This document shows, one piece after another, positions 1 through 62,025 of a stretch of 62,025 nt of DNA (the stretch's first letter is position 1; every line of letters starts with the position of its first letter). A program made the translations under genes and the position numbers. Under the pieces are notes generated by a model. It was not told the origin of the DNA, did no database searches, and worked only from the letters and a program-made list of their open reading frames with translations. Where the stretch lies: assembly GCA_021372615.1 (NCBI GenBank), contig JAJFUB010000065.1, positions 1 to 62,025 of the forward strand. The letters are read 5' to 3'. The stretch comes from a bacterium. GTDB taxonomy: Bacteria; Armatimonadota; Zipacnadia; Zipacnadales; UBA11051.

Positions 1-119
1 ATGGCGACCGCGAGGCCCAGGGCGATGATCATGCCCTGCTGCCCGCCGGCCCAGTCTCCCACCAGCACGAACAGCCCCGTCAACAACCCCATCAGCAAAA
101 CGGTCTTCACTTGGTTCAT
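1..119 (-). CDS. htpX: HtpX-type membrane zinc metalloprotease, N-terminal fragment
   Basis: The reverse strand from an ATG at 117-119 encodes MNQVKTVLLMGLLTGLFVLV and continues GDWAGGQQGMIIALGLAVA to the window edge. This is the characteristic start of HtpX: a short cytoplasmic end, a first membrane helix, a GGxxG-type turn and the start of a second helix. HtpX proteases (M48B) degrade damaged inner-membrane proteins using an HExxH zinc site, which lies outside the window, so catalysis cannot be checked. A purine-rich GGGAGTG lies about 13 bases upstream of the ATG. Only about 39 codons are present. The family call is confident for so short a piece because the N-terminus is well conserved. 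Confidence 0.85.
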   Translation of the reverse strand, partial: MNQVKTVLLMGLLTGLFVLVGDWAGGQQGMIIALGLAVA

Positions 120-219
120 GGTTGAGGCAGCTTCACACTCCCGTGAGTCTTGAGACGTCAGTAGATTCAACGACTGGAGGAGACAGGTTGGTTTCTGCGG
201 CGACCCTCCGGTCTCTCCG

Positions 220-2847
220 CTACGGCCCTGCCGTCGCCTCCTGCCACAGCTCCCACATCCGCTTCTGCTGTGGGTTCTCCGCCTGCTCGTAGCCCTTCAG
301 CACCCGCCGCAGGCCCTCGGTCAGCCGGTCCGCCGCCTGGATGTAGCTGCGGTCCGCCGCCACCTGCGACGCCGGGGGCAGCGGTGGCAGCTTCCCCGCC
401 CGCTCCAGCCGCAGCCGCTCGCGCAGGGCCTGCAGGTGCGCCACCACCAGCTCGGCTTGCTTGGCCTCGGCCGTCTCGCCGAGCTGCGCGGCCCGCATCC
501 GCGTCAGGAAAGCCCCCGCCTGGGCATACTGGGCGCCGCGCGGCGAGCCGCTGCAGGGCGCGGAGGCCACCAGCTTGCCGTTCAGGACGATCCGCAGGCC
601 GGCCTGGGCGTCGAACGTCGCCGCCACGTGGGCCCACTGGCCCGGCGGCAGGTTGGCGCCATAGCCGGCGTGTCCGCGTTCAGTGATGAGGCGGAGGCTG
701 CTCTTGGGGCAGGTATCCAGCAGATAGCCGTCATCCACGCCGGCGGTGACGCGGTCAATCAGCCGTGCCCCGCTATCCGGCAGCACCTCCGGCTTGATCC
801 ATGCCTCCAGCGTGTACGCCGTCGTCAGCGTCAGGCGCGGGTCACACGGCACCTCCAGGAAGCCCTTGCCGGCAAAGCGCGCCACCTTGCCGCCCTCGCT
901 GTCCACGATGGCCACCTCGCCCACCGGCTTGGCCAGCAGGTCCGGGTTCGGCGGATTGGGGCACGCGTCCCCGGTCGCGCGGTCGAAGAGGAAGTCCACG
1001 ACCAGCCCGTCGGCCGCCTCGGCCCGGACATCAGCCGCCAGCGCGGCGATCTCCTGCTCCGACAGCGCGCGCTGCCACAGGCGGACCCGGCGCATGTCAC
1101 CCACGAACAGGCAGCCGCCCGTGCTGTCGGCCCCCAGGCGCAGGGGCCGGCTGTTGCCCAGCGGGTTCTGCCACCAGCGCCCGACATCCCACAGCTCGTC
1201 ATCAGCCGGCGGGACGGCGAGGGGCTGCTCGGCCGGCAGAGCGGCAAACTGCGGCTTCGCCCCGCCGAGGCAGATCGTGACCTGTGCTCGCTGCGGCAGC
1301 CGCTCGTATGGTAGCGTCACCGTGGTCCGGTCGAAGGTCTTCCAGGGCTGGCGGTTGACGTAGACGCCCGTGACAGGCCCGGCGCCGCGGGTGCTCAGAT
1401 ACAGGCGCTTGGCGCCGAAGCGCACCGGGAACTGCTGGTCGAGCGCCGTGATACCCGGGGGGATGTGCGGCGCGAGCACCAGGCGATCCGACTGGTAGAG
1501 GTACTCGAACAGCCCCCGCAGCATCGCCAGCGGCCCGCCCCACGAGTCATAGACGCAGTTGATGGGCTCCTTGGGCTGGTAGACGGCGTTGCCGAAGTCC
1601 GTCAGGTTGTTGTCGAAGCGGAACTGCCGGGCGAAGCCGAGGAGATGCTGGAGCGAGCGCCGGGCGTCCTCGAACCGGCCCAGCCGGTAGTACGCCAGGA
1701 CCATCCGCGCCTCGCACGTCGTCCAGTGGCCGCCGTTGACCCAGCGCCCGAACTCCCACAGGCCCTTCGGCTCGACATACAGGTCGTCGAGGCCGGGACA
1801 GTTGGTGATGATGACATCGTGCGGACGCAGGCCCGGGATGCTGGCGATCTTGTCGTAGATGCGCCGGGCCTGCGCGTCATCCACCGCCCTGAAGGCGATG
1901 GCGTCATGGTTGCAGATGGCCTCGAAGTAGCCGTGCTTGTCCGCGCCATAGACGCCATGCTTCGTGCCGTCGGAGTCGAGGTACTTGATGAAGTAGCCCT
2001 CGTCGGTGGTCAGGTGCCGGAGGCCCTGGCGGGCGGCATCGCGGCGCCCGGCATACAGGGCCGCCTGGTCAGCGCGGCCCGCCAGCTTCTCCAGCTCGAT
2101 CAGCCGGTCCAGGGCGGCGATGGTGGTCACCGAGAGGCCTGTGAGGTAGGCCCTATCATAGGTGCCGTCCGGCTTCTTGTAGCCGGCGTAGCTGGGGGCC
2201 AGTAGATTGCCTGCCGGCCCGGCCAGGAAGCAGCTATTGGCCGGGTCGCGGCGGCTCTCGAGGAAGTTCGCACAACGCTCCAGCAGCGGCAGGTAGTGTG
2301 CGAGAGCCTGCGGGTCGCGACTGATGAGAAGCTGCTCGGCCTGCAGCAGCAGCCCGGCGGCGGTGAACTCCATCCCCCAGTCGTGGGTATCCACGCGACC
2401 GTCGCCCTGTTTGTAGTAGATCCAGCCGGGGGCGGCCGCGTCGCACAGGCAGCCATCGGGCGCGACCCACTGCCACTTGCCCCCGCCCACGCGCTTCCCG
2501 TCGCCCATCTGGCTGAACCACAGGTCCTGCGAGTTCGCCAGGAACGTCGCGTACGGTTCAACGAAGAAGGGCAGGCCGCAGTAGCTGGGGCCATAGCTGT
2601 TCTGGATCCACCAGGCGCCCCAGGTCGGGCCCTCCACGAAGCCGCTCCAGGAGGGGTTGTAGAGCATCCCGAGGTTCTGCAGATCGGGCGACGGGTACAG
2701 CATCTGGTAGGAGGTGTCGAGCAGTTGGAGGTAGGCGGTATCGCCCTGGCCGGAGAAGAAGCGGCCGGTGAAGGCGCGAGCCGGGGCGCAGAGGCCGGCG
2801 TCCAGCCAGACGACCAGCAAGAGGCAGACCAGGAGGGCGCAGCGCAC
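220..2847 (-). CDS. Secreted (alpha/alpha)-barrel glycosidase-like protein with LamG domain
   Basis: This 875-aa protein opens with a signal peptide (MRCALLVCLLLVVWLDAGLC). Residues about 30-500 are rich in Trp, Tyr and Asp and have helical-hairpin spacing (HDWGMEFTAAGLLLQ, GGHWTTCEARMVLAYYRLGR, NCVYDSWGGPLAMLRGLFEY), as in six-hairpin glycosidases such as the alpha-L-rhamnosidase group. Residues about 570-780 form a concanavalin-type LamG_3-like sandwich (AYTLEAWIKPE, GQWAHVAATFD, VLNGKLVAS), usually a sugar-binding or docking module. The C-terminus is helical. The start is GTG, chosen because GAGGAG lies 9 bases upstream and the signal peptide follows at once. The likely role is exo-hydrolysis of a plant or algal glycan outside the cytoplasm. 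The substrate is unknown and I cannot assign a CAZy family. Confidence 0.7.
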   Translation of the reverse strand: MRCALLVCLLLVVWLDAGLCAPARAFTGRFFSGQGDTAYLQLLDTSYQMLYPSPDLQNLGMLYNPSWSGFVEGPTWGAWWIQNSYGPSYCGLPFFVEPYATFLANSQDLWFSQMGDGKRVGGGKWQWVAPDGCLCDAAAPGWIYYKQGDGRVDTHDWGMEFTAAGLLLQAEQLLISRDPQALAHYLPLLERCANFLESRRDPANSCFLAGPAGNLLAPSYAGYKKPDGTYDRAYLTGLSVTTIAALDRLIELEKLAGRADQAALYAGRRDAARQGLRHLTTDEGYFIKYLDSDGTKHGVYGADKHGYFEAICNHDAIAFRAVDDAQARRIYDKIASIPGLRPHDVIITNCPGLDDLYVEPKGLWEFGRWVNGGHWTTCEARMVLAYYRLGRFEDARRSLQHLLGFARQFRFDNNLTDFGNAVYQPKEPINCVYDSWGGPLAMLRGLFEYLYQSDRLVLAPHIPPGITALDQQFPVRFGAKRLYLSTRGAGPVTGVYVNRQPWKTFDRTTVTLPYERLPQRAQVTICLGGAKPQFAALPAEQPLAVPPADDELWDVGRWWQNPLGNSRPLRLGADSTGGCLFVGDMRRVRLWQRALSEQEIAALAADVRAEAADGLVVDFLFDRATGDACPNPPNPDLLAKPVGEVAIVDSEGGKVARFAGKGFLEVPCDPRLTLTTAYTLEAWIKPEVLPDSGARLIDRVTAGVDDGYLLDTCPKSSLRLITERGHAGYGANLPPGQWAHVAATFDAQAGLRIVLNGKLVASAPCSGSPRGAQYAQAGAFLTRMRAAQLGETAEAKQAELVVAHLQALRERLRLERAGKLPPLPPASQVAADRSYIQAADRLTEGLRRVLKGYEQAENPQQKRMWELWQEATAGP

Positions 2848-2897
2848 GAGGCATCACTCCTCTGGAGGCATGACGGGCTGGAACCGAAACCGCGACA

Positions 2898-2918
2898 GGG
2901 CGTCCGTCCGGGACGCCC
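2898..2918. terminator. GC hairpin between two reverse-strand genes
   Basis: Arms GGGCGTCC and GGACGCCC enclose a 5-base loop. It lies downstream of the prepilin gene (reverse strand) and upstream of the glycosidase-like gene. There is no T-run, so it could be a transcript-end hairpin or one of the palindromic repeats scattered through the window. Confidence 0.4.
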
Positions 2919-2987
2919 CGCCGCTCTGCCACGATATCATGCTGCCCGGTCGCTCCGCAAGCGACGCGACAGCGGCGCGCGCTCCGG

Positions 2988-3716
2988 CTAACGCCAGGGC
3001 TGACTGGCGTGGATTTGCCCCCACCACGCCATGATGGGCAAGGCCTTGACGTGTCCGTCGAGGAAGCCGCAGTTGACCATGTTGTCGCCGCCCAGCCCGT
3101 GGGGCGATCCGTAGCTGCCCGCCTGCCCCGTGCTGCGGTACAGGTTGGCGGCGCCGCCCGGTTCATACCAGCGCAGGGCGTCCTGCCAGATGATGATCTC
3201 CACAGGCGCCACGCGGAGTGCCGACTCGGCCACGCCCTCGAGGGCGGGGGCAACTCCGCCATTGCTGCTGGTGATGCACAGCCCCGTCAGATAGGAGGTC
3301 GCATCGGTCGTGCTGGGGTCAAACGAACTGGACATGGAGGGACAGACCCACACCTGCCAGTTCTTGATGTACGGGTTGAGCCGCCAGTGGACATAGCCAG
3401 TAGCAACGGGGCCAGGCATCGTGATCGGGAGCGTGCCGGTCTTGTTCTGCGACCACGACTTCCAGCAGCAGCCGCCACCCAGTCCGTTGGTCACCCGGGG
3501 TCCTGTCGGAGTGTTTGTGACGAGAGGTAGCGTGTTGTCGGAGTCGGCCATGTACTGCAGCGTCGCCAGGCCGATCTGTTTCAGGTTGCTCTGGCAGCTC
3601 GCCTGGCGTGCCTTCTCGCGAGCCCGGGCGAAGACCGGGAAGAGAATGGCGGCCAGGATCGCGATGATGGCGATGACGACCAGTAGCTCGATGAGTGTGA
3701 AGCCGCGCCTACGCAT
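2988..3716 (-). CDS. Type IV prepilin-like protein (DUF1559 type)
   Basis: The 242-aa product begins [20 protein letters not shown], the classic prepilin leader cleaved before Phe by a PilD-type peptidase, followed by a hydrophobic stem helix and [17 protein letters not shown]. That last stretch is typical of the very numerous DUF1559 pseudopilins of Armatimonadota and Planctomycetes. The C-terminus has [18 protein letters not shown], a variant of the H-X9-DG processing-associated motif in which the spacing from the His is about 13 residues instead of 9. I chose the ATG at 3716, not an upstream in-frame start near 3965, because it gives the correct leader and has GGAGG about 9 bases upstream. 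It is probably surface-exposed, and its exact function is unknown. It is transcribed divergently from the UroD-like gene at 3815. Confidence 0.9.
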
Positions 3717-3814
3717 GTGCTTGCCTCCAAGCTCTGCCAACAAGGGTTTTCCCCACAACTTCAGGAATTCGTCCGAGTAGGCTCCCATTCCTGCCGACAG
3801 AAGGAAGAAGACCG

Positions 3815-4912
3815 ATGACCTCGCGTGAACGCCTCCTGGCCGCCCTGCGTCTGCAGCCCGTGGACCGTGTGCCGCTGCAGGTGCGCGGGGTGCGCTCCTG
3901 GGATGACCAGTGGGTCGCCACCCGCGACGCCAGCTATGGGCCGCTGATCGAGGCCGTGGCCGCACACGGGGACTATGTGGACGGCTGGGGCGCTCCGGCC
4001 GGGACCTTCTACTCGGCGACCCCGGTGCCGACCGAGGGCTGGACGGAAGATCGCGACGACTGGATCGCCCACTTCACGGTCTACCACACGCCCGGCGGCG
4101 ATCTGCGCACCATGTCGCTGTCGAGCAAGCGCGGCCTCCCCGGCATGCAGATGGAGTTCATGGTCAAGGACCTCGCCGACCTGGACAGGGTCCTCTCGGT
4201 GCCCTACGAGCCCTCGCGGCCCGACTGCTCCGGGTTCTTCGCGCAGGCCGAGCGCATGGGGGAGCGCGGCCTCGTCATGTGCGGCATCCACAATGCCATC
4301 TCCATGCTGCACAATCTGATGGGCTCGGAGCTGCTGGCGCTGTGGAGCATCACCGAGCGCGCGCGACTGGTGGAGCTGCTGTGGCTCTTCCACCGGCGCT
4401 GCCTGGACCTGGTCGAGTACCTGGTCAGCCAGGGCGTCGGGCCGTGCTTCGCCATGAACGGGGAGGAGTACGTCACTCCCCCGCTGCATTCACCGCGCGA
4501 CTTCCGCGCGTTCGTGGTCGAGCCGGAGCAGGACCTGGCGGCGGCCATCCACCGGGCGGGGCGCCTGCTGCACATCCACTGCCACGGCCCGCTGGGCGAC
4601 GTACTGGAGGACTTCGCGACCCTGGGCGCCGACTGCCTGCACCCGCTGGAGGCCCCCCCGCTGGGCGATGTGACGCTGGCGGACGCCAAGCGCCGCATCG
4701 GGGCCCGCATCTGCCTGGAGGGCAACATCCAGATCGGGGACCTGTACGCGGGGAAGACGGCGGACATCGCGGCGCAGGTGCGGCACAACCTGCAGGTGAC
4801 GGGCGGGCAGGGCTACATCATCTGCCCCACCGCCTCCCCGCACACGACGGTGCTGAACGAGCTGACCGTGCGGAACTACCTGGCGATGATCGAGGCTGCG
4901 GCGCAGGCGTGA
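3815..4912 (+). CDS. Uroporphyrinogen decarboxylase-like (MtaA/CmuA-type) protein A
   Basis: This 365-aa protein starts [20 protein letters not shown], the usual opening of the UroD-like TIM-barrel family. Around residues 253-258 it has HIHCHG, then [13 protein letters not shown] and a late GNIQIGDL strand, matching the metal-site region of the methylcobamide:CoM methyltransferase branch, not the haem enzyme. No other haem gene is nearby. Such proteins often move methyl groups between corrinoid proteins and thiols, but many family members in glycan-degrading bacteria are uncharacterised. It is more divergent than the paralogues at 8868 and 13541. The ATG follows GAAGGAAGAAG. It is divergent from the prepilin gene with only 98 bases between the two starts. 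Confidence 0.8.
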
Positions 4913-4997
4913 CGGCTGTTCGCTCTGTGTCGTACAGACTGGACGCCGAGCAGCGCGCTCGCCAACAGCGGCCCCCCCCGGAACAACGCGGGTGCAC

Positions 4998-6557
4998 CTA
5001 GCGCTCCGCCGCATACTCCGATAGGCGCTCGATAAAGCGACTGACGGGAGCATCCGGGGTGCTTGCCAGAGCGAGTGCCATCTGGGTAGTCAGGTCGAAC
5101 GATGCCGCATCGCGCACGACCACATCCGCAATGCATGCACCATCGCAGGTGTCTGTCGCGTCGATGAGAATGTCAAACAGAGGCACGTCATCATCGTCCC
5201 GTGCAGTGATCACCCACGTGAATCGAGGGAGGAAGGCAGGAAGGAGGCGTGCCTTCTCTGCGGCAGGCAGGGAGGCGTCCTGCCGCCATTCCCGCTTCAG
5301 CTCGGAGAGCATTCTCAGCTCGATGCCCCAGTTGGAGGCACGCGGTCTCGGCAGCTCGATGGCCTGCGCCAGCGCGGTAAGGAGACAGTGCAGGCGATCA
5401 ACATCCCTGATGAGGTGTCTCGCGCTCAGCCTGATCTTGTGGTACACGGGAACCACGGCATATAGCGGAACCGCGACAACATTAGCGACCCCAGATCTCT
5501 CGCCATTGCCATCTAGCCAACTGGTCGTGAGCACAGTGTGCTCCGTCGGTTGTGTGTCACCCGATGCTTGCACTTCGGCGCTTGTCACGGCCATCCTGGC
5601 GAAGGGCCCAATCTGGTCATCATGCGCGTAGACCTTGCTCACCCGGCTGCCGCGCCAACAGCCCTCTAGGCTTGCACCAGTGCTGAAACCAGACAGAGTC
5701 ACCGCATGCAGAGCGGGGCCCTGCGGCAGGTTCAGCAGTTCAACAAGCAGTACCACCGGAAGGCCCCCGGACAGATAGGCCTGCACGACGGTCTTGAAGT
5801 CGGCCTCTGGTTGGGCCGGGAAGCTGAACAGCTCCGCATCCAGCCCGACAGCACGGCATGCCTGGCAGATCTCCTCAGTGTTGAGGCCTTCCGATGGGAA
5901 CACACGTCCGAGCCTCCCACTGGAGACAGCGGCCTGAGTAATCGCGGCCGGGGAGAGGATGGGGTGTTGGAAGAGCCGTCCAGTTGCCTGGAAGGCACTC
6001 CACAGCGCACTCGTGGCACAGGCCGCTACGCCATGGTCCTGTTCCTGGAAGGCCAACGATTCCACCGACAGCTCAATGCCAGCCACATGGGCCTTGTAGC
6101 CAACAAGTGCGGGGTAGTAGCGACGAGACCCGTCACCGTCAGGCGGGTAGGTCTTCAGACACGTACGACCAAAGAACATCTGCGGCAGTGGCTTGATGAC
6201 AACGAAGCCCAGGTAGGCATTGAGAAGGAGGTCAGTGAGGCCCTGCCCCGATGCTCCGGCCACGATGCAATCTATCTGCTCCTGCGAGAAGGCCTCACCG
6301 AAGAAGTGGATGCGACTGCAGAACCTCTCGTAAGGGCGGAAACACCTGACGTAGTACGCGGCATGCTCCTCCAGGTAGTCCCGGTCGACATAGCGCGTCT
6401 CGACGATGAAGCACTTCGCTGCCATGGCCGTTAGGTAGCCACGCAGGTAGTCGTCCTGCATCTTCCTCTGCACGACAGACAGACCCGTCTGTGCGTGCTC
6501 TGCGATCTGCTGCTGCAGTAACTGGTGTTCATAGGGGAATACGACGAACTGGCTCAT
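4998..6557 (-). CDS. Unknown ~519-aa protein with papain/C39-like cysteine peptidase core
   Basis: I do not recognise this protein as a named family. Residues about 171-190 read FQEQDHGVAACATSALWSAF, which resembles the Gln (oxyanion)...Cys start of papain-fold and C39-like peptidases, with candidate nucleophile Cys180. GPALHAVTLSGF supplies a candidate His284 and VYAHDDQIGPF a candidate Asp near 313-314, in the correct order and spacing for a Cys-His-Asp triad. The N-terminal 160 residues (helical, FRPYERFCSRIHFF) and the C-terminal 150 match nothing I know. There is no signal peptide or membrane helix, so it is probably cytosolic. The start is ATG 6557 (or GTG 6560), with GGGGG about 10 bases upstream. 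A perfect 14-bp inverted repeat lies just upstream and a 49-aa gene precedes it. Base composition looks less GC-rich than its neighbours, consistent with transfer. Confidence 0.7.
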   Translation of the reverse strand: MSQFVVFPYEHQLLQQQIAEHAQTGLSVVQRKMQDDYLRGYLTAMAAKCFIVETRYVDRDYLEEHAAYYVRCFRPYERFCSRIHFFGEAFSQEQIDCIVAGASGQGLTDLLLNAYLGFVVIKPLPQMFFGRTCLKTYPPDGDGSRRYYPALVGYKAHVAGIELSVESLAFQEQDHGVAACATSALWSAFQATGRLFQHPILSPAAITQAAVSSGRLGRVFPSEGLNTEEICQACRAVGLDAELFSFPAQPEADFKTVVQAYLSGGLPVVLLVELLNLPQGPALHAVTLSGFSTGASLEGCWRGSRVSKVYAHDDQIGPFARMAVTSAEVQASGDTQPTEHTVLTTSWLDGNGERSGVANVVAVPLYAVVPVYHKIRLSARHLIRDVDRLHCLLTALAQAIELPRPRASNWGIELRMLSELKREWRQDASLPAAEKARLLPAFLPRFTWVITARDDDDVPLFDILIDATDTCDGACIADVVVRDAASFDLTTQMALALASTPDAPVSRFIERLSEYAAER

Positions 6558-6577
6558 CACGCGCTACCCCCAGATGG

Positions 6578-6611
6578 CACAATGGCCGATCTGCAGCGAT
6601 CGGCCATTGTG
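6578..6611. promoter_or_regulatory. Perfect 14-bp inverted repeat before the peptidase-like gene
   Basis: CACAATGGCCGATC at 6578-6591 and its exact complement at 6598-6611 enclose a 6-base loop. On the reverse strand the repeat ends about 20 bases before the start codon and about 7 bases before the GGGGG ribosome-binding site. It could be an operator or an mRNA hairpin that limits translation of the downstream gene. There is no T-run, so a simple terminator is less likely. Confidence 0.6.
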
Positions 6612-6640
6612 AGCTTCGTGCATCGCAACGGCGGGTGTAC

Positions 6641-6790
6641 CTAGATGCTCACACGGCGTGTCATATCCTCTGGCCTCATGCGCAGACGCCGCTCTATCTG
6701 CTGAGCTCGCCGCGCGGCCTCCTTGGCGGCGATGCGGATCTTCTCCGCCACCTCTGGGTTCCTGACCTTCTCCATCGACTTCGCGTCCAT
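6641..6790 (-). CDS. Small basic helical protein, 49 aa
   Basis: An ATG at 6788-6790, preceded by a strong GGGAGGGGAG ribosome-binding site, opens a 49-codon frame: MDAKSMEKVRNPEVAEKIRI, then a helix-forming Ala/Arg/Gln stretch, ending MTRRVSI. It is strongly basic and predicted helical, with no cysteine and no signal peptide. It lies 83 bases upstream of the peptidase-like gene on the same strand, and the pair is bracketed by the two perfect palindromes at 6578-6611 and 6893-6939. It could be a regulator, an antitoxin-like partner or a peptidase substrate; nothing in the sequence decides between these. The good ribosome-binding site and context support a real gene. Confidence 0.55.
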   Translation of the reverse strand: MDAKSMEKVRNPEVAEKIRIAAKEAARRAQQIERRLRMRPEDMTRRVSI

Positions 6791-6892
6791 GCTACTCCCC
6801 TCCCGCTTCTGTCACCAGCGGCCGCAGGCGTCGTTGCCTGGGCGTTGAGACATTGCCTGACACCGAGCAGGACTCACACAGAGAACGCGCGA

Positions 6893-6946
6893 GCGTGCGG
6901 CTGACGTGCTACGCGCAGCGTAGCACGTCAGCCGCACGCGAGTCAA
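6893..6946 (-). promoter_or_regulatory. 22-bp perfect palindrome overlapping a possible reverse-strand promoter
   Basis: Two exact 22-base arms (6893-6914 and 6918-6939) enclose a 3-base loop, making this the longest perfect palindrome in the window. On the reverse strand TTGACT (6941-6946) stands 18 bases from TACGCT (6917-6922), a weak sigma70-type pair, so the palindrome would cover the -10 region of a promoter for the 49-aa gene and the peptidase-like gene. An operator for a dimeric repressor is the simplest reading. A cruciform or transcript hairpin is also possible. The rest of the 6791-7033 gap holds nothing else I can name. Confidence 0.5.
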
Positions 6947-7033
6947 GCAGGATGGTCACCGACAATAGGGAGTCACACCCCCCACTCGCAACAGTGACTA
7001 GCAGGCGGACCGCGGAGTCCTCACCAAAAACGG

Positions 7034-7062
7034 TTGACAGGCCCCCGGTGGCGCTGTATCAT
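7034..7062 (+). promoter_or_regulatory. Sigma70-type promoter of the tRNA cluster
   Basis: TTGACA (7034-7039) is separated by exactly 17 bases from TATCAT (7057-7062), about 105 bases before the first tRNA. The -35 is a perfect match and the -10 has one mismatch. It points into the tRNA Lys-Glu-Val-Phe cluster. Confidence 0.8.
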
Positions 7063-7166
7063 ATCCATCCAAGCGCGGCCTGTGCCTTCAGGCGGCGCGC
7101 TTTGGTTGCAGCGGCGCGGCCCGCGCCCCCCTCGCGGCGAGGCGACTGGCCTCGCCCGGCAGGGAC

Positions 7167-7242
7167 GGGCCGTTAGCTCAGTTGGTAGAGCATCGGACTT
7201 TTAATCCGAGGGTCGTAGGTTCGAACCCTACACGGCCTACCA
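7167..7242 (+). tRNA. tRNA-Lys (UUU)
   Basis: This is a 76-base cloverleaf with D-arm TAGCTCAGTTGGTAGAGCA, anticodon loop CTTTTAA (anticodon UUU), T-arm GTTCGAAC and encoded CCA. The acceptor stem is GGGCCGT with ACGGCCT, so position 1-72 is a G-U wobble instead of the usual G-C. It is the first of four tRNAs read from the promoter at 7034. Confidence 0.95.
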
Positions 7243-7259
7243 GACGTCAGCGGCGCCAT

Positions 7260-7334
7260 GGCCCCATGGTCTAGCGGTTAGGATACGGCCCTTTCAAGGC
7301 TGAGGTAGGGGTTCGACTCCCCTTGGGGCTACCA
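7260..7334 (+). tRNA. tRNA-Glu (UUC)
   Basis: This is a 75-base cloverleaf starting GGCCCCATGGTCTAGCGGTT, the typical tRNA-Glu opening, with anticodon loop CTTTCAA (UUC), T-arm GGTTCGACTCC and encoded CCA. Its acceptor stem also ends with a G1-U72 wobble. It lies 17 bases after tRNA-Lys. Confidence 0.95.
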
Positions 7335-7348
7335 CCAATCTCGTCGGC

Positions 7349-7424
7349 GGGCGGGTAGCTCAGCTGGTAGAGCGCATGCTTTACACGCATGATGTCACAG
7401 GTTCGAGTCCTGTTCCGCCCACCA
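7349..7424 (+). tRNA. tRNA-Val (UAC)
   Basis: This is a 76-base cloverleaf with acceptor GGGCGGG, D-arm TAGCTCAGCTGGTAGAGCG, anticodon loop containing UAC (TTTACAC), T-arm GGTTCGAGTCC and encoded CCA. Position 1-72 is a normal G-C pair, unlike the two preceding tRNAs. Confidence 0.95.
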
Positions 7425-7451
7425 CATAGCACGTCGCACCCACACAAGGCT

Positions 7452-7527
<76 letters not shown>

Positions 7528-7539
7528 AGCTCGCAGACT

Positions 7540-7574
7540 CGGCTCTCATGTGCCCGCGAAGGCGCTGAGAGCCG
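7540..7574 (+). terminator. Probable terminator of the tRNA cluster
   Basis: CGGCTCTCA (7540-7548) pairs exactly with TGAGAGCCG (7566-7574), followed by TTCTCGCTTCT. It sits 12 bases after tRNA-Phe. The tail is pyrimidine-rich but not a clean T-run. The rest of the gap to 7772 shows no gene. Confidence 0.5.
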
Positions 7575-7772
7575 TTCTCGCTTCTGGTCCTGCGCGACCA
7601 CTGCACCCCCATCCCCCGCGCCGTAGCCCCTGGCCATCTCTCGTGCGTCATGCTCGCCGGCAGCAGTCGCCCCTCGCGTTGCCGCGAAGGCGTCACGCGG
7701 CGCTGGAGCGTCACGCTGAGCACGGGAGGCGTGTGCGAACGGGAGATGTTGCGGAGGTCAGGGAGACGGTGC

Positions 7773-8615
7773 TCAGGTGCGGTTGTTGCGGGCGCGGCGC
7801 CGGCGCAGCGCCTCCAGGCAGCCGAGGCCCAGGCCGACCAGACACAGCGACCCGGGTTCGGGCGTGGCGGCCGTCTCCCCCCAGGTGAGGCCCGCGTCAC
7901 TCGGATTGTGGTTGCCCGCTACGTCGGTCGTGATGAAGTTGTGGTCGGTAGCGTTGGCGATGCTGCCGAACTGGATCTGCCAGGTCTGGCCCATGGCCAG
8001 AGTAGTGTTCGCGGTCAGATAGGACCAGGAGATCGCCCAGTCCACGTAGGTGGTCGTGCCGAAGTTGGTGGTCAACTGACCGTCCACCGTGCGCAGGTAG
8101 CCGTCCCCGCCGGTGAGACTGAAGTCAGGGGGGGAGATCTTCAGGCCTACCTGACCGTCGAGGTCCTCCATCTTGGTGCCCGACCACTGGAGGTTCGTGG
8201 TGTTGAGCCGCTGCATCTCCAGGCCGTGCTGATTCAGGTCAGCGGACTTGGTGTCCCACGCGAAAGCGTAGTCCGGGCGGCCCGTCACGCCCTCGCCGGC
8301 GACGTCTATCAGTACCATCAGCGTGTCGTGATAGGTACCGGAGATGACAGTGCCCGTATCCACCCTCATGCGGAAGTACACGTAGGTCTGGTCGAAGGCC
8401 CAGTAGCCGCCGGGGTTGGTGGCATCGCCCACGAAGTCCAACTGCTCGGCCTGACCGTCGTCGGGGTCATTGAGACCGTTGAGCGGCAGCCAGATCGTGG
8501 GCCACGCGCCGAGGGGTCCCCCATACTGGTTGATGGTGTCACCGTGAGCCACAGCGGTCAGACCGACTGCCATGACAATGGCCAGACCGATGGCACGAGA
8601 GGGGCCTAGCAGCAC
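7773..8615 (-). CDS. PEP-CTERM sorting-signal protein
   Basis: This 280-aa protein has an N-terminal signal peptide (LAIVMAVGLTAVAHG) and a textbook PEP-CTERM tail: TPEPGS, a short hydrophobic helix (LCLVGLGLGCLEAL) and a basic end RRRRARNNR. Such tails are recognised and processed by an EpsH/XrtA-type exosortase, which is not in this window. The body is a beta-rich domain of unknown function (YVYFRMRVDTG, DYAFAWDTKS, YVDWAISWSYL) resembling predicted extracellular adhesin-like or matrix proteins. The start is GTG with GAGGAGG about 10 bases upstream. A competing ATG 11 bases upstream opens only a five-codon frame. A strong promoter lies at 8668-8696. The gene ends convergently with the tRNA cluster. 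Confidence 0.9.
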   Translation of the reverse strand: MLLGPSRAIGLAIVMAVGLTAVAHGDTINQYGGPLGAWPTIWLPLNGLNDPDDGQAEQLDFVGDATNPGGYWAFDQTYVYFRMRVDTGTVISGTYHDTLMVLIDVAGEGVTGRPDYAFAWDTKSADLNQHGLEMQRLNTTNLQWSGTKMEDLDGQVGLKISPPDFSLTGGDGYLRTVDGQLTTNFGTTTYVDWAISWSYLTANTTLAMGQTWQIQFGSIANATDHNFITTDVAGNHNPSDAGLTWGETAATPEPGSLCLVGLGLGCLEALRRRRARNNRT

Positions 8616-8667
8616 GTCGGCATCTGCCTCCTCGGTGTAGGTGCAACGACCTCATACATTGTTACGT

Positions 8668-8696
8668 ATCATAGGCATCCGCACAACCCATGTCAA
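8668..8696 (-). promoter_or_regulatory. Sigma70-type promoter of the PEP-CTERM gene
   Basis: On the reverse strand TTGACA (8691-8696) and TATGAT (8668-8673) are separated by exactly 17 bases, about 53 bases before the GTG start. The -35 is perfect and the -10 has one mismatch, suggesting strong housekeeping-sigma expression. Confidence 0.8.
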
Positions 8697-8867
8697 GAGG
8701 CGCGAGCGGCGTCCGGGGACACCCGAACGACCCTCACCAGCGGCCCTGCGCCGCAGGTAACGGCCCGCCCCGCGGCGAAGCGCCCTCCAACACGGAGGGC
8801 TCCGCCTGCGCGCCGAGGGGCTCCCTCCGCGGCTGCCCATCCCGACGCGCAAGGGAGAGCCTTCCCC

Positions 8868-9872
8868 ATGACCAACCGCGAACGCGTCATCGCCTCCTTC
8901 CGCCACCAGCAACCCGACCGCACCCCTTACGTGATCGGCTTCACCCAGAAGGCCACCGCGGCCATGACAGCCCGCTATGGCGACAGCTTCTGGCCGCTGA
9001 TTGACAACGCCGTCCACGGCGTCGCCGCCCACCCGGGCCCCCGGGACATGTGGCTGTCGGACACGCTCTGGCAGGACGAGTTCGGCGTGCAGTGGGACCG
9101 CAGCATTGACCGGGACATCGGCAATGTGTGCAACCGCGTCATCCCCGAACGCAACCTGGACGGCCTGGACCTGCCCGACCCCACCGCGCCGGACAAGTTC
9201 GCGGGCATGGCGGAGGCCATCGCCGCCGGGCGCGCCGCGGGGCGCCTCGTGCAGTTCGGCATCGGCTTCTCGCTGTTCGAGCGCGCCTGGACCATGCGCG
9301 GGATGGAGAACCTGTTCATGGACATGATCGAGGCCCCCGACTTCGTGGATGAGCTGCTCGACGCCATCTGCGAGTACAATGTCGCACTGGTGGAACAGGC
9401 GGTCACGTACGACATTGACGCCATCCACTTCGGGGACGACTGGGGCAGCCAGCGCGGCCTGCTCATGGGCCCGCGCCTGTGGGAGCGGTTCCTCAAGCCG
9501 CGCCTGGCGCGCATGTACGGGGCGGGCAAGGCGGCCGGCAAGTTCGTCACGATCCACTCATGCGGCATGGTGCAGGAGCTGTTCCCCCAGCTCATCGAGA
9601 TCGGCCTGGACTGCTTCAACCCCTTCCAGCCCGAGGTCATGGACCCGTACGAGATGAAGCGCCTGTACGGCGACCGGCTGAGCTTCTGGGGCGGCATCAG
9701 CACCCAGAAGCTGCTCCCCTACGGCACGCCGGACGAGGTGCGGGCGGAGGCCAAGCGGATGATGCGGGAGGTCGGCCAGGACGGCGGCCTGATCCTGGCC
9801 CCGGCGCACGGGATACCGGGAGACGCCAAGCCCGAGAACATGATGGCGCTGATTGAGACGGTGAATGAATAG
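8868..9872 (+). CDS. Uroporphyrinogen decarboxylase-like protein B
   Basis: This 334-aa UroD-like TIM barrel starts MTNRERVIASFRHQQPDRTP. The predicted metal-site motif is IHSCG (His230, Cys232), followed by CFNPFQPEVMDPYEMK and SFWGGISTQKLLPYGTPDEV. It is a close paralogue of the gene at 13541; long blocks are identical (DELLDAICEYN, MGPRLWERFL, FNPFQPEVMDP). Known members of this branch move methyl groups to or from corrinoid cofactors; the substrate here is unknown. The ribosome-binding site is AAGGGAGAG. The stop codon lies 24 bases before the favoured start of the channel gene, so the two may be co-transcribed. Confidence 0.85.
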   Translation: MTNRERVIASFRHQQPDRTPYVIGFTQKATAAMTARYGDSFWPLIDNAVHGVAAHPGPRDMWLSDTLWQDEFGVQWDRSIDRDIGNVCNRVIPERNLDGLDLPDPTAPDKFAGMAEAIAAGRAAGRLVQFGIGFSLFERAWTMRGMENLFMDMIEAPDFVDELLDAICEYNVALVEQAVTYDIDAIHFGDDWGSQRGLLMGPRLWERFLKPRLARMYGAGKAAGKFVTIHSCGMVQELFPQLIEIGLDCFNPFQPEVMDPYEMKRLYGDRLSFWGGISTQKLLPYGTPDEVRAEAKRMMREVGQDGGLILAPAHGIPGDAKPENMMALIETVNE

Positions 9873-9896
9873 ATGAGGCGAAAGGGGGATGGCGAG

Positions 9897-11057
9897 ATGC
9901 CGGGAGAGCAGCCGGACTATGTGAATGACGTGCCAGAAGGGTATGCAGGACAGAGGTGCCAGTTTGTCTTTGGTGCCGGGTGGGTCTACGACGGTCTGGA
10001 GGTACAAGGGCGGAAGTGCGGTCTCCCGACCCCAGGCACACGTTGCCCCGCGCACCGTGGGGACGCCGCGATGGATAGCGGAGGCCTGGGGGCGATCCAG
10101 ACTGCCGTCACGGAGGGCGCCTATCTTGGTGAAGCGCAACTCGCCGAGTGCGACCTGACTACTGCTGCACTGCGCGGGGCACTGATGCCCCAGGCTGACT
10201 TCCGGTTCGCCATCCTTGTGCACGCTGACTTTGAGCACGCCACCCTGGCCTTCGCGCAGATGGAGCGCGCGAACCTCCTCATGGCCCGCCTTGTCGACGC
10301 CGGCATGGTCGGCGCCAGACTTGACGAAGCGAACCTGTCATCTGCAGACGCCACGGGGGCCGACCTACGATGCGCTGCATTCGGCGGCAAGGCCGACCTG
10401 CAGTCGGCGGTTCTTGTTGGAGCCGCTCTTGGCGGCGCAGGCTTCAGCTCGGAGGCTGACCTCGACGGAGTCACATGGTCGAGGCTCTACGTTGTCCCCG
10501 ATGAGGACGAGCTCCCAGCGAGACCCCCGCGGGATCCTGTGGACTCCGCGCAGTGGTCCGGCACTCTGAGGGCCTGCGAGCGCACCTACCGCCAGATCAA
10601 GCAGAACTACGAGCATCATGGGCAGTACGACCTGGCAGGCCAGTTCTTCATCCGCGAAATGGAGTGCAAGCGCAAGCAGTCCACCGGCCTGCGCCGGGTC
10701 GCCTTCTGGCTCATGCGCGTGTTGTGTGACTACTTCGAGAGCCCCGGCAAGGTGGTCGGCATCGCCGTCGGCATCATCCTGCTGTGCGCTTGGTTCCACG
10801 GGTGGGCGGGGATCGTGGATAGCGGCGGGAACGCGGTGCTCGGGCCGGGACTGGAGTGGCCGAGTTGGGCCGCGATCAGTCAGTTTGTGTCGCGCGCGTT
10901 GTACTACAGCACGGTGACCTTCACCACGTTGGGGTACGGCGACTACCACGCGGCGAACGGCTGGGGGCGAGTGCTGTCGGCCGCGGAGGCGGCCACGGGT
11001 GCCATCCTGCTTGCCCTCTTCCTGGTCTGCCTCGCGCGGAAGTATGGGAGGGCGTAG
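9897..11057 (+). CDS. Pentapeptide-repeat protein fused to a two-helix K+ channel module
   Basis: The 386-aa product has three parts. Residues about 70-195 form a run of pentapeptide repeats (ALRGA, ADFRF, ADFEH, ANLLM, ARLDE, ANLSS, ADLRC) predicted to make a right-handed beta-helix. A helical link follows (RTYRQIKQNYEHHGQYDLAG and FFIREMECKRKQ). The C-terminal 115 residues contain a membrane helix (GIAVGIILLCAWFHG), a pore loop with the potassium signature TFTTLGYGDY, and a second helix (ATGAILLALFLVCLARK), as in Ion_trans_2 channels. It is probably an inner-membrane K+ channel with a cytoplasmic repeat domain. The start could be ATG 9873, which directly abuts the UroD stop, but ATG 9897 has GGGGG 8-9 bases upstream. 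Base composition looks less GC-rich than the neighbours. Confidence 0.85.
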   Translation: MPGEQPDYVNDVPEGYAGQRCQFVFGAGWVYDGLEVQGRKCGLPTPGTRCPAHRGDAAMDSGGLGAIQTAVTEGAYLGEAQLAECDLTTAALRGALMPQADFRFAILVHADFEHATLAFAQMERANLLMARLVDAGMVGARLDEANLSSADATGADLRCAAFGGKADLQSAVLVGAALGGAGFSSEADLDGVTWSRLYVVPDEDELPARPPRDPVDSAQWSGTLRACERTYRQIKQNYEHHGQYDLAGQFFIREMECKRKQSTGLRRVAFWLMRVLCDYFESPGKVVGIAVGIILLCAWFHGWAGIVDSGGNAVLGPGLEWPSWAAISQFVSRALYYSTVTFTTLGYGDYHAANGWGRVLSAAEAATGAILLALFLVCLARKYGRA

Positions 11058-11165
11058 CTCGAGCCGCCCCTCCGGGGCCTGCGGCGGGGCTCCCGCGCAT
11101 GGCGGCGTTCTAGCGGCGCCTTGCGTGAGGCTATATGGCTGAAACCATCCGTACAGGAGGCAGCC

Positions 11166-11933
11166 ATGACGACCGACCGGCCGTGGCATGACCAGGATCG
11201 CTTCTGGGAACTGCGCGCCAAGTTCATGTTCGCCGGGGAACGGTGGGAGCGCACACCGCAGGAGATTGACGCGGTGCTCGCTCTGCTCGATCTGCCCGAG
11301 GCCACGGACATTCTCGATCTGTGCTGCGGGCCGGGGCGGCATAGCCTGGAGTTGGCCCGCCGAGGCTGTCGCGTCACGGGTGTAGACCGCACCGTCCCGT
11401 ACCTGAACGAGGCGCGTGAACGGGCGGCGGCCGAGGGGCTGGCGATCGAGTTCGTGCAGCAGGACATGCGCGAGTTCCGTCGCGAAGACAGCTTCGACAT
11501 CGCCCTGAGCATGTTCACCTCCTTCGGGTACTTCGAGGACCCGGCCGACGACCGGCGCGTGATCGAGAACCTGTGCGCGTCACTGCGGCCCGGCGGGAAG
11601 CTGCTCATCGAGATGATGGGCAAGGAAGTGTTGGCAGCACGGCTGGCCAGCAACCTGCCCGTCAAGCGTTGGCAGGAGGCCGAGGGCATCCTGTTCCTGA
11701 CCGACAGCGTCATCGAGCGCGACTGGTCGTGGATCCACAACCGCGAGGTCTACCTGGTGGGCGATGAGCGCGTTGAGTTCGATGTGGACCACCGCCTGTA
11801 CTCAGCGGTGGAACTCAAGACACTGCTGACCGACTGCGGGTGCGGCGAGGTGGTGTGCTATGGGACGCTCGCCGGCACGCCCTATGACCAGAGCGCCACG
11901 CGCTTGATCGCCATCGGGACCAAACCACTCTGA
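11166..11933 (+). CDS. Class I SAM-dependent methyltransferase
   Basis: The 255-aa protein has the Rossmann methyltransferase signature ILDLCCGPGRHSLELARRGC (motif I), an acidic end of strand 2 (VTGVDRT), QDMREF (motif II) and a post-II segment LRPGGKLLIEMMG. The N-terminus WHDQDRFWELRAKFMF resembles the methyltransferase_25/11 type proteins common in this kind of genome. The acceptor is unknown. I chose ATG 11166, which has AGGAGG 6-7 bases upstream, over an upstream TTG at 11121. The gene is followed after 2 bases by the next start, so translation is probably coupled to the 172-aa protein. Confidence 0.85.
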   Translation: MTTDRPWHDQDRFWELRAKFMFAGERWERTPQEIDAVLALLDLPEATDILDLCCGPGRHSLELARRGCRVTGVDRTVPYLNEARERAAAEGLAIEFVQQDMREFRREDSFDIALSMFTSFGYFEDPADDRRVIENLCASLRPGGKLLIEMMGKEVLAARLASNLPVKRWQEAEGILFLTDSVIERDWSWIHNREVYLVGDERVEFDVDHRLYSAVELKTLLTDCGCGEVVCYGTLAGTPYDQSATRLIAIGTKPL

Positions 11934-11935
11934 CC

Positions 11936-12454
11936 ATGCCCTACTCCGAACTGCTCAATGACCTCATCTACACCACCCGCCATGGCGCCGGGTTCATTCT
12001 GCGGCGGTTTGGGCGGGTGGTGCCGGGCGGGGTGTATTTCGTCAATCCGGACGACCCCCTGGTGGACTTCACCTTCCCCAAAGAGGACCATCCGCAGGCA
12101 ACCGACGAGGCACTGCTGGCGATGACGGAGCAGGAACTGCGGCGGTGGGCCGCGAAGCCGGAGACCTGCGCCGTGGCCCTCGCGGTCGAGATCGCCCACG
12201 ACGGGCGGCGGGTCATGGCGATCCAGGCCGAGACCCGGGGCGAAGTGGCCGTCGTCCACTGCCCCCTGCGGCGCAAGCTGTGGTGGTGGGTGCTGGGCGA
12301 GGCCGAGGAGGCGGAGGGGCTGATCGTCGAGAGGTTCTTTGCGGACGGCCAGCCAGCCGACGGGCCGAGCGGAGGGCCGGATGATATCCGGCCCCTCCGA
12401 ACGACAAACGACAGCGACGACAACGACACAGAGGAGAGCAACCGATGCCGCTGA
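11936..12454 (+). CDS. Hypothetical protein, 172 aa, coupled to the methyltransferase
   Basis: I do not recognise this protein. The first 145 residues look like a compact alpha/beta domain (MPYSELLNDLIYTTRHGAGF, VYFVNPDDPLVDFTF, EVAVVHCPLRRKLWWWVLGE). The last 30 residues are Asp/Thr/Ser-rich and probably disordered, and coincide with the sequence leading into the next gene's ribosome-binding site. It starts 2 bases after the methyltransferase stop and overlaps the esterase start by 10 bases, so the three are likely one operon. It has no signal peptide or membrane helix. Confidence 0.6.
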   Translation: MPYSELLNDLIYTTRHGAGFILRRFGRVVPGGVYFVNPDDPLVDFTFPKEDHPQATDEALLAMTEQELRRWAAKPETCAVALAVEIAHDGRRVMAIQAETRGEVAVVHCPLRRKLWWWVLGEAEEAEGLIVERFFADGQPADGPSGGPDDIRPLRTTNDSDDNDTEESNRCR

Positions 12455-13422
12455 TTGACATGCCGCTGGAGCGACTGCATACGTACCAGGGGTTGAACCC
12501 CCGGCCTGCTGATCATGATGAATACTGGGAGCGCGCGCTGACTGAGATGCGCGCCGTGGACCCGCAGGTCGAGCTGGTGCCCGCGCCCTTCCAGGTGCCG
12601 GGCGCCGAGTGCTTCGACCTGACCTTCACCGGCGTGCGCGGGGCGCGGATCCATGCCAAGTACCTGCGACCGGCGACCGGCGTCGGGGTCGGTGACCCCT
12701 CCCACAAGCACCCGGCCGTCGTGCAGTTCCACGGCTACTCCGGCAGTGCCGGCGACTGGCATGACAAGCTCAGCTTCGTGGCGATGGGCTACTCCATCGC
12801 GGCGCTGGACTGCCGGGGGCAGGGCGGGGCCTCCGAAGACACCGGCGGCGTGAAGGGCAACACCTATCGCGGCCACATCATCCGCGGGCTGGACGACGTG
12901 CCCGACAACCTGCTGTTCCGGCATGTGTACCTCGACACCGCGCAACTGGCGGGCCTGGTGATGGACTTCCCCGAAGTGGACGCCACGCGCGTGGCGGCCA
13001 TGGGCGGGTCGCAGGGCGGCGGGCTGACCCTGGCCTGCGCCTCGCTCGAGCCACGCATCGCCAAGGCCGTGCCGATCTTCCCCTTCCTGTGCGACTACCG
13101 GCGGGTGTGGGAGATGGACCTGGCGGTCGGGGCGTACGAGGAGTTGAAGACCTACTTCAAGCAGTTCGACCCACGCCACGAGCGCGAGGACGAGGTCTTC
13201 ACCAGGCTGGGTTACATCGACTGCCAGCACCTGACCCCGCGCATCCAGGCCGAGGTGCTGATGGCGGTCGGGCTGATGGACACCATCTGCCCACCCTCGA
13301 CGCAGTTCGCGGCGTACAACAAGATCACGTCGAAGAAGTCCACCGTGGTCTACCCGGACTTCGGCCATGAGGGTCTGCCGGGGTTCCACGACAAGGCGTT
13401 CCAGTTCATTTCGCAATGGTAG
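12445..13422 (+). CDS. axe1: CE7 acetylxylan esterase / cephalosporin-C deacetylase family
   Basis: The 325-aa alpha/beta hydrolase carries all three CE7 hallmarks: RGQ (124-126, in CRGQGG), the nucleophile elbow GGSQGG (Ser189) and a late HE motif (His308 in FGHEG), with Asp279 in GLMDTICPPSTQFAAYN completing the triad. Family members remove acetyl groups from xylo-oligosaccharides and other small acetylated sugars and act in the cytoplasm as hexamers. No signal peptide is present, so it should act on imported oligosaccharides. The ribosome-binding site GAGGAGAG lies inside the previous coding frame. It is followed by the palindromic cluster at 13431-13524. Confidence 0.92.
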   Translation: MPLIDMPLERLHTYQGLNPRPADHDEYWERALTEMRAVDPQVELVPAPFQVPGAECFDLTFTGVRGARIHAKYLRPATGVGVGDPSHKHPAVVQFHGYSGSAGDWHDKLSFVAMGYSIAALDCRGQGGASEDTGGVKGNTYRGHIIRGLDDVPDNLLFRHVYLDTAQLAGLVMDFPEVDATRVAAMGGSQGGGLTLACASLEPRIAKAVPIFPFLCDYRRVWEMDLAVGAYEELKTYFKQFDPRHEREDEVFTRLGYIDCQHLTPRIQAEVLMAVGLMDTICPPSTQFAAYNKITSKKSTVVYPDFGHEGLPGFHDKAFQFISQW

Positions 13423-13430
13423 GACGTTCT

Positions 13431-13524
13431 GGTACGCCCGACACTCCTGTCGGGCGCACACCGGGTCGCCCGACACTCTTGTCGAGCGCACGCGAAGTCG
13501 CCCGACAGGAGTGTCGGGCGTACC
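13431..13524. repeat. Cluster of three CGCCCGACA-stem palindromes
   Basis: Two exact 26-base arms (13431-13456 and 13499-13524) are inverted relative to each other. Each arm is itself a hairpin with stem CGCCCGACA and loop CTCC or GGAG. A third, imperfect copy lies between (about 13466-13488). The cluster fills the gap between the CE7 esterase and the next UroD-like gene, ending 16 bases before that gene's start codon. This looks like a REP-type element instead of a simple terminator. Confidence 0.85.
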
Positions 13525-13540
13525 AGACGGGAAGAGACCC

Positions 13541-14539
13541 ATGACCAACCGCGAGCGCGTCATTGCGTCCCTGAACCACCGGCAGCCCGACCGGTGTCCG
13601 TATGTCATTGACTTCACCCAGAAGGCGCGGGCGGCCATGGACGCCGCGTATGGCGACAGCTACCGGCCGCTCATTGACAACGCCATCCACAAGGTGACGG
13701 CCAAGCTGGGGCCGCGGGCGCAGTGGCTGTCGAACACCGTGTATCAGGACGAGTGGGGCGTGCACTGGGACCGGTCGCTGGACCCGGACATCGGCAACGT
13801 ATGCAACCGGGTGCTGCCCGAGCGCGACCTGTCGGGCTTCACGCCGCCCGACCCGTGGGCGCCCGACAAGTTCGCCACGATGACTGAGCAGATCGCCGCC
13901 GGGGAGGGCAAGTTCATCCGCCTGAGCATCGCCTTCACGCTGTTCGAGCGGGCGTGGTCACTAAGGGGCATGGAAGACCTCATGCTCGACATGCTGGAAG
14001 CGCCGGCGTTCGTGGATGAGCTGCTCGACGCCATCTGCGAGTACAACCTGGCACTGATCATGCAGGCAGTGCGCTTCCCGATTGACGCGGTGCACTTCCC
14101 CGACGACTGGGGCGACCAGCGCGGAGTGATGATGGGCCCGCGACTGTGGGAGCGGTTTCTCCAGCCGCGCGTGCAGCGGATGTTCGACGCGGCCAAGCAG
14201 GGCGGCAAGTTCGTCTCGATCCACTGCTGCGGCAAGGTGCAGGAGCTGTTCCCGCGGCTGATCGAGATGGGGCTCGACCTGTTCAACCCCTTCCAGCCCG
14301 AAGTCATGGACCCGTTCGAGATGAAGCAGCAGTTCGGCGACCGGCTGAGCTTCTGGGGCGGGGTGAGCACGCAACGGCTGCTGCCGTTCGGCACGCCGGA
14401 GCAAGTGCGGGCGGAAGCGCGACGGCTGATCCACGAGGTGGGGCGGGATGGTGGCTATGTCATCTCGCCGGCCCACCAGATCCCCGGGGATGCACGGCCG
14501 GGAAACGTGATGGCGCTGATCGAGACGGTGAACGGGTAG
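13541..14539 (+). CDS. Uroporphyrinogen decarboxylase-like protein C
   Basis: The 332-aa UroD-like protein starts MTNRERVIASLNHRQPDRCP. The metal-site motif is IHCCG, followed by LFNPFQPEVMDPFEMKQQ and SFWGGVSTQRLLPFGTPEQV. It is a close paralogue of the gene at 8868 and presumably arose by duplication within this locus. A third remnant of the same 3' end lies at 15956-15994. I chose ATG 13541, which restores the family N-terminus and has GAAGAG just upstream; an open frame from 13367 would read through the palindromic repeat and is rejected. The likely role is corrinoid- or thiol-linked methyl transfer, inferred from the family. Confidence 0.85.
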   Translation: MTNRERVIASLNHRQPDRCPYVIDFTQKARAAMDAAYGDSYRPLIDNAIHKVTAKLGPRAQWLSNTVYQDEWGVHWDRSLDPDIGNVCNRVLPERDLSGFTPPDPWAPDKFATMTEQIAAGEGKFIRLSIAFTLFERAWSLRGMEDLMLDMLEAPAFVDELLDAICEYNLALIMQAVRFPIDAVHFPDDWGDQRGVMMGPRLWERFLQPRVQRMFDAAKQGGKFVSIHCCGKVQELFPRLIEMGLDLFNPFQPEVMDPFEMKQQFGDRLSFWGGVSTQRLLPFGTPEQVRAEARRLIHEVGRDGGYVISPAHQIPGDARPGNVMALIETVNG

Positions 14540-14621
14540 GCGGATGGGACGGACCACTGCACAGGAGGCAGACGTCAGGCTACATTGCGGCAAACTCTGT
14601 CCACGAAGAGGTGTCACCCCG

Positions 14622-15950
14622 ATGTTGCGCTATCTGGTTCGGTTGGTGCTCTGTCTGGCGTTCGTGGTCGCGGTGTGCGCGGGGGTTGCTCAGGCCCAGG
14701 ACCTGTCGGTGAGGATGGCGGACACGCCGGTGCTGGCGGCGCTGCAGGCGCTGTCGCTGCAGGCGGGGGTGAAGCTGAGCGCCCAGGACACCGTCACCGG
14801 CAAGGTGACGCTGAACCTGGAGCATGTCACGCTCACGGCCGTACTCGAAGAGATCTGCCGCCAGCTCGGCTGCAGGTACGAGAAGACCAATGACGGCTAC
14901 GTGTTGCTCAAGGGGCAACTGACGGGGGCGGCCGCGACCCATGCGCCGGGCGAGAACCGCGTGGCCAACGGGGGGTTCGAGGCGGACCTGGCCGACTGGG
15001 TCGCGCTGGACGGCGGCGGGAAGTGCGAGATCGTGACCGACCCCGTCGCCGGCGGGCAGAAGGCCCTCAAGATCAGCGGGCAGATCGGCGACCGGCCGCA
15101 GGGCGTCCACACTTGGCCCAACGTGCGGCTGGCGGAGACGCGGCACTACCGCTTCCGCATGCAATACCGCACCGAGGGGCAGCCGCGGCTGGTCGTGCGG
15201 ATGACGGCCCGGGACTACAAGGGCGGGGCCGAGCATCCGTGCCCGCCGCATTCAGTGGTCGCCGGGCTCTCGCCCGACAAGTGGTCCACGCTGGAGACGG
15301 AGTACTGGATCTGCGACCCCTCCGAGCAGGCGGACCTGATGATCATCATGCAGCAGTCCAGCGGCGCGGTGTGGGTGGATGACATCTCGTTCGAGCCGAT
15401 CGAGTTCATCGGCGCGCAGGAGCCCGCGGCCACCGACTTGTCCTACAACGGCGGCTTTGAGGAGGGCGTGGGCGACTTGCCGTACGGGTGGTGCCCGGCG
15501 AACCCGAACCTCTGGCCGCTGGGCGCCGACACACGCGCGGTCTTCGGAGAGAAAGTCGCCTTCACCTGGGACCATGGCGTCGCGCACGGCGGCGAGTGCT
15601 CGGTTGCCATCAGCAACGACGGCGGCCCGGACGAGAAGACGTACCTGAACTGGCACCGCATACTGCCCCTGCGGGCTGGTTGCGACTACGACGCCTCGGT
15701 GTGGATCAAGACCGAGGCCGCCAACAAGGCATATCTCGTGATGAGCGCCTACACGCCATCCGGGCCGGCGAGTGGCGACAGCACCTCGGTCATCGCCGGC
15801 ACGACTGACTGGACGGAGCACCGCGTCACCCTCCACCCCAAGGAAGTGCCGGACCTGGCGCACGGCCGACTGACCATTTTCCTCGTGCTGCGCGGGAGCG
15901 GCAAGGTCTGGTTCGATGATGTGAAGGTGACGGTCCGCCCGCGGAACTGA
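14622..15950 (+). CDS. Secreted protein with STN domain and two carbohydrate-binding-like domains
   Basis: This 442-aa protein has a signal peptide (LVRLVLCLAFVVAVCAGVAQA). Residues 27-98 match the STN (secretin/TonB short N-terminal) fold: VRMADTPVLAALQALSLQAG, KVTLNLEHVTLTAVLEEICRQ and YEKTNDGYVLLKG. Two beta-sandwich domains of CBM4/9-like type follow (about 113-270 and 283-442), each opening with NGGFE and closing with WVDDISFEP or WFDDVKVTV. No secretin or TonB-receptor barrel follows, so the STN domain is in an unusual partnership with sugar-binding modules. I chose ATG 14622, which has GAAGAGG upstream and gives the signal peptide. It lies between a full UroD-like gene and a copied UroD 3' end. 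Confidence 0.8.
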   Translation: MLRYLVRLVLCLAFVVAVCAGVAQAQDLSVRMADTPVLAALQALSLQAGVKLSAQDTVTGKVTLNLEHVTLTAVLEEICRQLGCRYEKTNDGYVLLKGQLTGAAATHAPGENRVANGGFEADLADWVALDGGGKCEIVTDPVAGGQKALKISGQIGDRPQGVHTWPNVRLAETRHYRFRMQYRTEGQPRLVVRMTARDYKGGAEHPCPPHSVVAGLSPDKWSTLETEYWICDPSEQADLMIIMQQSSGAVWVDDISFEPIEFIGAQEPAATDLSYNGGFEEGVGDLPYGWCPANPNLWPLGADTRAVFGEKVAFTWDHGVAHGGECSVAISNDGGPDEKTYLNWHRILPLRAGCDYDASVWIKTEAANKAYLVMSAYTPSGPASGDSTSVIAGTTDWTEHRVTLHPKEVPDLAHGRLTIFLVLRGSGKVWFDDVKVTVRPRN

Positions 15951-15955
15951 GGGAG

Positions 15956-15994
15956 GGGAACGCGATGGCGCTGATTGAGGCGGTGAATGGGTAG
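15956..15994 (+). pseudogene. Remnant of the 3' end of a UroD-like gene
   Basis: The sequence encodes GNAMALIEAVNG followed by TAG, matching the end of the gene at 13541 (GNVMALIETVNG, TAG). Over about 40 bases only five differ, and the match continues a few bases past the stop. The copy lies 6 bases after the STN-protein stop. It could mark a deleted third UroD-like gene, or a duplication made when the STN gene entered the locus. Confidence 0.75.
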
Positions 15995-16064
15995 GGGGCC
16001 TGGCGGCCGAGCGTCCGGCGGACGCAGACGGCGACGACGACCGTTGGATGAGGAAGGGGCGGCC

Positions 16065-16133
16065 GGGGTCCCGGGCGTTGAGACGCCCGGCTGTGGGGTG
16101 GTGCTCTGCACCGCCGAGCGTCCTGCGGACGCT
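16065..16133 (-). repeat. Three-hairpin dispersed element, copy 1
   Basis: Read on the reverse strand this has hairpin 1 (stem AGCGTCC, loop GCA), a TCGGCGG-type linker, hairpin 2 (stem GGCGGTGC against GCACCACC), a CCCCACAG linker and hairpin 3 (stem CCGGGCGT, loop CTCA). The same order, linkers and loops recur in copies 2 and 3. The 15951-16370 gap holds no convincing gene: it contains the UroD remnant, copies 1 and 2 and two further GCGTCC palindromes (near 16009 and at 16301-16315). Confidence 0.8.
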
Positions 16134-16207
16134 ACCGCACGGCCCTCGCGGACTACGGATGCGACCGGCAGATGTGTCGGCTCCGGTCAGTGGGGGGGCG
16201 GGCCGTT

Positions 16208-16268
16208 CGTCCGCAGGACGATTGGCGGCCCGCAGGGCCGCCCCTCAGCCGGACACTTCAGTGTCCGG
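16208..16268 (+). repeat. Three-hairpin dispersed element, copy 2
   Basis: Hairpin 1 is CGTCC-GCA-GGACG (16208-16220). Hairpin 2 is GGCGGCCC with GGGCCGCC around GCA (16224-16242). The linker CCTCAG follows, then hairpin 3 with arms CCGGACACT and AGTGTCCGG around TC (16249-16268). The linkers match copy 3 at 61653 while the stems differ with both arms changed together. Confidence 0.85.
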
Positions 16269-16370
16269 GAGGCGACGCACCCCCTCCCGGTCGAGCCGTT
16301 GCGTCCGCAGGACGCTCCGGCTGCCCGCGACGAGGGGCGATAGAGCACAGCCGAAGAGAGGACCAACCCG

Positions 16371-18848
16371 ATGCGAACCCTCATGCTGACCATGGCCGTG
16401 CTGGGGTGTCTTGCGGCCGTCTACGCCGACTTCCCCGTCGTACAGGGCGGGCAGGCCAAGTGCCAGATCGTGCTGGGCAAAGGGGCCCAGCCGGTGGAGA
16501 AGGACGCCGCGGCTGATCTGGGGCGGTGCCTGAAGGTGATGACCGGGGTCGCGGTGCCGCTCGTGGCCGAGGGTGTGGAGCAGGCGGGTGTGCCCAAGAT
16601 ACTTGTGGGGCCGTGCGCGTTACCCGACGATGTGATGAAGGCCGTGGCAGGGCGCGACTATGGCGGCTACATCATCCGCCAGGTCGGGGCCGATCTGGTG
16701 CTGCGCGGGCCGAGCGAGTATGGCAGCTCGAACGCCATCTACGGACTGCTGGAAGACACGCTGAGCTGCCACTGGTACATGCCCTCCGAGCTGTTCGAGA
16801 GCATCCCGCAGCGCGCCGAGGTGGTGCTGCCGGCGCTGGATGTCGCCGTGAACCCCGGCTTCCGGTTCCGCTACTTCAGCGGCGTGTCGGAGGGCGGGAT
16901 CTGGCAGTACCGCAACCGCCTCGACCGACCGGGCAACCCCAACGCCCCGTTCCTGGCCCAGGGGCATATCCTGTACGCGCTCTACCCGCCCAGCAAGTAC
17001 GGGAAGACCCACCCGGATTACTACCCGCTCATCGCCGGGAAGCGCCATGTGAACAGCGACGACCAAGACCAGTTCGGCCAGCCGTGCACGAGCAATCCCG
17101 AAGTCGTGCAAGTCGCCGTGGACACAATCAGCAGGTTCTTCGACACCCACCCCCAGGCCCACACCCACTCGCTGTGCATCAATGACAACAACACGTGGTG
17201 CGAGTGCGACGCCTGCCGCGCGCAGGATGTCGAGGTGCCGCGCTTCCGCGGGCGCACGATCTACTCGGACCGCTACTACACCTACGTCAATGCCGTGGCG
17301 CGCGGGCTGGCGGCCAAGCACCCCGACCAGTTCCTCGGCGTGTTCGCCTACGCCGGCGTCGAGCCGGTGCCGGCGAAGATCGCGAAGATCGAGCCGAACG
17401 TGTACGTGAGCATCACGCAGGACTGCTCGCAGCACTTCGATGCCGCCTACCGGCAGACGGACTATGACTTCATCCGCCAGTGGCAGAGCAAGGCGGCGCA
17501 TGTCGGCAAGTACGACTACTACGGGCTGGGGGCCATCATCCCGCGCTACACGCCGCACCTGATCGCCCGGGACATCCGTCACTCACAGCAGGTGGGGTTG
17601 GAGGGCTTCCACTCGGAGGCCTACCCGCTGTGGGCCAACTTCGGGCCGCAGATCTACGTCGCGGCACAGATGCTGTACAACCCGAAGCTCGACTGCGACA
17701 AGCTGCTACGCGGGTACTTCGCCGACCTGTATGGCCCGGCGGCAGGGGAGATGGCGGCGCTCTACGAGACCTTCGAGAACGCCTGGATGAGCTACGAGCG
17801 CCCCGGCAAGTGGTTTGAGGGCATCAGCAGCATGGCCGAGCAGATCAGCATGTACAAGCCGGAGCACCTCGCGGCCGTCCGGGCGCACCTGCGACGCGCC
17901 AGGCAACTCGCGGACAGTGATCTCATTCGCCAACGCATCGCGTACGTGGACCAGGGGCTGGAATACCCGTTGAATGCCATTGAGGGCTGGCTGGCGGCCG
18001 AGAAGCTGAACACGATGCGGATCACCGCCGCGAACAGCGCGGAGGCGGTGCGGCTCATCAAGCAAGTCAACCGCTGCGTGGACGAGGCGCCGCGGCTGTG
18101 GCAGCGCAGCATCATGGACGACCCGATCAGCACCAACTGGTACAAGCAGGGCGCGCGGCCCACGGTCATCGGGCAGTGGGTCAGCCACTGTCAGGACGCC
18201 ACCATCGGTGCTGTCACCGAACTGGCGAACAGCAACGCCCCCGGCGACGTCCTGGCCGACGTGCTGGCCGGGCTGAAGGGCACCGACACCGAGACGATCA
18301 TGCGCGTGTACCAGGGCGAGCTCGACGCGCAACCGAGCCTGCTGCCCAACGGCTCGTTCGAGAGCACCGAGGGCGTCAAGGACGACCAGCCCACCGGTCC
18401 GGAGTGGACCAGCGAGGGCACGCCGCCGGGATGGAGCACCTGGAAGATTGACCCGTCCAAGGGCAAGCTATACCTCGACGCCGGCAAGCCCCACGCGGGC
18501 AAGCTGGCGGCCGCGATCCAGGGCGGCGACTGCGTGTGCTACATCACGACCGTGCCCGTGGAGGCAGGACGGCGCTATGCGGCCTGGACCTACGCCTTCG
18601 CCGAGAAGGCCGACCCGAAGCGCCGGACGACGCTGGAGGTGCGCTGGCAGGATAAGGGTGGCAAGTGGTTCAGCGGGGGTCTGAACACGCTGACGGCGGT
18701 CCGGCAGCCGGGGCGATGGGAGCGGCTCGTGAGTGTCGTCACGGCGCCGGAGGGTGCGGCGAAGGCGGTGATCCTGCTGGTCGTGTACGACATGCCCGAG
18801 GGCGAGAAGGCGTGGTTTGATGATGCGAGTGTGGTGGCGGTGGAGTGA
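16371..18848 (+). CDS. Secreted DUF4838 glycosidase-like protein with C-terminal sugar-binding domain
   Basis: The 825-aa protein has a signal peptide (MLTMAVLGCLAAVYA). Residues about 20-140 look like the alpha-glucuronidase N-terminal-like domain (CQIVLGKGAQPVEKDAAADL, GYIIRQVGADLVLRGPSEYG). The central part carries the DUF4838 signature region (HSLCINDNNTWCECDACRAQ and VNAVARGLAAKHPDQFLGVF). The C-terminal 180 residues form a CBM-like sandwich (NGSFESTEG to WFDDASVVAVE). DUF4838 proteins are related to GH67-type uronidases, but most have no tested activity. A second member lies at 36863-39184 on the other strand. It acts outside the cytoplasm; the substrate is unknown. The ATG has a GAAGAGAGG ribosome-binding site. 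Confidence 0.8.
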   Translation: MRTLMLTMAVLGCLAAVYADFPVVQGGQAKCQIVLGKGAQPVEKDAAADLGRCLKVMTGVAVPLVAEGVEQAGVPKILVGPCALPDDVMKAVAGRDYGGYIIRQVGADLVLRGPSEYGSSNAIYGLLEDTLSCHWYMPSELFESIPQRAEVVLPALDVAVNPGFRFRYFSGVSEGGIWQYRNRLDRPGNPNAPFLAQGHILYALYPPSKYGKTHPDYYPLIAGKRHVNSDDQDQFGQPCTSNPEVVQVAVDTISRFFDTHPQAHTHSLCINDNNTWCECDACRAQDVEVPRFRGRTIYSDRYYTYVNAVARGLAAKHPDQFLGVFAYAGVEPVPAKIAKIEPNVYVSITQDCSQHFDAAYRQTDYDFIRQWQSKAAHVGKYDYYGLGAIIPRYTPHLIARDIRHSQQVGLEGFHSEAYPLWANFGPQIYVAAQMLYNPKLDCDKLLRGYFADLYGPAAGEMAALYETFENAWMSYERPGKWFEGISSMAEQISMYKPEHLAAVRAHLRRARQLADSDLIRQRIAYVDQGLEYPLNAIEGWLAAEKLNTMRITAANSAEAVRLIKQVNRCVDEAPRLWQRSIMDDPISTNWYKQGARPTVIGQWVSHCQDATIGAVTELANSNAPGDVLADVLAGLKGTDTETIMRVYQGELDAQPSLLPNGSFESTEGVKDDQPTGPEWTSEGTPPGWSTWKIDPSKGKLYLDAGKPHAGKLAAAIQGGDCVCYITTVPVEAGRRYAAWTYAFAEKADPKRRTTLEVRWQDKGGKWFSGGLNTLTAVRQPGRWERLVSVVTAPEGAAKAVILLVVYDMPEGEKAWFDDASVVAVE

Positions 18849-18856
18849 GGGGAGGC

Positions 18857-18877
18857 ACGGCCAGCGGGGCTGGCCGT
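18857..18877. terminator. Hairpin after the DUF4838 gene
   Basis: ACGGCCAGC and GCTGGCCGT enclose GGG, 9 bases after the stop codon. There is no T-run, so it may be one more member of the palindrome family. The rest of the 18849-19220 gap shows no gene that I can support. Confidence 0.45.
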
Positions 18878-19220
18878 AGCACCCAGGCGCGGCTATGGCA
18901 ACCAGATCCAGCACTTCGCGCAGTGCGTGCTCGGGGCAGACAGCCGTTCCCGAGCCTATAGGACGGCTGGCGGAATCTCGTGGTAGCGCAGTGCCTCGTG
19001 GGGTCGTACCAGGGGCGGAGGGTGGTGGCGGTGGCGCCGCACGAGACCACGCCCATGGACCCCGCGCGGCGCAAGCGAAGCGTCGGCTAGGGACGAGACA
19101 CTCGCAGTCCGGCCTTCTGCAGCATGATACCACCGTGTATGTCAGGCCGAGTGGAAGGTGAGGTGGTTGCACCAGGTTCGCAGCGCAGGTCGGCCATCCC
19201 GCGGAGATCCCTGTTGGGAG

Positions 19221-19952
19221 ATGATGAACGTGAGCAAGGGTCATGAGCCGTGCATGCGGTGTGGTAGGCAACGAAGCTTCTTTGGCTGGGGGTGGCACCA
19301 GGGCGTCTCCCTTCCGCCCAACGCCGGGAAGCCCGAGTGCTATTGCCCTGGTTGTCTGCGCACGGTACAGCAAGAAGAACGAGAGGCTTGGGCCAAGGAG
19401 AGAGATGAGCGCTGGCGCAATCTGGGAGAGGACACGTACCGGTTGGAGACCGCGACCTCCCAGGGCCTGGTTAGCACCCGTGCCAGTGGCCGCTCAATCA
19501 CCGAGGTGCGTGTTGAGCTCTCCAGCCAAACTGATCGAGCAATCCGGGTTGTCATCACTCCGGGCACGGTCTTCGTGTCCGGAGGTTCGCATCAGAGCAT
19601 GGCAGTCAGGGCTGAGAAGACGGTTGGGCTTGGAGCGCGTTGCACCCAGCGGGTGGACGTTCCTGCGGCGTGCATCCACCCAGAGCGTCCAATTCCGAGG
19701 GCGGGTGACGGGTTTGCCTCTCTGGACACCTGCTCGGACGAACTGGGACGCTTCCTTGAGGCGGCGGCACAGGATGCCGGAATGGTCGTGCAGGCGGGAG
19801 TGTGGGCGATCACGGATGGGTATGACGCGCTCACGATACAGAGTCGGCTCAGACTGAGCGATGGGCGGACCACTCGCGTCGCAGTCTCCAATGATCACAT
19901 CCGCAGGGCACGTCAGATACTGAGGCGCTTAGGCATCCCCAATCGGCTGTAG
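19221..19952 (+). CDS. Zinc-ribbon protein with unrecognised beta domain, ~243 aa
   Basis: After the start (ATG 19221 or 19224) comes a treble-clef or ribbon-like segment, CMRCGRQRSFFGW, followed by ECYCPGCL, giving C-x2-C and C-x-C-x2-C. A charged helical linker follows (QEEREAWAKERDERWRNL). Residues about 80-170 look like a beta-sandwich (ITEVRVELSSQTDRAIRVVI, TPGTVFVSGGSHQSMAV, RVDVPAACIHPERPIP). A last region contains AGMVVQAGVWAITDGYDAL and a helical C-terminus. I have an impression of the beta segment from other uncharacterised bacterial proteins but cannot name it. Codon use is less GC-biased than that of its neighbours. It starts 13 bases upstream of the sulfatase on the same strand, measured stop to start. 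Confidence 0.65.
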   Translation: MMNVSKGHEPCMRCGRQRSFFGWGWHQGVSLPPNAGKPECYCPGCLRTVQQEEREAWAKERDERWRNLGEDTYRLETATSQGLVSTRASGRSITEVRVELSSQTDRAIRVVITPGTVFVSGGSHQSMAVRAEKTVGLGARCTQRVDVPAACIHPERPIPRAGDGFASLDTCSDELGRFLEAAAQDAGMVVQAGVWAITDGYDALTIQSRLRLSDGRTTRVAVSNDHIRRARQILRRLGIPNRL

Positions 19953-19965
19953 CGATGGAGGCATC

Positions 19966-21486
19966 ATGCCCGACCAACCTCGTCCCAACCTCCTCCTCCT
20001 CATGACCGACCAGCACCGCGGCGATTGCCTGGGCTGCGACGGCAACCCCGTCCTCGAGACGCCGTACCTGGATGAGCTGGCGGCCAGTGGCACGCGCTTC
20101 ACGGCCGCCTACACGGCCTGCCCCTCGTGCATCCCGGCACGGGCATCGTTGATGACCGGGATGGACCAGTGGCACACTGGCGTGCTGGGCATGGGGCGGT
20201 CGCGCAGCAACATGACCACCGCCTATGCACACACGCTGCCGGGTGAGCTGGCCGCTGCGGGCTACCACACCCAGGGCATCGGCAAGATGCACTTCCACCC
20301 ACAGCGCGCGCTGTACGGCTTCCACAACACGATCACTGATGAGAGTGGGCGGATGCCCGACAGCGACTACCGCCGCTGGTTCGAGGCGCACAAGAACGGG
20401 CCGTATGGCTATCGCGACCACTCGATTGACTGGAACTCGTGGATGGGCCGGCCGTCGCACCTGCCCGAGCACCTGCACCCGACGTGGTGGACAGCACAGC
20501 AGGGGATTGACTGGCTCAACCGCCGCGACCCGGAGAAGCCGTTCTTCCTGAAGGTCAGCTTCGCGCGGCCACACTCGCCGTACGACCCGCCGCAGGCGTA
20601 CTACGACATGTACCGCGACCAGCAGATGCCGCGGCCGTACCTTGGCGACTGGTGCGGCATGCACGACCTGGACAGCGACGACACGAACGCCTGGCGGTCG
20701 CACCGGTCGGACCGGGAGATCCAGCGGTCACGGGCGTGTTACTACGGCAACGTGACGTTCATTGACCACCAGATCGGGCGGCTGATCTACGAGCTGCGGC
20801 GCGAGGCCCCCGAGGTCTGGCGCAACACGCTCATCATCTTTACCTCCGACCATGGCGACATGCTGGGCGACCACCATCTGTGGCGCAAGACGTACGCCTA
20901 TGAGGGCTCGGCGCGCATCCCGATGATCGTGCGCCCGCCGCTGACGTGGGACTGCCCGCGCGGACAGGTGCGCGACGAGGTCGTCGAGCTGCGCGATGTC
21001 ATGCCGACCTTCCTGGAGGCGGCAGGGGTGGCCATACCGGAGACGGTGGACGGGATGAGCATGATGCCACTGGCCGGGGGTACAGGCCCAGTAGGGCAGG
21101 CGGCCTCGCCTGCCCGCGCGGGCGAGGCCGCCCGCGCTACCGGCGCCAACTGGCGGGAGTACCTCCTCGGCGAGCACGATTGGTGCTACTCGCATGAGCA
21201 GGCCAGCTACTACCTCACCGACGGCCGGTACAAGTACATCTGGTTCCCGTATCTGGGCGCCGAGCAGCTCTTCGACCGGGCCGTGGACCCGGGCGAGGAG
21301 CATGACCTGGCGCCCGACCCGGCCGGGGCCGAGCAATTGGCGCGCTGGCGGCAAGTGATGGTGGACGAACTGGCGGCGCGCGACTGCGGGCTGGTGGCGG
21401 ACGGGAAGCTGGTGACGCTGCCGCTGGATGTCGCCATTCGCAGCCCGCACCTGTACGAGTACGGCTGCTCCCCCGCTGCCAACTGA
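19966..21486 (+). CDS. Sulfatase (arylsulfatase A-like, S1 family) with FGly-type Cys
   Basis: The 506-aa protein has the alkaline-phosphatase-superfamily core: LLLLMTDQHRGDCLGCDG (metal Asp), the maturation signature CIPARASLMTG with Cys55 as the residue to be converted to formylglycine, GIGKMHFHP, and IIFTSDHGDMLGDH (metal Asp/His). It should hydrolyse sulfate esters, probably on glycans. There is no clear signal peptide, so it may act in the cytoplasm on imported sugars. Residues about 371-388 (GPVGQAASPARAGEAARA) are low-complexity and encoded by an inserted palindromic repeat at 21085-21132. No maturase gene is visible in the window. The ribosome-binding site is GGAGG. Confidence 0.92.
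   Translation: MPDQPRPNLLLLMTDQHRGDCLGCDGNPVLETPYLDELAASGTRFTAAYTACPSCIPARASLMTGMDQWHTGVLGMGRSRSNMTTAYAHTLPGELAAAGYHTQGIGKMHFHPQRALYGFHNTITDESGRMPDSDYRRWFEAHKNGPYGYRDHSIDWNSWMGRPSHLPEHLHPTWWTAQQGIDWLNRRDPEKPFFLKVSFARPHSPYDPPQAYYDMYRDQQMPRPYLGDWCGMHDLDSDDTNAWRSHRSDREIQRSRACYYGNVTFIDHQIGRLIYELRREAPEVWRNTLIIFTSDHGDMLGDHHLWRKTYAYEGSARIPMIVRPPLTWDCPRGQVRDEVVELRDVMPTFLEAAGVAIPETVDGMSMMPLAGGTGPVGQAASPARAGEAARATGANWREYLLGEHDWCYSHEQASYYLTDGRYKYIWFPYLGAEQLFDRAVDPGEEHDLAPDPAGAEQLARWRQVMVDELAARDCGLVADGKLVTLPLDVAIRSPHLYEYGCSPAAN
21085..21132. repeat. Palindromic element inside the sulfatase coding region
   Basis: GGCGGCCTCGCC (21099-21110) is exactly inverted at 21121-21132. The 32 bases at 21085-21116 are identical, in inverse orientation, to 48439-48470, which lies between genes. 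The element is read in frame and adds about 16 Ala/Gly/Pro-rich residues to the sulfatase. Confidence 0.85.
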
Positions 21487-21568
21487 CGGTGACACGCCGT
21501 CGAGGGGGCACGCGCATGGAGATTCGGCGTCCTGCCGCGTCCTTTGGGTCAGGAAGGAGCAAGGCGCG

Positions 21569-23335
21569 GTGATTGCCGATCTGGTGCGACGGGCCCAACG
21601 GGGCGAAGCCGAGGCGTACACGCAACTGGTGCGTCAGTTCCAGGATGCGGTATACGCGACGACCTATCAGGTTGTGCTGGACGCCGAGACGGCGCGCGAT
21701 CTGGCCCAGGAGACGTTCGTGCGGGGCTATCAGGGGCTAGGCGCGCTGCGCCGGCCCGAGAGCTTCCCGGCCTGGATCATCCGCATCGCCCGCAACCTGG
21801 CGACCGACTGGCTGCGCCGGCCCGAGCGGCGGTGGCTGCCGCTAGAGGCGGCACCACTGACCGAGACCGACCCCGCGGCCGAACTCGCCACCCGCGACCT
21901 GGTTCTCCGCGCCCTCAGTACCCTTCCTGCCGAAAACCGCCTCGCCCTCTCGCTCTTCCTGGTCAACGGCTACACGTACCAGGAAGTGGCGCGACTGACG
22001 GGTGCGCCGCTAAGCACCGTCAAGGGGCGCATCGAGCGAGCGAAGGGCAAACTGGCACGGGAGGTCTTTGCGATGGTCGAGGACACACTGAAGAGCGGCG
22101 CACCGGACGAGCAGTTCACCTTGGAGACGGTCAGGGAGAGCCTCCAGCAGGGCCGGGCGGCGGCAGACGCGCAGGACCTGGCAACCGGGCGGGCCGTGGC
22201 CGAGACCGCCCTGGAGACGTTGGCGGCACACGCGGCACGGGGTGCGGAGGCCGATGACCTGCGGGTCGAGGCACTTGGGCTGGTGGTCCAGTCCACTCAC
22301 TTCGCCGACCGGGAGCGCTGGTGTCAGGCCAAGCGCGAGTTGGTGCGGCTGGCCGAGGCGCGGGGCGACGAGGCGGCCGTGACGAGGCACCTGTACGACC
22401 TCGCCCTCTGGGACCGGTCTCTGCCCGAGGACGAGCGCGAGCAGATCGCCCAGCGGTGCCTGGACGCCCTCCGTCACAGCGGCAGCCACGAGCCGTTAGT
22501 GCGGGTGCTGTACTGGCGCGGGTGGCACTTCCTGATCCGCGGCGAGCCGGAGCAGGGCTTCGCCCTGCTGCAGGAGGCGCGTGAGGCGTTAGTCGGTGTG
22601 CCGTACAACGAATGGCATGCCTGCCTGGAGGCCTCGGCCGAGTTCGAGCGGCTAGCCGGGGAGCAGCTCGACGTGGCGCGGCGGGTGGTGTGGGGCGCCG
22701 GCTGCAACATCCTCCGCGTCGAGGGCGAGCGCATCGTGCATCCCGGTCAGCCCGGCTCCAGTTGCCACAGCGGCATACCAGCGGAGGCGGCCAAGTTCCA
22801 CGAGCCCTTCTGGGGGCTGGTTGAGCAGACCGACTGGTTCCCCTACGTCGGGCCGCAGCCGGGCTATGTCGAGGAGCAGTCGGCCTTCTCGTACACCCCG
22901 ACCCCGACCCACATGCGCATCTGGCTGGAGGCGAGCACCGAGACGATCAGCACCCCGGCCGGCGACTTCCGCGACTGCCTGCTGATGCGCGTGACGCGGA
23001 CGGAGTCGCCGCTAGATGCCGGAGTGGACAGCCCGCAGCGCCGCACCAACCGGATCGTGTGTGGCGAGAAGTGGTGCTGGTTCGCGCGCGGCGTCGGGCC
23101 CGTGGCCTATCGCGCCGAGCGGGCCGACGGGATCGTCGAGCACGCCGTGCTGTCGGCGTTCCACTGCCCCGAGTCGCGCGAGGAGTGGATGCCGCTGGTC
23201 GTGGGCACCCGGTGGGAGTATGTTCCGGCCGAACCGGGAGAGGATTTCGATGCCCTCATGGTGGAATGGTTAGGTCACTGCAGTGCGGATGGCACGTGGT
23301 ACCAGCCGCACACGCAGATCGGCAACCGCCACTGA
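21569..23335 (+). CDS. ECF sigma factor with ~410-residue C-terminal extension
   Basis: The 588-aa protein starts at GTG 21569 with AGGAAGGAG upstream. Residues about 10-85 match sigma region 2 (VRQFQDAVYATTYQVVLDAE, LAQETFVRGYQGLGALRRPE, FPAWIIRIARNLATDWLRR). Residues about 110-165 match region 4 (LPAENRLALSLFLVNGYTYQ, EVARLTGAPLSTVKGRIERA). The remaining 410 residues begin with TPR-like helices and end in a beta-rich domain (AGCNILRVEGERIVHPGQPG, FSYTPTPTHMRIWLEASTET, PLVVGTRWEYVPAEPGEDFD). An anti-sigma partner is not adjacent, so the extension may replace it as sensor or inhibitor (inference). It has no membrane helix. It follows the sulfatase by 82 bases and precedes the FAD oxidoreductase. 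Confidence 0.85.
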   Translation: MIADLVRRAQRGEAEAYTQLVRQFQDAVYATTYQVVLDAETARDLAQETFVRGYQGLGALRRPESFPAWIIRIARNLATDWLRRPERRWLPLEAAPLTETDPAAELATRDLVLRALSTLPAENRLALSLFLVNGYTYQEVARLTGAPLSTVKGRIERAKGKLAREVFAMVEDTLKSGAPDEQFTLETVRESLQQGRAAADAQDLATGRAVAETALETLAAHAARGAEADDLRVEALGLVVQSTHFADRERWCQAKRELVRLAEARGDEAAVTRHLYDLALWDRSLPEDEREQIAQRCLDALRHSGSHEPLVRVLYWRGWHFLIRGEPEQGFALLQEAREALVGVPYNEWHACLEASAEFERLAGEQLDVARRVVWGAGCNILRVEGERIVHPGQPGSSCHSGIPAEAAKFHEPFWGLVEQTDWFPYVGPQPGYVEEQSAFSYTPTPTHMRIWLEASTETISTPAGDFRDCLLMRVTRTESPLDAGVDSPQRRTNRIVCGEKWCWFARGVGPVAYRAERADGIVEHAVLSAFHCPESREEWMPLVVGTRWEYVPAEPGEDFDALMVEWLGHCSADGTWYQPHTQIGNRH

Positions 23336-23358
23336 TCCACCGGAAGAGGACACAACAC

Positions 23359-24687
23359 ATGGACCTGCAATTCAGCCGCACCATTCCCGTTCGTCATGAA
23401 GTGGATGTACTCGTTGCCGGGGGTGGGCCGGCCGGTGTGGCCGCGACCGTCGCCGCGGCCGAACAGGGGGCGTCCGTCTTCGTCGCCGAGGGGCACACAT
23501 GCTTCGGCGGCATGGGCACCGCCGGCCTGGTGCCGTGGTTCTGCAAGTTCGGCGACGGCGTCCACTTCCATGCCGGGGGCGTGGGGCGGCGCATCTTCGA
23601 TCTGCTGCACGAACGCGGCGGCACCAGCAGCCCGCCGGGGTGGATGTCACCCGCCATCCGCGCCGAAGTGCTCAAGCGCATCTACGACGACCTCGTCGCC
23701 GACAGCGGGGCAGCGTTTACGCTGCAGACGCAGATCATCGGCATCGAGCAGGACGGGCCGCGCGTGACCCATGCCATCTGCTCGGGCAAGAGCGGGCTGT
23801 TCGCCATCGCCGCGAAGACCTTCGTGGACTGCACGGGCGACGGCGACCTGTGCGCGTGGGGCGGGGCGCCGGTGGAGAAGGGCGATGCCGAGGGCGGCAT
23901 GATGGCCGGGACGCTGTGCAGCCTGTGGAGCGGGATTGACTGGGAGACGGTCAACCAGGCGCGCAGCGAGGGCCTGCGCGACGACAGTCGCTGCGCCGAA
24001 GCCGGCGACGACGGCGTGTTCACCATCCCCGACAAGCACCTCCCCGGCATGTGCATGACCAGCGCCGAGGGCGTCGGCGGCGGCAACATCGGCCACACCT
24101 TCGGCGTGGACGCCACCGACGAGCGCTCGGTGACCGAGGCGCTCGTGTGGGGCCGCAAGCTCGTCGTCGAGTACGAGCGGTACTACAAGGAGTACCTCAA
24201 GGGCTACGAGCAGATGCAGCTCGTGGCTACCGGGTCGCTGCTGGGCATCCGTGAGACGCGGCGCATCATGGGTGACTACGTGCTGGTGCTGGATGACTTC
24301 CAGAGGCAAGCGGTGTTCGAGGACGAGATCGGGCGCTTCGCCTATCCGGTGGACATCCACGCAGCCACCAGCGGCGAGAAGGCCTACGCGAAGTTCCTCG
24401 AGGAGTACACAGCCCTGCGGTACAAGGCCGGCGAGAGCTACGGCATTCCCTACCGGGCGCTGGTGCCGCGCAACCTGGACAATGTGCTGGTGGCGGGCCG
24501 CTGCATCAGCTCCGACCGTTACCTCCAGTCCTCGGTGCGCGTCATGCCGGGCTGCTACATCACCGGACAGGCGGCGGGCGTGGCGGCGGCGTTGGCAGCC
24601 GCCGGGGCCGGCGACACGCGGCAGGTGGATGTCAGCGACCTGCAGGGACGGCTGAAGCAGATGGGTGCGTTCCTGCCGAATGCGTAG
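23359..24687 (+). CDS. FAD-dependent oxidoreductase (FAD_oxidored family)
   Basis: The 442-aa protein opens with a dinucleotide-binding motif (VDVLVAGGGPAGVAATVAAA) and HTCFGGMGTAGLVPWFC, typical of the PF12831 type whose Cys/Gly-rich loop lies next to the flavin. Later motifs are FVDCTGDGDLCAW, GSLLGIRETRRIMGDYVL and NVLVAGRCISSDR with VMPGCYITGQAAG. Members often sit in sugar-catabolic clusters, but their substrates are mostly unknown. ATG 23359 has GGAAGAGG upstream; a much longer in-frame extension over the sigma gene is rejected. It lies 23 bases after the sigma-factor stop, so translation may be coupled. Confidence 0.88.
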   Translation: MDLQFSRTIPVRHEVDVLVAGGGPAGVAATVAAAEQGASVFVAEGHTCFGGMGTAGLVPWFCKFGDGVHFHAGGVGRRIFDLLHERGGTSSPPGWMSPAIRAEVLKRIYDDLVADSGAAFTLQTQIIGIEQDGPRVTHAICSGKSGLFAIAAKTFVDCTGDGDLCAWGGAPVEKGDAEGGMMAGTLCSLWSGIDWETVNQARSEGLRDDSRCAEAGDDGVFTIPDKHLPGMCMTSAEGVGGGNIGHTFGVDATDERSVTEALVWGRKLVVEYERYYKEYLKGYEQMQLVATGSLLGIRETRRIMGDYVLVLDDFQRQAVFEDEIGRFAYPVDIHAATSGEKAYAKFLEEYTALRYKAGESYGIPYRALVPRNLDNVLVAGRCISSDRYLQSSVRVMPGCYITGQAAGVAAALAAAGAGDTRQVDVSDLQGRLKQMGAFLPNA

Positions 24688-24697
24688 GGCGACTGTG

Positions 24698-24784
24698 GGG
24701 CGGGGCCTTGTGCCCCGCCCGCAACGGCTGCCAGCAGGATGCTGGCGCTCCTACGACACTCGGCGCGATGAATCGCGCCACTAC
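24698..24784. repeat. Three different palindromes in one short gap
   Basis: GGGCGGGGC/GCCCCGCCC (24698-24720), GCCAGCA/TGCTGGC (24730-24746) and GGCGCGAT/ATCGCGCC (24762-24779) stand in series between the FAD oxidoreductase and the isomerase. The 23 bases at 24762-24784 recur identically at 34577-34599. The first hairpin could end the upstream transcript. Confidence 0.8.
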
Positions 24785-24808
24785 GACGACTCTCCTGCGG
24801 AGGATGCG

Positions 24809-25600
24809 ATGAAGATCTCGATCGCTTCGTACTCGTTCCACGGCCTGACGGGCCAGGGCATGATGGACATCTTCGGCTACCTGGAGACGGTCAAGTACCG
24901 CTACCGCCTGGACGCGGCCGACATCTGGTCGGGGACGCTGGCGGCCGGCCTGTCGGTTCCGGCCTATGACGCCGAGCACCTCAAGCGGGTCAAGGAGGCG
25001 CTGGACGAGCGCGAGATGGTCGTGGCCAACTACCATGTGGACGGAGTGCATGTGTGGGAAGACGATCCGGACAAGCGCGAGCACAACTATCGCGAGGCGC
25101 TGGCGCACCTGGAGGCCGGGGCGTTCCTGGGGGCCCAGACGATGCGCGTTGACATGGGCGGGGCGGGCGACACGTTCACCGATGAGCAGTTGGCCTTCGT
25201 CGCGGGCCGCTACCGCGAGTACGCGCAGTTCGCCGCCGACCATGGCTTCACCGTCGGCCCCGAGACGCACTGGGGGCCGTCGCTGAACCCCGCCACGCAG
25301 CAGGCTGTCCACGACGCGGTGAACCACCCGGCCTACGGCGTGCTGCTGCACATTGGCCACTGGATCGAGGGGCATGAGGAGGAGGGGGACGCAATGGCCG
25401 CGCCGTGGGCCAACCACACGCATGTGGATGCCCGCATCACCCGCACGTGCCTGGAGGAGAAGATGCGGCTGCTACTGGCCGCGGGCTATGACGGCACCTG
25501 GGGCGTGGAGCACCACTCGGCGCAGCGCGAGTACGCGGAGGTCGAGTGGCAGCTCGCGGAAGTGAAGCGATGTGTGGGGAGGCTGAAGAGCGAAGACTGA
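24809..25600 (+). CDS. Sugar phosphate isomerase/epimerase-like TIM barrel (AP_endonuc_2)
   Basis: The 263-aa product starts MKISIASYSFHGLTGQGMMD with GGAGG 6 bases upstream. The pattern of AP_endonuc_2 barrels is clear: AADIWSGTLAAGL, MVVANYHVDGVHVWEDD, TMRVDMGGAGD, FTVGPETHWGPS, GVLLHIGHWIEG, NHTHVDARI and TWGVEHH. The His, Glu and Asp residues in these strands would form the metal site. Relatives act on inositol, xylose-type or keto sugars. The last codons (LKSED) lie inside the left arm of a long inverted repeat. It is probably co-transcribed with the FAD enzyme. Confidence 0.88.
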   Translation: MKISIASYSFHGLTGQGMMDIFGYLETVKYRYRLDAADIWSGTLAAGLSVPAYDAEHLKRVKEALDEREMVVANYHVDGVHVWEDDPDKREHNYREALAHLEAGAFLGAQTMRVDMGGAGDTFTDEQLAFVAGRYREYAQFAADHGFTVGPETHWGPSLNPATQQAVHDAVNHPAYGVLLHIGHWIEGHEEEGDAMAAPWANHTHVDARITRTCLEEKMRLLLAAGYDGTWGVEHHSAQREYAEVEWQLAEVKRCVGRLKSED

Positions 25601-25674
25601 AGACGAACGACCCCAAGGCAGCAGGCGCACCGGGATCCCGGTGCGCCTGCTTCGTTCTTCCTTCTTCGCTCTTC
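25585..25674. terminator. Bidirectional hairpin between convergent genes
   Basis: A perfect 30-base palindrome (25621-25650, each arm GCAGGCGCACCGGGA) is flanked by complementary arms GAAGAGCGAAGA (25585-25596) and TCTTCGCTCTTC (25663-25674). It separates the isomerase from the converging transporter gene, and its outer left arm overlaps the end of the isomerase coding sequence. Confidence 0.75.
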
Positions 25675-25685
25675 TCCCTTGGCCG

Positions 25686-27668
25686 TCAGAACGGCATCTC
25701 GGTGATGCTGCTCTTCAAAAGGGAGACGGCGATCGTTAGCATCCCGATCAGGCCCATGCCGCAGGAGAGGCCGGCCAGCAGGACGGGCGGCCAGCGCTTC
25801 CAGTTGTCCTCCCCGAACCGCTTGCGCAGGTAGTACCGGCCGATGAGCGCCCCGGCGAACTCGGGGATGATGTAGTGGGGGATCGTACCCAGGCCGCGGA
25901 TGAAGCCGTAGATCGTGAGTACCGGCACGTTGAGCCAACTGAGCAGGTAGTAGGCGATCAGACCGAAGCCCAGGCCGCCGACCATCAGGCTGGGCTTGAT
26001 GGCCCGCAGGAACATCTCGCGCGCCGGCCCCTCCGTGGTCGAGGTCATCCACAGCCAGCTATTCATCGCCTCATAGTCCCAGAACTTCTGGGTGTACGGG
26101 TAGTAGACGCTGGGGATGGGGTTCAGCCGCCAGATGTAGCTCCAGAAGATGAAGCTGCACACCAGCAGGATCGGGAACATCAGGACCTCGGCCTTGACCA
26201 GCGAGGTGAACTTCGTGCCGGTCAGCTCCACCGAGCGGAAGCTCTGCGCCGTGCCGCCGTAGTTAGACAGCGGGATCGGCGCGAACCACACCTTGATGCC
26301 CTTGTAGCCGCTGAAGATGAAGGTGGCCTGCCGCAGCATCGGGATGGCGACGGCCTGGCTGGTCAGCCCCACCATGCGCGCGTTGATGTATGACTCGAAC
26401 GGCGTCCAGATGTAGCCGAAGAACAGGACGAAGTAGATCGGGAAGTCGGGCACCAGGTAGCGGGTAAGGATCACGTAACCCGTGGTGCACAGGAAGAAGA
26501 TCACCATGCACCAGATGACGCTGAAATCGCCGCGCCCCGGAGGTGGGGTGCCGAAGCCGAAGCCCATCTTGCGGCCCTCGGCGCTGGCGGCCCGCCAGCC
26601 GGCCACCATCTTGATGATCCCCAGGGCGGCCACCGCGAAGGCTGTGCCGATACCGAACGACAGCCAGATGTCAATGCTGCCGGCCCAGATCGTGCGCATG
26701 GACTCCATGCCCGGGCGCCAGGTCGGCAGGTGCCCGGTCGCCGCTGCGATGGGGTTGACGATCATCGTGGCGACCATGGCCGCGAAGGTCCCCACCACCA
26801 TCCAGAAGGGCAGGACGAACCCACCGAAGATCGTGCTGATGTTGGTGCCGATGCCGATGGCGGCGCCGGGCAGGATGCGCTCGGTGCCCTGCGTGAAGTC
26901 CACGAACGGAATGGGCAGGATCTGAATGGGTTGCAGCAGCACCACGCCCGAGAGGGTCGGGATGCCGATGTACAGCAGGCCGAAGGCGACGCCGATCATG
27001 CTGCCGATCGAGAAGATGCGCCAGCGCCAGGTCTCCTCCTTGCTGGAGGCCTCGGCCAGGGCCGTGGCGCCCTGCGCGGCCACGGGAGCCATCGGGAAGG
27101 GCAGCTTCTCGCCATCGGAGGTCAGGCGGAAGAGCACATAGCCGAACGTAAACCAGGCGAAGCGCGAGAAGACCATTGTGGCGATGAGCACCAGGATCGC
27201 GGGGATCCAATCCGGGTGCATGAAAGTGCGGCGCAGGACGGCTTCGGAGGTGGAGGGCGGGGCGACCCAGTTGGGGACCTGCTCGCCCAGGCCGGCCGGA
27301 GCCACCGAGGGGCTGCGCAGGAACTGGTTCCAGACCAGCCCGGCGAAGGGCCCGCCGGAGAGGCCGAGAGTGCCGCCACCGGCCGCCAGGCCGCCGGCCA
27401 CGTAGTACAGCAGGTACACCTCCTGCTTGGACAGGACGGTGAACGAACGGCGGGCAATCTCAGTGAAGAGAATGATGGTGGTCCACTCGGCGGCCGGACC
27501 CATGGTCTGGCCCACCATCAGGCCGAGGTAGATCGAGCCGGGCATCATCACGAAGCCGATGAACAGCGCGCCCAGGACGGTCTTCCAGCCGAAGCCGTCC
27601 TTGTACGTCTCGGGCGCCTCCATCAGCGAACGATATTCAGCCAGCTCCTCAATCTCACGCATGCGCAT
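25686..27668 (-). CDS. Polytopic membrane protein, OPT-like transporter (DUF6784/6785 type)
   Basis: The 660-aa protein is almost entirely membrane-embedded, with 14 or more hydrophobic helices, for example VLGALFIGFVMMPGSIYLGL, AILVLIATMVFSRFAWFTFG, SVIWCMVIFFLCTTGYVILT and LLAGLSCGMGLIGMLTIAVS. The opening ETYKDGFGWKTVLGALFIGF and the Gly-rich helices recall oligopeptide-transporter (OPT) superfamily proteins. I also associate this length and layout with DUF6785/DUF6784 proteins of planctomycete-like genomes, from memory. It may import oligosaccharides or peptides released by the secreted enzymes (inference). No SusC/SusD pair or ABC sugar importer is visible in the window, which makes this the main uptake candidate besides the MFS protein. 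Confidence 0.65.
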   Translation of the reverse strand: MRMREIEELAEYRSLMEAPETYKDGFGWKTVLGALFIGFVMMPGSIYLGLMVGQTMGPAAEWTTIILFTEIARRSFTVLSKQEVYLLYYVAGGLAAGGGTLGLSGGPFAGLVWNQFLRSPSVAPAGLGEQVPNWVAPPSTSEAVLRRTFMHPDWIPAILVLIATMVFSRFAWFTFGYVLFRLTSDGEKLPFPMAPVAAQGATALAEASSKEETWRWRIFSIGSMIGVAFGLLYIGIPTLSGVVLLQPIQILPIPFVDFTQGTERILPGAAIGIGTNISTIFGGFVLPFWMVVGTFAAMVATMIVNPIAAATGHLPTWRPGMESMRTIWAGSIDIWLSFGIGTAFAVAALGIIKMVAGWRAASAEGRKMGFGFGTPPPGRGDFSVIWCMVIFFLCTTGYVILTRYLVPDFPIYFVLFFGYIWTPFESYINARMVGLTSQAVAIPMLRQATFIFSGYKGIKVWFAPIPLSNYGGTAQSFRSVELTGTKFTSLVKAEVLMFPILLVCSFIFWSYIWRLNPIPSVYYPYTQKFWDYEAMNSWLWMTSTTEGPAREMFLRAIKPSLMVGGLGFGLIAYYLLSWLNVPVLTIYGFIRGLGTIPHYIIPEFAGALIGRYYLRKRFGEDNWKRWPPVLLAGLSCGMGLIGMLTIAVSLLKSSITEMPF

Positions 27669-27875
27669 GGCGCTGAAGCTCCCACAAACAGGGGTACGGT
27701 GACAAACAGAGCGTCAAGAACAGGCTCAGTTCGGCGAGAGAGGTCTCCCCACCTTCCCCAGACCAGAACTTTTCTCGGAGGAATGATCCACCGCCGCAAT
27801 CCAGGCGGCGAACCCGTAAGCGCGACGACAGGGCCGCCAGCGAGGGACGGCCCTGCCGTATTTCGACACGACGCG

Positions 27876-28799
27876 TCAGGGCGCCTGTGTCGGCGCCCGC
27901 GCGGCCTTCATCTGCCGGAGCAACTCAGCGGCGCGAGGATGCGCCAGGCTCGCGGACATGGCGTCGTGGACCAGCTTCTTGTCGTACTCGGCCAGCGCGA
28001 CAATCAGGTTCGTGTGCGGGGGGAGGAGGGCCAACAGCTCTGCTGCCAGCTCATCCTGACGCTGGGCGAAGTCGGCTCCCGACATCCGGCGGACACGCTC
28101 GAGGAAGTCCACAAACAGCTTGCAGGAGTTGTCCACCTGGGCAGAGCCGGCCTCGCCGGCGCCTGCGGCCAGAGCCGCCGCCAGCCGGTCGCGCTCGGCC
28201 GGCCACCGCGGGTCGTCCAGTTGCCGTAGTTCGGCCACCTGGAGCATGGCGCGCTTACTGAGCGCCACGTCGGCCTTCTGGTTGTTGGCAGCAGGCCCGC
28301 GCACATCGCCCAGCAGGACGGCCCGCTGCTGAGGAGTGAGCTGATCCCAGAGAGCCTGCTCCAGGGGGCTGAGCGCGAAGGGGCCAGTCGCCGGCGCCGT
28401 CGGCGCGGCCACTGGCGTGCCGCCGGGGGGCGGGGGCGTGTTGCCTTCGCCCCGACGGCCCCGGTAGGCCTGTCTCATCAGGTCACGGAGGGTCGCCAGA
28501 TCGGTGGCCACGAGCGGCGTGCCCCCCAGAAGCCGCCGTTTGATCTCCTGGAGCTTGGCGACCGTCTGGTCCTGCTCCGGATCGCTGGCGGCGGGGTACT
28601 TGGCGTACAGCCCAAGCGCGGTCTCCAGTTGCGCGTCAGTAAGCGCCAACGGCACGATCCGCTGCAGCAGGTAGATCTCCTCGATCAGTTGCCCCGACAC
28701 AGTGTTGCCGCCGCCACGGAACGGGCGCGGGGCGTTCTGGGCCTGGGCACAGACCGGGAGGACGGCTAGCAGGAGCAGAACAGGGAGCTTGCAGTTCAT
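27876..28799 (-). CDS. Secreted hypothetical protein, 307 aa
   Basis: The product starts MNCKLPVLLLLAVLPVCAQA, a signal peptide ending at AQA. The mature part is mainly helical and charged (EEIYLLQRIVPLALTDAQLE, ATLRDLMRQAYRGRRGEG, TPQQRAVLLGDVRGPA, DFLERVRRMSGADF) and is interrupted by a Pro/Ala-rich linker (TPPPPGGTPVAAPTAPATGP). I do not recognise a family; the two helical halves resemble periplasmic helical-bundle proteins. ATG 28799 gives the signal peptide; an upstream in-frame start is rejected. A possible extended -10 promoter lies at 28853-28861. It is divergent from the gene at 29000 and runs in the same direction as the transporter downstream. Confidence 0.65.
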   Translation of the reverse strand: MNCKLPVLLLLAVLPVCAQAQNAPRPFRGGGNTVSGQLIEEIYLLQRIVPLALTDAQLETALGLYAKYPAASDPEQDQTVAKLQEIKRRLLGGTPLVATDLATLRDLMRQAYRGRRGEGNTPPPPGGTPVAAPTAPATGPFALSPLEQALWDQLTPQQRAVLLGDVRGPAANNQKADVALSKRAMLQVAELRQLDDPRWPAERDRLAAALAAGAGEAGSAQVDNSCKLFVDFLERVRRMSGADFAQRQDELAAELLALLPPHTNLIVALAEYDKKLVHDAMSASLAHPRAAELLRQMKAARAPTQAP

Positions 28800-28852
28800 G
28801 GCGGTTCCCGGTGGTAGACGTTGCGGCGCGCGCACCCATTCCCCCGCCCCAC

Positions 28853-28861
28853 AGTATAGCA
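28853..28861 (-). promoter_or_regulatory. Possible extended -10 promoter
   Basis: The reverse strand reads TGCTATACT about 55 bases before the 307-aa gene: an extended TGn followed by TATACT. No good -35 is present at 17 bases. Confidence 0.4.
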
Positions 28862-28999
28862 CAGCGCGGCCGGGGGGCCGACCGGGGAGGAAGATGTCAG
28901 GTGCAGGCCAGTCAGATGACAGGCTGAGCGCAGGCAGCGGCAAGACCGAGCGGGCTATCTTCGGGGCGCTGCGACCACCACGCCCCAAGGAGCCCTGCC

Positions 29000-29572
29000 A
29001 TGACCCGTGCACTCCCCGACCGCGCCCCTCGCCAGACCGATGACGACGCCCTGGAGGCGCAGGCTGACCGACTCCTGTGGGAGGGCGGACGACCGCGCGA
29101 CCTGGAGTACAGCTTCTACCACGAGCAGACGCTGGGGCGGGCGGTGCAGCGGGATCGCCTGCGCCGGGAGGCGCCGCCGCCCACCAACCGCGAGGTCACA
29201 GCCGGGCCAGGAGCGCTCGGCGAGTTGCTGGAGGCCCTCCTGAGTGAGGCAGCGCTGCCCGCCAGCCTTGCGCGGGTACTGGCCCTGGCACGGCGCGGCC
29301 TGACACCCCGCCAGATCGCTGAGGCCCTCGGCATCGAGACCTTCACGGCGCGGCGTTGGCACCAGCAGGCCCTGGTGCGATTGCGCCGCTACTGCGGCCA
29401 GCAGACCCGGGGCGAGGCCGCGCGGAACCTGCAGGCGGCCTACCGCGAGCAGGTGGCCCACGGCGCGCACCCCCGCGAGAGTCACTGTGCACCCGGACGG
29501 GAAGCGTGCCGCAGGGACGGCCTGTGCAAGTACCGCTGGTATCTGCACTGGGAGGCCGAGGCGGAGTGGTGA
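29000..29572 (+). CDS. Helix-turn-helix protein, 190 aa
   Basis: The start ATG has AAGGAG about 8 bases upstream. Residues about 95-130 (LALARRGLTPRQIAEALGIE, TFTARRWHQQALVRLRRY) form a LuxR- or sigma-region-4-like helix-turn-helix. The N-terminal 60 residues are charged and unrecognised (DLEYSFYHEQTLGRAV). The C-terminus has three cysteines (HCAPGREACRRDGLCKYRWY) that might bind metal. It could be a small transcription regulator for the divergently transcribed 307-aa gene, or an orphan sigma-like protein. It is convergent with cobO, with 18 bases between stops. Confidence 0.65.
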   Translation: MTRALPDRAPRQTDDDALEAQADRLLWEGGRPRDLEYSFYHEQTLGRAVQRDRLRREAPPPTNREVTAGPGALGELLEALLSEAALPASLARVLALARRGLTPRQIAEALGIETFTARRWHQQALVRLRRYCGQQTRGEAARNLQAAYREQVAHGAHPRESHCAPGREACRRDGLCKYRWYLHWEAEAEW

Positions 29573-29590
29573 GGGGATCGGGCCGGGGAG

Positions 29591-30118
29591 TCAGTACTCG
29601 ATGCCGCGGCGCGCTTGCAGGCCCGTGTCGTAGGGGTGCTTGACGGCCAGCATCTCCGTGACGAGATCGGCGCGCTCGACGATCTCAGGGGCAGCGTTCC
29701 GGCCGGTGATGACCAGCTCAACCTGCCCCGGCCGCGCATCGAGAAGGGCGTGGACATCGGCGAGACTGACGAGGCCCAGGTCCAGGGCGACGTTCAACTC
29801 ATCGGCGATGACCACATCGTACGCCCCGCTGCGGAGGGCCTCCATCAGCTCGGCCAGCATCATCTGCGCGGCCGCGATGTCCTCGGCCGTCGGCTCGTCC
29901 GTGATGAAGGCGCAACTGCCGGTATGGCGGACCGTCACGCGCTCCCCGAGGGAGGCCAGCACGGCGTGCTCGGCGACCTCGCGCCCTTTGCAGAACTGGC
30001 CGACAAAGACGCGTAGTCCGGCGCCATAGGCGCGCAGGGCCAGGCCCAGGGCCGCGGTCGTCTTCCCCTTGCCGTCACCGGTATAGACTTGTACCTGCCC
30101 GATCTTCGGTTGGCTCAT
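29591..30118 (-). CDS. cobO: Cob(I)yrinic acid a,c-diamide adenosyltransferase
   Basis: The 175-aa protein has the CobA/BtuR/CobO P-loop GDGKGKTTAALGLALRAYGA (residues 14-33), FVGQFCKG, VVIADELNVALDLGL and the family-typical end HPYDTGLQARRGIEY. It transfers the 5'-deoxyadenosyl group of ATP to Co(I) corrinoids to make the coenzyme B12 form. ATG 30118 starts the conserved N-terminus; the upstream in-frame start at 30226 is unlikely. No cobalamin riboswitch is visible in the 125-base gap upstream. It is relevant to the corrinoid-type UroD-like genes elsewhere in the window. Confidence 0.93.
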   Translation of the reverse strand: MSQPKIGQVQVYTGDGKGKTTAALGLALRAYGAGLRVFVGQFCKGREVAEHAVLASLGERVTVRHTGSCAFITDEPTAEDIAAAQMMLAELMEALRSGAYDVVIADELNVALDLGLVSLADVHALLDARPGQVELVITGRNAAPEIVERADLVTEMLAVKHPYDTGLQARRGIEY

Positions 30119-30148
30119 CGTCAACCTCGCTGCCGGAGAACCCCACAG

Positions 30149-30164
30149 GGACAGGCCCCTGTCC
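30149..30164. repeat. Short hairpin upstream of cobO
   Basis: GGACAGG and CCTGTCC flank CC, 31 bases before the cobO start. It is another small perfect palindrome of the type scattered through the gaps. Confidence 0.5.
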
Positions 30165-30243
30165 TGTCCTTCTGATGGTACCCAAACCGTGCCGGGAAGT
30201 TCCGCCTCAGCGCGCCAGGATACCACAAGAAACGCTCAAGGCT

Positions 30244-31419
30244 TCAGCGAGCACGGGGCGGGATGACACAGAGCTGGGCGACCAGGGCCAGGGCGCAGAC
30301 GGCCGCGCCGGCGCCGAAGGGCGCCCTCAATCCGAGGTGCTGCCCCGCCAGTCCCCCGGCCAGCGGCCCGAGGACCAGCCCCGCCCCGATGACGGCCTCG
30401 TGGATGCCGGCCCGCAGGCCGCGACCTGCAGCGCTGTAGTGCAGCGCGTAAGTGATGCCGCTGACAAAGGTGAGGCTGGTGGCGGCGCCGACCACGAAGA
30501 AGCTCAGGGCGAACAGCCAGGAGGAAGACGTGAACTGGCCGAGGAGTTGCCCGCCGAGCGCAAGGGCCACGACGGCCAGCAACGGACCCCGGCGGTACTG
30601 CCACCGCGCGGACGCCCCTGTGACGACGAAGGCCAGCAGTTGCGCCGCGCCGCCGACAGCCATGATGCGGCCCACCACCGTGGGCGAGAAGGTAAGCGCC
30701 TCGCCGATCCGCGGGAACATGGCGGCCATCATGCCGCGCGCGAAGGACGTCGCGAAGACGGCGATCCAGGCCATCAGCATGAAGGCCAGCACCAGGCGGG
30801 GCTCGACGACCGGAGGCGGCGCCTCGTTGGCCTCATGGTGCCGCCCGGCAGGGGTCAACAGCACCGCCAGCAGGCTCAGCATCCCGGTGGCCACCGGCAG
30901 CACGAAGGCCTGCACGCGCCAGTGCTCCCAGGCGGGTCCCCCGGCCAGCGGGCCGACCATCAGGCCCGCCGTCCAGGCGATGTTGAAGTAGCCAAGGGTA
31001 CGGTTCAGGAGGCGTCCGTCGTCGCCGCACAGGTCGCCCAGCCAGGCCTGCACCGGCGGCCACATGAGCCCCAGACCCGCTCCCGAGACCGTGGACCAGA
31101 CCAGCAACTGCTCCGGGGCGGTGGCCCGCCACATGGCCACCCAACTGAGCAGGCACACCAGGCAGGAGGTCAGGGCGACCGGGCGGCGACCCAGGCGGTC
31201 GCACACGCGCCCGGCTATCAGGCAGACGGGAACATACAGTAAGAAGCCGGCCATGCCCAGCAGGCCGGACATGAGGGCGGAGGCGCCCAGTTGCAGGGCG
31301 CGGAGTTGCACCACCAGTTGCAGGCACGCCACGCCAGCGTCCACGAGGAACGACAGGACGATCAGGCGCTGCGTCGGGGACAGGAGGGGAGAGGGCCGGA
31401 CGGTTACTGCTTCGCTCAC
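30244..31419 (-). CDS. MFS transporter
   Basis: The 391-aa protein has about 12 hydrophobic helices, a motif A variant between helices 2 and 3 (GRVCDRLGRRPVAL) and a second-half equivalent near VVGRIMAVGGAAQLLAFVV. It is of usual length for a drug/sugar-type major facilitator. The substrate cannot be inferred. The reading frame ends 125 bases upstream of cobO on the same strand, so the two may be co-transcribed. Confidence 0.85.
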   Translation of the reverse strand: MSEAVTVRPSPLLSPTQRLIVLSFLVDAGVACLQLVVQLRALQLGASALMSGLLGMAGFLLYVPVCLIAGRVCDRLGRRPVALTSCLVCLLSWVAMWRATAPEQLLVWSTVSGAGLGLMWPPVQAWLGDLCGDDGRLLNRTLGYFNIAWTAGLMVGPLAGGPAWEHWRVQAFVLPVATGMLSLLAVLLTPAGRHHEANEAPPPVVEPRLVLAFMLMAWIAVFATSFARGMMAAMFPRIGEALTFSPTVVGRIMAVGGAAQLLAFVVTGASARWQYRRGPLLAVVALALGGQLLGQFTSSSWLFALSFFVVGAATSLTFVSGITYALHYSAAGRGLRAGIHEAVIGAGLVLGPLAGGLAGQHLGLRAPFGAGAAVCALALVAQLCVIPPRAR

Positions 31420-31512
31420 GAACTCACCACAATCTCACAGGCTGCGCTGCGGCTCGCAGGTTTCGTCATGGCGGAGGCGGGCTCCTGCGTCCGGCCCCGC
31501 GCCGCCGCTCGG

Positions 31513-34500
31513 TCACCAATCGCTCCGGAAGCGCCGCGCCTCTGGCCCGGCCATGACCGGCGGGATCGCCGCGTCGAACTTGAAGACCATGTTCTTGGCC
31601 AGGCCCTGAACCACACACCACAGCTTCCCCTGCTGCTCCGGCGCGGCGGTGACGGTCAGTGTCTGCGGCTTGGGACCGTCGAACTCGGCCCACTGCCGCC
31701 GCTCCACGAGCTTACCCTCCGGGTCGTACAGTGTCAGTGTCTGCGGCCACAGGCGGCCGGTCACATGGATGGTGAACCGGGCGCAGCCCTGCGGCACGAG
31801 GAAGTACAGGCGGCTGCCGCGCATGGCGTTGATCCCGCCCAGGCCGGGGGCCATGACCTCGCCGGGGAGATCGGAGACCGGCACACGCACCATGATCGTG
31901 TCCGGCACGATCTTGAGTGCGTACTTCGTCTCGGGCTGCACGGGGATCTCGTCGCGGACATCGAACGGCCCCTTGGCCAGCTCCCAACGCTTGACTTCCT
32001 GACCGTCCGGGCCGGTGAGCACCGCCCGGCCCACCTCCGCCGCCGTCCCCACCAGGTGTAGCTTCATGGCCTGCTGCGGTCCGCTGTAGAGGCGGAAGAG
32101 GCACTGGGAGACGGAGAACTCCGGGTAGGAGGGCGTCACCGGCTTGCCATGGCGGGCGAGGGCCGACAGGAAGTACGGCGCGCGCTGCTGGATGTAGCCC
32201 CACAGCGACCCGCCCTGCCAGTAGCCCGACCAGACCTGCCCCGGCTCGTCGTAGCAGTTGTCCACGATGGCCTGGAGGTTGCCGAGGCCCTCGGCCAGGT
32301 ACTTGTCGTCCTTCGTCTCACTGTAGGCGGCGGCCATGATGTTGTAGTAGGCCCAACCGTAGCCGGGCTCGCCGCTGGAGTCGGCGGGGCCAAGGAGATA
32401 GGCATCGGCCCAGCGGATGAGGCACTGCCTGGCCGCGGCGTGCCTCGCCGCGTCGGGGGCCTCGCCGCCGGGGCCCACGAGGCGCAGGTAGCGCTCCAGC
32501 CACGGGGCGTAGTTTTCCCACTGCGGCATGCGGCCGTCGGGCAACTGGGACGCGATGAGCTTGGCCGCATACTGGTGCGCCAGGTTCAGGTAGCGCTCGT
32601 CCCACGTCGCCTGGTACAGCGTGAGCAGCGCATCGCAGACGCCAGCACCCTCCCGGTAGCCGGTGGGCGAGGTGAAGCGGGCGACGACGCTTTCGCCCCA
32701 CTGCTTCGCGACCTCCAGACCCCAGTCATCGCCGCTGACGAAGCTGTACCAGAGGGCGAAATCGGTCATCGAGTTGTAGTCATACAGGCGGTTGCCGCTG
32801 TGCCAGTGCACGAGGCCCTTGTAGTCGTTCAGGGCCCCGGCGATCTTGCCGATCGGGTAGTCGAGTTTCTCCAGCTCAGGCGTCGTGAAGTGGCAGTAGT
32901 CCAGGTCGAGCACGTGGCGGGCGTTGCGCAGGCCGTAGTGCAGGAACACGGGATCGGCCGACCGCGCCCACAGCACCCACGGCACACGCGGCGCGCCATG
33001 GTGCGTATTGCGCCAGGTGCGGTAGATGGTGTCGAAGCGCATGTCGTCATAGCGCCAACTGGTGTGCGAGTCACCCCAGTTGAACTGGCCGTAGTCCCCG
33101 CAGGCTGCCTCCATCCGCCGCTCGGCGACGAAGAAGTCGCGCAGGCCCTTGTCAATGCCGGCGAACTGCGGATCGCCGGCGGGGTAGAGGTCATCGAAGG
33201 CGCCGGTGGCGCACATGTCGCGGCCGGAAAGGGAGACGACGAGGGGATCGTCGACCTGCCGCGCGAGGGCCCGGGCGTGTTCAGTCGGGTTGCCGGCGGC
33301 GGCCAGCATGAGACTGAAGTCATGGGTCTTCGCCAGACCCATGGCATTGGCCACCTTGGCTGAGCGCACGTACCGATAGTCGTTCTCTGTCCCCTTGTCC
33401 ATGAAGGTGTGGACGGCCTGCGGGACGGTGAAGTCCAGCAGCCTGCCCTCATGCACGAACCAGAGCTTGTTGATGTTCTCGAGCGTGACGGGGTGCAGGC
33501 TGTCGGTGCGCCCGTGCTCGGGCCAGAAGTGCAGCGTCATGTCGCCGAGGGTGCGGCTGAACTCGAAGGGGAAGTTCTGCCAGGCGTCGCGCGCGGCCAC
33601 GGCGACCGTGGAGTCGGTGGCGTCGCCGCGCATCTTGGCGGCCTGCGCCATCCAGCCGTCGAGGCGCTTACCCTCCTGCTGGCCGCGCGGCCCCACATAC
33701 AGGCAGTGGTCGGGGGCGTCCTGCCGGAGGTACGCGGGGGTGGGGCCGGCGACGATGGAGACGGGCACGGCCTGTCCATCGACGCCGAAGCTCCCGGCCC
33801 AATCACCACACAGGGGCAGCCTCAGGCCAATGTCGGCGAAGGCGACCTGGCCGGTCTGCGCGGTGAGAATGAAGGTCTGCGAGACCTGGATGACGGGGCT
33901 GCCGGCGAAGAAGGTCAGGCGGTTGACGTACCGGCACAGCTTCGTGCCGTTCTGCTGGTACCAGCCCTCACAGCGCAGGGCCGCCACACGCGACCCCTGG
34001 CGCGTGACGGTGATCTCAGCGGGCCCGGCGACGAAGCGGCCGGAGTAGTTGCTCCCAGCCGCGACCAGGTACGACTCAGCCTCACCGACAAACTGTCGCT
34101 CCTCGCCTCGGACCCGGAGCCGCACATTGTCCAGCATCCCGGTTCGCTTCAGCACATAGGTGCGCAGCACGCCGGTGTCCACGATGCAGGCCCCGCCGTC
34201 GTCCCTGACATGCACCCCCGCGGGCGCGGCCGCAGTCGCCTTCACCCCGTAGGCGAGCTTCAGCCCCGAAGCCTGCTTCGGGTCGAGCATGAAGGACAGC
34301 AGCACCCACTTGAGCGACTGGCCTCTGTCCCACGTGGCCACCGGGTCGAACTGGCAGGGGAGGGCCTTGCCATCGGGGCCGAGGAGGCGCAGCTGGTCTG
34401 CCGCGGTGACAGCCCCCCGCGGCAGCGGCACACCCCACGAGACGGGCTGGAGCGGCTCATCGGCCGCGATCGGCGCGCCCGAGAGATGCTGGACGACGAG

Positions 34501-34563
34501 GGGCAGTTCGGCAGCGCAGGCAAGCGACGACGCGAGCGCCAGCGCCATGGCGATGGACCGCAT
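31513..34563 (-). CDS. Secreted YetA/PcRGLX-like protein (PL26-related, ~1016 aa)
   Basis: The protein has a signal peptide (MRSIAMALALASSLACA). The N-terminal region (LPLVVQHLSGAPIAADEPLQ, VSWGVPLPRGAV, LRLLGPDGKALPCQFDPVAT, LKWVLLSFML) fits the RIFT-barrel domain of exo-rhamnogalacturonan lyase (PL26)/YetA-like proteins. The middle (residues about 450-800) is helical, with many Trp, Tyr and His (SHTSWRYDDMRFDTIYRTWR, GLVHWHSGNRLYDYNSMTDF, GYGWAYYNIMAAAYSETKDD), as in the (alpha/alpha)6 part of those enzymes. C-terminal beta domains follow. It would depolymerise a pectin-like backbone outside the cytoplasm. ATG 34563 gives the signal peptide; an upstream start would lie inside a palindromic repeat. 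Confidence 0.7.
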   Translation of the reverse strand: MRSIAMALALASSLACAAELPLVVQHLSGAPIAADEPLQPVSWGVPLPRGAVTAADQLRLLGPDGKALPCQFDPVATWDRGQSLKWVLLSFMLDPKQASGLKLAYGVKATAAAPAGVHVRDDGGACIVDTGVLRTYVLKRTGMLDNVRLRVRGEERQFVGEAESYLVAAGSNYSGRFVAGPAEITVTRQGSRVAALRCEGWYQQNGTKLCRYVNRLTFFAGSPVIQVSQTFILTAQTGQVAFADIGLRLPLCGDWAGSFGVDGQAVPVSIVAGPTPAYLRQDAPDHCLYVGPRGQQEGKRLDGWMAQAAKMRGDATDSTVAVAARDAWQNFPFEFSRTLGDMTLHFWPEHGRTDSLHPVTLENINKLWFVHEGRLLDFTVPQAVHTFMDKGTENDYRYVRSAKVANAMGLAKTHDFSLMLAAAGNPTEHARALARQVDDPLVVSLSGRDMCATGAFDDLYPAGDPQFAGIDKGLRDFFVAERRMEAACGDYGQFNWGDSHTSWRYDDMRFDTIYRTWRNTHHGAPRVPWVLWARSADPVFLHYGLRNARHVLDLDYCHFTTPELEKLDYPIGKIAGALNDYKGLVHWHSGNRLYDYNSMTDFALWYSFVSGDDWGLEVAKQWGESVVARFTSPTGYREGAGVCDALLTLYQATWDERYLNLAHQYAAKLIASQLPDGRMPQWENYAPWLERYLRLVGPGGEAPDAARHAAARQCLIRWADAYLLGPADSSGEPGYGWAYYNIMAAAYSETKDDKYLAEGLGNLQAIVDNCYDEPGQVWSGYWQGGSLWGYIQQRAPYFLSALARHGKPVTPSYPEFSVSQCLFRLYSGPQQAMKLHLVGTAAEVGRAVLTGPDGQEVKRWELAKGPFDVRDEIPVQPETKYALKIVPDTIMVRVPVSDLPGEVMAPGLGGINAMRGSRLYFLVPQGCARFTIHVTGRLWPQTLTLYDPEGKLVERRQWAEFDGPKPQTLTVTAAPEQQGKLWCVVQGLAKNMVFKFDAAIPPVMAGPEARRFRSDW

Positions 34564-34576
34564 GATCGGCCTCCGG

Positions 34577-34599
34577 GGCGCGATGAATCGCGCCACTAC
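34577..34599. repeat. 23-bp repeat overlapping a stop codon
   Basis: GGCGCGAT-GA-ATCGCGCC plus CTAC is identical and in the same orientation as 24762-24784. The CTA at 34596-34598 is the stop codon (TAG) of the reverse-strand sulfatase-fold gene, so the element supplies the stop. Confidence 0.85.
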
Positions 34600-36071
34600 T
34601 TGAGCGACGGGAGGGCGTCGAAGCTCATCTTCACGCCCATCTCGCCCAGGACGTCCATGTGGGCCGTGCCGCCCAGGTGGCCCTGCGTCAGCGGCGCGTG
34701 CTCGCGCAGGTGGGTCTGCAAGGCCTCGCGCAGCTCGGCGGCCACCTGCGGGTGGTCGGCGGTGACACTGGTCAGCTCCTGCGGGTCGGCCTGCAGGTCG
34801 TATAGCTCCGGCGGGCGCGGAGACTGGACCTCGGCGTCCCAGGCCGTGACGTAGTTCCAGCGGTCGGTGCGGTAGGAGGCGTAGCCGCCGAAGGCGGTGA
34901 CGGTGGCGTCCCGAACGGCCACGGCGTCCTCACCCCTCCCCCTCTCCCTCGCTTCGCTTCGCTCCGCTCCGGAGAGGGGAACGGCGTGGGGCCAGACGTT
35001 GTGGCCCAGCATGCGCTCGTGCTGCGGCAGGCCCATGAGCGCCAGGGCGGTGGGCAGCAGGTCAGGGTGCTGCACAAAGCCTCGCACACGCTGGCCGGCG
35101 CCCTCGCCCTGCGGGTGGCGGATGAACAGGGGCAGGCGCGTGCACTGGTTGCGCAGGCGCGTGAGGCCCTTGTGCATCTCGCCCTGCTCCCCCAACATGC
35201 AGCCATGGTCCGAGGTGAACACGATCAGCGTGTCATCGAGCTTCCCTGTCGCCTTAAGCGTGTCGAGCAGGTGGCCGACCCAGCGGTCCACGAGGGTGAC
35301 TTCACCCGCATAGGCGGTGAGGACGTTCTTGACCTGCGCCTCGGTCATCTGGCTGGTGAGGCCGGGGGGGACGAGGCCGTCGAGGCTGTCGAAGTCCGGG
35401 TCGTAGAGACGCGCATAGTCCTGGGGCGGGTCCCACGGTTCGTGCGGGTCGAAGCAGTCCACCCACATGTAGAAGGGCGCGTCGAGAGTGTAGGCCTCCA
35501 GCCAGGCGGCGGCCTTGCGCATGACCTGGCCGACGAAGGTGTCGGCGTCACTGGCCCAGTCCTTGCGGTTCATCAGGTGCTGGGTGAGCCAGTGACGGCC
35601 CCGGAGCTGGCCGCCGGGGGCGGAGCGCTGGAGCAGGTCGGCCACCTGCGCCTCGTCGCGCAGCATGAAGGGGTCGTCCTCCTCGCCGCGGATCCAGTGC
35701 CAGCAGTCGAAGCCCCGGTGGAAGTTCTTGCCCGGCTTCATCATGTGGTAGACATCGGTGACGAGGCAGGAGACGTAGCCCTGCTCGCGCAGCCACTCGG
35801 CGGCCGTCACGTCCTCATCAAAGACGCCGTGCCAGCCGTGCAGTTGCACCATGTCGCTCTTCTGGGGAACGTACCTGAAGGGGACGATGGGGCGACCGGT
35901 CTGCATGACGCGGCGGGCCGGGAGGGTGGGCAGGCCCTCGGCGTAGGCGTCCTCGAACACGACGCTCTCGGCGGCCAGGCGGTCCAGGTTCGGCGTCCGG
36001 ATCCACGAGTTGCCGTAGGCCCCCAGGTAATCCCAGCGCAGGGTGTCGCTGACGACGAAGAGGAGGTTCAT
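34596..36071 (-). CDS. Sulfatase-fold hydrolase with Thr at the nucleophile position
   Basis: The 491-aa protein has the sulfatase/phosphatase superfamily core: MNLLFVVSDTLRWDYLGAYG (metal Asp), RTPNLDRLAAES, IVFTSDHGCMLGEQG and ELYDLQADPQELTSV. At the signature site it reads PTLPARRVMQTG, so Thr49 replaces the Cys or Ser that is converted to formylglycine in true sulfatases. Thr nucleophiles occur in related phosphodiesterase and phosphomutase members of the superfamily, so this may be a phospho- or other ester hydrolase, not a sulfatase. It has no signal peptide. Residues about 363-378 (GAERSEARERGRGED) come from an inserted palindromic repeat. It lies between the PL26-like and DUF1003 genes on the same strand. 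Confidence 0.88.
   Translation of the reverse strand: MNLLFVVSDTLRWDYLGAYGNSWIRTPNLDRLAAESVVFEDAYAEGLPTLPARRVMQTGRPIVPFRYVPQKSDMVQLHGWHGVFDEDVTAAEWLREQGYVSCLVTDVYHMMKPGKNFHRGFDCWHWIRGEEDDPFMLRDEAQVADLLQRSAPGGQLRGRHWLTQHLMNRKDWASDADTFVGQVMRKAAAWLEAYTLDAPFYMWVDCFDPHEPWDPPQDYARLYDPDFDSLDGLVPPGLTSQMTEAQVKNVLTAYAGEVTLVDRWVGHLLDTLKATGKLDDTLIVFTSDHGCMLGEQGEMHKGLTRLRNQCTRLPLFIRHPQGEGAGQRVRGFVQHPDLLPTALALMGLPQHERMLGHNVWPHAVPLSGAERSEARERGRGEDAVAVRDATVTAFGGYASYRTDRWNYVTAWDAEVQSPRPPELYDLQADPQELTSVTADHPQVAAELREALQTHLREHAPLTQGHLGGTAHMDVLGEMGVKMSFDALPSLK
34931..34979. repeat. Palindromic element inside the Thr-type sulfatase-fold gene
   Basis: CCCCTCTCC (34939-34947) and GGAGAGGGG (34971-34979) flank a loop of repeated CTTCG/CTCCG units. 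It is read in frame and encodes a low-complexity Glu/Arg/Gly stretch. Confidence 0.65.
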
Positions 36072-36080
36072 GGCCGGCTC

Positions 36081-36809
36081 CTATGACGAGGTATTCCCAT
36101 CAGTCCGCCCCTGTCCGAGCAGCTCGTTCATCAGATCCACCTGGATGCTCTGGATCTCCGTCAGCCGCTCCCACTGGCGCGTCATGATGTGGTCAATCTT
36201 CTCATGCAGTTGCTTGATCTCCAGTTCGGCCTTGAGATTGACCTGGTAGTCGTGCTCGGCGCGCAGGCGGTCGCGAGCCTCCTGGCGGTTCTGGCTCATC
36301 ATGATGACGGGCGCCTGGATGGCCGCCAGGCACGAGAGCACAAGATTGAGCAGGATGAAGGGGAAGGGATCGAACGGTCTGGCGAACAGCGCGATGGAGT
36401 TGAGGGCGATCCAGGCCACCAGCACGATGCCGAAGCCGATGATAAAGCCCCAGCTGCCGGCGGTGTCGGCCAGCCGGTCGGCGATGTGCTGCCCGAACGT
36501 CGTCTTCTCCTCGAACTCGGCGTTCGTGTCGGTCGAGATGAAGGCACGCGACTCGAGGGCGGCGACGACCTCCTGCTCCAGGGAGGACAGCTCGCCCTTC
36601 TCGCTCGCCAGCGACTCGGCGATGTACTCCGCACGGGCGGCATCAAGGCATTCGTGGCAAACGGGCTGCTCGGGCGTCCAGTCCGGGTGATGCTCACGGA
36701 TCTGCGCGACGAGCGACGGTCGCACGAACGCGCCGTTGATCAACTCAGCGGCGGTGTGTTGCTTGTGACAGACCGGGCAATCCACCATCGGCGTCGCGTT
36801 GTCGGCCAT
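36081..36809 (-). CDS. DUF1003 membrane protein with N-terminal zinc ribbon
   Basis: The 242-aa protein has an N-terminal CPVCHKQH...VCHECLDAAR four-Cys ribbon, then the DUF1003 core: WGFIIGFGIVLVAWIALNSI, FDPFPFILLNLVLSCLAAIQ, APVIMMSQNRQEARDRLRAE and a charged helical tail (EIKQLHEKIDHIMTRQWERL). DUF1003 proteins are two-helix inner-membrane proteins of unknown function. The gene starts 53 bases downstream of the DUF4838 stop and ends 9 bases before the sulfatase-fold start, all on the reverse strand, so they may form one transcript. Confidence 0.88.
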   Translation of the reverse strand: MADNATPMVDCPVCHKQHTAAELINGAFVRPSLVAQIREHHPDWTPEQPVCHECLDAARAEYIAESLASEKGELSSLEQEVVAALESRAFISTDTNAEFEEKTTFGQHIADRLADTAGSWGFIIGFGIVLVAWIALNSIALFARPFDPFPFILLNLVLSCLAAIQAPVIMMSQNRQEARDRLRAEHDYQVNLKAELEIKQLHEKIDHIMTRQWERLTEIQSIQVDLMNELLGQGRTDGNTSS

Positions 36810-36862
36810 GGCCTCTCTCTTCCCTCTCTATGCCACCCCCTGCGACGCCGGAGCGGCGTCGC

Positions 36863-39184
36863 CTACTGCTTGACCAGCCAGAAGCGGTCCACCCACACCG
36901 CCTTCATGTTGTCCGGGTTCTTGGGCGGTGCGGCCCACAGGTACACCTGGTCATGCAGCTTGGTGGTGCCGATCTTGTAGGTCTCGTACTTGTCGCTGGC
37001 GATGTCCTTGCACTCGCGGCCCAGATGCGCCAGCCCCGTCTTGTTCTTCACATCGTAGATACCCGCCGTGAAGCCCAGGCCGACGTCCCCCGCCTTCTCG
37101 CAGCGAACCGAGACATAGACATCGTACGTGGCCTCGGGGTCGAGGTCGGCTGTCGAGAGGAGCTGCTGGACGGCCCACTCGAAGTGGCTGCCCGGCATCC
37201 AGGCCGCGACCTTGTCGGAGGCGAGATCGTCGTGCTTGAGGGCCGAGCCTGTCCCCTCCTGCCACAGGTTGAAGCCACTATCCTGCAGGTCCACCCACTG
37301 GTCCTCTTTGAGGTTCTCACAGCCCGCCGGGGGCGGGGACTCGGCGCGATCCAGCTCGACCGTACGCAGCCCGAAGGCCTCCACCGGCCTGCCCTCGGAG
37401 AGCTTGGCGATGCTGCCGCCCTTGCACAGCTCCATGAAGGTCTGGTGGTTGCCCACGTAGTCGGCGGGGCCCGGCCAGGGGACCTTCTGCTTGCGGGCCA
37501 GGGCCTTGAACTCGAACCACCGGGTGCCCCAGACATAGCGCAGCGGCAAGCGGGCGACCTGCACGCGGTTGAGCAGCACCGGGTCGTCCTTCACGGCGGC
37601 CTCGGCGTCGTTGAAGAGCTTCTCGGCCTGCGACATCACCTCGAAGCTCAGGTAGGCCGAGGTGGGCGGCACCCAGATGGCCAGATAGGTCTTGGTCTTC
37701 TCCACGCTGTCGTGCAGGATGGTGAGGTACTGGCGGATCGGCGGGGCGGCCGGGCCAAAGTAGCCGTCCAGGAACTCGTCAATGAGCTTGCGGTCGTCCA
37801 GGCGCGGGTTCCACAGCAGCTTGGCCAGGACCCAGGCCTTCAGCTCGGCCATCTCGGCGCCGTACGACTGGTAGGCCCCCTGCTCGAACAGCCCCTTCAC
37901 GCCGTTATCCACAAAGAAGCGCACATTCGGCCCCAGCACCCGCTGGTTGGGGAAGGGCATGATGTAGTGGCCGAAGTTGGTCGTGTAGTCCCAGATGTAC
38001 AGCCGGTTGCAGATCTTGTTCCAGCCACGGATGTCGTCGGCGAAGGTCCGGTTGGTCTCGCCCGTCAGCGGCTCGGCGAAGTTGCACTCGATGCTGCACA
38101 GGCGAATGATGACATTCGGCAGCGGCTTGACGTGCAGCGGCGGCTTGCGGGTATACGAGTAGGCCAGGGTGTCAATGGCGACGTTCGGGTACTGCTTGGC
38201 GACTTCGGCCGCCACGGTGTTGACCAGGTGCAGCAGCGGCCCTGAGGGCGAGCCCTCATATTCCTCCAGCTTCTTGCACTCCGGGCACAGGCAGTGGAGG
38301 TCCACATCGTTCTGCGACACCGAGACGATGCCGGCGGTTGGGTTCTTGGCTATCCACGCCAGCACCCGCTCGGTGACGATGCGCTTGACGTCGGGGTTGG
38401 TGACACAGAGCTGGCAATAGGGATGCTCGGCAACGATGCGCTTGCCGTCGCGCTCGCTGTAGTACTCCGGGTGGTCCTTGGCGAACTCCCGGGGCGGCAT
38501 CAACGGATCGAAGGTGTGCACGAAGGACGCGCCGGCATAGGTGAGCTTGCCGCCACGGGCGGCGTCCAGGCGGAAGTGGTGGCCGTTGCACTTGTTGCGC
38601 ACGGCGAAGTCCCCGTCGAAGGCGTCGTACCAGAATGATTCCCGGTACTCCAGGGGCGGGATGTAGCGGACGTGCTGCTCGGGCACGGTCAGGTCGGGCT
38701 TGTGGGGGATGGTGCTGGCCTTCGACGACCACCAGTGGCAGCCGACCACATCCTCGAGGAAGGTGTAGACGGCGTAGAGGGTCCCACGCGGCTCGTCGCC
38801 GGCGAAGATGAGATTGAGCCCCGAGGTCTCGATGACGATGCCGTCGGGCCTAAGCTGATCGAGCTTGAGGCCGGGGGCCAGCATCTGCTGCACCTTGCCC
38901 CGTCCCACGCACAGCACCTTGCCGCGCGGCAGCTCGGCGGTCACGAGCACGCGGAACTCCGCCCCGGTGACTTGCTGCAGGAAGCTCGCCAGCTCGTTGG
39001 CGGCGTGCTGGGTCGGTGACTCCTGCGGCTTGCCCTCGGCATCCGGGGGCAGGACGGCCGAGGGATCAATCACGATGGTGTAGGTGGTCTTGCCGCCTGC
39101 GGCCAGGTACAGGTCCACGGCGTGCGCCGGGCATACCGCCAGCGCGGCAGTCAGCAGGAGGAACGCGGCGAGCGGGCGAATCAT
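36863..39184 (-). CDS. Secreted DUF4838 glycosidase-like protein, second copy
   Basis: The 773-aa protein has a signal peptide (MIRPLAAFLLLTAALAVCPA). An alpha-glucuronidase-like N-terminal domain follows (YTIVIDPSAVLPPDAEG, QHAANELASFLQQVTGAEFR, GIVIETSGLNLIFAGDEPRG), then the DUF4838 region (GIVSVSQNDVDLHCLCPECK, HLVNTVAAEVAKQYPNVAID). A C-terminal beta domain ends WVDRFWLVKQ. It shares architecture with the protein at 16371 but is quite divergent, so it may act on a different linkage. ATG 39184 has GGGAG about 12 bases upstream and gives the signal peptide. It is divergent from the DUF4091 gene, with only 61 bases between starts. Confidence 0.8.
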   Translation of the reverse strand: MIRPLAAFLLLTAALAVCPAHAVDLYLAAGGKTTYTIVIDPSAVLPPDAEGKPQESPTQHAANELASFLQQVTGAEFRVLVTAELPRGKVLCVGRGKVQQMLAPGLKLDQLRPDGIVIETSGLNLIFAGDEPRGTLYAVYTFLEDVVGCHWWSSKASTIPHKPDLTVPEQHVRYIPPLEYRESFWYDAFDGDFAVRNKCNGHHFRLDAARGGKLTYAGASFVHTFDPLMPPREFAKDHPEYYSERDGKRIVAEHPYCQLCVTNPDVKRIVTERVLAWIAKNPTAGIVSVSQNDVDLHCLCPECKKLEEYEGSPSGPLLHLVNTVAAEVAKQYPNVAIDTLAYSYTRKPPLHVKPLPNVIIRLCSIECNFAEPLTGETNRTFADDIRGWNKICNRLYIWDYTTNFGHYIMPFPNQRVLGPNVRFFVDNGVKGLFEQGAYQSYGAEMAELKAWVLAKLLWNPRLDDRKLIDEFLDGYFGPAAPPIRQYLTILHDSVEKTKTYLAIWVPPTSAYLSFEVMSQAEKLFNDAEAAVKDDPVLLNRVQVARLPLRYVWGTRWFEFKALARKQKVPWPGPADYVGNHQTFMELCKGGSIAKLSEGRPVEAFGLRTVELDRAESPPPAGCENLKEDQWVDLQDSGFNLWQEGTGSALKHDDLASDKVAAWMPGSHFEWAVQQLLSTADLDPEATYDVYVSVRCEKAGDVGLGFTAGIYDVKNKTGLAHLGRECKDIASDKYETYKIGTTKLHDQVYLWAAPPKNPDNMKAVWVDRFWLVKQ

Positions 39185-39245
39185 TGGCAACACACTCCCT
39201 TCAGGGATGCGGTAGAGATTCCACCACCTGAGCCGGGGTTCCTCC

Positions 39246-42047
39246 ATGCGCACCCTGTTCTGTCTGCTCGCCATGTGCGCCCTGTCCGCCGCGCTGGCCC
39301 TGCAAGCCGACCTCGTCCGCGACGGCGCGGGCCGAGTGACGCAGGCCACGGTGGAGACGCAGGCTTACCGGCTCCTACTGGACGTGGGCAAGGGCGCGCG
39401 GGTCATGTCGCTGTTCGACAAGGCCGCGCAGGTGGAGCTGGTCCAGAAGGACGCCTCGGGCCTGGGGGGCCTGCTTGAGGACCGGCCCATCTTCAGCGAC
39501 AGCCTGTACCTGTGTACCGCGACCCGAAACACGCCCCAGGAGCTGGTGTTACGCTGCACGGTCAGCAAGGACGGCGTCAGCCTCGTGAAGACCTTCACCT
39601 TTACCGAGGGGCGGCCCAGCTTCGGCGTGCGCTATGAGATCGAGAACGCCACGCAGCTTCCCTTCAAGCTGTGGGTGCGCAACTTCGCCAACCCCGGCGG
39701 CGGACCGCTGACGGAAGCCGACCACTTCTTCCTGCGCGACGGGGGCAAGCTGCTAGACCTCACCTTCCCCGACACGTACTACAAGTCCCTGGACGCGCCG
39801 TGGGCGGCATACCTGGACGCCCAGCAGCGCAGCGGCTTCTTCGTGCGGTGCGACTTCGACCTGCTCGACCAGTTCTACTGCTGGAGCCACAGCAAGGTGA
39901 CGCCGACCTTCGAGTGGATCTACCGGCCGGTGCCCCCGGGGCAGAGGACAAGCACGAGCCTGGTGTTCGGGCTCATCACCGGCCTGGCCGGTGTCGGCAA
40001 TGTGAGCGCCGACGGGCAGGCCTCGGCGGAGGCGGCAGCGGCCGCCGAACCGCGCCAGGAGCCGAAGCTCGTCGCCATCCCCGGCTGGAAGCCGCTGGAG
40101 GAGCTGTACCAGCCGACTGCCGAGGAGCGCGCGCGGGGCTTCATCGCCGTCGTCAGTGGCGTCCCGGCCCCGGCGCCGCGCCTGACCGAAGTCCAGATGG
40201 ATGTGGGACTGCAGGAAGCCGAGGCGGCGCCGGTGGAGCTGTTCGGGCTGGCGGAGCAGGCGCAGGTGCGGGCAACTCTGGCGGGGCTGCCGGTGGGGGT
40301 GGAGGTCGAGGAGGGAGGATGGCTGAAGGCGAACGGCGGCCCACCCCCTACCCCCTCCCTGAAGGGAGGGGGGAACGGCAATGCCCCCGCCCTACAGCCC
40401 GGCGCCTCCCTCCAGCCTGGTGCCGCCGTACAGGTGGAGCGGGGGCGGAGCCGGCGGCTGTGGCTGAAGCTCGGACCGCAGAGCCTGCCGCCCGGCGTCA
40501 CGCAGGGCACACTCACACTGACCACCGGGCAGGGCCAGCCGCTCGTGCTCCCGCTGCAGCTCACCGTCTGGAACGCGAAGCTCCCCGAGCAGCCCGTCAT
40601 CGGCACGCAGTTCTACGCCTCGGTGCCGACGCTCTCCTCGTACACCCTCGACGACGCGGCCAAGCGCAAGTTCATCACCATCATGGACAACATGCAGGCG
40701 CTGCATTGCGACAATCTGGACTGGGGCGTGGGGCCGCATTCACCGGCCGCGCACCTGAAGACTGCGGGCACAGGGCAGTTGCTCAGCGACTGGGGCAAGC
40801 AGCACCCCAACACCGCCGCGGACAAGCTGCCTGACCTCGACTTCTCGTACTTCGATGTCTGGTTTGAGGAGCCCGTCAAGCGGCACATGACGCGGTTCGT
40901 GGCCCATGTGCCGTCGGGGAACGGCTGGCGCGAAGCGTCCCTGATCGGCGCGGCGCTGGGAACCAAGACCGACACGCCCGATGACGAGCAGGGGTGGGCC
41001 GTCATGGGATGGTACTACCGGCAACTGCGCGCCTACGCCGAGCGCAAGGGGTTCACCTCGTTCTGGGCCAAGCTGGATGACGAGATCCCCCAGGAGCACA
41101 TCCCCCGGTGGCTGGAGGCGGCACGCAAGTACCGCGCGGCGGGCTTCCGGCCCTTCACGACCAACACGGGCAACATCGCCCGGTCCGAGAGCCTGCTGCG
41201 GGAGATGAACAGGGACAGCGACGCGTGGCAGGTGGCGCTGTGCCTGAGTCGGGACTTCATGGACCTGACCCGCAAAGGCGCGGTGTTCGTGACGCGGCGA
41301 GAGAGGATCAGCGCCAAGTGGGGGCGGTACGGCAACGGCGGCGCGGTGGACACATGGGCCACAAAGGTGTTCGGCCCCGAACGTCCGGCGGAGAAGGTGG
41401 ACCAGGTGCAGGTGTTCGTGGGCGGCCAGGCCCTGACCATGCGCGGAGGGAGCGGCTGGGGCAACAAGGACCACGGGGTGGCCATGCAGTATGGCGACTA
41501 CATCTACCTGTCCTGCCCCGACGGGGGCGACCCGAACGCGGCGAACATCGAGGTCAGCTACCGCCTGCGGACGCTGCAGGAGGGTGGCGAGCCGGCCGTC
41601 AAGCTCGAGCCGACCGACGAGGTGTGGTACTACGGCGGGGGAAGCTACAAGACACCCTACGAGGCCGCGCGAGCGTACCCGTGGCGGGTCGTGGCCTGGA
41701 ACATGCGCGGCTACGGCTGGTGGACCTACCTGTGGTGGAACGGCGAGGACATCCTGGTCAAGTACCGGCCCGAGACGAACGACGTGCTGCTCTCGGCGGC
41801 GTGGGAGGGCCTGCGCGACGGGAACGAGGACGCGGCGTACTTCCGCCTGGCCGAAGAGAAGCTGGCGCAAGCGGGGCGGAAGGACGAACTGGCGCGGCTG
41901 CGGGGTGTCTTCGGGCGCGACGAGAGCGCGGTGCTGCGCCTGGGCGAAGTGAAGCGTGAGATCTACGCGTGGGATGACTTCATCGCTCCGACGTACGCGG
42001 CGTACAACACTGCCAAGCGCGAGGCACTGCGGGTGCTGGCGCAGTAG
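39246..42047 (+). CDS. Secreted DUF4091 (GH123-like) glycoside hydrolase-like protein
   Basis: The 933-aa protein has a signal peptide (MRTLFCLLAMCALSAALA). An N-terminal beta-rich half (RVTQATVETQAYRLLLDVGK, FGVRYEIENATQLPFKLWVR) is followed by immunoglobulin-like PVELFGLAEQAQVRATLAGL segments. The C-terminal half is of DUF4091/GH123-like TIM-barrel type, with FTSFWAKLDDEIPQEHIPRW (candidate acidic residues DDE), ARKYRAAGFRPFTTNTGN and WNMRGYGWWTYLWWNGEDIL. Relatives are beta-N-acetylgalactosaminidases and uncharacterised enzymes. A palindromic repeat at 40351-40372 is read in frame and gives a Pro/Gly-rich insert. It is followed after 45 bases by the LamG/TIM-barrel gene. Confidence 0.75.
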   Translation: MRTLFCLLAMCALSAALALQADLVRDGAGRVTQATVETQAYRLLLDVGKGARVMSLFDKAAQVELVQKDASGLGGLLEDRPIFSDSLYLCTATRNTPQELVLRCTVSKDGVSLVKTFTFTEGRPSFGVRYEIENATQLPFKLWVRNFANPGGGPLTEADHFFLRDGGKLLDLTFPDTYYKSLDAPWAAYLDAQQRSGFFVRCDFDLLDQFYCWSHSKVTPTFEWIYRPVPPGQRTSTSLVFGLITGLAGVGNVSADGQASAEAAAAAEPRQEPKLVAIPGWKPLEELYQPTAEERARGFIAVVSGVPAPAPRLTEVQMDVGLQEAEAAPVELFGLAEQAQVRATLAGLPVGVEVEEGGWLKANGGPPPTPSLKGGGNGNAPALQPGASLQPGAAVQVERGRSRRLWLKLGPQSLPPGVTQGTLTLTTGQGQPLVLPLQLTVWNAKLPEQPVIGTQFYASVPTLSSYTLDDAAKRKFITIMDNMQALHCDNLDWGVGPHSPAAHLKTAGTGQLLSDWGKQHPNTAADKLPDLDFSYFDVWFEEPVKRHMTRFVAHVPSGNGWREASLIGAALGTKTDTPDDEQGWAVMGWYYRQLRAYAERKGFTSFWAKLDDEIPQEHIPRWLEAARKYRAAGFRPFTTNTGNIARSESLLREMNRDSDAWQVALCLSRDFMDLTRKGAVFVTRRERISAKWGRYGNGGAVDTWATKVFGPERPAEKVDQVQVFVGGQALTMRGGSGWGNKDHGVAMQYGDYIYLSCPDGGDPNAANIEVSYRLRTLQEGGEPAVKLEPTDEVWYYGGGSYKTPYEAARAYPWRVVAWNMRGYGWWTYLWWNGEDILVKYRPETNDVLLSAAWEGLRDGNEDAAYFRLAEEKLAQAGRKDELARLRGVFGRDESAVLRLGEVKREIYAWDDFIAPTYAAYNTAKREALRVLAQ
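40351..40372. repeat. Palindrome inside the DUF4091 gene
   Basis: CCCCCTCCCT (40351-40360) and AGGGAGGGGG (40363-40372) flank GA. The in-frame translation GGPPPTPSLKGGGNGNAP is low-complexity and looks like an insert between structured segments. Confidence 0.75.
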
Positions 42048-42092
42048 CGCGAGGGCGCGGACGTCCCGGACGCGCCAAAGGAGATGACAGCA

Positions 42093-44162
42093 ATGGCAAA
42101 GTCCCTGTTCGCCCTGGCGCTGTTAGCGACGCCGTGCCTCCTGTATGCCGCACCTCCCGCCGCCCCCCTCACACCGGACGCCTCGACCGTGCTGCTCTGG
42201 CACTGCGACGAGGGTCAGGGTGAGCAGGTGGCCGATGCCTCCGGGCAGGGGCACGTCGGCAAGATCACGGGCGCGCAGTGGACGGAGGGGAAGTTCGGCC
42301 AGGCGCTCGTGTGGGGCGAGGGCAATGGCAACATGAACACCCCCGGCAACTTCCCGCCGCTGCAGGCCTTCACGCTGCAGGCCTGGGTGCGGCTGGACAA
42401 GATGCCCACCGGGCAGATTCCCTTCTGGACGGCGGACGTGTGCGGGCAACTGGGCGCCACCGGCATCACCATCCGTCCGCCGGGCCTGATGTACGTGGGC
42501 GTGCAGCTCGGTTCGCAGGCCAACCACCTGACGGGCCAGACCAAGATCCCCGTCGGGCAGTGGACGCACCTCGCGCTCGTGTATGACGGGGCGGCGCGCA
42601 AGATCGGCCTGTTCGTCAACGGGCAGGTGGACATCGAGCTGGATGTGCCGCCCGGGTCACCGGTGCAGGTCAACCAGCCGGGCAACCGCTTCTGGGTGCG
42701 CAGCTACGGCGGCGGCGATGAGAAGCTCGTGGGGGCCATTGACGAGATCAGCCTGTCCAGCCGCGCCGAGACCTTCGGGTACAAGTGGCGCAGCAATGTC
42801 TATGTCCACCTGCTACGTTACCAGTCGGCCTTCCTCGTGGGCAGTCCCGTGTCCGGGGGCGCTGACGGCACCATCACCGGATACGTTCTGCAGGTGAAAG
42901 ACGCCGCTGGCAAAAGCCTTGTGGACAAGGTCCTGACTGCGGCCCAGGTGGCGGCCGGGGCGCTGGTGCCCGCGCCGGGGCTGGCGGCGGGCGAGGTCGT
43001 AGCGACCGTGACGGCGCTGCGGGCAGACAAGACGCGTGAGCAGCTGACGGAGCAGGCGTTCCATTTCACTCCGCCGGTCAGGGACGTCGTCAGCCTCACA
43101 CCGGACAACATCTGCCTCGTGGGCGGCAAGCCGTTCTTCCCGCTCGGGGCCTACCACGTGCGGCAGTCTGACCTGCAGACGATCAGGGACGGCGGGATGA
43201 ACATCGGCATCCCCTTCACGGCGACCTTCCCTCCGGGCTGGCAGCGCCCGAGCGACGGGGTCGGCTATATCGAGAAGTGCGGGGAGGTCGGGATCATGGG
43301 TGTGGCCATCGGCGGCCACAAGGACGCGCTCGCCCACTACCGCGGCCACCCCAACGTGCTCTTCTGGTACGTGGACGACGAGCCGGGTGGGGAGGGCCGC
43401 CAGCCGGCCGACACACTGAAGCGCTATGAGGACTGGGCCGCCGCCGACCCGACGCACCTGCAGTTCCTGCTGCACAACAAGCCCGCAGAGTTCATGCGCT
43501 ACGCCCCGGCGTGCGATGTCTTCGCCTGCGACCCGTACCCCATTCGCCGTGACGCCACCGCCGACATGATGCACGTGGTCCGGTACACCGAAGGCGCCGT
43601 GGCGGCGGTGTTCGACCGCAAGCCGGTGTGGGTGGCGTTGCAGTGCTACACCGTGAAGGCGGTGTCGGAGGCCGGGAAGTCAGGCGATGGTGTGCCGCGC
43701 CTGCCGACGCCGGCGGAGCTGCGCTGCATGAGCTACCTCGCCCTCGCCGCCGGCGCGCGTGGGCTGCTGTACTATGCCTTCGATGACACCTACTACAACA
43801 ACGGGCGGATTCGCGGCGTGAACATTGGCCAGGAGTACCCCGAGTTCTGGGCGCAGATGACGCAGGTGATGAAGGAGCTGGGCGGGCTGCAGCGGCTGTG
43901 GCTATCGCCCCACGCGGCGCTGCGGCCCGAGAACCTGACCCCGGAGGTCGTCGTGCAGCGCCAGCCCTTCGCCTGCGGCGGGAGGACCTACCTGCTGGTG
44001 GTGAACCCGAAGTATGAGGGGCGCGCTGTGCGGGTGAAGCTCCCGGGTGTGAAGCGGACGGGCCAGGTGAAGGATGGGCTGGGCGGCACGGCAGGGAAGA
44101 TCGCGGGCGGCGAACTGACCGACACGCTGGAGGCGTTGCAGGCGAAGTGCTACGAGTTGTAG
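42093..44162 (+). CDS. Secreted LamG domain protein with TIM-barrel glycosidase-like domain
   Basis: The 689-aa protein has a signal peptide (SLFALALLATPCLLYA). Residues about 25-220 form a LamG_3-like domain (VLLWHCDEGQGEQVADASGQ, FTLQAWVRLDKMPTGQIPFW, QWTHLALVYDGAARKIGLFV). A beta domain is followed by a GH-like barrel: GKPFFPLGAYHV, VLFWYVDDEPGGEG (candidate acid DDE), ACDVFACDPYPIRRD, PVWVALQCYTV and MSYLALAAGARGLLYYAFDD. The overall pattern resembles GH2/GH5-type retaining barrels, but I cannot assign a family. ATG 42093 is favoured because AAGGAG lies 9 bases upstream; ATG 42084 directly abuts it. It is probably co-transcribed with the DUF4091 gene. Confidence 0.72.
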   Translation: MAKSLFALALLATPCLLYAAPPAAPLTPDASTVLLWHCDEGQGEQVADASGQGHVGKITGAQWTEGKFGQALVWGEGNGNMNTPGNFPPLQAFTLQAWVRLDKMPTGQIPFWTADVCGQLGATGITIRPPGLMYVGVQLGSQANHLTGQTKIPVGQWTHLALVYDGAARKIGLFVNGQVDIELDVPPGSPVQVNQPGNRFWVRSYGGGDEKLVGAIDEISLSSRAETFGYKWRSNVYVHLLRYQSAFLVGSPVSGGADGTITGYVLQVKDAAGKSLVDKVLTAAQVAAGALVPAPGLAAGEVVATVTALRADKTREQLTEQAFHFTPPVRDVVSLTPDNICLVGGKPFFPLGAYHVRQSDLQTIRDGGMNIGIPFTATFPPGWQRPSDGVGYIEKCGEVGIMGVAIGGHKDALAHYRGHPNVLFWYVDDEPGGEGRQPADTLKRYEDWAAADPTHLQFLLHNKPAEFMRYAPACDVFACDPYPIRRDATADMMHVVRYTEGAVAAVFDRKPVWVALQCYTVKAVSEAGKSGDGVPRLPTPAELRCMSYLALAAGARGLLYYAFDDTYYNNGRIRGVNIGQEYPEFWAQMTQVMKELGGLQRLWLSPHAALRPENLTPEVVVQRQPFACGGRTYLLVVNPKYEGRAVRVKLPGVKRTGQVKDGLGGTAGKIAGGELTDTLEALQAKCYEL

Positions 44163-44163
44163 G

Positions 44164-44220
44164 CGCATGGGCAGGCGCGTCCTCGCGCCCGCGCGAGTGC
44201 GAGGACGCACCCGCCCACGC
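44164..44220. terminator. Bidirectional GC hairpin between convergent genes
   Basis: GCGTCCTCGC (44177-44186) and GCGAGGACGC (44199-44208) pair exactly, with further imperfect pairing outward. It separates the LamG gene from the converging CoA-binding gene. Confidence 0.65.
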
Positions 44221-44221
44221 A

Positions 44222-44590
44222 TCAGTGCAGCATGATACACTGGTGGTGGACCACGCGCGCCCCGGCGGCCTCGGCTGCGGCGATGGCCCCATCGTCCTCC
44301 GAGCCCGGCTGCATCCAGAAGTACCGCACCCCCAGGGCCAGCGCCTGGCGCACCGTCTCGCGCGTGACGGCGGGCGGAACGACCGTGACAACCACCTCGG
44401 GGGGCTCGGGGAGATCGGCGAGGCTGGCGACGCAGGGGTGGCCGTGGACCTCGGTGTGCCGGGGATTCACCGCGTAGGCCTCATAGCCCCGCGAGCGCAG
44501 GTTCTCGAAGACGATCCAGCCGTACTTCTCAGTGTTGGTGGATACGCCGACGACGGCGAAGCGGCGGCGAGACAGCAACTCCTCGATCAT
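44222..44590 (-). CDS. CoA-binding domain protein (YccU-like)
   Basis: The 122-aa protein is a single Rossmann-type CoA-binding domain: RRFAVVGVSTNTEKYGWIVF, ENLRSRGYEAYAVNPRHTEV, LADLPEPPEVVVTVVPP, AVTRETVRQALALGVRYFWM, QPGSEDD. Small proteins of this type are widespread and likely bind CoA or a nucleotide; the role is unknown. Its ATG overlaps the TGA of the upstream membrane-protein gene (ATGA), so translation is coupled. Confidence 0.88.
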   Translation of the reverse strand: MIEELLSRRRFAVVGVSTNTEKYGWIVFENLRSRGYEAYAVNPRHTEVHGHPCVASLADLPEPPEVVVTVVPPAVTRETVRQALALGVRYFWMQPGSEDDGAIAAAEAAGARVVHHQCIMLH

Positions 44591-46125
44591 GGCCTCGTCC
44601 CCCGGCGAACGTAGATGACGCTGGTGCTGTCCGCATAGACTTGCTGCCAGTCGGCGCTGGCTGCTGCGGCGGCGACCAGCCCGGGCTGCTGCCGGCGGCT
44701 GAGCAGCAGTGTGTTCACCCCGTAGGCATCCAGCGTGCGCTGCCAGCCCGCGTCGCCGCGCGAGAGGGCATGGTAGGCATCCCACACTCGCGCGGGGTAT
44801 AGCTCGATGCGCGGGTCGGCGAAGACGCGGACCTGCGGCGTCGCCGCCCAGATGAGATAGCTGCCGTCATCCGCGCTGTGGAAGACCTGTGGCGGCAGGT
44901 GGTGCTGAAGCAGGAAGCTCGTGGCAGCCACGGGCGTCTCCGCCGAGATGAGGCCGGCCTTCTGTGCGGGGAAGGGGAGCCGGTCCTTGAACCAGGGCAG
45001 ACTGACGACCATCAGCGTCGCAAAGCAGAGCATGAGGACGGCGAGGACGACGCGTTCGCCGGGCGGCAGGGCGTCGTGCGCAGCACGACAGGGACCTCGC
45101 CGCTCCAGCACCCGCGGCAGCAGCTCCGCGATGATCGGCGCTACGACCAGGCCGAACCAGACGATGGCCCGGCCCGTGCGCCAGGCGAGCAGGCCGAAGG
45201 CAATCAGCATGAGCCAGTGGAACAGACCACTGCGCGCCCGGCCTGCCCACAGCAGGAGCACGAGCCCCAGCGGCGCCAGGACCCAGAAGGCGATCCCGTC
45301 CCGCGTCGCCAGCGAGGCCGGGGCCCACTCCTGTAGCTGCCGCACGGCCGGGTTGGCGGCCATCTCGCCCAGATAGGCGAAGATGCCCGCGCCCTGCGGG
45401 TTCAGCAGCATCGCCCCCGCCGACAGCACCAGCGCGACCGCCGGCGCCCACACCTCACGGCGCGAGCGCGGGCCGATGCGGCATCGCTCCCAGACCGTCT
45501 CCACCAGCCAGACCGCCAGCATCACGATCTGGAGCGCGAACGATCCGTGGCAATTGACCCACAGGAGCATGAGCGCCGGGAACGCCGCCAGCCGCCAGCG
45601 CGAGGTGCGAGCGCCGGTACGGAAGGCGTAGACCAGCCCGAGGGTCAGCGTGAAGAGCAGGAGGCTGAGGGCCTGGGGCCGGAGGTTCCAGTTCTCGAAA
45701 CCCAGCGCCGCCGCCGCGACGAGGGCGGCCGTCGCCATGCGCGCGTTCCCCGCGAGCCGGAGACACACCAGGCACAGCAGCAGGTACGTGCCGGTGATGA
45801 GCAGCGCGTGGGCGAAGAGGCTCAGCGCCGGACCGCCGAGGGCATGGATGCGGTACAGCGCCACGTCGGCCAGCCAGTAGACGTTGTACGAGGGGTACGG
45901 TGCCCCCGGCATCGTGTACGAGAACGTGTCCACCTGCGGGATGCGGTGGGTCTGGACGATCTCCTGCCCGACCTTCAGGTGCCACCAGAAGTCCTGCGGG
46001 CGGATCGGGCATGTGGCGACGAAGGCGAACAGGCAGGCGAGGACGGCCAGCGGCCAGAGGGTGTCCGCCGTCAGCAGACGGGCGGGGCCTCTCGCCATCC
46101 CGTCATCCCGCCATCCCGCCGTCAT
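44587..46125 (-). CDS. Polytopic membrane protein, GT-C-like
   Basis: The 512-aa protein has about 10-12 membrane helices (PLAVLACLFAFVATCPIRPQ, LSLFAHALLITGTYLLLCLV, ALVAAAALGFENWNLRPQAL, LIAFGLLAWRTGRAIVWFGL) and a soluble C-terminal domain (VRVFADPRIELYPARVWDAY, AYGVNTLLLSRRQQPGLVAA). The acidic first loop DFWWHLKVGQEIVQTHRIPQ resembles GT-C glycosyltransferases and PMT-like proteins, but the donor is unknown. Both ends overlap neighbours by ATGA. The first codons are built from 8-bp repeats (46089-46120), so the N-terminus could vary by slippage. A second in-frame ATG lies at codon 10. Confidence 0.7.
   Translation of the reverse strand: MTAGWRDDGMARGPARLLTADTLWPLAVLACLFAFVATCPIRPQDFWWHLKVGQEIVQTHRIPQVDTFSYTMPGAPYPSYNVYWLADVALYRIHALGGPALSLFAHALLITGTYLLLCLVCLRLAGNARMATAALVAAAALGFENWNLRPQALSLLLFTLTLGLVYAFRTGARTSRWRLAAFPALMLLWVNCHGSFALQIVMLAVWLVETVWERCRIGPRSRREVWAPAVALVLSAGAMLLNPQGAGIFAYLGEMAANPAVRQLQEWAPASLATRDGIAFWVLAPLGLVLLLWAGRARSGLFHWLMLIAFGLLAWRTGRAIVWFGLVVAPIIAELLPRVLERRGPCRAAHDALPPGERVVLAVLMLCFATLMVVSLPWFKDRLPFPAQKAGLISAETPVAATSFLLQHHLPPQVFHSADDGSYLIWAATPQVRVFADPRIELYPARVWDAYHALSRGDAGWQRTLDAYGVNTLLLSRRQQPGLVAAAAASADWQQVYADSTSVIYVRRGTRP
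46089..46120 (-). repeat. 8-bp tandem repeat in the 5' end of the membrane-protein gene
   Basis: On the reverse strand the units are GGCGGGAT, GGCGGGAT, GACGGGAT and the diverged GGCGAGAG, directly after the start codon. The unit is not a multiple of three. The same GGGATG core forms the array at 49706-49761. Confidence 0.7.
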
Positions 46126-47207
46126 ATCCCCATGAACCCCTGGTGGAAGAGCACCGGCTCGTAGCCGCGTTCGGTGACCCAACGGATCGTCTGGTTCAGC
46201 CGCTCCCCGTGCTCGGGGATGTAGCGCGTGTAGAAGGGCCAGAAGTACTGTTCGTGGGTGAACAGGTCCATGATCTCGGCTTTGCGCGGGTTGTCGTACG
46301 ACGGCTGCAGCGTCGGCTCGATCTGATCGAGCGGCGTGTTGTTGCAGACGATGTCGCAGACCGAGAAGACCAGGCCACTGGCGAAGTCCTTGATCGCCTC
46401 GTGGTGGAAGAGCCACTCGGAGCGGTCCTGGTCGAGCCAGTAGTTCACATCGTAGCCCCGGCTGGTGGGGTGGGAGAAGCCCGAGAGCACGCGGATGCCA
46501 TCGTCGTACATCGCCTTCCAGGCTTCCGGCGGCACCATGCCCCAGTGGATGACCGTCGGCTGGGCCAGCGTCGCCTCGCCGGCGAGGCGGACGATCTGCT
46601 CCTCGACCATGTGCTTGTCGGCCAGCAGCGTCTCGGCCGAGGCGTACTGGTACGGCCGGTCGGGCAGGTTCGACTTGGCGTGGAAGGCCAGCACCAGCCA
46701 GTCGGCGTTGTCGGCGAACTCGCCCTGGTAGCGGTCAGGGAAGTCCACCAGGAAGAACGGGTTGTCCGGGTTGTCATCGGTCTGCGAGTAGATGTTGAGC
46801 GTGAACTTGGCGCCATACTCGCGGTGCAGGCCCCGCAGGATGTCCAGGTAGAAGCAGTCGAACAGCGAGGCATACTGCTGCTGGTAGACATCGCGCAGCC
46901 AGAAGCTGTTGTCATCAATCGAGAAGCGGTAGCGCGGGCGGGAGTTGCGGTCCCACACGATGCGGACCGTGTGCTGCTGATCCCCGAAGGTGCCGTGGTA
47001 GGCGGCGTTAATGTCCTGCTCGATCTCGGTGACGAGCACCTCGGCACAAAAGCGGCCATTGGCGACCCTGGCCGGCACGCCATTGACGGTGACGGCGCCA
47101 TGGGGCGGGGCGCTGCCGGTAACGGTCAGGCGCAGGCCCTGGTCGTCCTGCGTGCCCCAGCGGCGGTTGACGACGGCGCCATGGATCGGGTCCTCGATGT
47201 GCAGCAT
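46122..47207 (-). CDS. Polysaccharide-deacetylase-like protein, 361 aa
   Basis: The N-terminal 90 residues look like a beta-sandwich (GAVVNRRWGTQDDQGLRLTV, VTVNGVPARVANGRFCAEV). The rest resembles a divergent NodB-like (polysaccharide deacetylase) barrel: RYRFSIDDNSFWLRDV, GAKFTLNIYSQTDDNPD, WLVLAFHAKSNLPDRPYQY, IVRLAGEATLAQPTVIHWGM and GIRVLSGFSHP. The Asp pair and the two His positions are in plausible order, but I cannot confirm the metal site, so the call is tentative. It heads a three-gene operon joined by two ATGA overlaps (deacetylase-like, membrane protein, CoA-binding), which suggests a linked role, perhaps in cell-surface glycan handling. Confidence 0.55.
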   Translation of the reverse strand: MLHIEDPIHGAVVNRRWGTQDDQGLRLTVTGSAPPHGAVTVNGVPARVANGRFCAEVLVTEIEQDINAAYHGTFGDQQHTVRIVWDRNSRPRYRFSIDDNSFWLRDVYQQQYASLFDCFYLDILRGLHREYGAKFTLNIYSQTDDNPDNPFFLVDFPDRYQGEFADNADWLVLAFHAKSNLPDRPYQYASAETLLADKHMVEEQIVRLAGEATLAQPTVIHWGMVPPEAWKAMYDDGIRVLSGFSHPTSRGYDVNYWLDQDRSEWLFHHEAIKDFASGLVFSVCDIVCNNTPLDQIEPTLQPSYDNPRKAEIMDLFTHEQYFWPFYTRYIPEHGERLNQTIRWVTERGYEPVLFHQGFMGI

Positions 47208-47286
47208 GTTGGCTCATCCTCAGGTTCGTGATGGAGTAACGACGGGGGAGAGTTCGCCGGCCGGAAGCGTCATCCTGCCCGGCGGG

Positions 47287-48315
47287 TCATGAGGCCGCGA
47301 GGCGCTGCATCAGCGCCTCCCAGTCCGCGTCGTCAAAGTCGGCCGGCAGGTCAATCCGCCGGCCCTCAAAGAGCGACTGCTCGGCAGCGAACAGCGCCTC
47401 GAAGACCGGCTGCTCGATCTCCAGCCGCGTGCGGTGGGGCACACCCTCCTCGAGCAGGGCAACGACGGCGCGGGTCAGCTCGCGCTGGCCCAGGTTGTGG
47501 TTGTCCGGATCGGCTTCATGCCGCACGGGGTCGGCCATCCCGGCGGTCTGGTACCAGTAGCTGGCCAGTTGCATGACCGACAGCCGGCCCTGCGTGCCAT
47601 GGAACTCCAGGTGGCAGTTGAACCCCCGCGCGTCGCCGGGGGTACCGACGGCAAGGGGGTCGCAGTCGAAGACCACGCGGACGTTACCGGGGAACCAGTA
47701 CTCGGCCAGCAGGTGCTGGGGGGCGAGGTGGGTGCGCTGGTAGCCCTCATCGCTGCGGCCGTAGCCCATGGCCCAGACGGCTTCCGGCCGGGCCTCGTTC
47801 AGGAAGCACAGCAGCCAGTCCATCAGGTGGGGGCCCATGCCCATGAGGTTGCCCCGGGTGCTGCAGCGGACGAAGTACAGGTCGCCCAGGCGCTCGTGGA
47901 TGATCGCGTGCAGCTCGCCGCTCGTGGCCTCGGGGAAGTAGCGCCGTTGGCTGTTGGTCAGGATGTGCAGACCGGTGCGCCGCTCGATGTCCGCCAGCGC
48001 CCGCAGGTCGCCCGGCCGTATGGCGATGGGCTTCTCGAGGATCACGGCCCGAACGCCCGCCGCCGCGGCCGCCTCGACCTCGGCCACACGCCGCGTCGGG
48101 TTGGTGACGATGTGCACAACCTCCGGCCGGGCCTCGGCCAGCGCGGTCGCGTAGTCCTGGTAGACGGCTGGGATGTCGAACTCCGTGGCGAAGGCCTGCC
48201 CGCGCTCGGGGTCCAGCTCGCAGCAGGCGACCAGTTCCATCCCCTCGACCTGCGGATAGACGCAGGCGTGCCAGTGGGCGCGGGCCCCGCAGCCCAGAAT
48301 CATGGCTCGATGCAT
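47287..48315 (-). CDS. Gfo/Idh/MocA-family oxidoreductase
   Basis: The 342-aa product starts MHRAMILGCGARAHWHACVY, a variant of the NAD(P)-binding GxGxxG segment. VVHIVTNPTRRVAEVEAAAA, AVILEKPIAIRPGDLRALAD (the EKP motif that holds the nicotinamide) and GPHLMDWLLCFLNEARPEAV follow. Such enzymes oxidise or epimerise sugars and cyclitols using NAD(P). The ATG 48315 has GAGG upstream. It is oriented like the PIG-L deacetylase gene upstream, from which it is separated by 180 bases holding a palindromic element. Confidence 0.9.
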   Translation of the reverse strand: MHRAMILGCGARAHWHACVYPQVEGMELVACCELDPERGQAFATEFDIPAVYQDYATALAEARPEVVHIVTNPTRRVAEVEAAAAAGVRAVILEKPIAIRPGDLRALADIERRTGLHILTNSQRRYFPEATSGELHAIIHERLGDLYFVRCSTRGNLMGMGPHLMDWLLCFLNEARPEAVWAMGYGRSDEGYQRTHLAPQHLLAEYWFPGNVRVVFDCDPLAVGTPGDARGFNCHLEFHGTQGRLSVMQLASYWYQTAGMADPVRHEADPDNHNLGQRELTRAVVALLEEGVPHRTRLEIEQPVFEALFAAEQSLFEGRRIDLPADFDDADWEALMQRLAAS

Positions 48316-48411
48316 GTCATGCCTCGTGTGGTGGTGGGTGAGTGACAGGGCAGGCACATCAGCCGTGCCAGTGCTCTGTCGCGTGATCGGTCATGTCGGG
48401 CCAGCAGCACG

Positions 48412-48470
48412 GGCGGCCTCGCCCGCGCGCGATGGGAACGGGCAGGCGAGGCCGCCTGCCCTACTGGGCC
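48412..48470. repeat. Palindromic element, intergenic copy
   Basis: GGCGGCCTCGCC (48412-48423) is exactly inverted at 48445-48456. Bases 48439-48470 are the reverse complement of 21085-21116 in the sulfatase gene, 32 of 32 identical. Confidence 0.88.
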
Positions 48471-48495
48471 CCGGGGCTGCCCCCCTCAGCACGCC

Positions 48496-49179
48496 CTACC
48501 GCGTCACGTCCGGGAAATCGTGCAGCACCGACTTGCCGGTGACCCAGAAGCTCTGCGAGGCCGGGGCGTTGGTCGCCCGGATGGCCTCCGCCTCGTCCAC
48601 GAAGCTCTGTCGGTCGCGGCCGAACAGCACGTGCTGGGAGGTCTGTGTGGCGAGCGTCAACTGGCGCACATGGGCGAAGCCCGTCACATCCCACACCAGG
48701 TCCGGCGGGCGGGCGCCCATGTTCTTGTAGTACCACACGTGCGGGGTGCGCCAGGGCTCGCCCAGCGCGGCCGAAACGGGCTGGCCGCCCTGCCACGCTG
48801 CCTCCAGGCTCACGTCGTGGGTCGCCAGGTGGTCGCGATGGGTGTCCACCGAGCCCTGCGTGAAGATGGCGTCGGGGCGCTCGGCGCGGATGGCCGCCAG
48901 CACCCGCAGGAACGTCTCCTTGTCATTGGTCAGGCCCATGTCGGGGATACCGAAGCTGATCCGGCGCGTGCCCATGACCTCGTCGGCCGCGACAGCCTCC
49001 TGGCGGCGCAGCTCTACGATGCTGTCGCGCATGGAGGGGTCCGGATAGCCCTCGCAGCCGTCGGTCATCAGGGCGATGACGACATCCACCCCCAGCGAGG
49101 CCATCTTGGCCATGCTCGGGGCCATGACCAGTTCATCGTCAGGGTGAGCGGCAAAGACCATGACGCGGCGGTAGTTCAT
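48496..49179 (-). CDS. PIG-L (LmbE-like) deacetylase
   Basis: The 227-aa protein has the family zinc motif AHPDDE (MNYRRVMVFAAHPDDELVMA) and a second His pair, HRDH, with LMTDGCEGYPD and RRQEAVAADEVMG between. PIG-L enzymes remove N-acetyl groups from GlcNAc-type sugars or conjugates. It is probably cytoplasmic, acting on amino-sugar products of the secreted enzymes (inference). The start ATG lies 30 bases after the stop of the Cys-rich gene, on the same strand. Confidence 0.9.
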   Translation of the reverse strand: MNYRRVMVFAAHPDDELVMAPSMAKMASLGVDVVIALMTDGCEGYPDPSMRDSIVELRRQEAVAADEVMGTRRISFGIPDMGLTNDKETFLRVLAAIRAERPDAIFTQGSVDTHRDHLATHDVSLEAAWQGGQPVSAALGEPWRTPHVWYYKNMGARPPDLVWDVTGFAHVRQLTLATQTSQHVLFGRDRQSFVDEAEAIRATNAPASQSFWVTGKSVLHDFPDVTR

Positions 49180-49209
49180 ACAGGTCTCCGATGCGGGGGC
49201 TGCCCCCCC

Positions 49210-49554
49210 CTACCCGAACTTCATGCACGCCACACGGCCGGTGCCGTCCACGGTGAAGTGGTTGCGCACGCAACTGCAGCACACGCCCTTGCGCTCGCAC
49301 GGGTCGTAGGTGCACTTGCAGAACTCCTTGTTGCGCGCCTGGTTGGTCGCGCACGTCTTGGCCGCCTGCAGCGCCAGGCCCATCGTGTCGGGGTTGCGCT
49401 TGGCCCCGCGCATGCAGGCGTTGGGCTTGCCCGCGGCGTAGTGGGCCTGCACGCACTCGCAGCAGATGCCGCGGTTGCCACAGTCAGTGTTCGTGCAGGG
49501 GCACATCTGCAGGTTCAGCTCGTAGTTCGCGCAATCGGCTGGCAGCGTCGGCAT
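49210..49554 (-). CDS. Duplicated cysteine-rich protein (DUF6485-like), 114 aa
   Basis: The protein has 16 cysteines in two tandem eight-Cys units: C-x9-C-x-C-x4-C-x5-CC-x-C-x12-C (residues 8-47) and C-x10-C-x-C-x4-C-x5-CC-x-C-x14-C (residues 68-110). Each unit contains a CPC/CKC, then GxCC(E/S)CV. It resembles, from memory, the single-unit cytosolic DUF6485 proteins. The spacing suggests bound zinc or an iron-sulfur cluster. It has no signal peptide. The ribosome-binding site is GGGAGAC. It is probably co-transcribed with the PIG-L gene. Confidence 0.75.
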   Translation of the reverse strand: MPTLPADCANYELNLQMCPCTNTDCGNRGICCECVQAHYAAGKPNACMRGAKRNPDTMGLALQAAKTCATNQARNKEFCKCTYDPCERKGVCCSCVRNHFTVDGTGRVACMKFG

Positions 49555-49626
49555 GGTTGTCTCCCTGGGCCTGAGTGTGAATATGAAGCAGTGAGAGTCC
49601 TGGCGTAGTGCGGGCTTTCAGTTGTG

Positions 49627-49689
49627 GTGCGGGCTTCCAGCCCGCCGAAGGTCGGGGCGTGGGGCCCTAGGCGGGCTGGAAGCCCGCAC
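49627..49689. repeat. 20-bp perfect inverted repeat
   Basis: GTGCGGGCTTCCAGCCCGCC (49627-49646) is exactly inverted at 49670-49689. Each arm is also a hairpin (GCGGGCT, AGCCCGC). A partial copy begins at about 49608. It lies between the heparinase-like and Cys-rich genes. Confidence 0.85.
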
Positions 49690-49705
49690 TACCCTCCCAA
49701 GGGGC

Positions 49706-49761
49706 TCCATCCCTCCATCCCTCCATCCCTCCATCCCCTCATCCCCTCATCCCCTCATCCC
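49706..49761 (-). repeat. Seven tandem copies of an 8-bp unit
   Basis: The plus strand reads TCCATCCC four times and CTCATCCC three times without interruption; on the reverse strand the units are GGGATGGA and GGGATGAG. The array ends 15 bases after the heparinase-like stop codon (reverse strand). It may vary in copy number. Confidence 0.9.
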
Positions 49762-49776
49762 GCGCTCCCGGCCCGC

Positions 49777-52700
49777 CTACTTCTCCGGCACGGACACCTC
49801 GGCCTTCGTCATGGTGTCCACCTGGTAGACGCCGGGGCGCAGGCGCGTGACGAAGGTGGCGCAAGGGATGCGGCAGGTGTCGCCGGGGCCCATGTCCATG
49901 ACCCAGAGCTGGTTGCGGCCGTCGCCGTTGGCGTCCTTGTAGAGGTCGGCCAGCTTCTGGCCCCCGGTGCGCAGCTTCAGCCTCGTGCCACTCACCGACT
50001 CGATCAGCAGCGCCTGCGACTTGTCCTCGTTGTAGAGCCAGCGGCCCTGCTGCTGGTCATTTTGGATCTTGCCGTAGCCCGACAGCGGGCCCACCGCCTC
50101 GACCGTGCCGGCAGCCTCATCCAGCGCCTTCACCGCGTCCATGCGCACGATCGGCAGGATGTCCCCGAAGCCGACGATGGTCCGGCCCTGTTCCACCCGC
50201 GCCGACTTGATCGTGTAGCTGCACCGCGCGAGGTCGTTGCCGAAGGTGATGACGCGGTCGAGGAAGGGCTGCATCTCAGGCAGCGCCACGTCGAGCGTCA
50301 CTTCGTTGCGGGCGAAGTCCACACTGACGACCTTGCCCTGCGGACAGGGGGCGGCCTGGAGGGCGAACTTGCCGCAGGAGAGCTTGCCGCCATTGGCCAG
50401 CATCGCGCGCTTGACGCCCTCGGCATCCAGCGTGACGAGGGCGAATTCCGCCTGCGCCGCGAAGGGCGTCGGACCGCCGGACCACGCGGTCTCGGCCGAG
50501 CCGTCCAGGGCGCTGTGGACCAGGTCGGTCTCGCCCTCGCGCTGGACCATGACGCCGACCGACTCGGGCGGCGCGTCCTTGGCGGAGAGCAGCGCGACCT
50601 GCCGCACGGCGGCGGCACCCACGTGCGGCTCGACCACGGCCACGTACCTGGACACCATGCCGGACTCGGTCGGCTTGTTGCGCCCGACGAGGTACTTGAT
50701 GGTGCGCGGGTTGCCCGGCTGGGCCTCCGGCTCACCGTCGCAGACGATGACTTCCTGCGTGCTGCCCTGCGGGACGTGCAGCGTGACGTTCAGGTCGTCT
50801 GCCGGATCGCGCCAGTTGGCGGTCCAGTCCGGTGTTGCCGGCATCTTCTCTCCGTCGTGGAACGTGACGCCGGCCGGCTTCATGCGCTGCACACTGAACA
50901 GGCCCTGGAAGCCGCTGCTGACGTTGAGGGTGGACGTCGGCTGCGCGGCGTCGAGGTTCCTGCTGATGACCAGACGGTTGAGCATGACGTAGTTCTGGCT
51001 GCTCGTCAGCACCTTGATCTTCAGTGAGTCAGCCACCTGCGGCAGCTCCACGATCTGGCCCATCCACGTATAGTCCTTGCGGTCCGTGGTGGTGATCTTC
51101 AAGGGGATCGTGGCGCCGCCCATGGTCAGCTCCAGGTCGCTCGTGGAGGGCTTGTGGTCCCAGAACTGCGCCAGCAGCTTGTACTTGCCGGGCGGCAGCG
51201 AGGGCAGCCTGGCGGTCAGTTCGCTGCCGATCTTGTAGGTCACCACGCCCTGCACGTGCGGCGTGAAGCCCTCCTTGCCCATCTCGCCGTAGGGACGAGT
51301 CCCTGTCACGACCCCGGTCGCGTCTGCCAGCGACACGGCCACATCCCCCTGGGCCGCTCGCTCCGGCGGGCGCTTGCCGTAGGGCACGTCCGGGCCGGCC
51401 AGCGTTCCCTGCTTCTGCGGCGCCGAGAGCGCGCCGCCCTGGATCGCGAACTCCGGGACGATCGGCCCGTGGAAGCACCAGTCGTGCTGGCTGCCGCCCC
51501 GCACGCGCCAGATGTCGAGCAGGTACGAGCGCTCGGGCGACAGGTCAATGAGCGCGCTGGTGCGGCGGTACAGTGAGACGCGGCCGGGGTAGGCATTGTC
51601 GGCCGAGGCGTCCACGAGTTGCACCTGCGGCGTGCCCAGGAGTGTGTTGAGCGCGCCGCGGTAGTACGTCAGTTGCGGCAGCTCGTCCACCATCACGCAG
51701 TAGTGCCGCACGGTATCGGCGCGGCGCCACTCGTAGAAGTCGGGTCGGGTGAAGGGTGTCGGGTAGCCGTCGTCGGGCAGGACCGCGTGGCCGAGCGCGA
51801 ACATCTCGATGTTGAGTCGATCGGCGTGGCCGTGGCCGCCGGTGGCGTCGCCATAGTAGAGGCTCAGGCCGCGCCGGTTGTCACCGCTGCCGGCCTCCAG
51901 GAGGGCGCAGCCGTAGCCGCCCAGGTCGCGCGTCTTGAGCGCCGGGGTCGGGACGGCCTGGTCGGCGGCCTGCATGGCTTTGGCTTCATCGAAGTAGTCG
52001 TGGAACAGGTTGCGGGAGGTCGCGCCGATGTCCTTGAGGAGGCGGGCATACTTCGCCTCCCCGTAGTGCATGAAGGCCCGGCCCTGCAGCTCGGCCGACA
52101 GGGCCACGGGGCCGCCGCCCTTGGAGCCGCCGGAGTCGCCGATGGAGGGGCACCACTTGCCGGCCACGACGAGATTCGGCCCGATCTCGGCCATGTTGCG
52201 GAGTTTGGGGTTGGCCCAGATGTCCAGCCCCAGGCGCGGGAGCAGGTCGGCGACCTCATAGAAGTGGACGCCCCAGCCGGTCGAGTACCCCGGCGCGGAT
52301 TCCGCCCCGATGCCCTCGCGCTGGAAGCCGTTCCACAGCAGGTCCTCCAGCCGCCCGCCCCCGCTCATCAGCCAGTCGGCCATCTCCTTGGTCGTCGGCC
52401 CGCGCGTGGCGTCCTGGTTGTCCAGCACGATGGCCAGGTTGGCCAGGGTGATCTGGTGCATGCCCATGTTGCCGGCCACATAGCCGCGCATCACGTCCCT
52501 GGCCATGATGAACAGCATGTCCTCGATCGTCTTGCGAGCGTCGTCCACACCGCGAGCCTTCAGGAAGGCGGCGAGTTCCGCGTCCCCGGCCAGGGCGGGG
52601 ACGATGCCGTCGTAGGCCAGCGTGATCCGGCTGTCATCCCCGGTGCTCCAGATGTAGTCGGAGATGCGGCCGTTCACCCCGAACCGGCCCTCGTGGTAGC

Positions 52701-53361
52701 ACTGCTCCGGGTAATTGAAGCGGTCGTACATGCTGCCGATCTTGGCGAGCATGAGGCCGCACTTGTGGGCATAGACGGGATCGCCGCTGACGAGGTACGC
52801 CTGGCTGAGGGCGTTCAGGGAGCCGAGGATGTCGCGGTTCCAGCGCTGCCAGAAGACATAGTAGGGGACGAAGAAGTAGCGCCGCCCGTCCCGCTTGTCC
52901 AGCCAGCCGAGGCCGTGGTCGGTCGGCTCGGGGCCCTCGTCGGGCTTGCCCTTGAGGCCTTCGGTGTTCCAGGGCTGGAAGTCGTTCTTGGGGAAGACGC
53001 CGTGGCAGACGGGGCACTCGACCTTGAAGGGCCGCTCGCGGCTCATCAGCCACGGGTAGTGCCCGGCCCGGCGGTTGACCTCATCACCGCAGACGGGGCA
53101 GTCGTGGGCGATGCAGACATTGATGGCACGGAGTTGCTCGGGCGGCGGGATGAAGTCCCACAGCTCCTGGTCGGACATCTGCCGGAGCCAATCGCAAGCC
53201 TTCACGACCCCGGCGGCCTGGTCCCGGGCCCACTGCTGGGTCTCCAGCTTCTGCTTCAAGCCGGCCATGAAGGCCTCGTCGTAGAACGTGCGGCGGTCCT
53301 TGGCCCACAGCGGCAGGGCCACGAGCAGAGCCAGACAGATCACGAGCAGGAGGCGTTCCAT
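49777..53361 (-). CDS. Secreted heparinase II/III-like polysaccharide lyase, 1194 aa
   Basis: The protein starts MERLLLVICLALLVALPLWA (signal peptide) with AAGGAG upstream. An N-terminal knuckle pair, CPVCGDEVNRR and ECPVCHGVF, is of rubredoxin type and may bind a metal. Residues about 180-450 form an (alpha/alpha) toroid (YRFNYPEQCYH-type helices, GNMGMHQITLANLAIVLDNQ). The heparinase II/III domain follows: YYGDATGGHGHADRLNIEMF and ALGHAVLPDDGYP, with the family His. The last 500 residues are beta-rich, probably Ig-like and sugar-binding. Relatives cleave acidic, often sulfated, polysaccharides by beta-elimination; specificity is unknown. It is divergent from the SGNH hydrolase gene, with 112 bases between starts. 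Confidence 0.85.
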   Translation of the reverse strand: MERLLLVICLALLVALPLWAKDRRTFYDEAFMAGLKQKLETQQWARDQAAGVVKACDWLRQMSDQELWDFIPPPEQLRAINVCIAHDCPVCGDEVNRRAGHYPWLMSRERPFKVECPVCHGVFPKNDFQPWNTEGLKGKPDEGPEPTDHGLGWLDKRDGRRYFFVPYYVFWQRWNRDILGSLNALSQAYLVSGDPVYAHKCGLMLAKIGSMYDRFNYPEQCYHEGRFGVNGRISDYIWSTGDDSRITLAYDGIVPALAGDAELAAFLKARGVDDARKTIEDMLFIMARDVMRGYVAGNMGMHQITLANLAIVLDNQDATRGPTTKEMADWLMSGGGRLEDLLWNGFQREGIGAESAPGYSTGWGVHFYEVADLLPRLGLDIWANPKLRNMAEIGPNLVVAGKWCPSIGDSGGSKGGGPVALSAELQGRAFMHYGEAKYARLLKDIGATSRNLFHDYFDEAKAMQAADQAVPTPALKTRDLGGYGCALLEAGSGDNRRGLSLYYGDATGGHGHADRLNIEMFALGHAVLPDDGYPTPFTRPDFYEWRRADTVRHYCVMVDELPQLTYYRGALNTLLGTPQVQLVDASADNAYPGRVSLYRRTSALIDLSPERSYLLDIWRVRGGSQHDWCFHGPIVPEFAIQGGALSAPQKQGTLAGPDVPYGKRPPERAAQGDVAVSLADATGVVTGTRPYGEMGKEGFTPHVQGVVTYKIGSELTARLPSLPPGKYKLLAQFWDHKPSTSDLELTMGGATIPLKITTTDRKDYTWMGQIVELPQVADSLKIKVLTSSQNYVMLNRLVISRNLDAAQPTSTLNVSSGFQGLFSVQRMKPAGVTFHDGEKMPATPDWTANWRDPADDLNVTLHVPQGSTQEVIVCDGEPEAQPGNPRTIKYLVGRNKPTESGMVSRYVAVVEPHVGAAAVRQVALLSAKDAPPESVGVMVQREGETDLVHSALDGSAETAWSGGPTPFAAQAEFALVTLDAEGVKRAMLANGGKLSCGKFALQAAPCPQGKVVSVDFARNEVTLDVALPEMQPFLDRVITFGNDLARCSYTIKSARVEQGRTIVGFGDILPIVRMDAVKALDEAAGTVEAVGPLSGYGKIQNDQQQGRWLYNEDKSQALLIESVSGTRLKLRTGGQKLADLYKDANGDGRNQLWVMDMGPGDTCRIPCATFVTRLRPGVYQVDTMTKAEVSVPEK

Positions 53362-53473
53362 GGGCTCCTTCCCCAAAGGCAAGGCTGCGCGGCAGTTCGC
53401 CCTCCAAGGGATCGGCCCCTCCCCGGCGAAATGGGTGAGCCGTCGCCTGCAGATGCTTCCGGAGGTCCCATCC

Positions 53474-54838
53474 ATGCCTCGCGCACTCCCGGTGGTGCTC
53501 GCCATGCTCTCGCTCGCCTCGACGCTGACGTATGCCGCCGACCCGGCGCCCCAGTTCCAGTCCGGTGACGTCGTCGCCCTGATCGGTGACAGCATCACCC
53601 ATGGCCGCAAGTGGCACCGCTATGTGTACTCGTACTACCTCACGCGCTTCCCCGACCGCCAGGTGCGGTTCGTGAACGAGGGCATCGCCGGCGACTCGGC
53701 TGGTGGGGCGCTGCGGCGGCTGGACTGGGACATCCTGCCCAACCAGCCCAACGCCGCCGTCATCTTCCTGGGCATGAACGACGTGGGCCGGGGCTACTAC
53801 AAGGTAAACGCCGACGAGCGCACGATCGCGGCCCGGCAGACGGCCCTGGACAACTACCGCAAGAACATGGACGAGCTGGCCGCGAAGCTGCAGGCCGGTG
53901 GCGTCAAGAAGCTGTGGTTCTTCACCCCCTCACCATACGACGACACGGCGCAACTGGAGTCCGAGAACTTCCCGGGTGTGAACGGGGCGTTAGCCCAGTG
54001 CGGCCGCTTCGGCGCCGAGTTGGCCGCCAAGTACGGCGGCGCGGTCATTGACCTCAACGGGCCGATGACGGCCCTGAACCTGGAGCACCAGAAGGCCGAT
54101 CCGAAGTTCACAATCATCGGTCCGGACCGCGTGCACCCGGGCGATGTCGGCATGATGGTCATCGCCTACACCGTGCTGCGGGCTCAGGGCGCCCCGGCGC
54201 TGGTGTCCAAAGTGTCGGTGGACGGGCCCAAGGTGACGGCTGACAACGCCACGGTCACGAACCTGAAGCAGACGCCGGAGGGCGTGAGCTTCGACTGCCT
54301 GGCCAAGGCGCTGCCGTGGCCCATCGAGGCCTCGGCGCACGCGGCGCTGGCGTTGGTCCCGCTGGAGGCCGATCTGGACCAGGAGAAGCTGATGGCCACG
54401 CTACCGGCGGGGGAGTACCGGCTGCTGATCGAGGGGCAGGAAGTGGGTCGCTACGACGCCGCCGCTCTGGCGGCGGGGATCAACCTGGCCCGCAACGACA
54501 AGACGCCGCAGTACCAGCAGGCCTGGAAGCTCTGGCAGGCCAACGAGCAACGCTCCGCGCTGGAGGTGCGTATTCGCACGTACGCCCAGATACGCACGAT
54601 CCTGGTGGCCGGCAAGGTGAACGAGGATGACGAGGCGGCGGTGGACGCCTGCTTTGCCAGCTTCCTCGAACGCGTCGGGGAGAGCATGAGGCCGTACTTC
54701 AGCGGCCAGATCAAGGTCTACAAAGCAACGCGCCCGGAGTTGGCCAGCATCCGGGCGCAGATAGACACCTTGCAGCAGTCCCTGTGGCAACTGAACCAGC
54801 CCCAGACGCTGCACTACGAGCTGGTCAGGGCGCAGTAG
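53474..54838 (+). CDS. Secreted SGNH/GDSL-type esterase, 454 aa
   Basis: The protein has a signal peptide (VVLAMLSLASTLTYA). SGNH blocks are clear: block I VVALIGDSITHGRKW (catalytic Ser in GDS), block II Gly in EGIAGDSAGG, block III GMND (Asn) and block V DRVHPGDVG (Asp/His). The C-terminal 200 residues are helical (LARNDKTPQYQQAWKLW, ACFASFLERVGESMRPYFSG) and unrecognised. It would remove acetyl or other ester groups from glycans outside the cytoplasm. ATG 53474 has GGAGG 9 bases upstream. The coding end overlaps the antisense antitoxin coding end by 14 bases. Confidence 0.88.
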   Translation: MPRALPVVLAMLSLASTLTYAADPAPQFQSGDVVALIGDSITHGRKWHRYVYSYYLTRFPDRQVRFVNEGIAGDSAGGALRRLDWDILPNQPNAAVIFLGMNDVGRGYYKVNADERTIAARQTALDNYRKNMDELAAKLQAGGVKKLWFFTPSPYDDTAQLESENFPGVNGALAQCGRFGAELAAKYGGAVIDLNGPMTALNLEHQKADPKFTIIGPDRVHPGDVGMMVIAYTVLRAQGAPALVSKVSVDGPKVTADNATVTNLKQTPEGVSFDCLAKALPWPIEASAHAALALVPLEADLDQEKLMATLPAGEYRLLIEGQEVGRYDAAALAAGINLARNDKTPQYQQAWKLWQANEQRSALEVRIRTYAQIRTILVAGKVNEDDEAAVDACFASFLERVGESMRPYFSGQIKVYKATRPELASIRAQIDTLQQSLWQLNQPQTLHYELVRAQ

Positions 54839-55193
54839 CGGCGGCCCTGGCCTCTTTGGCGGCCGCCTTCTTCATGGCCGCCCCACGCTTCTTCATCGCC
54901 GCGGCGCGCTTGAAGCTCTTGACGCCCTGCCGCAGTATCTCGCGCATGAGGGCCTGGTAGGGCACGTCGTGCTCCTCCGCGATGGCCTTCAGGTCGGCGC
55001 GCAACTCGTCATCCACGCGAATGGAGAGCATCCGCTTGCGGGGGCGGTTGGTAACGTGGAAGACGAAGTCGGCCTTCACCGTGAAGTACTCCGAGGGGTC
55101 GTGCGTGTCCCAGAATAGCAGCTCCTCTTCCTCGGACGCGAAGTTGGGCAGCACCTTTGGCTCCCGCGTGACCATATCCCTTCTCATCGTCAA
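54825..55193 (-). CDS. CopG-family antitoxin with basic tail
   Basis: The 122-aa protein has the CopG-type antitoxin opening LPNFASEEEELLFWDTHDPS and a ribbon-helix-helix (RKRMLSIRVDDELRADLKAI, AEEHDVPYQALMREILRQGV). It ends with an Ala/Lys/Arg repeat tail (AAAMKKRGAAMKKAAAKEAR) resembling histone-H1-like DNA-binding tails. It would neutralise the adjacent toxin and bind the operator repeats at 55551-55588. Its start overlaps the toxin stop by four bases (ATGA), so the pair is coupled with the toxin first, as in brnTA. Confidence 0.9.
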   Translation of the reverse strand: MTMRRDMVTREPKVLPNFASEEEELLFWDTHDPSEYFTVKADFVFHVTNRPRKRMLSIRVDDELRADLKAIAEEHDVPYQALMREILRQGVKSFKRAAAMKKRGAAMKKAAAKEARAAATAP

Positions 55194-55507
55194 TTGCCTC
55201 TCATTCGGCGGTGCCTGGCCTTCGCTGCGGCCCCGGTGGGCTCGAAAGCCGTGAGGATACGCCCGACGCCCCGACCCTCATGGGCGACGATCACCCAGAG
55301 ACGTCGTCCATCGTCAGTCTTGCCGGGAATACCATACCGCGGCTCCGGCGTCCAGTTGCGCGAGCCATCCGGCGCCGAGTGCACCGACATCCACACTTCC
55401 GTGCTATGTGCCGCCTCCAGCGCCTCCTCGACCGTCACATCGTGTTTCTCCAGCATGTGTCTGGCGGCGCCCGCGGAAATCCGGAACTCGACGACCCTCG
55501 GACTCAT
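55190..55507 (-). CDS. BrnT/RelE-like toxin
   Basis: The 105-aa protein (VVEFRISAGAARHMLEKHDV, EEALEAAHSTEVWM, YGIPGKTDDGRRLWVIVAHE, VGRILTAFEPTGAAAKARHR) has the short alpha/beta layout of BrnT-like and other RelE-superfamily toxins: an N-terminal helix with EKHDV, then strands YGIPG, WVIVA and RILTA. It probably acts as an RNase or translation inhibitor. No single family call is certain because the sequence is divergent. It has a clear promoter at 55528-55556. Confidence 0.75.
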   Translation of the reverse strand: MSPRVVEFRISAGAARHMLEKHDVTVEEALEAAHSTEVWMSVHSAPDGSRNWTPEPRYGIPGKTDDGRRLWVIVAHEGRGVGRILTAFEPTGAAAKARHRRMRGN

Positions 55508-55527
55508 GTCTCGTCCCCCGTATGTGC

Positions 55528-55556
55528 AGTCTAGCCGCTGTGCTGCACAATGTCAA
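55528..55556 (-). promoter_or_regulatory. Sigma70-type promoter of the toxin-antitoxin pair
   Basis: On the reverse strand TTGACA (55551-55556) is 17 bases from TAGACT (55528-55533), about 20 bases before the toxin ATG. The -35 is perfect. It lies inside the first operator repeat. Confidence 0.8.
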
Positions 55557-55588
55557 TACACAAACGTCAATACGTAGATGTCAATACA
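55551..55588 (-). promoter_or_regulatory. Three 14-bp-spaced operator repeats
   Basis: TGTCAATACA, CGTCAATACG and TGTCAATACA start at 55551, 55565 and 55579, exactly 14 bases apart. They overlap and extend upstream of the -35 of the toxin-antitoxin promoter, as expected for binding sites of a ribbon-helix-helix antitoxin. Confidence 0.75.
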
Positions 55589-55596
55589 TACCGGCG

Positions 55597-56613
55597 CTAC
55601 CGCTTCACCGCCACCGGCGCCCCGCCCTGGGCCGCCGACTCGTCTATCGCCAGGCACACCCGGGCCGTCTCGATGGCATGCGGCACGCTTGGGTCACCGT
55701 CGCGGCCCTCCTGGATACGGTCGAGGAAGTGCGCGATCTCAGCCGTGAAGGGGTGGTGGGACACCGCGCCGCTGTCGGGGGTAACGCACGGCAGGCTGAC
55801 CCAGTCGCTTTGCGCCGGGAAGGCGCGCTTGCTCCAGAAGCGGTCCTGACGGCTCATGCCCTCGCTGCCGATCACCTCGATGTTGAACTGGTACGGTCCG
55901 GGCGCATCGAAGCAGACTGAGATGCGCCCCACCCCCCCACTGGCCAGCTTCAGCGCCGCCGAAATGGTCGTGTCGTAGTCGAAGCCCTCCAGGCGATGCG
56001 TCGCGTAGGCGCTCACGCTGACGATGTCGCCGGCGAGATGCCGGGCGAGGTCCACGGCATGGCTGCCGCCGGCCAGGACGGCGCTGCCGGTGAACTCGCG
56101 CCGGGCCAGCCAGCGGTCGGCGCTGATGATCTCGCCGACCCCGTGCCAGTAGTCGGTCTGCACGAAGAAGACCTCGCCATAGGCGCCCGCTTCCTGCAGG
56201 CGGGTGAGGTTCGCCACCAGGGGGTTCCAGCGCAGCACGAAGCTGCACAGGGTCGTGAGGCCCGACCCGCGCAGGGCCTGCTCCAGCTCGTCCAGCTCCG
56301 TGTGGTGGATGCCCGGGGGCTTCTCGAGCAGGATGTGTTTGCCCGCCCGGGCCGCGGCGACAGCCTCGGCGGCATGGCAGAAGTTGGGGGAGGTGATGGA
56401 CAGGGCCTGCACGCGCGAGTCACTGAGCAGTGCCTCATAGTCGGGGTAGATCGTGCAATCCAGGCCCAGCTCGGCCACGAACCTCTCGGCGCTGGCGCGC
56501 GTGCGGCTGGTTACCCCGACGATCTCACACCGCGGATCGCGCAGATAGGCCCGCGCGTGCTCATAGGCCACCATCCCGCAGGAGTTGATGGCGACACCGA
56601 TCTTGGCAGACAT
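55597..56613 (-). CDS. Gfo/Idh/MocA-family oxidoreductase
   Basis: The 338-aa product starts MSAKIGVAINSCGMVAYEHA with GAGAGGAG upstream. It has EIVGVTSRTRASAERFVAEL, ALSITSPNFCHAAEAVAAAR, AGKHILLEKPPGIHHTELDE (EKP motif) and GGSHAVDLARHLAGDIVSVS (catalytic His region). The N-terminal glycine motif is unusual (INSCGMVAY, where the family normally has GxGxxG), so NAD binding may be atypical. It is probably a sugar or inositol dehydrogenase. It is divergent from the isomerase at 56755, a common pairing in sugar catabolism. Confidence 0.9.
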   Translation of the reverse strand: MSAKIGVAINSCGMVAYEHARAYLRDPRCEIVGVTSRTRASAERFVAELGLDCTIYPDYEALLSDSRVQALSITSPNFCHAAEAVAAARAGKHILLEKPPGIHHTELDELEQALRGSGLTTLCSFVLRWNPLVANLTRLQEAGAYGEVFFVQTDYWHGVGEIISADRWLARREFTGSAVLAGGSHAVDLARHLAGDIVSVSAYATHRLEGFDYDTTISAALKLASGGVGRISVCFDAPGPYQFNIEVIGSEGMSRQDRFWSKRAFPAQSDWVSLPCVTPDSGAVSHHPFTAEIAHFLDRIQEGRDGDPSVPHAIETARVCLAIDESAAQGGAPVAVKR

Positions 56614-56754
56614 GCTGGTCACTCCTCTCTGAGAGCCGAAGGGTTCACTGCCCGGCGGGGTCTTCCCTCTGCAGGACAGCCCCCCTGCGCGCGGAATTGA
56701 TCCCAGAGGGGGCCACCGCCCCCAACCGGCCAACCCACGAGAAGGAGCCATGCC

Positions 56755-57546
56755 ATGCGCCTGGGCTGCCATGTCTATGTCTTCAGCGAGTACGGGTACG
56801 ACCAAGCCGCACAACTCGACGAGGTTTGGGATATGGTGGCCGACTGCGGCTACCCGGCCATTGAGATCCACGCCCCCATGCTCGAGCGCCCCGATTGGTA
56901 CGAGGCCATCATGGCGGCGCAGGAGCGCACGGGCCTGCAGATCATCGGCGGCTCGAACGGGGGCAACCTGACCGATGCGGCCGAGTGGGACGCCCTGCGG
57001 CGCAAGATGGACGAGTACACGCAGAAGCTGGCCCGGCTGGACTCGCCCAAGTGCGGGTTCACGGCCACCGGCGTGCGCGCCGCCGAACGGACCGATGCGC
57101 AGAGCGCGCAGGTCGTGCGGGCCTGGACGGAGCTGGCGCAGATGTGCCAGGCGCGCGGCGTGGAGCTCAACTACCACACCCACGGCGAGCCCATAGCGGA
57201 CGTGCAGTTCGTCATCGACCATGTGCCGGCCGACCTGCTGCCGCTGGGGCCGGACCTGGACTGGCTCCGCTTCGGCGGGATTGACCCGGAGGCGTTCCTG
57301 CGGGCCCACGCCGACCGGCTGGTGATGCTGCACATCCGCGATTACCACCTGGGCGGCAGCCGCACCTTCGCCCTGGGCGAGGGGGATGCGAACTACCCGC
57401 ACCTGAAGACCGTGCTGGAGCAGATCGGCTTCGGCGGCGACTTCGTGGTGGAGCTGGCCACGCCCCCGGGAGTGCCGCGCGACCGCGACCTGCGCGAGAT
57501 CCTGCGCACCTCGCGCGAGCACGTGCGGGCGACAGTCGGGCTGTAG
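56755..57546 (+). CDS. Sugar phosphate isomerase/epimerase-like TIM barrel
   Basis: The 263-aa AP_endonuc_2-type barrel includes LGCHVYVFSEYG, YPAIEIHAPMLERPDW, GLQIIGGSNGGNL, GVELNYHTHGEPI (metal His), LLPLGPDLDWLRFGG, LVMLHIRDYHLGGS and FVVELATPPGVP (metal Glu). ATG 56755 has AAGGAG 7 bases upstream. It is distinct from the isomerase at 24809, with low resemblance. With the divergent Gfo/Idh/MocA gene it suggests an inositol- or keto-sugar-type route. Confidence 0.88.
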   Translation: MRLGCHVYVFSEYGYDQAAQLDEVWDMVADCGYPAIEIHAPMLERPDWYEAIMAAQERTGLQIIGGSNGGNLTDAAEWDALRRKMDEYTQKLARLDSPKCGFTATGVRAAERTDAQSAQVVRAWTELAQMCQARGVELNYHTHGEPIADVQFVIDHVPADLLPLGPDLDWLRFGGIDPEAFLRAHADRLVMLHIRDYHLGGSRTFALGEGDANYPHLKTVLEQIGFGGDFVVELATPPGVPRDRDLREILRTSREHVRATVGL

Positions 57547-57722
57547 CTGCCTGCCCCGCAGGTCCGCTGTGAAACAAACACAATTGTTTAGGTGTCAAAG
57601 GTCTCCACGGGGGGGGAGGCGAATGTACATAGCAGTTGTGCCGCCCGCACCGGGCAGCGCCCCGTAGCAGCCATCGTGATCGGGCGCCGGGCCCGGGCCC
57701 TCAACCCCACAGGTGAGCGTAC

Positions 57723-59639
57723 ATGACACGAAAGCGCATCCTGGCCGCAATCATCCTCGTCGCCGTCATCGGGGGCGGGATATGGTTCTGGCGCAAGTCA
57801 GCGGCTGCCAAGGCGGAGGCCGAGGAGCCGGAAACCGAGACCGCCACGGTCGAGCGCAAGGACCTGGCGGTCACCGTCTCGGCCAGCGGCGTACTTGAGC
57901 CGCTGACGACGGTGGAGGTCAAGTCGCGCTCCGGCGGCGAGATCAAGCGGCTCTTTGTCGAGGCCGGGGACGTCGTCCGCGCCCAGCAGTTGCTGGCGCA
58001 GATTGACCCGACGCAGATTCAGAGCAAGGTAGACCAGGCGGCGGCCACGGTCGCGTCCGGCCGGGCGAAGGCCACCCAGGCGAAGCTGGACGCGGCCCTG
58101 CAGGTGACGAAGACCTCGACGGACATCACCAAGTCCGTGGCGGCCGTCGAGGCTGCCCGGGCCAGCGTGGCGGAGGTCGCCGAACAACTGCGCCAGGACC
58201 GACAGACCACGCAGCAGGCCGTCCAGCAGGCCGAGGCCAGCCTGCAGGCGGCCCGCGCGCGCTATGCCCAGGCCCAGGCCGAAGCCGAAGCCGAGCCCGA
58301 GTTGCAGAGCGCCCAGGTGGCCAGCGCCAAGGCCGCGCTGGAAGCCGCGCGGCAAAACCTGGCGAAGGTGAAGGCCGGCCCGCGCGCCCAGGAGATTGCG
58401 CAGGGGCAGGCCGCGCTGCGCAACGCCGAGGCCGCCGTGCGCAACGCCGAGGCCACGCTCAAGCGCCAGCGCGCGCTGCTGGAGAAGGGGTTCGTGTCGC
58501 GCCAGGCCACCGACGACGCGCAGAAGGCCTACGACCAGGCGGTCGCGCAGCGGGACTCGGCCGATGAAGCGCTCAAGCTGCTCCAGGCCGGCAACCGCCC
58601 CGAGGAAATCGCCCAGGCCGAGGCCGAGGCGGCGCGGGCTGAGGCCTCCCTGCGGACCGCCAACGCGAACACGGTGCAGGTGCAGCTCAAGCAGGGGGAC
58701 GTGGAGGCCACGCGACAGGCCATGCACGAGGCGGCCGCCGCCCTGGAGACGGCCAAGGCGCAGCGCAACAACGTGCAAGTGCGGCAGAAGCAACTGGAGG
58801 CGGCACAGGCCTCGGTACGCCAGGCGGAGGCGGCCCTGGCGGCCGCCCGCGCCAACCGCCTGCAGGATGCCGCCAGCCGCCAGTCCGTGCGGGCCTCCCT
58901 TGCCGACCTGCGCAAGCAGACGCTCCAGCTCAGCGAGGCCGCGACTGACCTGAGCTACACCAACGTCTACGCCCCGCGCAGTGGCGTCATCATGCAGAAG
59001 TTCGTCGAAGAGGGCAGCGTCGTCCCGGCCGGCACAGCGGCCCTGAAAGAGGGCACCGGCATCGTCTCCATCGCCGACATCAGCCAGATGTTCGTGCTCG
59101 CCGAGGTGGATGAGGCCGACATGGCGGGCGTCAAGGTCGGTCAGTCAGCGGACGTGACCGCCTCGGTGCTGCCCGACCGCAAGCTCCCTGCCCATGTCGT
59201 CAAGATCTTCCCGATGGGGCAGGAAGACCAGAACGTCGTGCGGTTCCAGGTGCGGGTGCAGATTGACGACCCGCCGGCCGAGCTGCGGCCGGGAATGACC
59301 GCCGATGTGACGGTGCACGTCGCCGAGCGCAAGCAGGTCCTCGTCGTGCCGGATACGGCGATTACGCGGTCGAAGGGCAAGGCGAGCGTGGACGTCATGG
59401 GCGCCAATGGGCAGACCGAGACGCGCGAAGTCCAGGTCGGGTTGAGCAACTGGGAGGACACGGAGATCGTGTCCGGTCTGCAGGAAGGCGAGACGGTGGT
59501 CATCCCGCCGCCGCCGGGGACCGAGTTCCCGTGGATGTCAGGCGCGAAGGGCGCCAAGGGCGCCAAGGGCAGCAAGGACCAGCAGAACCAGCGCACCAAG
59601 GGCCGCATGATGATGCAGTTCCGGAATCGAGGCCGCTAG
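57723..59639 (+). CDS. MacA-like periplasmic adaptor with very long coiled coil
   Basis: The 638-aa protein has one N-terminal membrane helix (ILAAIILVAVIGGGIWFW), a first half-lipoyl segment (GVLEPLTTVEVKSRSGGEIK), a roughly 300-residue Ala/Gln/Arg/Glu coiled-coil hairpin, a second lipoyl half (TNVYAPRSGVIMQKFVEEGS) and beta-barrel and membrane-proximal domains (RFQVRVQIDDPPAELRPGM). E. coli MacA is about 370 residues, so the hairpin is much longer. The C-terminus is GAKGAKGAKGS followed by a basic Met-rich end. It should link the ABC transporter below to an outer-membrane channel or span a wide periplasm. Its stop codon shares a base with the GTG start of the ATPase gene. Confidence 0.88.
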   Translation: MTRKRILAAIILVAVIGGGIWFWRKSAAAKAEAEEPETETATVERKDLAVTVSASGVLEPLTTVEVKSRSGGEIKRLFVEAGDVVRAQQLLAQIDPTQIQSKVDQAAATVASGRAKATQAKLDAALQVTKTSTDITKSVAAVEAARASVAEVAEQLRQDRQTTQQAVQQAEASLQAARARYAQAQAEAEAEPELQSAQVASAKAALEAARQNLAKVKAGPRAQEIAQGQAALRNAEAAVRNAEATLKRQRALLEKGFVSRQATDDAQKAYDQAVAQRDSADEALKLLQAGNRPEEIAQAEAEAARAEASLRTANANTVQVQLKQGDVEATRQAMHEAAAALETAKAQRNNVQVRQKQLEAAQASVRQAEAALAAARANRLQDAASRQSVRASLADLRKQTLQLSEAATDLSYTNVYAPRSGVIMQKFVEEGSVVPAGTAALKEGTGIVSIADISQMFVLAEVDEADMAGVKVGQSADVTASVLPDRKLPAHVVKIFPMGQEDQNVVRFQVRVQIDDPPAELRPGMTADVTVHVAERKQVLVVPDTAITRSKGKASVDVMGANGQTETREVQVGLSNWEDTEIVSGLQEGETVVIPPPPGTEFPWMSGAKGAKGAKGSKDQQNQRTKGRMMMQFRNRGR

Positions 59640-60352
59640 TGGCGGAACCGCTGATCAATGTCTCTGCGCTGGTGAAGACCTATGGCATCGGCGACGCCAC
59701 CGTGCACGCCCTGGCGGGGGTGGACTTGCACATCGCCGCCGGGGATTTCGTGGCCGTCATGGGCCCCTCGGGCTCGGGCAAGACCACCTTCATGAACATC
59801 ATCGGCTGCCTGGACCGCCCGACCAGCGGCTCATACCGCCTGAAGGACGAGACGGTAGAGACGCTGTCGGATGACCGTCTGGCCCAGATCCGCAACCGCC
59901 ACATCGGCTTTGTCTTCCAGAACTTCAACCTCCTGCCCAGCGAAACGGCTCTGCAGAACGTGGAGTTGCCGCTGCTGTACGCCGGGGCGAGTGACCGGCT
60001 GGGGCCGGCGCACGAGGCCCTGGACCGCGTCGGCCTCGCCGACCGGGCCCATCATCGGCCCACCGAATTGTCCGGCGGGCAGCAGCAGCGGGTGGCGATT
60101 GCGCGGGCCCTGGTCCTCAAACCCGCGCTCATTCTCGCCGACGAGCCGACCGGCGCCCTGGACTCCCACACCGGCAGCGAGATCATGGACCTGTTCTGCG
60201 AGCTCAATGCGCAGGGCATCACCCTCATCACGGTCACACACGACTCACGCGTGGCGGCCCGGGCCCGGCGCCTGGTGGAGTTCCTGGACGGCCGGGTGGT
60301 CAGTGACAGCGCCGTGTCCAACGGGAACGGAGGAGGGGGAGGCGAGGCATGA
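59639..60352 (+). CDS. MacB-type ABC transporter ATPase
   Basis: The 237-aa protein begins at GTG 59639, overlapping the adaptor stop. It has Walker A GPSGSGKTT (42-50), a Q-loop in GFVFQNFNLLPSETALQNVE, the ABC signature LSGGQQQRVAIARAL, Walker B LILADEPTGALD and the H-loop in LITVTHD. This is the lipoprotein/macrolide-exporter subfamily. Its stop overlaps the permease start (ATGA), so the three genes are one translationally coupled operon. Confidence 0.95.
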   Translation: MAEPLINVSALVKTYGIGDATVHALAGVDLHIAAGDFVAVMGPSGSGKTTFMNIIGCLDRPTSGSYRLKDETVETLSDDRLAQIRNRHIGFVFQNFNLLPSETALQNVELPLLYAGASDRLGPAHEALDRVGLADRAHHRPTELSGGQQQRVAIARALVLKPALILADEPTGALDSHTGSEIMDLFCELNAQGITLITVTHDSRVAARARRLVEFLDGRVVSDSAVSNGNGGGGGEA

Positions 60353-61560
60353 ACATCACCGAGGCGATCCGCGTCGCGCTGCGCGGGCTGATCGGCAACA
60401 AGCTGCGATCCTTCCTGACGATGCTGGGCATCATCATCGGCGTGGCCGCCGTCATCATCGTGGTCGCCATTGGGCAGGGCCTGAAGAAGGAGACGCTCCA
60501 ACGCATCGAGCGGATGGGCACCAACCTGCTGATGGTCAACCCCGGGCCCTCACGGCGCAGTGGGGTGAGCAGTGAGATCACGGTCATCAACCTCGAGGAG
60601 GAGGACGCCAAGGAGATTCAGGCCAAGGTGAAGGGCATCCGGGGTGTGTCGCCGGAGGTGCAGGGCCGCGTGCAGGCCAAGTACCGCAGCCGCAACACCA
60701 ACACGCGCCTGATCGGCAGCACCACCCCTTACCCCGAGGTCCGCAACTGGAAGGTCGCGGAGGGGCGGTTCTTCACCGACACGGAGATCCGCGGGCGCGC
60801 CCGGGTGTGCGTCCTGGGCAAGGAAGTCGTGGACGAGCTATTCTACGGCCGGCCCTGCATCGGCGAAGTCGTGCGCCTCAAGGGTCTGCCCTTTGAGGTG
60901 ATCGGCACGGCGGCCGAGGTGGGCGGGTCCTGGGGCAATCCTGACAACCAGGTGCTCGCGCCGCTGACGACGGTGGAGCAGCGCGTCCTGGGCCTGGATC
61001 ATCTCACCGGCATCGGCGTCTCGGCGGTCAGCACGGACGCGGTGGACAAGGTGGAGCGCGGCATCGAGGTGCTGCTGCGCCGCCGCCACAAGCTGCGCAC
61101 CGGCCAGCCCAACGACTTCAACATCATGAAGCAGTCCATGTTCATCCAGGACATGGCCGAGGCCGGCGAGACCATGACCAAGCTGCTGGGCAGCATCGCC
61201 CTGGTATCGCTGCTGGTCGGCGGTGTGGGCATCATGAACATCATGCTGGTGTCGGTCACGGAGCGCACGCGCGAGATCGGCGTCCGCAAGGCCGTGGGCG
61301 CCCGCAAGAAGGACATCCTGGCCCAGTTCCTGATCGAGTCGCTGGTGCTCAGCGTCATCGGCGGCCTGATCGGGGTGATCGTCGGGGTGGGGGTGTCGGT
61401 GCTGCTGGGCCGCAGCGGCGCGGGCTGGTCCACGATCATCTCCCCCTTCTCCATCGTCGAGGCTTTCCTCTTCGCCGGCGTGGTCGGCATCTTCTTCGGT
61501 CTGTGGCCCGCCAAGAAGGCCGCGGACATGGACCCAATCGTGGCACTGCGCTACGAGTGA
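60349..61560 (+). CDS. MacB-type ABC transporter permease (FtsX-like)
   Basis: The 403-aa protein has helix 1 (SFLTMLGIIIGVAAVIIVVA), a large periplasmic MacB_PCD domain (residues about 45-270) and a C-terminal FtsX domain with three helices (SIALVSLLVGGVGIMNIMLV, SVIGGLIGVIVGVGVSVLLG, AFLFAGVVGIFFGLWPAKKA) and the coupling segment SVTERTREIGVRKAVGARKK. It drives efflux by mechanotransmission; the substrate is unknown. It ends the operon with PAKKAADMDPIVALRYE. Confidence 0.95.
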   Translation: MNITEAIRVALRGLIGNKLRSFLTMLGIIIGVAAVIIVVAIGQGLKKETLQRIERMGTNLLMVNPGPSRRSGVSSEITVINLEEEDAKEIQAKVKGIRGVSPEVQGRVQAKYRSRNTNTRLIGSTTPYPEVRNWKVAEGRFFTDTEIRGRARVCVLGKEVVDELFYGRPCIGEVVRLKGLPFEVIGTAAEVGGSWGNPDNQVLAPLTTVEQRVLGLDHLTGIGVSAVSTDAVDKVERGIEVLLRRRHKLRTGQPNDFNIMKQSMFIQDMAEAGETMTKLLGSIALVSLLVGGVGIMNIMLVSVTERTREIGVRKAVGARKKDILAQFLIESLVLSVIGGLIGVIVGVGVSVLLGRSGAGWSTIISPFSIVEAFLFAGVVGIFFGLWPAKKAADMDPIVALRYE

Positions 61561-61652
61561 CGGCCCCAGCTCCTAGACCACAGGCCAGGGCGTGACTCCT
61601 GGTTGCCGGCTGGTGGCCTGGGGCGGAGAGGTCTGGCGGGGCGGGGGTCGTG

Positions 61653-61714
61653 GCGTCCGCAGGACGCTCGGCGGTGCACAACACCGCCCCTCAGCCCGGC
61701 GTTTCAACGCCGGG
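61653..61714 (+). repeat. Three-hairpin dispersed element, copy 3
   Basis: Hairpin 1 is GCGTCC-GCA-GGACGC (61653-61667), hairpin 2 GGCGGTG with CACCGCC (61670-61688), the linker CCTCAG follows, and hairpin 3 is CCCGGCGTT-TC-AACGCCGGG (61695-61714). The reverse complement closely matches copy 1 at 16065-16133. A related 13-bp inverted pair (61746-61758 and 61802-61814) follows. The 61561-61952 gap has no gene that I can support. Confidence 0.85.
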
Positions 61715-61952
61715 AAGGAGCGCCCCCCTCTTGCTCAGAAATGCCTTCCGTCCGCAGGCCCGGCGCGGGCACAGACGTTCGCCGGGCGTTCCGCCGACCG
61801 TCCTGCGGACGGAACGGAACGACCAACCTGAAGGGGGGAAAGACGCACACCGGCCCGGACGCTGAAGGTTGTGTTCAGAAAGTCGCCGGCGGGACTCCTC
61901 AGACGCTGTCATCTGTGCTAGACTTGGGCATCACGGCAGCACAGGACACAGG

Positions 61953-62025
61953 ATGCGCGGCACAGTGAAGCCGGTACAGCAACCGTTGTGGGCCACGCCC
62001 GTGCCCGATACCTCGCGGCATCGCC
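61953..62025 (+). CDS. Possible start of a gene cut by the window end
   Basis: An ATG at 61953 opens a frame running to the edge (MRGTVKPVQQPLWATPVPDT, then SRHR). The ribosome-binding site is weak (ACAGG), and 24 codons are too few to judge. It could equally be chance. Confidence 0.3.
   Translation, partial: MRGTVKPVQQPLWATPVPDTSRHR

Follow-up and report, generated by a model that had tools for sequence, protein, structure and literature searches.

Genes and features of the locus

The locus lies in a 62,025-nucleotide stretch of bacterial DNA, referred to here as the window, and consists of two genes in series on the minus strand. The upstream gene (6641..6790, read from 6790 to 6641) encodes a 49-amino-acid protein. 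It is followed, after 80 nucleotides, by a gene for a predicted papain-like cysteine protease (4998..6560), which is 520 amino acids in length from a GTG at 6560 or 519 from an ATG at 6557. The protease gene was identified from its ORF, an AlphaFold (AF2) model, fold matches, and relatives. Both ORFs are present as described in an initial annotation made from the DNA letters alone.

A known named family is excluded for the pair, with nothing above cut-off in Pfam, NCBIfam, PADLOC, PHROGs, or the PDB sequences. PADLOC has no match for either window protein and gave a single weak stray match (DruE, E 5e-4) among 13 members. The pair was not found described in the literature, though supplements and, for the most part, subscription journals were outside the coverage.

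Two perfect palindromes had been reported to bracket the genes. Both exist, but one is intergenic and the other is upstream of the small gene, so that no bracketing occurs. The intergenic one is a perfect inverted repeat forming a hairpin with a 14-bp stem (6578..6611, minus strand) and a fold z of -2.55, and is a putative attenuator or terminator. The other (6893..6939) is 47 nucleotides in length, with 22-bp arms and a 3-nucleotide loop, lies between the small gene and a divergent tRNA cluster, and lacks a T tract. Each is found once in the 6.4-Mb genome, which argues against mobile-element ends or dispersed repeats.

Nine loci have a hairpin between the two genes. It carries a T tract and resembles an intrinsic terminator after the small gene in L012, L013, L015, L019, L021, L083, and L084. 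The terminators of L012 and L015 were missed by a simple scanner and are visible in folds, while that of L019 was read from the sequence, where the hairpin codes a read-through linker. A strong intergenic hairpin without a T tract is present in the window and in L038, its nearest relative (z of -2.55 and -2.63). From the seven T-tract terminators it is inferred that the small protein is probably made in excess over the protease. This excess, which the intergenic terminator suggests, cannot be universal because over half of the loci have the genes only 2 to 36 nucleotides apart, with no room for a terminator.

The G+C content of positions 4998 to 6946 is 61.5%, against 67.7 ± 1.8% for 1,950-bp windows, and is the minimum of the whole window. 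The lower G+C noted initially is thus borne out. The tRNA cluster (Lys, Glu, Val, and Phe) is at 7167-7527, upstream of the small gene and on the opposite strand. The pair sits beside this cluster in the window; in the closest relative the pair and the cluster are on separate contigs. The cluster, whole or in part, was matched in most genomes of the same family. No neighbour protein of the window was matched beside it in four fetched stretches of those genomes, so an empty site could not be demonstrated, and the cluster was rejected as a conserved home of the pair. The window, L002, L037, L061, and L083 have tRNA or tmRNA genes close to the pair. In L002, a Zixibacteria contig, a tmRNA gene (3882-4237) is located approximately 290 nucleotides upstream of the small gene. 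The neighbourhood in the window contains no integrase or defence gene, and the neighbours look ordinary.

Predicted fold and catalytic residues of the protease

The protease was modelled from the window protein aligned with nine relatives, ten sequences in total (pLDDT 83, pTM 0.86). Residues are numbered from the 519-amino-acid form. The model contains a papain-like core at residues ~139-375 that is closest to staphopain and the C39 peptidases. The top Foldseek matches are TDE0362 (E 4e-5) and staphopain (E 7e-5). By VIA-align the best solved-structure match is staphopain C, with a Z of 16.3 over 172 residues. The C39 domains of PCAT1 and ComA follow at Z 13-14.5, the phytochelatin synthase-like Alr0975 at Z 14, IdeS at Z 13.8, and UfSP/ZUFSP at Z 12-12.7.

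The Gln/Cys180...His284...Asp313-314 arrangement proposed initially is present and is invariant in nearly all relatives. All four codon positions are on the minus strand. Gln173 (6039..6041), the oxyanion-hole position by analogy, is invariant in 38 of 38 aligned members. Cys180 (6018..6020), the predicted nucleophile, and His284 (5706..5708), the predicted general base, are each kept in 37 of 38. Asp313-Asp314 (5616..5621), the predicted third triad residue, is kept in all 38. The order Gln, Cys, His, Asp is conserved in 37 members, the sole exception being an E. coli island allele in which Cys and His are both changed to Tyr. A dN/dS of ~0.16 was obtained by counting synonymous and non-synonymous changes in two close pairs.

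By its predicted fold and its residues, the protease is assigned to clan CA (papain-like); proteolytic activity itself is only inferred. The initial annotation would have been refuted by a model lacking a papain-like core or by relatives lacking the Cys and His, and neither was encountered. At the level of profiles the resemblance is weaker. The best Pfam match of the window protease is PF13529 (Peptidase_C39_2), which at 13.3 bits (E 0.12) is below the gathering cut-off of 24. The L021 protease scores 22.4 bits, and the profile is matched by 5 of 13 relatives, with a best E of 3.9e-5.

The protease shares with the C39 and Peptidase_C39_2-like enzymes (PCAT1, ComA, LahT) the papain-like core and the order Gln-x6-Cys, His, Asp. 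C39 peptidases recognise a leader composed of a helix and a C-terminal tail, and the small partner likewise has a helix and a C-terminal tail. Unlike these peptidases, the window protease is a soluble protein of 520 amino acids with N- and C-terminal domains and no fused transporter, and the pair has no conserved Gly-Gly site and no cargo, the partner ending at its tail. No ABC domain is present in the protease. The protease is not a member of the C39 exporter family. Maturation of a bacteriocin or signal peptide by a C39-type peptidase, to which a small gene beside a C39-like peptidase could point, is accordingly regarded as highly improbable. The missing double-Gly and the two extra domains both weigh against it, as does the absence of an ABC transporter, fused or noted beside the protease, with the reservation that neighbouring exporters were not exhaustively surveyed.

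The staphopain/staphostatin pair is alike in that a cysteine protease has a partner. Staphostatin is an intracellular inhibitor paired with the cysteine protease staphopain, which is secreted. It is a beta-barrel that binds the active site, whereas the small partner here is predicted, at low confidence, to be helical. Sequence identity between staphopain and the window protease is 10-13%.

The E. coli island allele (L083, 12004-14052 of NZ_CP032989.1) is a natural pseudo-protease, with Cys to Tyr and His to Tyr changes, and is present in 19 of 5,426 E. coli genomes. Its protease ORF and small gene are both intact. It could represent either a degenerated copy or a decoy. The triad is intact in L084, from E. 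coli strain R2. The proteases of L012, L015, L019, L021, L083, and L084 have an additional region of ~180 amino acids at the C-terminus. In the three of these that were read (L012, L015, and L083) this region contains a GHPxLTG...ARIxGE...SGRYS pattern, and it has no Pfam match.

The small partner protein

A small ORF, mostly of 44-91 amino acids, is located directly upstream of the protease relatives on the same strand. In the QEQD clade, which has 25 tree rows and support of 99/96, a small gene precedes the protease in 25 of 25, so the small gene, whose absence from relatives would have counted against the initial annotation, is conserved. Twenty-two were found by the first pass and three (L036, L061, and L079), initially masked by a long frame or the start choice, on re-inspection. 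In two related rows, L014 and L063, the small ORF is present and its tail differs.

A leave-one-out test was made with a profile of the C-terminal 42 residues of the small ORFs, one locus being held out each time. In 13 of 25 loci, against 0.08 expected, the held-out ORF outranks every other stop-to-stop segment there. Adjacency, and in part a similar tail, guided the choice of the tested ORFs, which makes the control the more reliable figure: no first rank arose in any of five sets of random control segments. The window ORF ranks 1 of 1,015 segments (E 9e-4) and, in another version of the test, 1 of 445 small ORFs (E 7e-5). As far as profile evidence from sequence can establish it, the 49-amino-acid ORF is a real gene, beyond chance. 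The small gene and the papain-like protease gene form a real, previously unnamed unit.

The small proteins have in common their length, a helix by prediction, and, in nearly all clade members, a tail at the C-terminus. The tail in the window is MRPEDMTRRVSI-COOH (6644..6679, minus strand), and relatives have tails such as IKPEDLQRRVTI, RVDPADLHKPVTL, and SNPESLKRVVKL. It is of the type h-D/P-x-x-x-L-x-x-x-h-S/T-h and terminates at or near the last residue. The part upstream of the tail is not conserved. The small protein had been characterised as basic, which is correct for the window copy (net charge +6) and is not a conserved trait, the charge among relatives being -16 to +13. A role as a basic nucleic-acid binder was rejected on these grounds. 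The small proteins have no conserved Gly-Gly site, and no signal sequence or transporter linked to the pair was noticed.

The position of the tail bears on whether the small protein is a substrate. The protease might clip it near the C-terminus, or its helix might be a recognition leader, with an active peptide or toxin freed upon a trigger. The conserved tail beside a cysteine protease of C39-like fold is compatible with this, as are terminators that favour a high output of small protein, and C39 peptidases are known to recognise a helix and an extended tail. Against it, the conserved residues are at the very C-terminus, so that cleavage past them would free little, conservation is lacking further upstream, and neither a transporter nor a signal sequence was noticed. 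A substrate role is unlikely, without being negligible. Since nothing follows the tail, an inhibitor or plug suits the small protein better than a precursor does.

Gating of the protease by this tail is inferred by analogy. C39 peptidases recognise a helix and then an extended tail, which is held in the active site. In L019 a natural read-through fusion, with the stop read as Gly, was folded. Its small part is predicted to be helical at low confidence (pLDDT about 28-63), and no usable docking on the protease was obtained. For this reason the docking step rests on analogy alone.

Distribution, genomic contexts, and proposed role

Carriers are present in 11 of 291 genomes of the phylum of the window, in 10 of 395 of the phylum of a Flavobacterium carrier (some being members of a second clade described below), in 7 of 298 of the order of that carrier, and in 20 of 5,426 E. 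coli genomes. Four carriers are on plasmids (P. aeruginosa, Hymenobacter, Mesorhizobium, and Shewanella). The scatter, at mostly 25-50% identity, indicates repeated transfer, and points to a sporadic and mobile pair that crosses very different bacteria, with relatives in several phyla. A tblastn search of 50,697 phage records with the window protein and that of L015 gave no matches, and an origin in phage genomes was rejected, although several IMG/VR contigs carry the protease.

The pair of L021 is in a P2/Fels2-like prophage, with the replication gene gpA on one side and the portal gene on the other. The gpA-gpQ spot is an antiviral hotspot of P2-like phages (PMC9122126). This relative is therefore located in a known defence hotspot; such a location has not been shown for the window locus. 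L083 belongs to an island at tRNA-Pro in E. coli that also carries integrases, a relaxase, and an ABC-three-component system. In L013, from Hymenobacter, caspase-domain genes flank the pair on both sides. Defence by caspase-like or gasdermin-activating proteases is alike in having a protease as the proposed executioner in a mobile defence context, and unlike in that the protease family is another one, there is no gasdermin, and no sensor domain was recognised.

Type III (ToxIN-like) and type II toxin-antitoxin loci also resemble the pair, with a small upstream element, a terminator, and a larger effector, and with phage-defence and plasmid contexts. The likeness is met in gene order only, a small gene adjoining a larger effector gene, as there are no expression data on toxicity or neutralisation. 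In the pair, a conserved protein takes the place of the RNA repeat or of a recognised antitoxin that binds DNA, and a protease that of the nuclease. The pair could still be a plasmid or island addiction unit that mainly maintains its element. Plasmid, island, and prophage locations agree with this, and a small upstream gene with a terminator recalls antitoxin-first operons. The exact siting in the P2 defence hotspot, the repeated multiubiquitin neighbours, and the retention of the pair on chromosomes with no visible mobile element, the window included, do not, and an addiction unit is considered improbable.

The multiubiquitin neighbours are genes for multiubiquitin, ThiF-E1, E2, and DUF6527 that directly adjoin the pair in L012, L014, L063, L077, and L078, on three separate tree branches. 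Multi_ubiq is present in 21 of 395 background genomes. With this adjacency in five loci of three lineages, and with a fold that also matches UfSP/ZUFSP (see above), the protease might be a deubiquitinase-like peptidase working with bacterial multiubiquitin conjugation systems. In a search that included a positive control, Multi_ubiq was, however, present in only 5 of the 18 carriers tested and absent from 13, including the genome of the window. The link is thus not obligatory, and dependence on multiubiquitin was rejected. The gene order is also convergent in four of the five loci, the transcription units are separate from the pair, and the operons of L077 and L078 already hold their own JAB-type domain. 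A deubiquitinase-like role is quite improbable. In L077 (6081-8930) and L078 (5984-8873), the operon adjoining the pair is a compact bacterial ubiquitin-like one, in which multiubiquitin is fused to a Prok-E2_E domain and has a JAB-ThiF fusion and a DUF6527-like protein as neighbours.

The established part comprises the papain-like core with its conserved Gln/Cys/His/Asp-Asp residues, the small partner gene, the mobility, and the defence-type placement of relatives. The pair is probably a new protease-based defence or self-destruct switch, the mechanism being inferred. Among the three roles suggested initially, the best fit is a defence or toxin module built on a regulated protease, and peptide maturation is less likely in the absence of a fused transporter, a Gly-Gly site, or cargo past the tail. 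The explanation favoured, tentatively and with less than even confidence, is a mobile two-gene unit in which an inhibitor gates a papain/C39-like cysteine protease that works inside the cell, in defence or abortive infection. It is possible, to the same limited degree, that the pair works like a toxin-antitoxin-like defence unit of this inhibitor-gated kind. Under the inhibitor-gated explanation, the intergenic terminator would yield the small protein in excess, its helix would dock on the protease, and the free C-terminal tail would sit in or near the active-site cleft and hold the protease in check. Phage infection, or loss of a short-lived partner, would release the protease, which would cleave phage or host proteins, such that phage growth is stopped or the cell is killed.

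The fold and triad, the conservation of the small gene with its control, the terminators, the sporadic carriage, the mobile and defence contexts, the low G+C, and the dN/dS value are counted in favour. Counted against are the lack of experimental data on toxicity, protease activity, and phage protection, the low-confidence fusion model of L019, the loss of Cys and His in the E. coli island allele (19 genomes), the closely spaced loci without terminators, the second clade without a small gene, and the window neighbourhood without an integrase or defence gene.

A more far-reaching claim, which remains doubtful, is that the pair is a categorically new immune unit. In it, a cytosolic papain-like protease would be permanently gated by a leader-like micro-protein without cargo, whose tail plugs the active site. 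Stoichiometry would be set by the terminator. In several phyla the protease would act as executioner once infection triggers it, in some cases together with bacterial ubiquitin-like conjugation. If the inhibitor-gated explanation is true, a switch made of a protease and a micro-protein joins the known bacterial immune strategies, being widespread yet missed by the models of Pfam, NCBIfam, PHROGs, and PADLOC. The switch would be a tractable example of protease gating by a micro-protein that bears a tail, and would explain pairs of 'hypothetical proteins' in E. coli, Pseudomonas, Shewanella, and Bacteroidota. A possible link between a papain-like peptidase and bacterial ubiquitin-like systems would also become testable.

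The second clade (L022, L064-L068, L080, and L082) is well supported. It has the Gln/Cys/His/Asp-Asp set intact, with the motif HSSQD, and no small gene with the tail motif. A triad kept without the small gene indicates that other modes of control exist. In L082, a Cys-containing ORF of 49 amino acids is located 2 nucleotides upstream of the protease gene instead.
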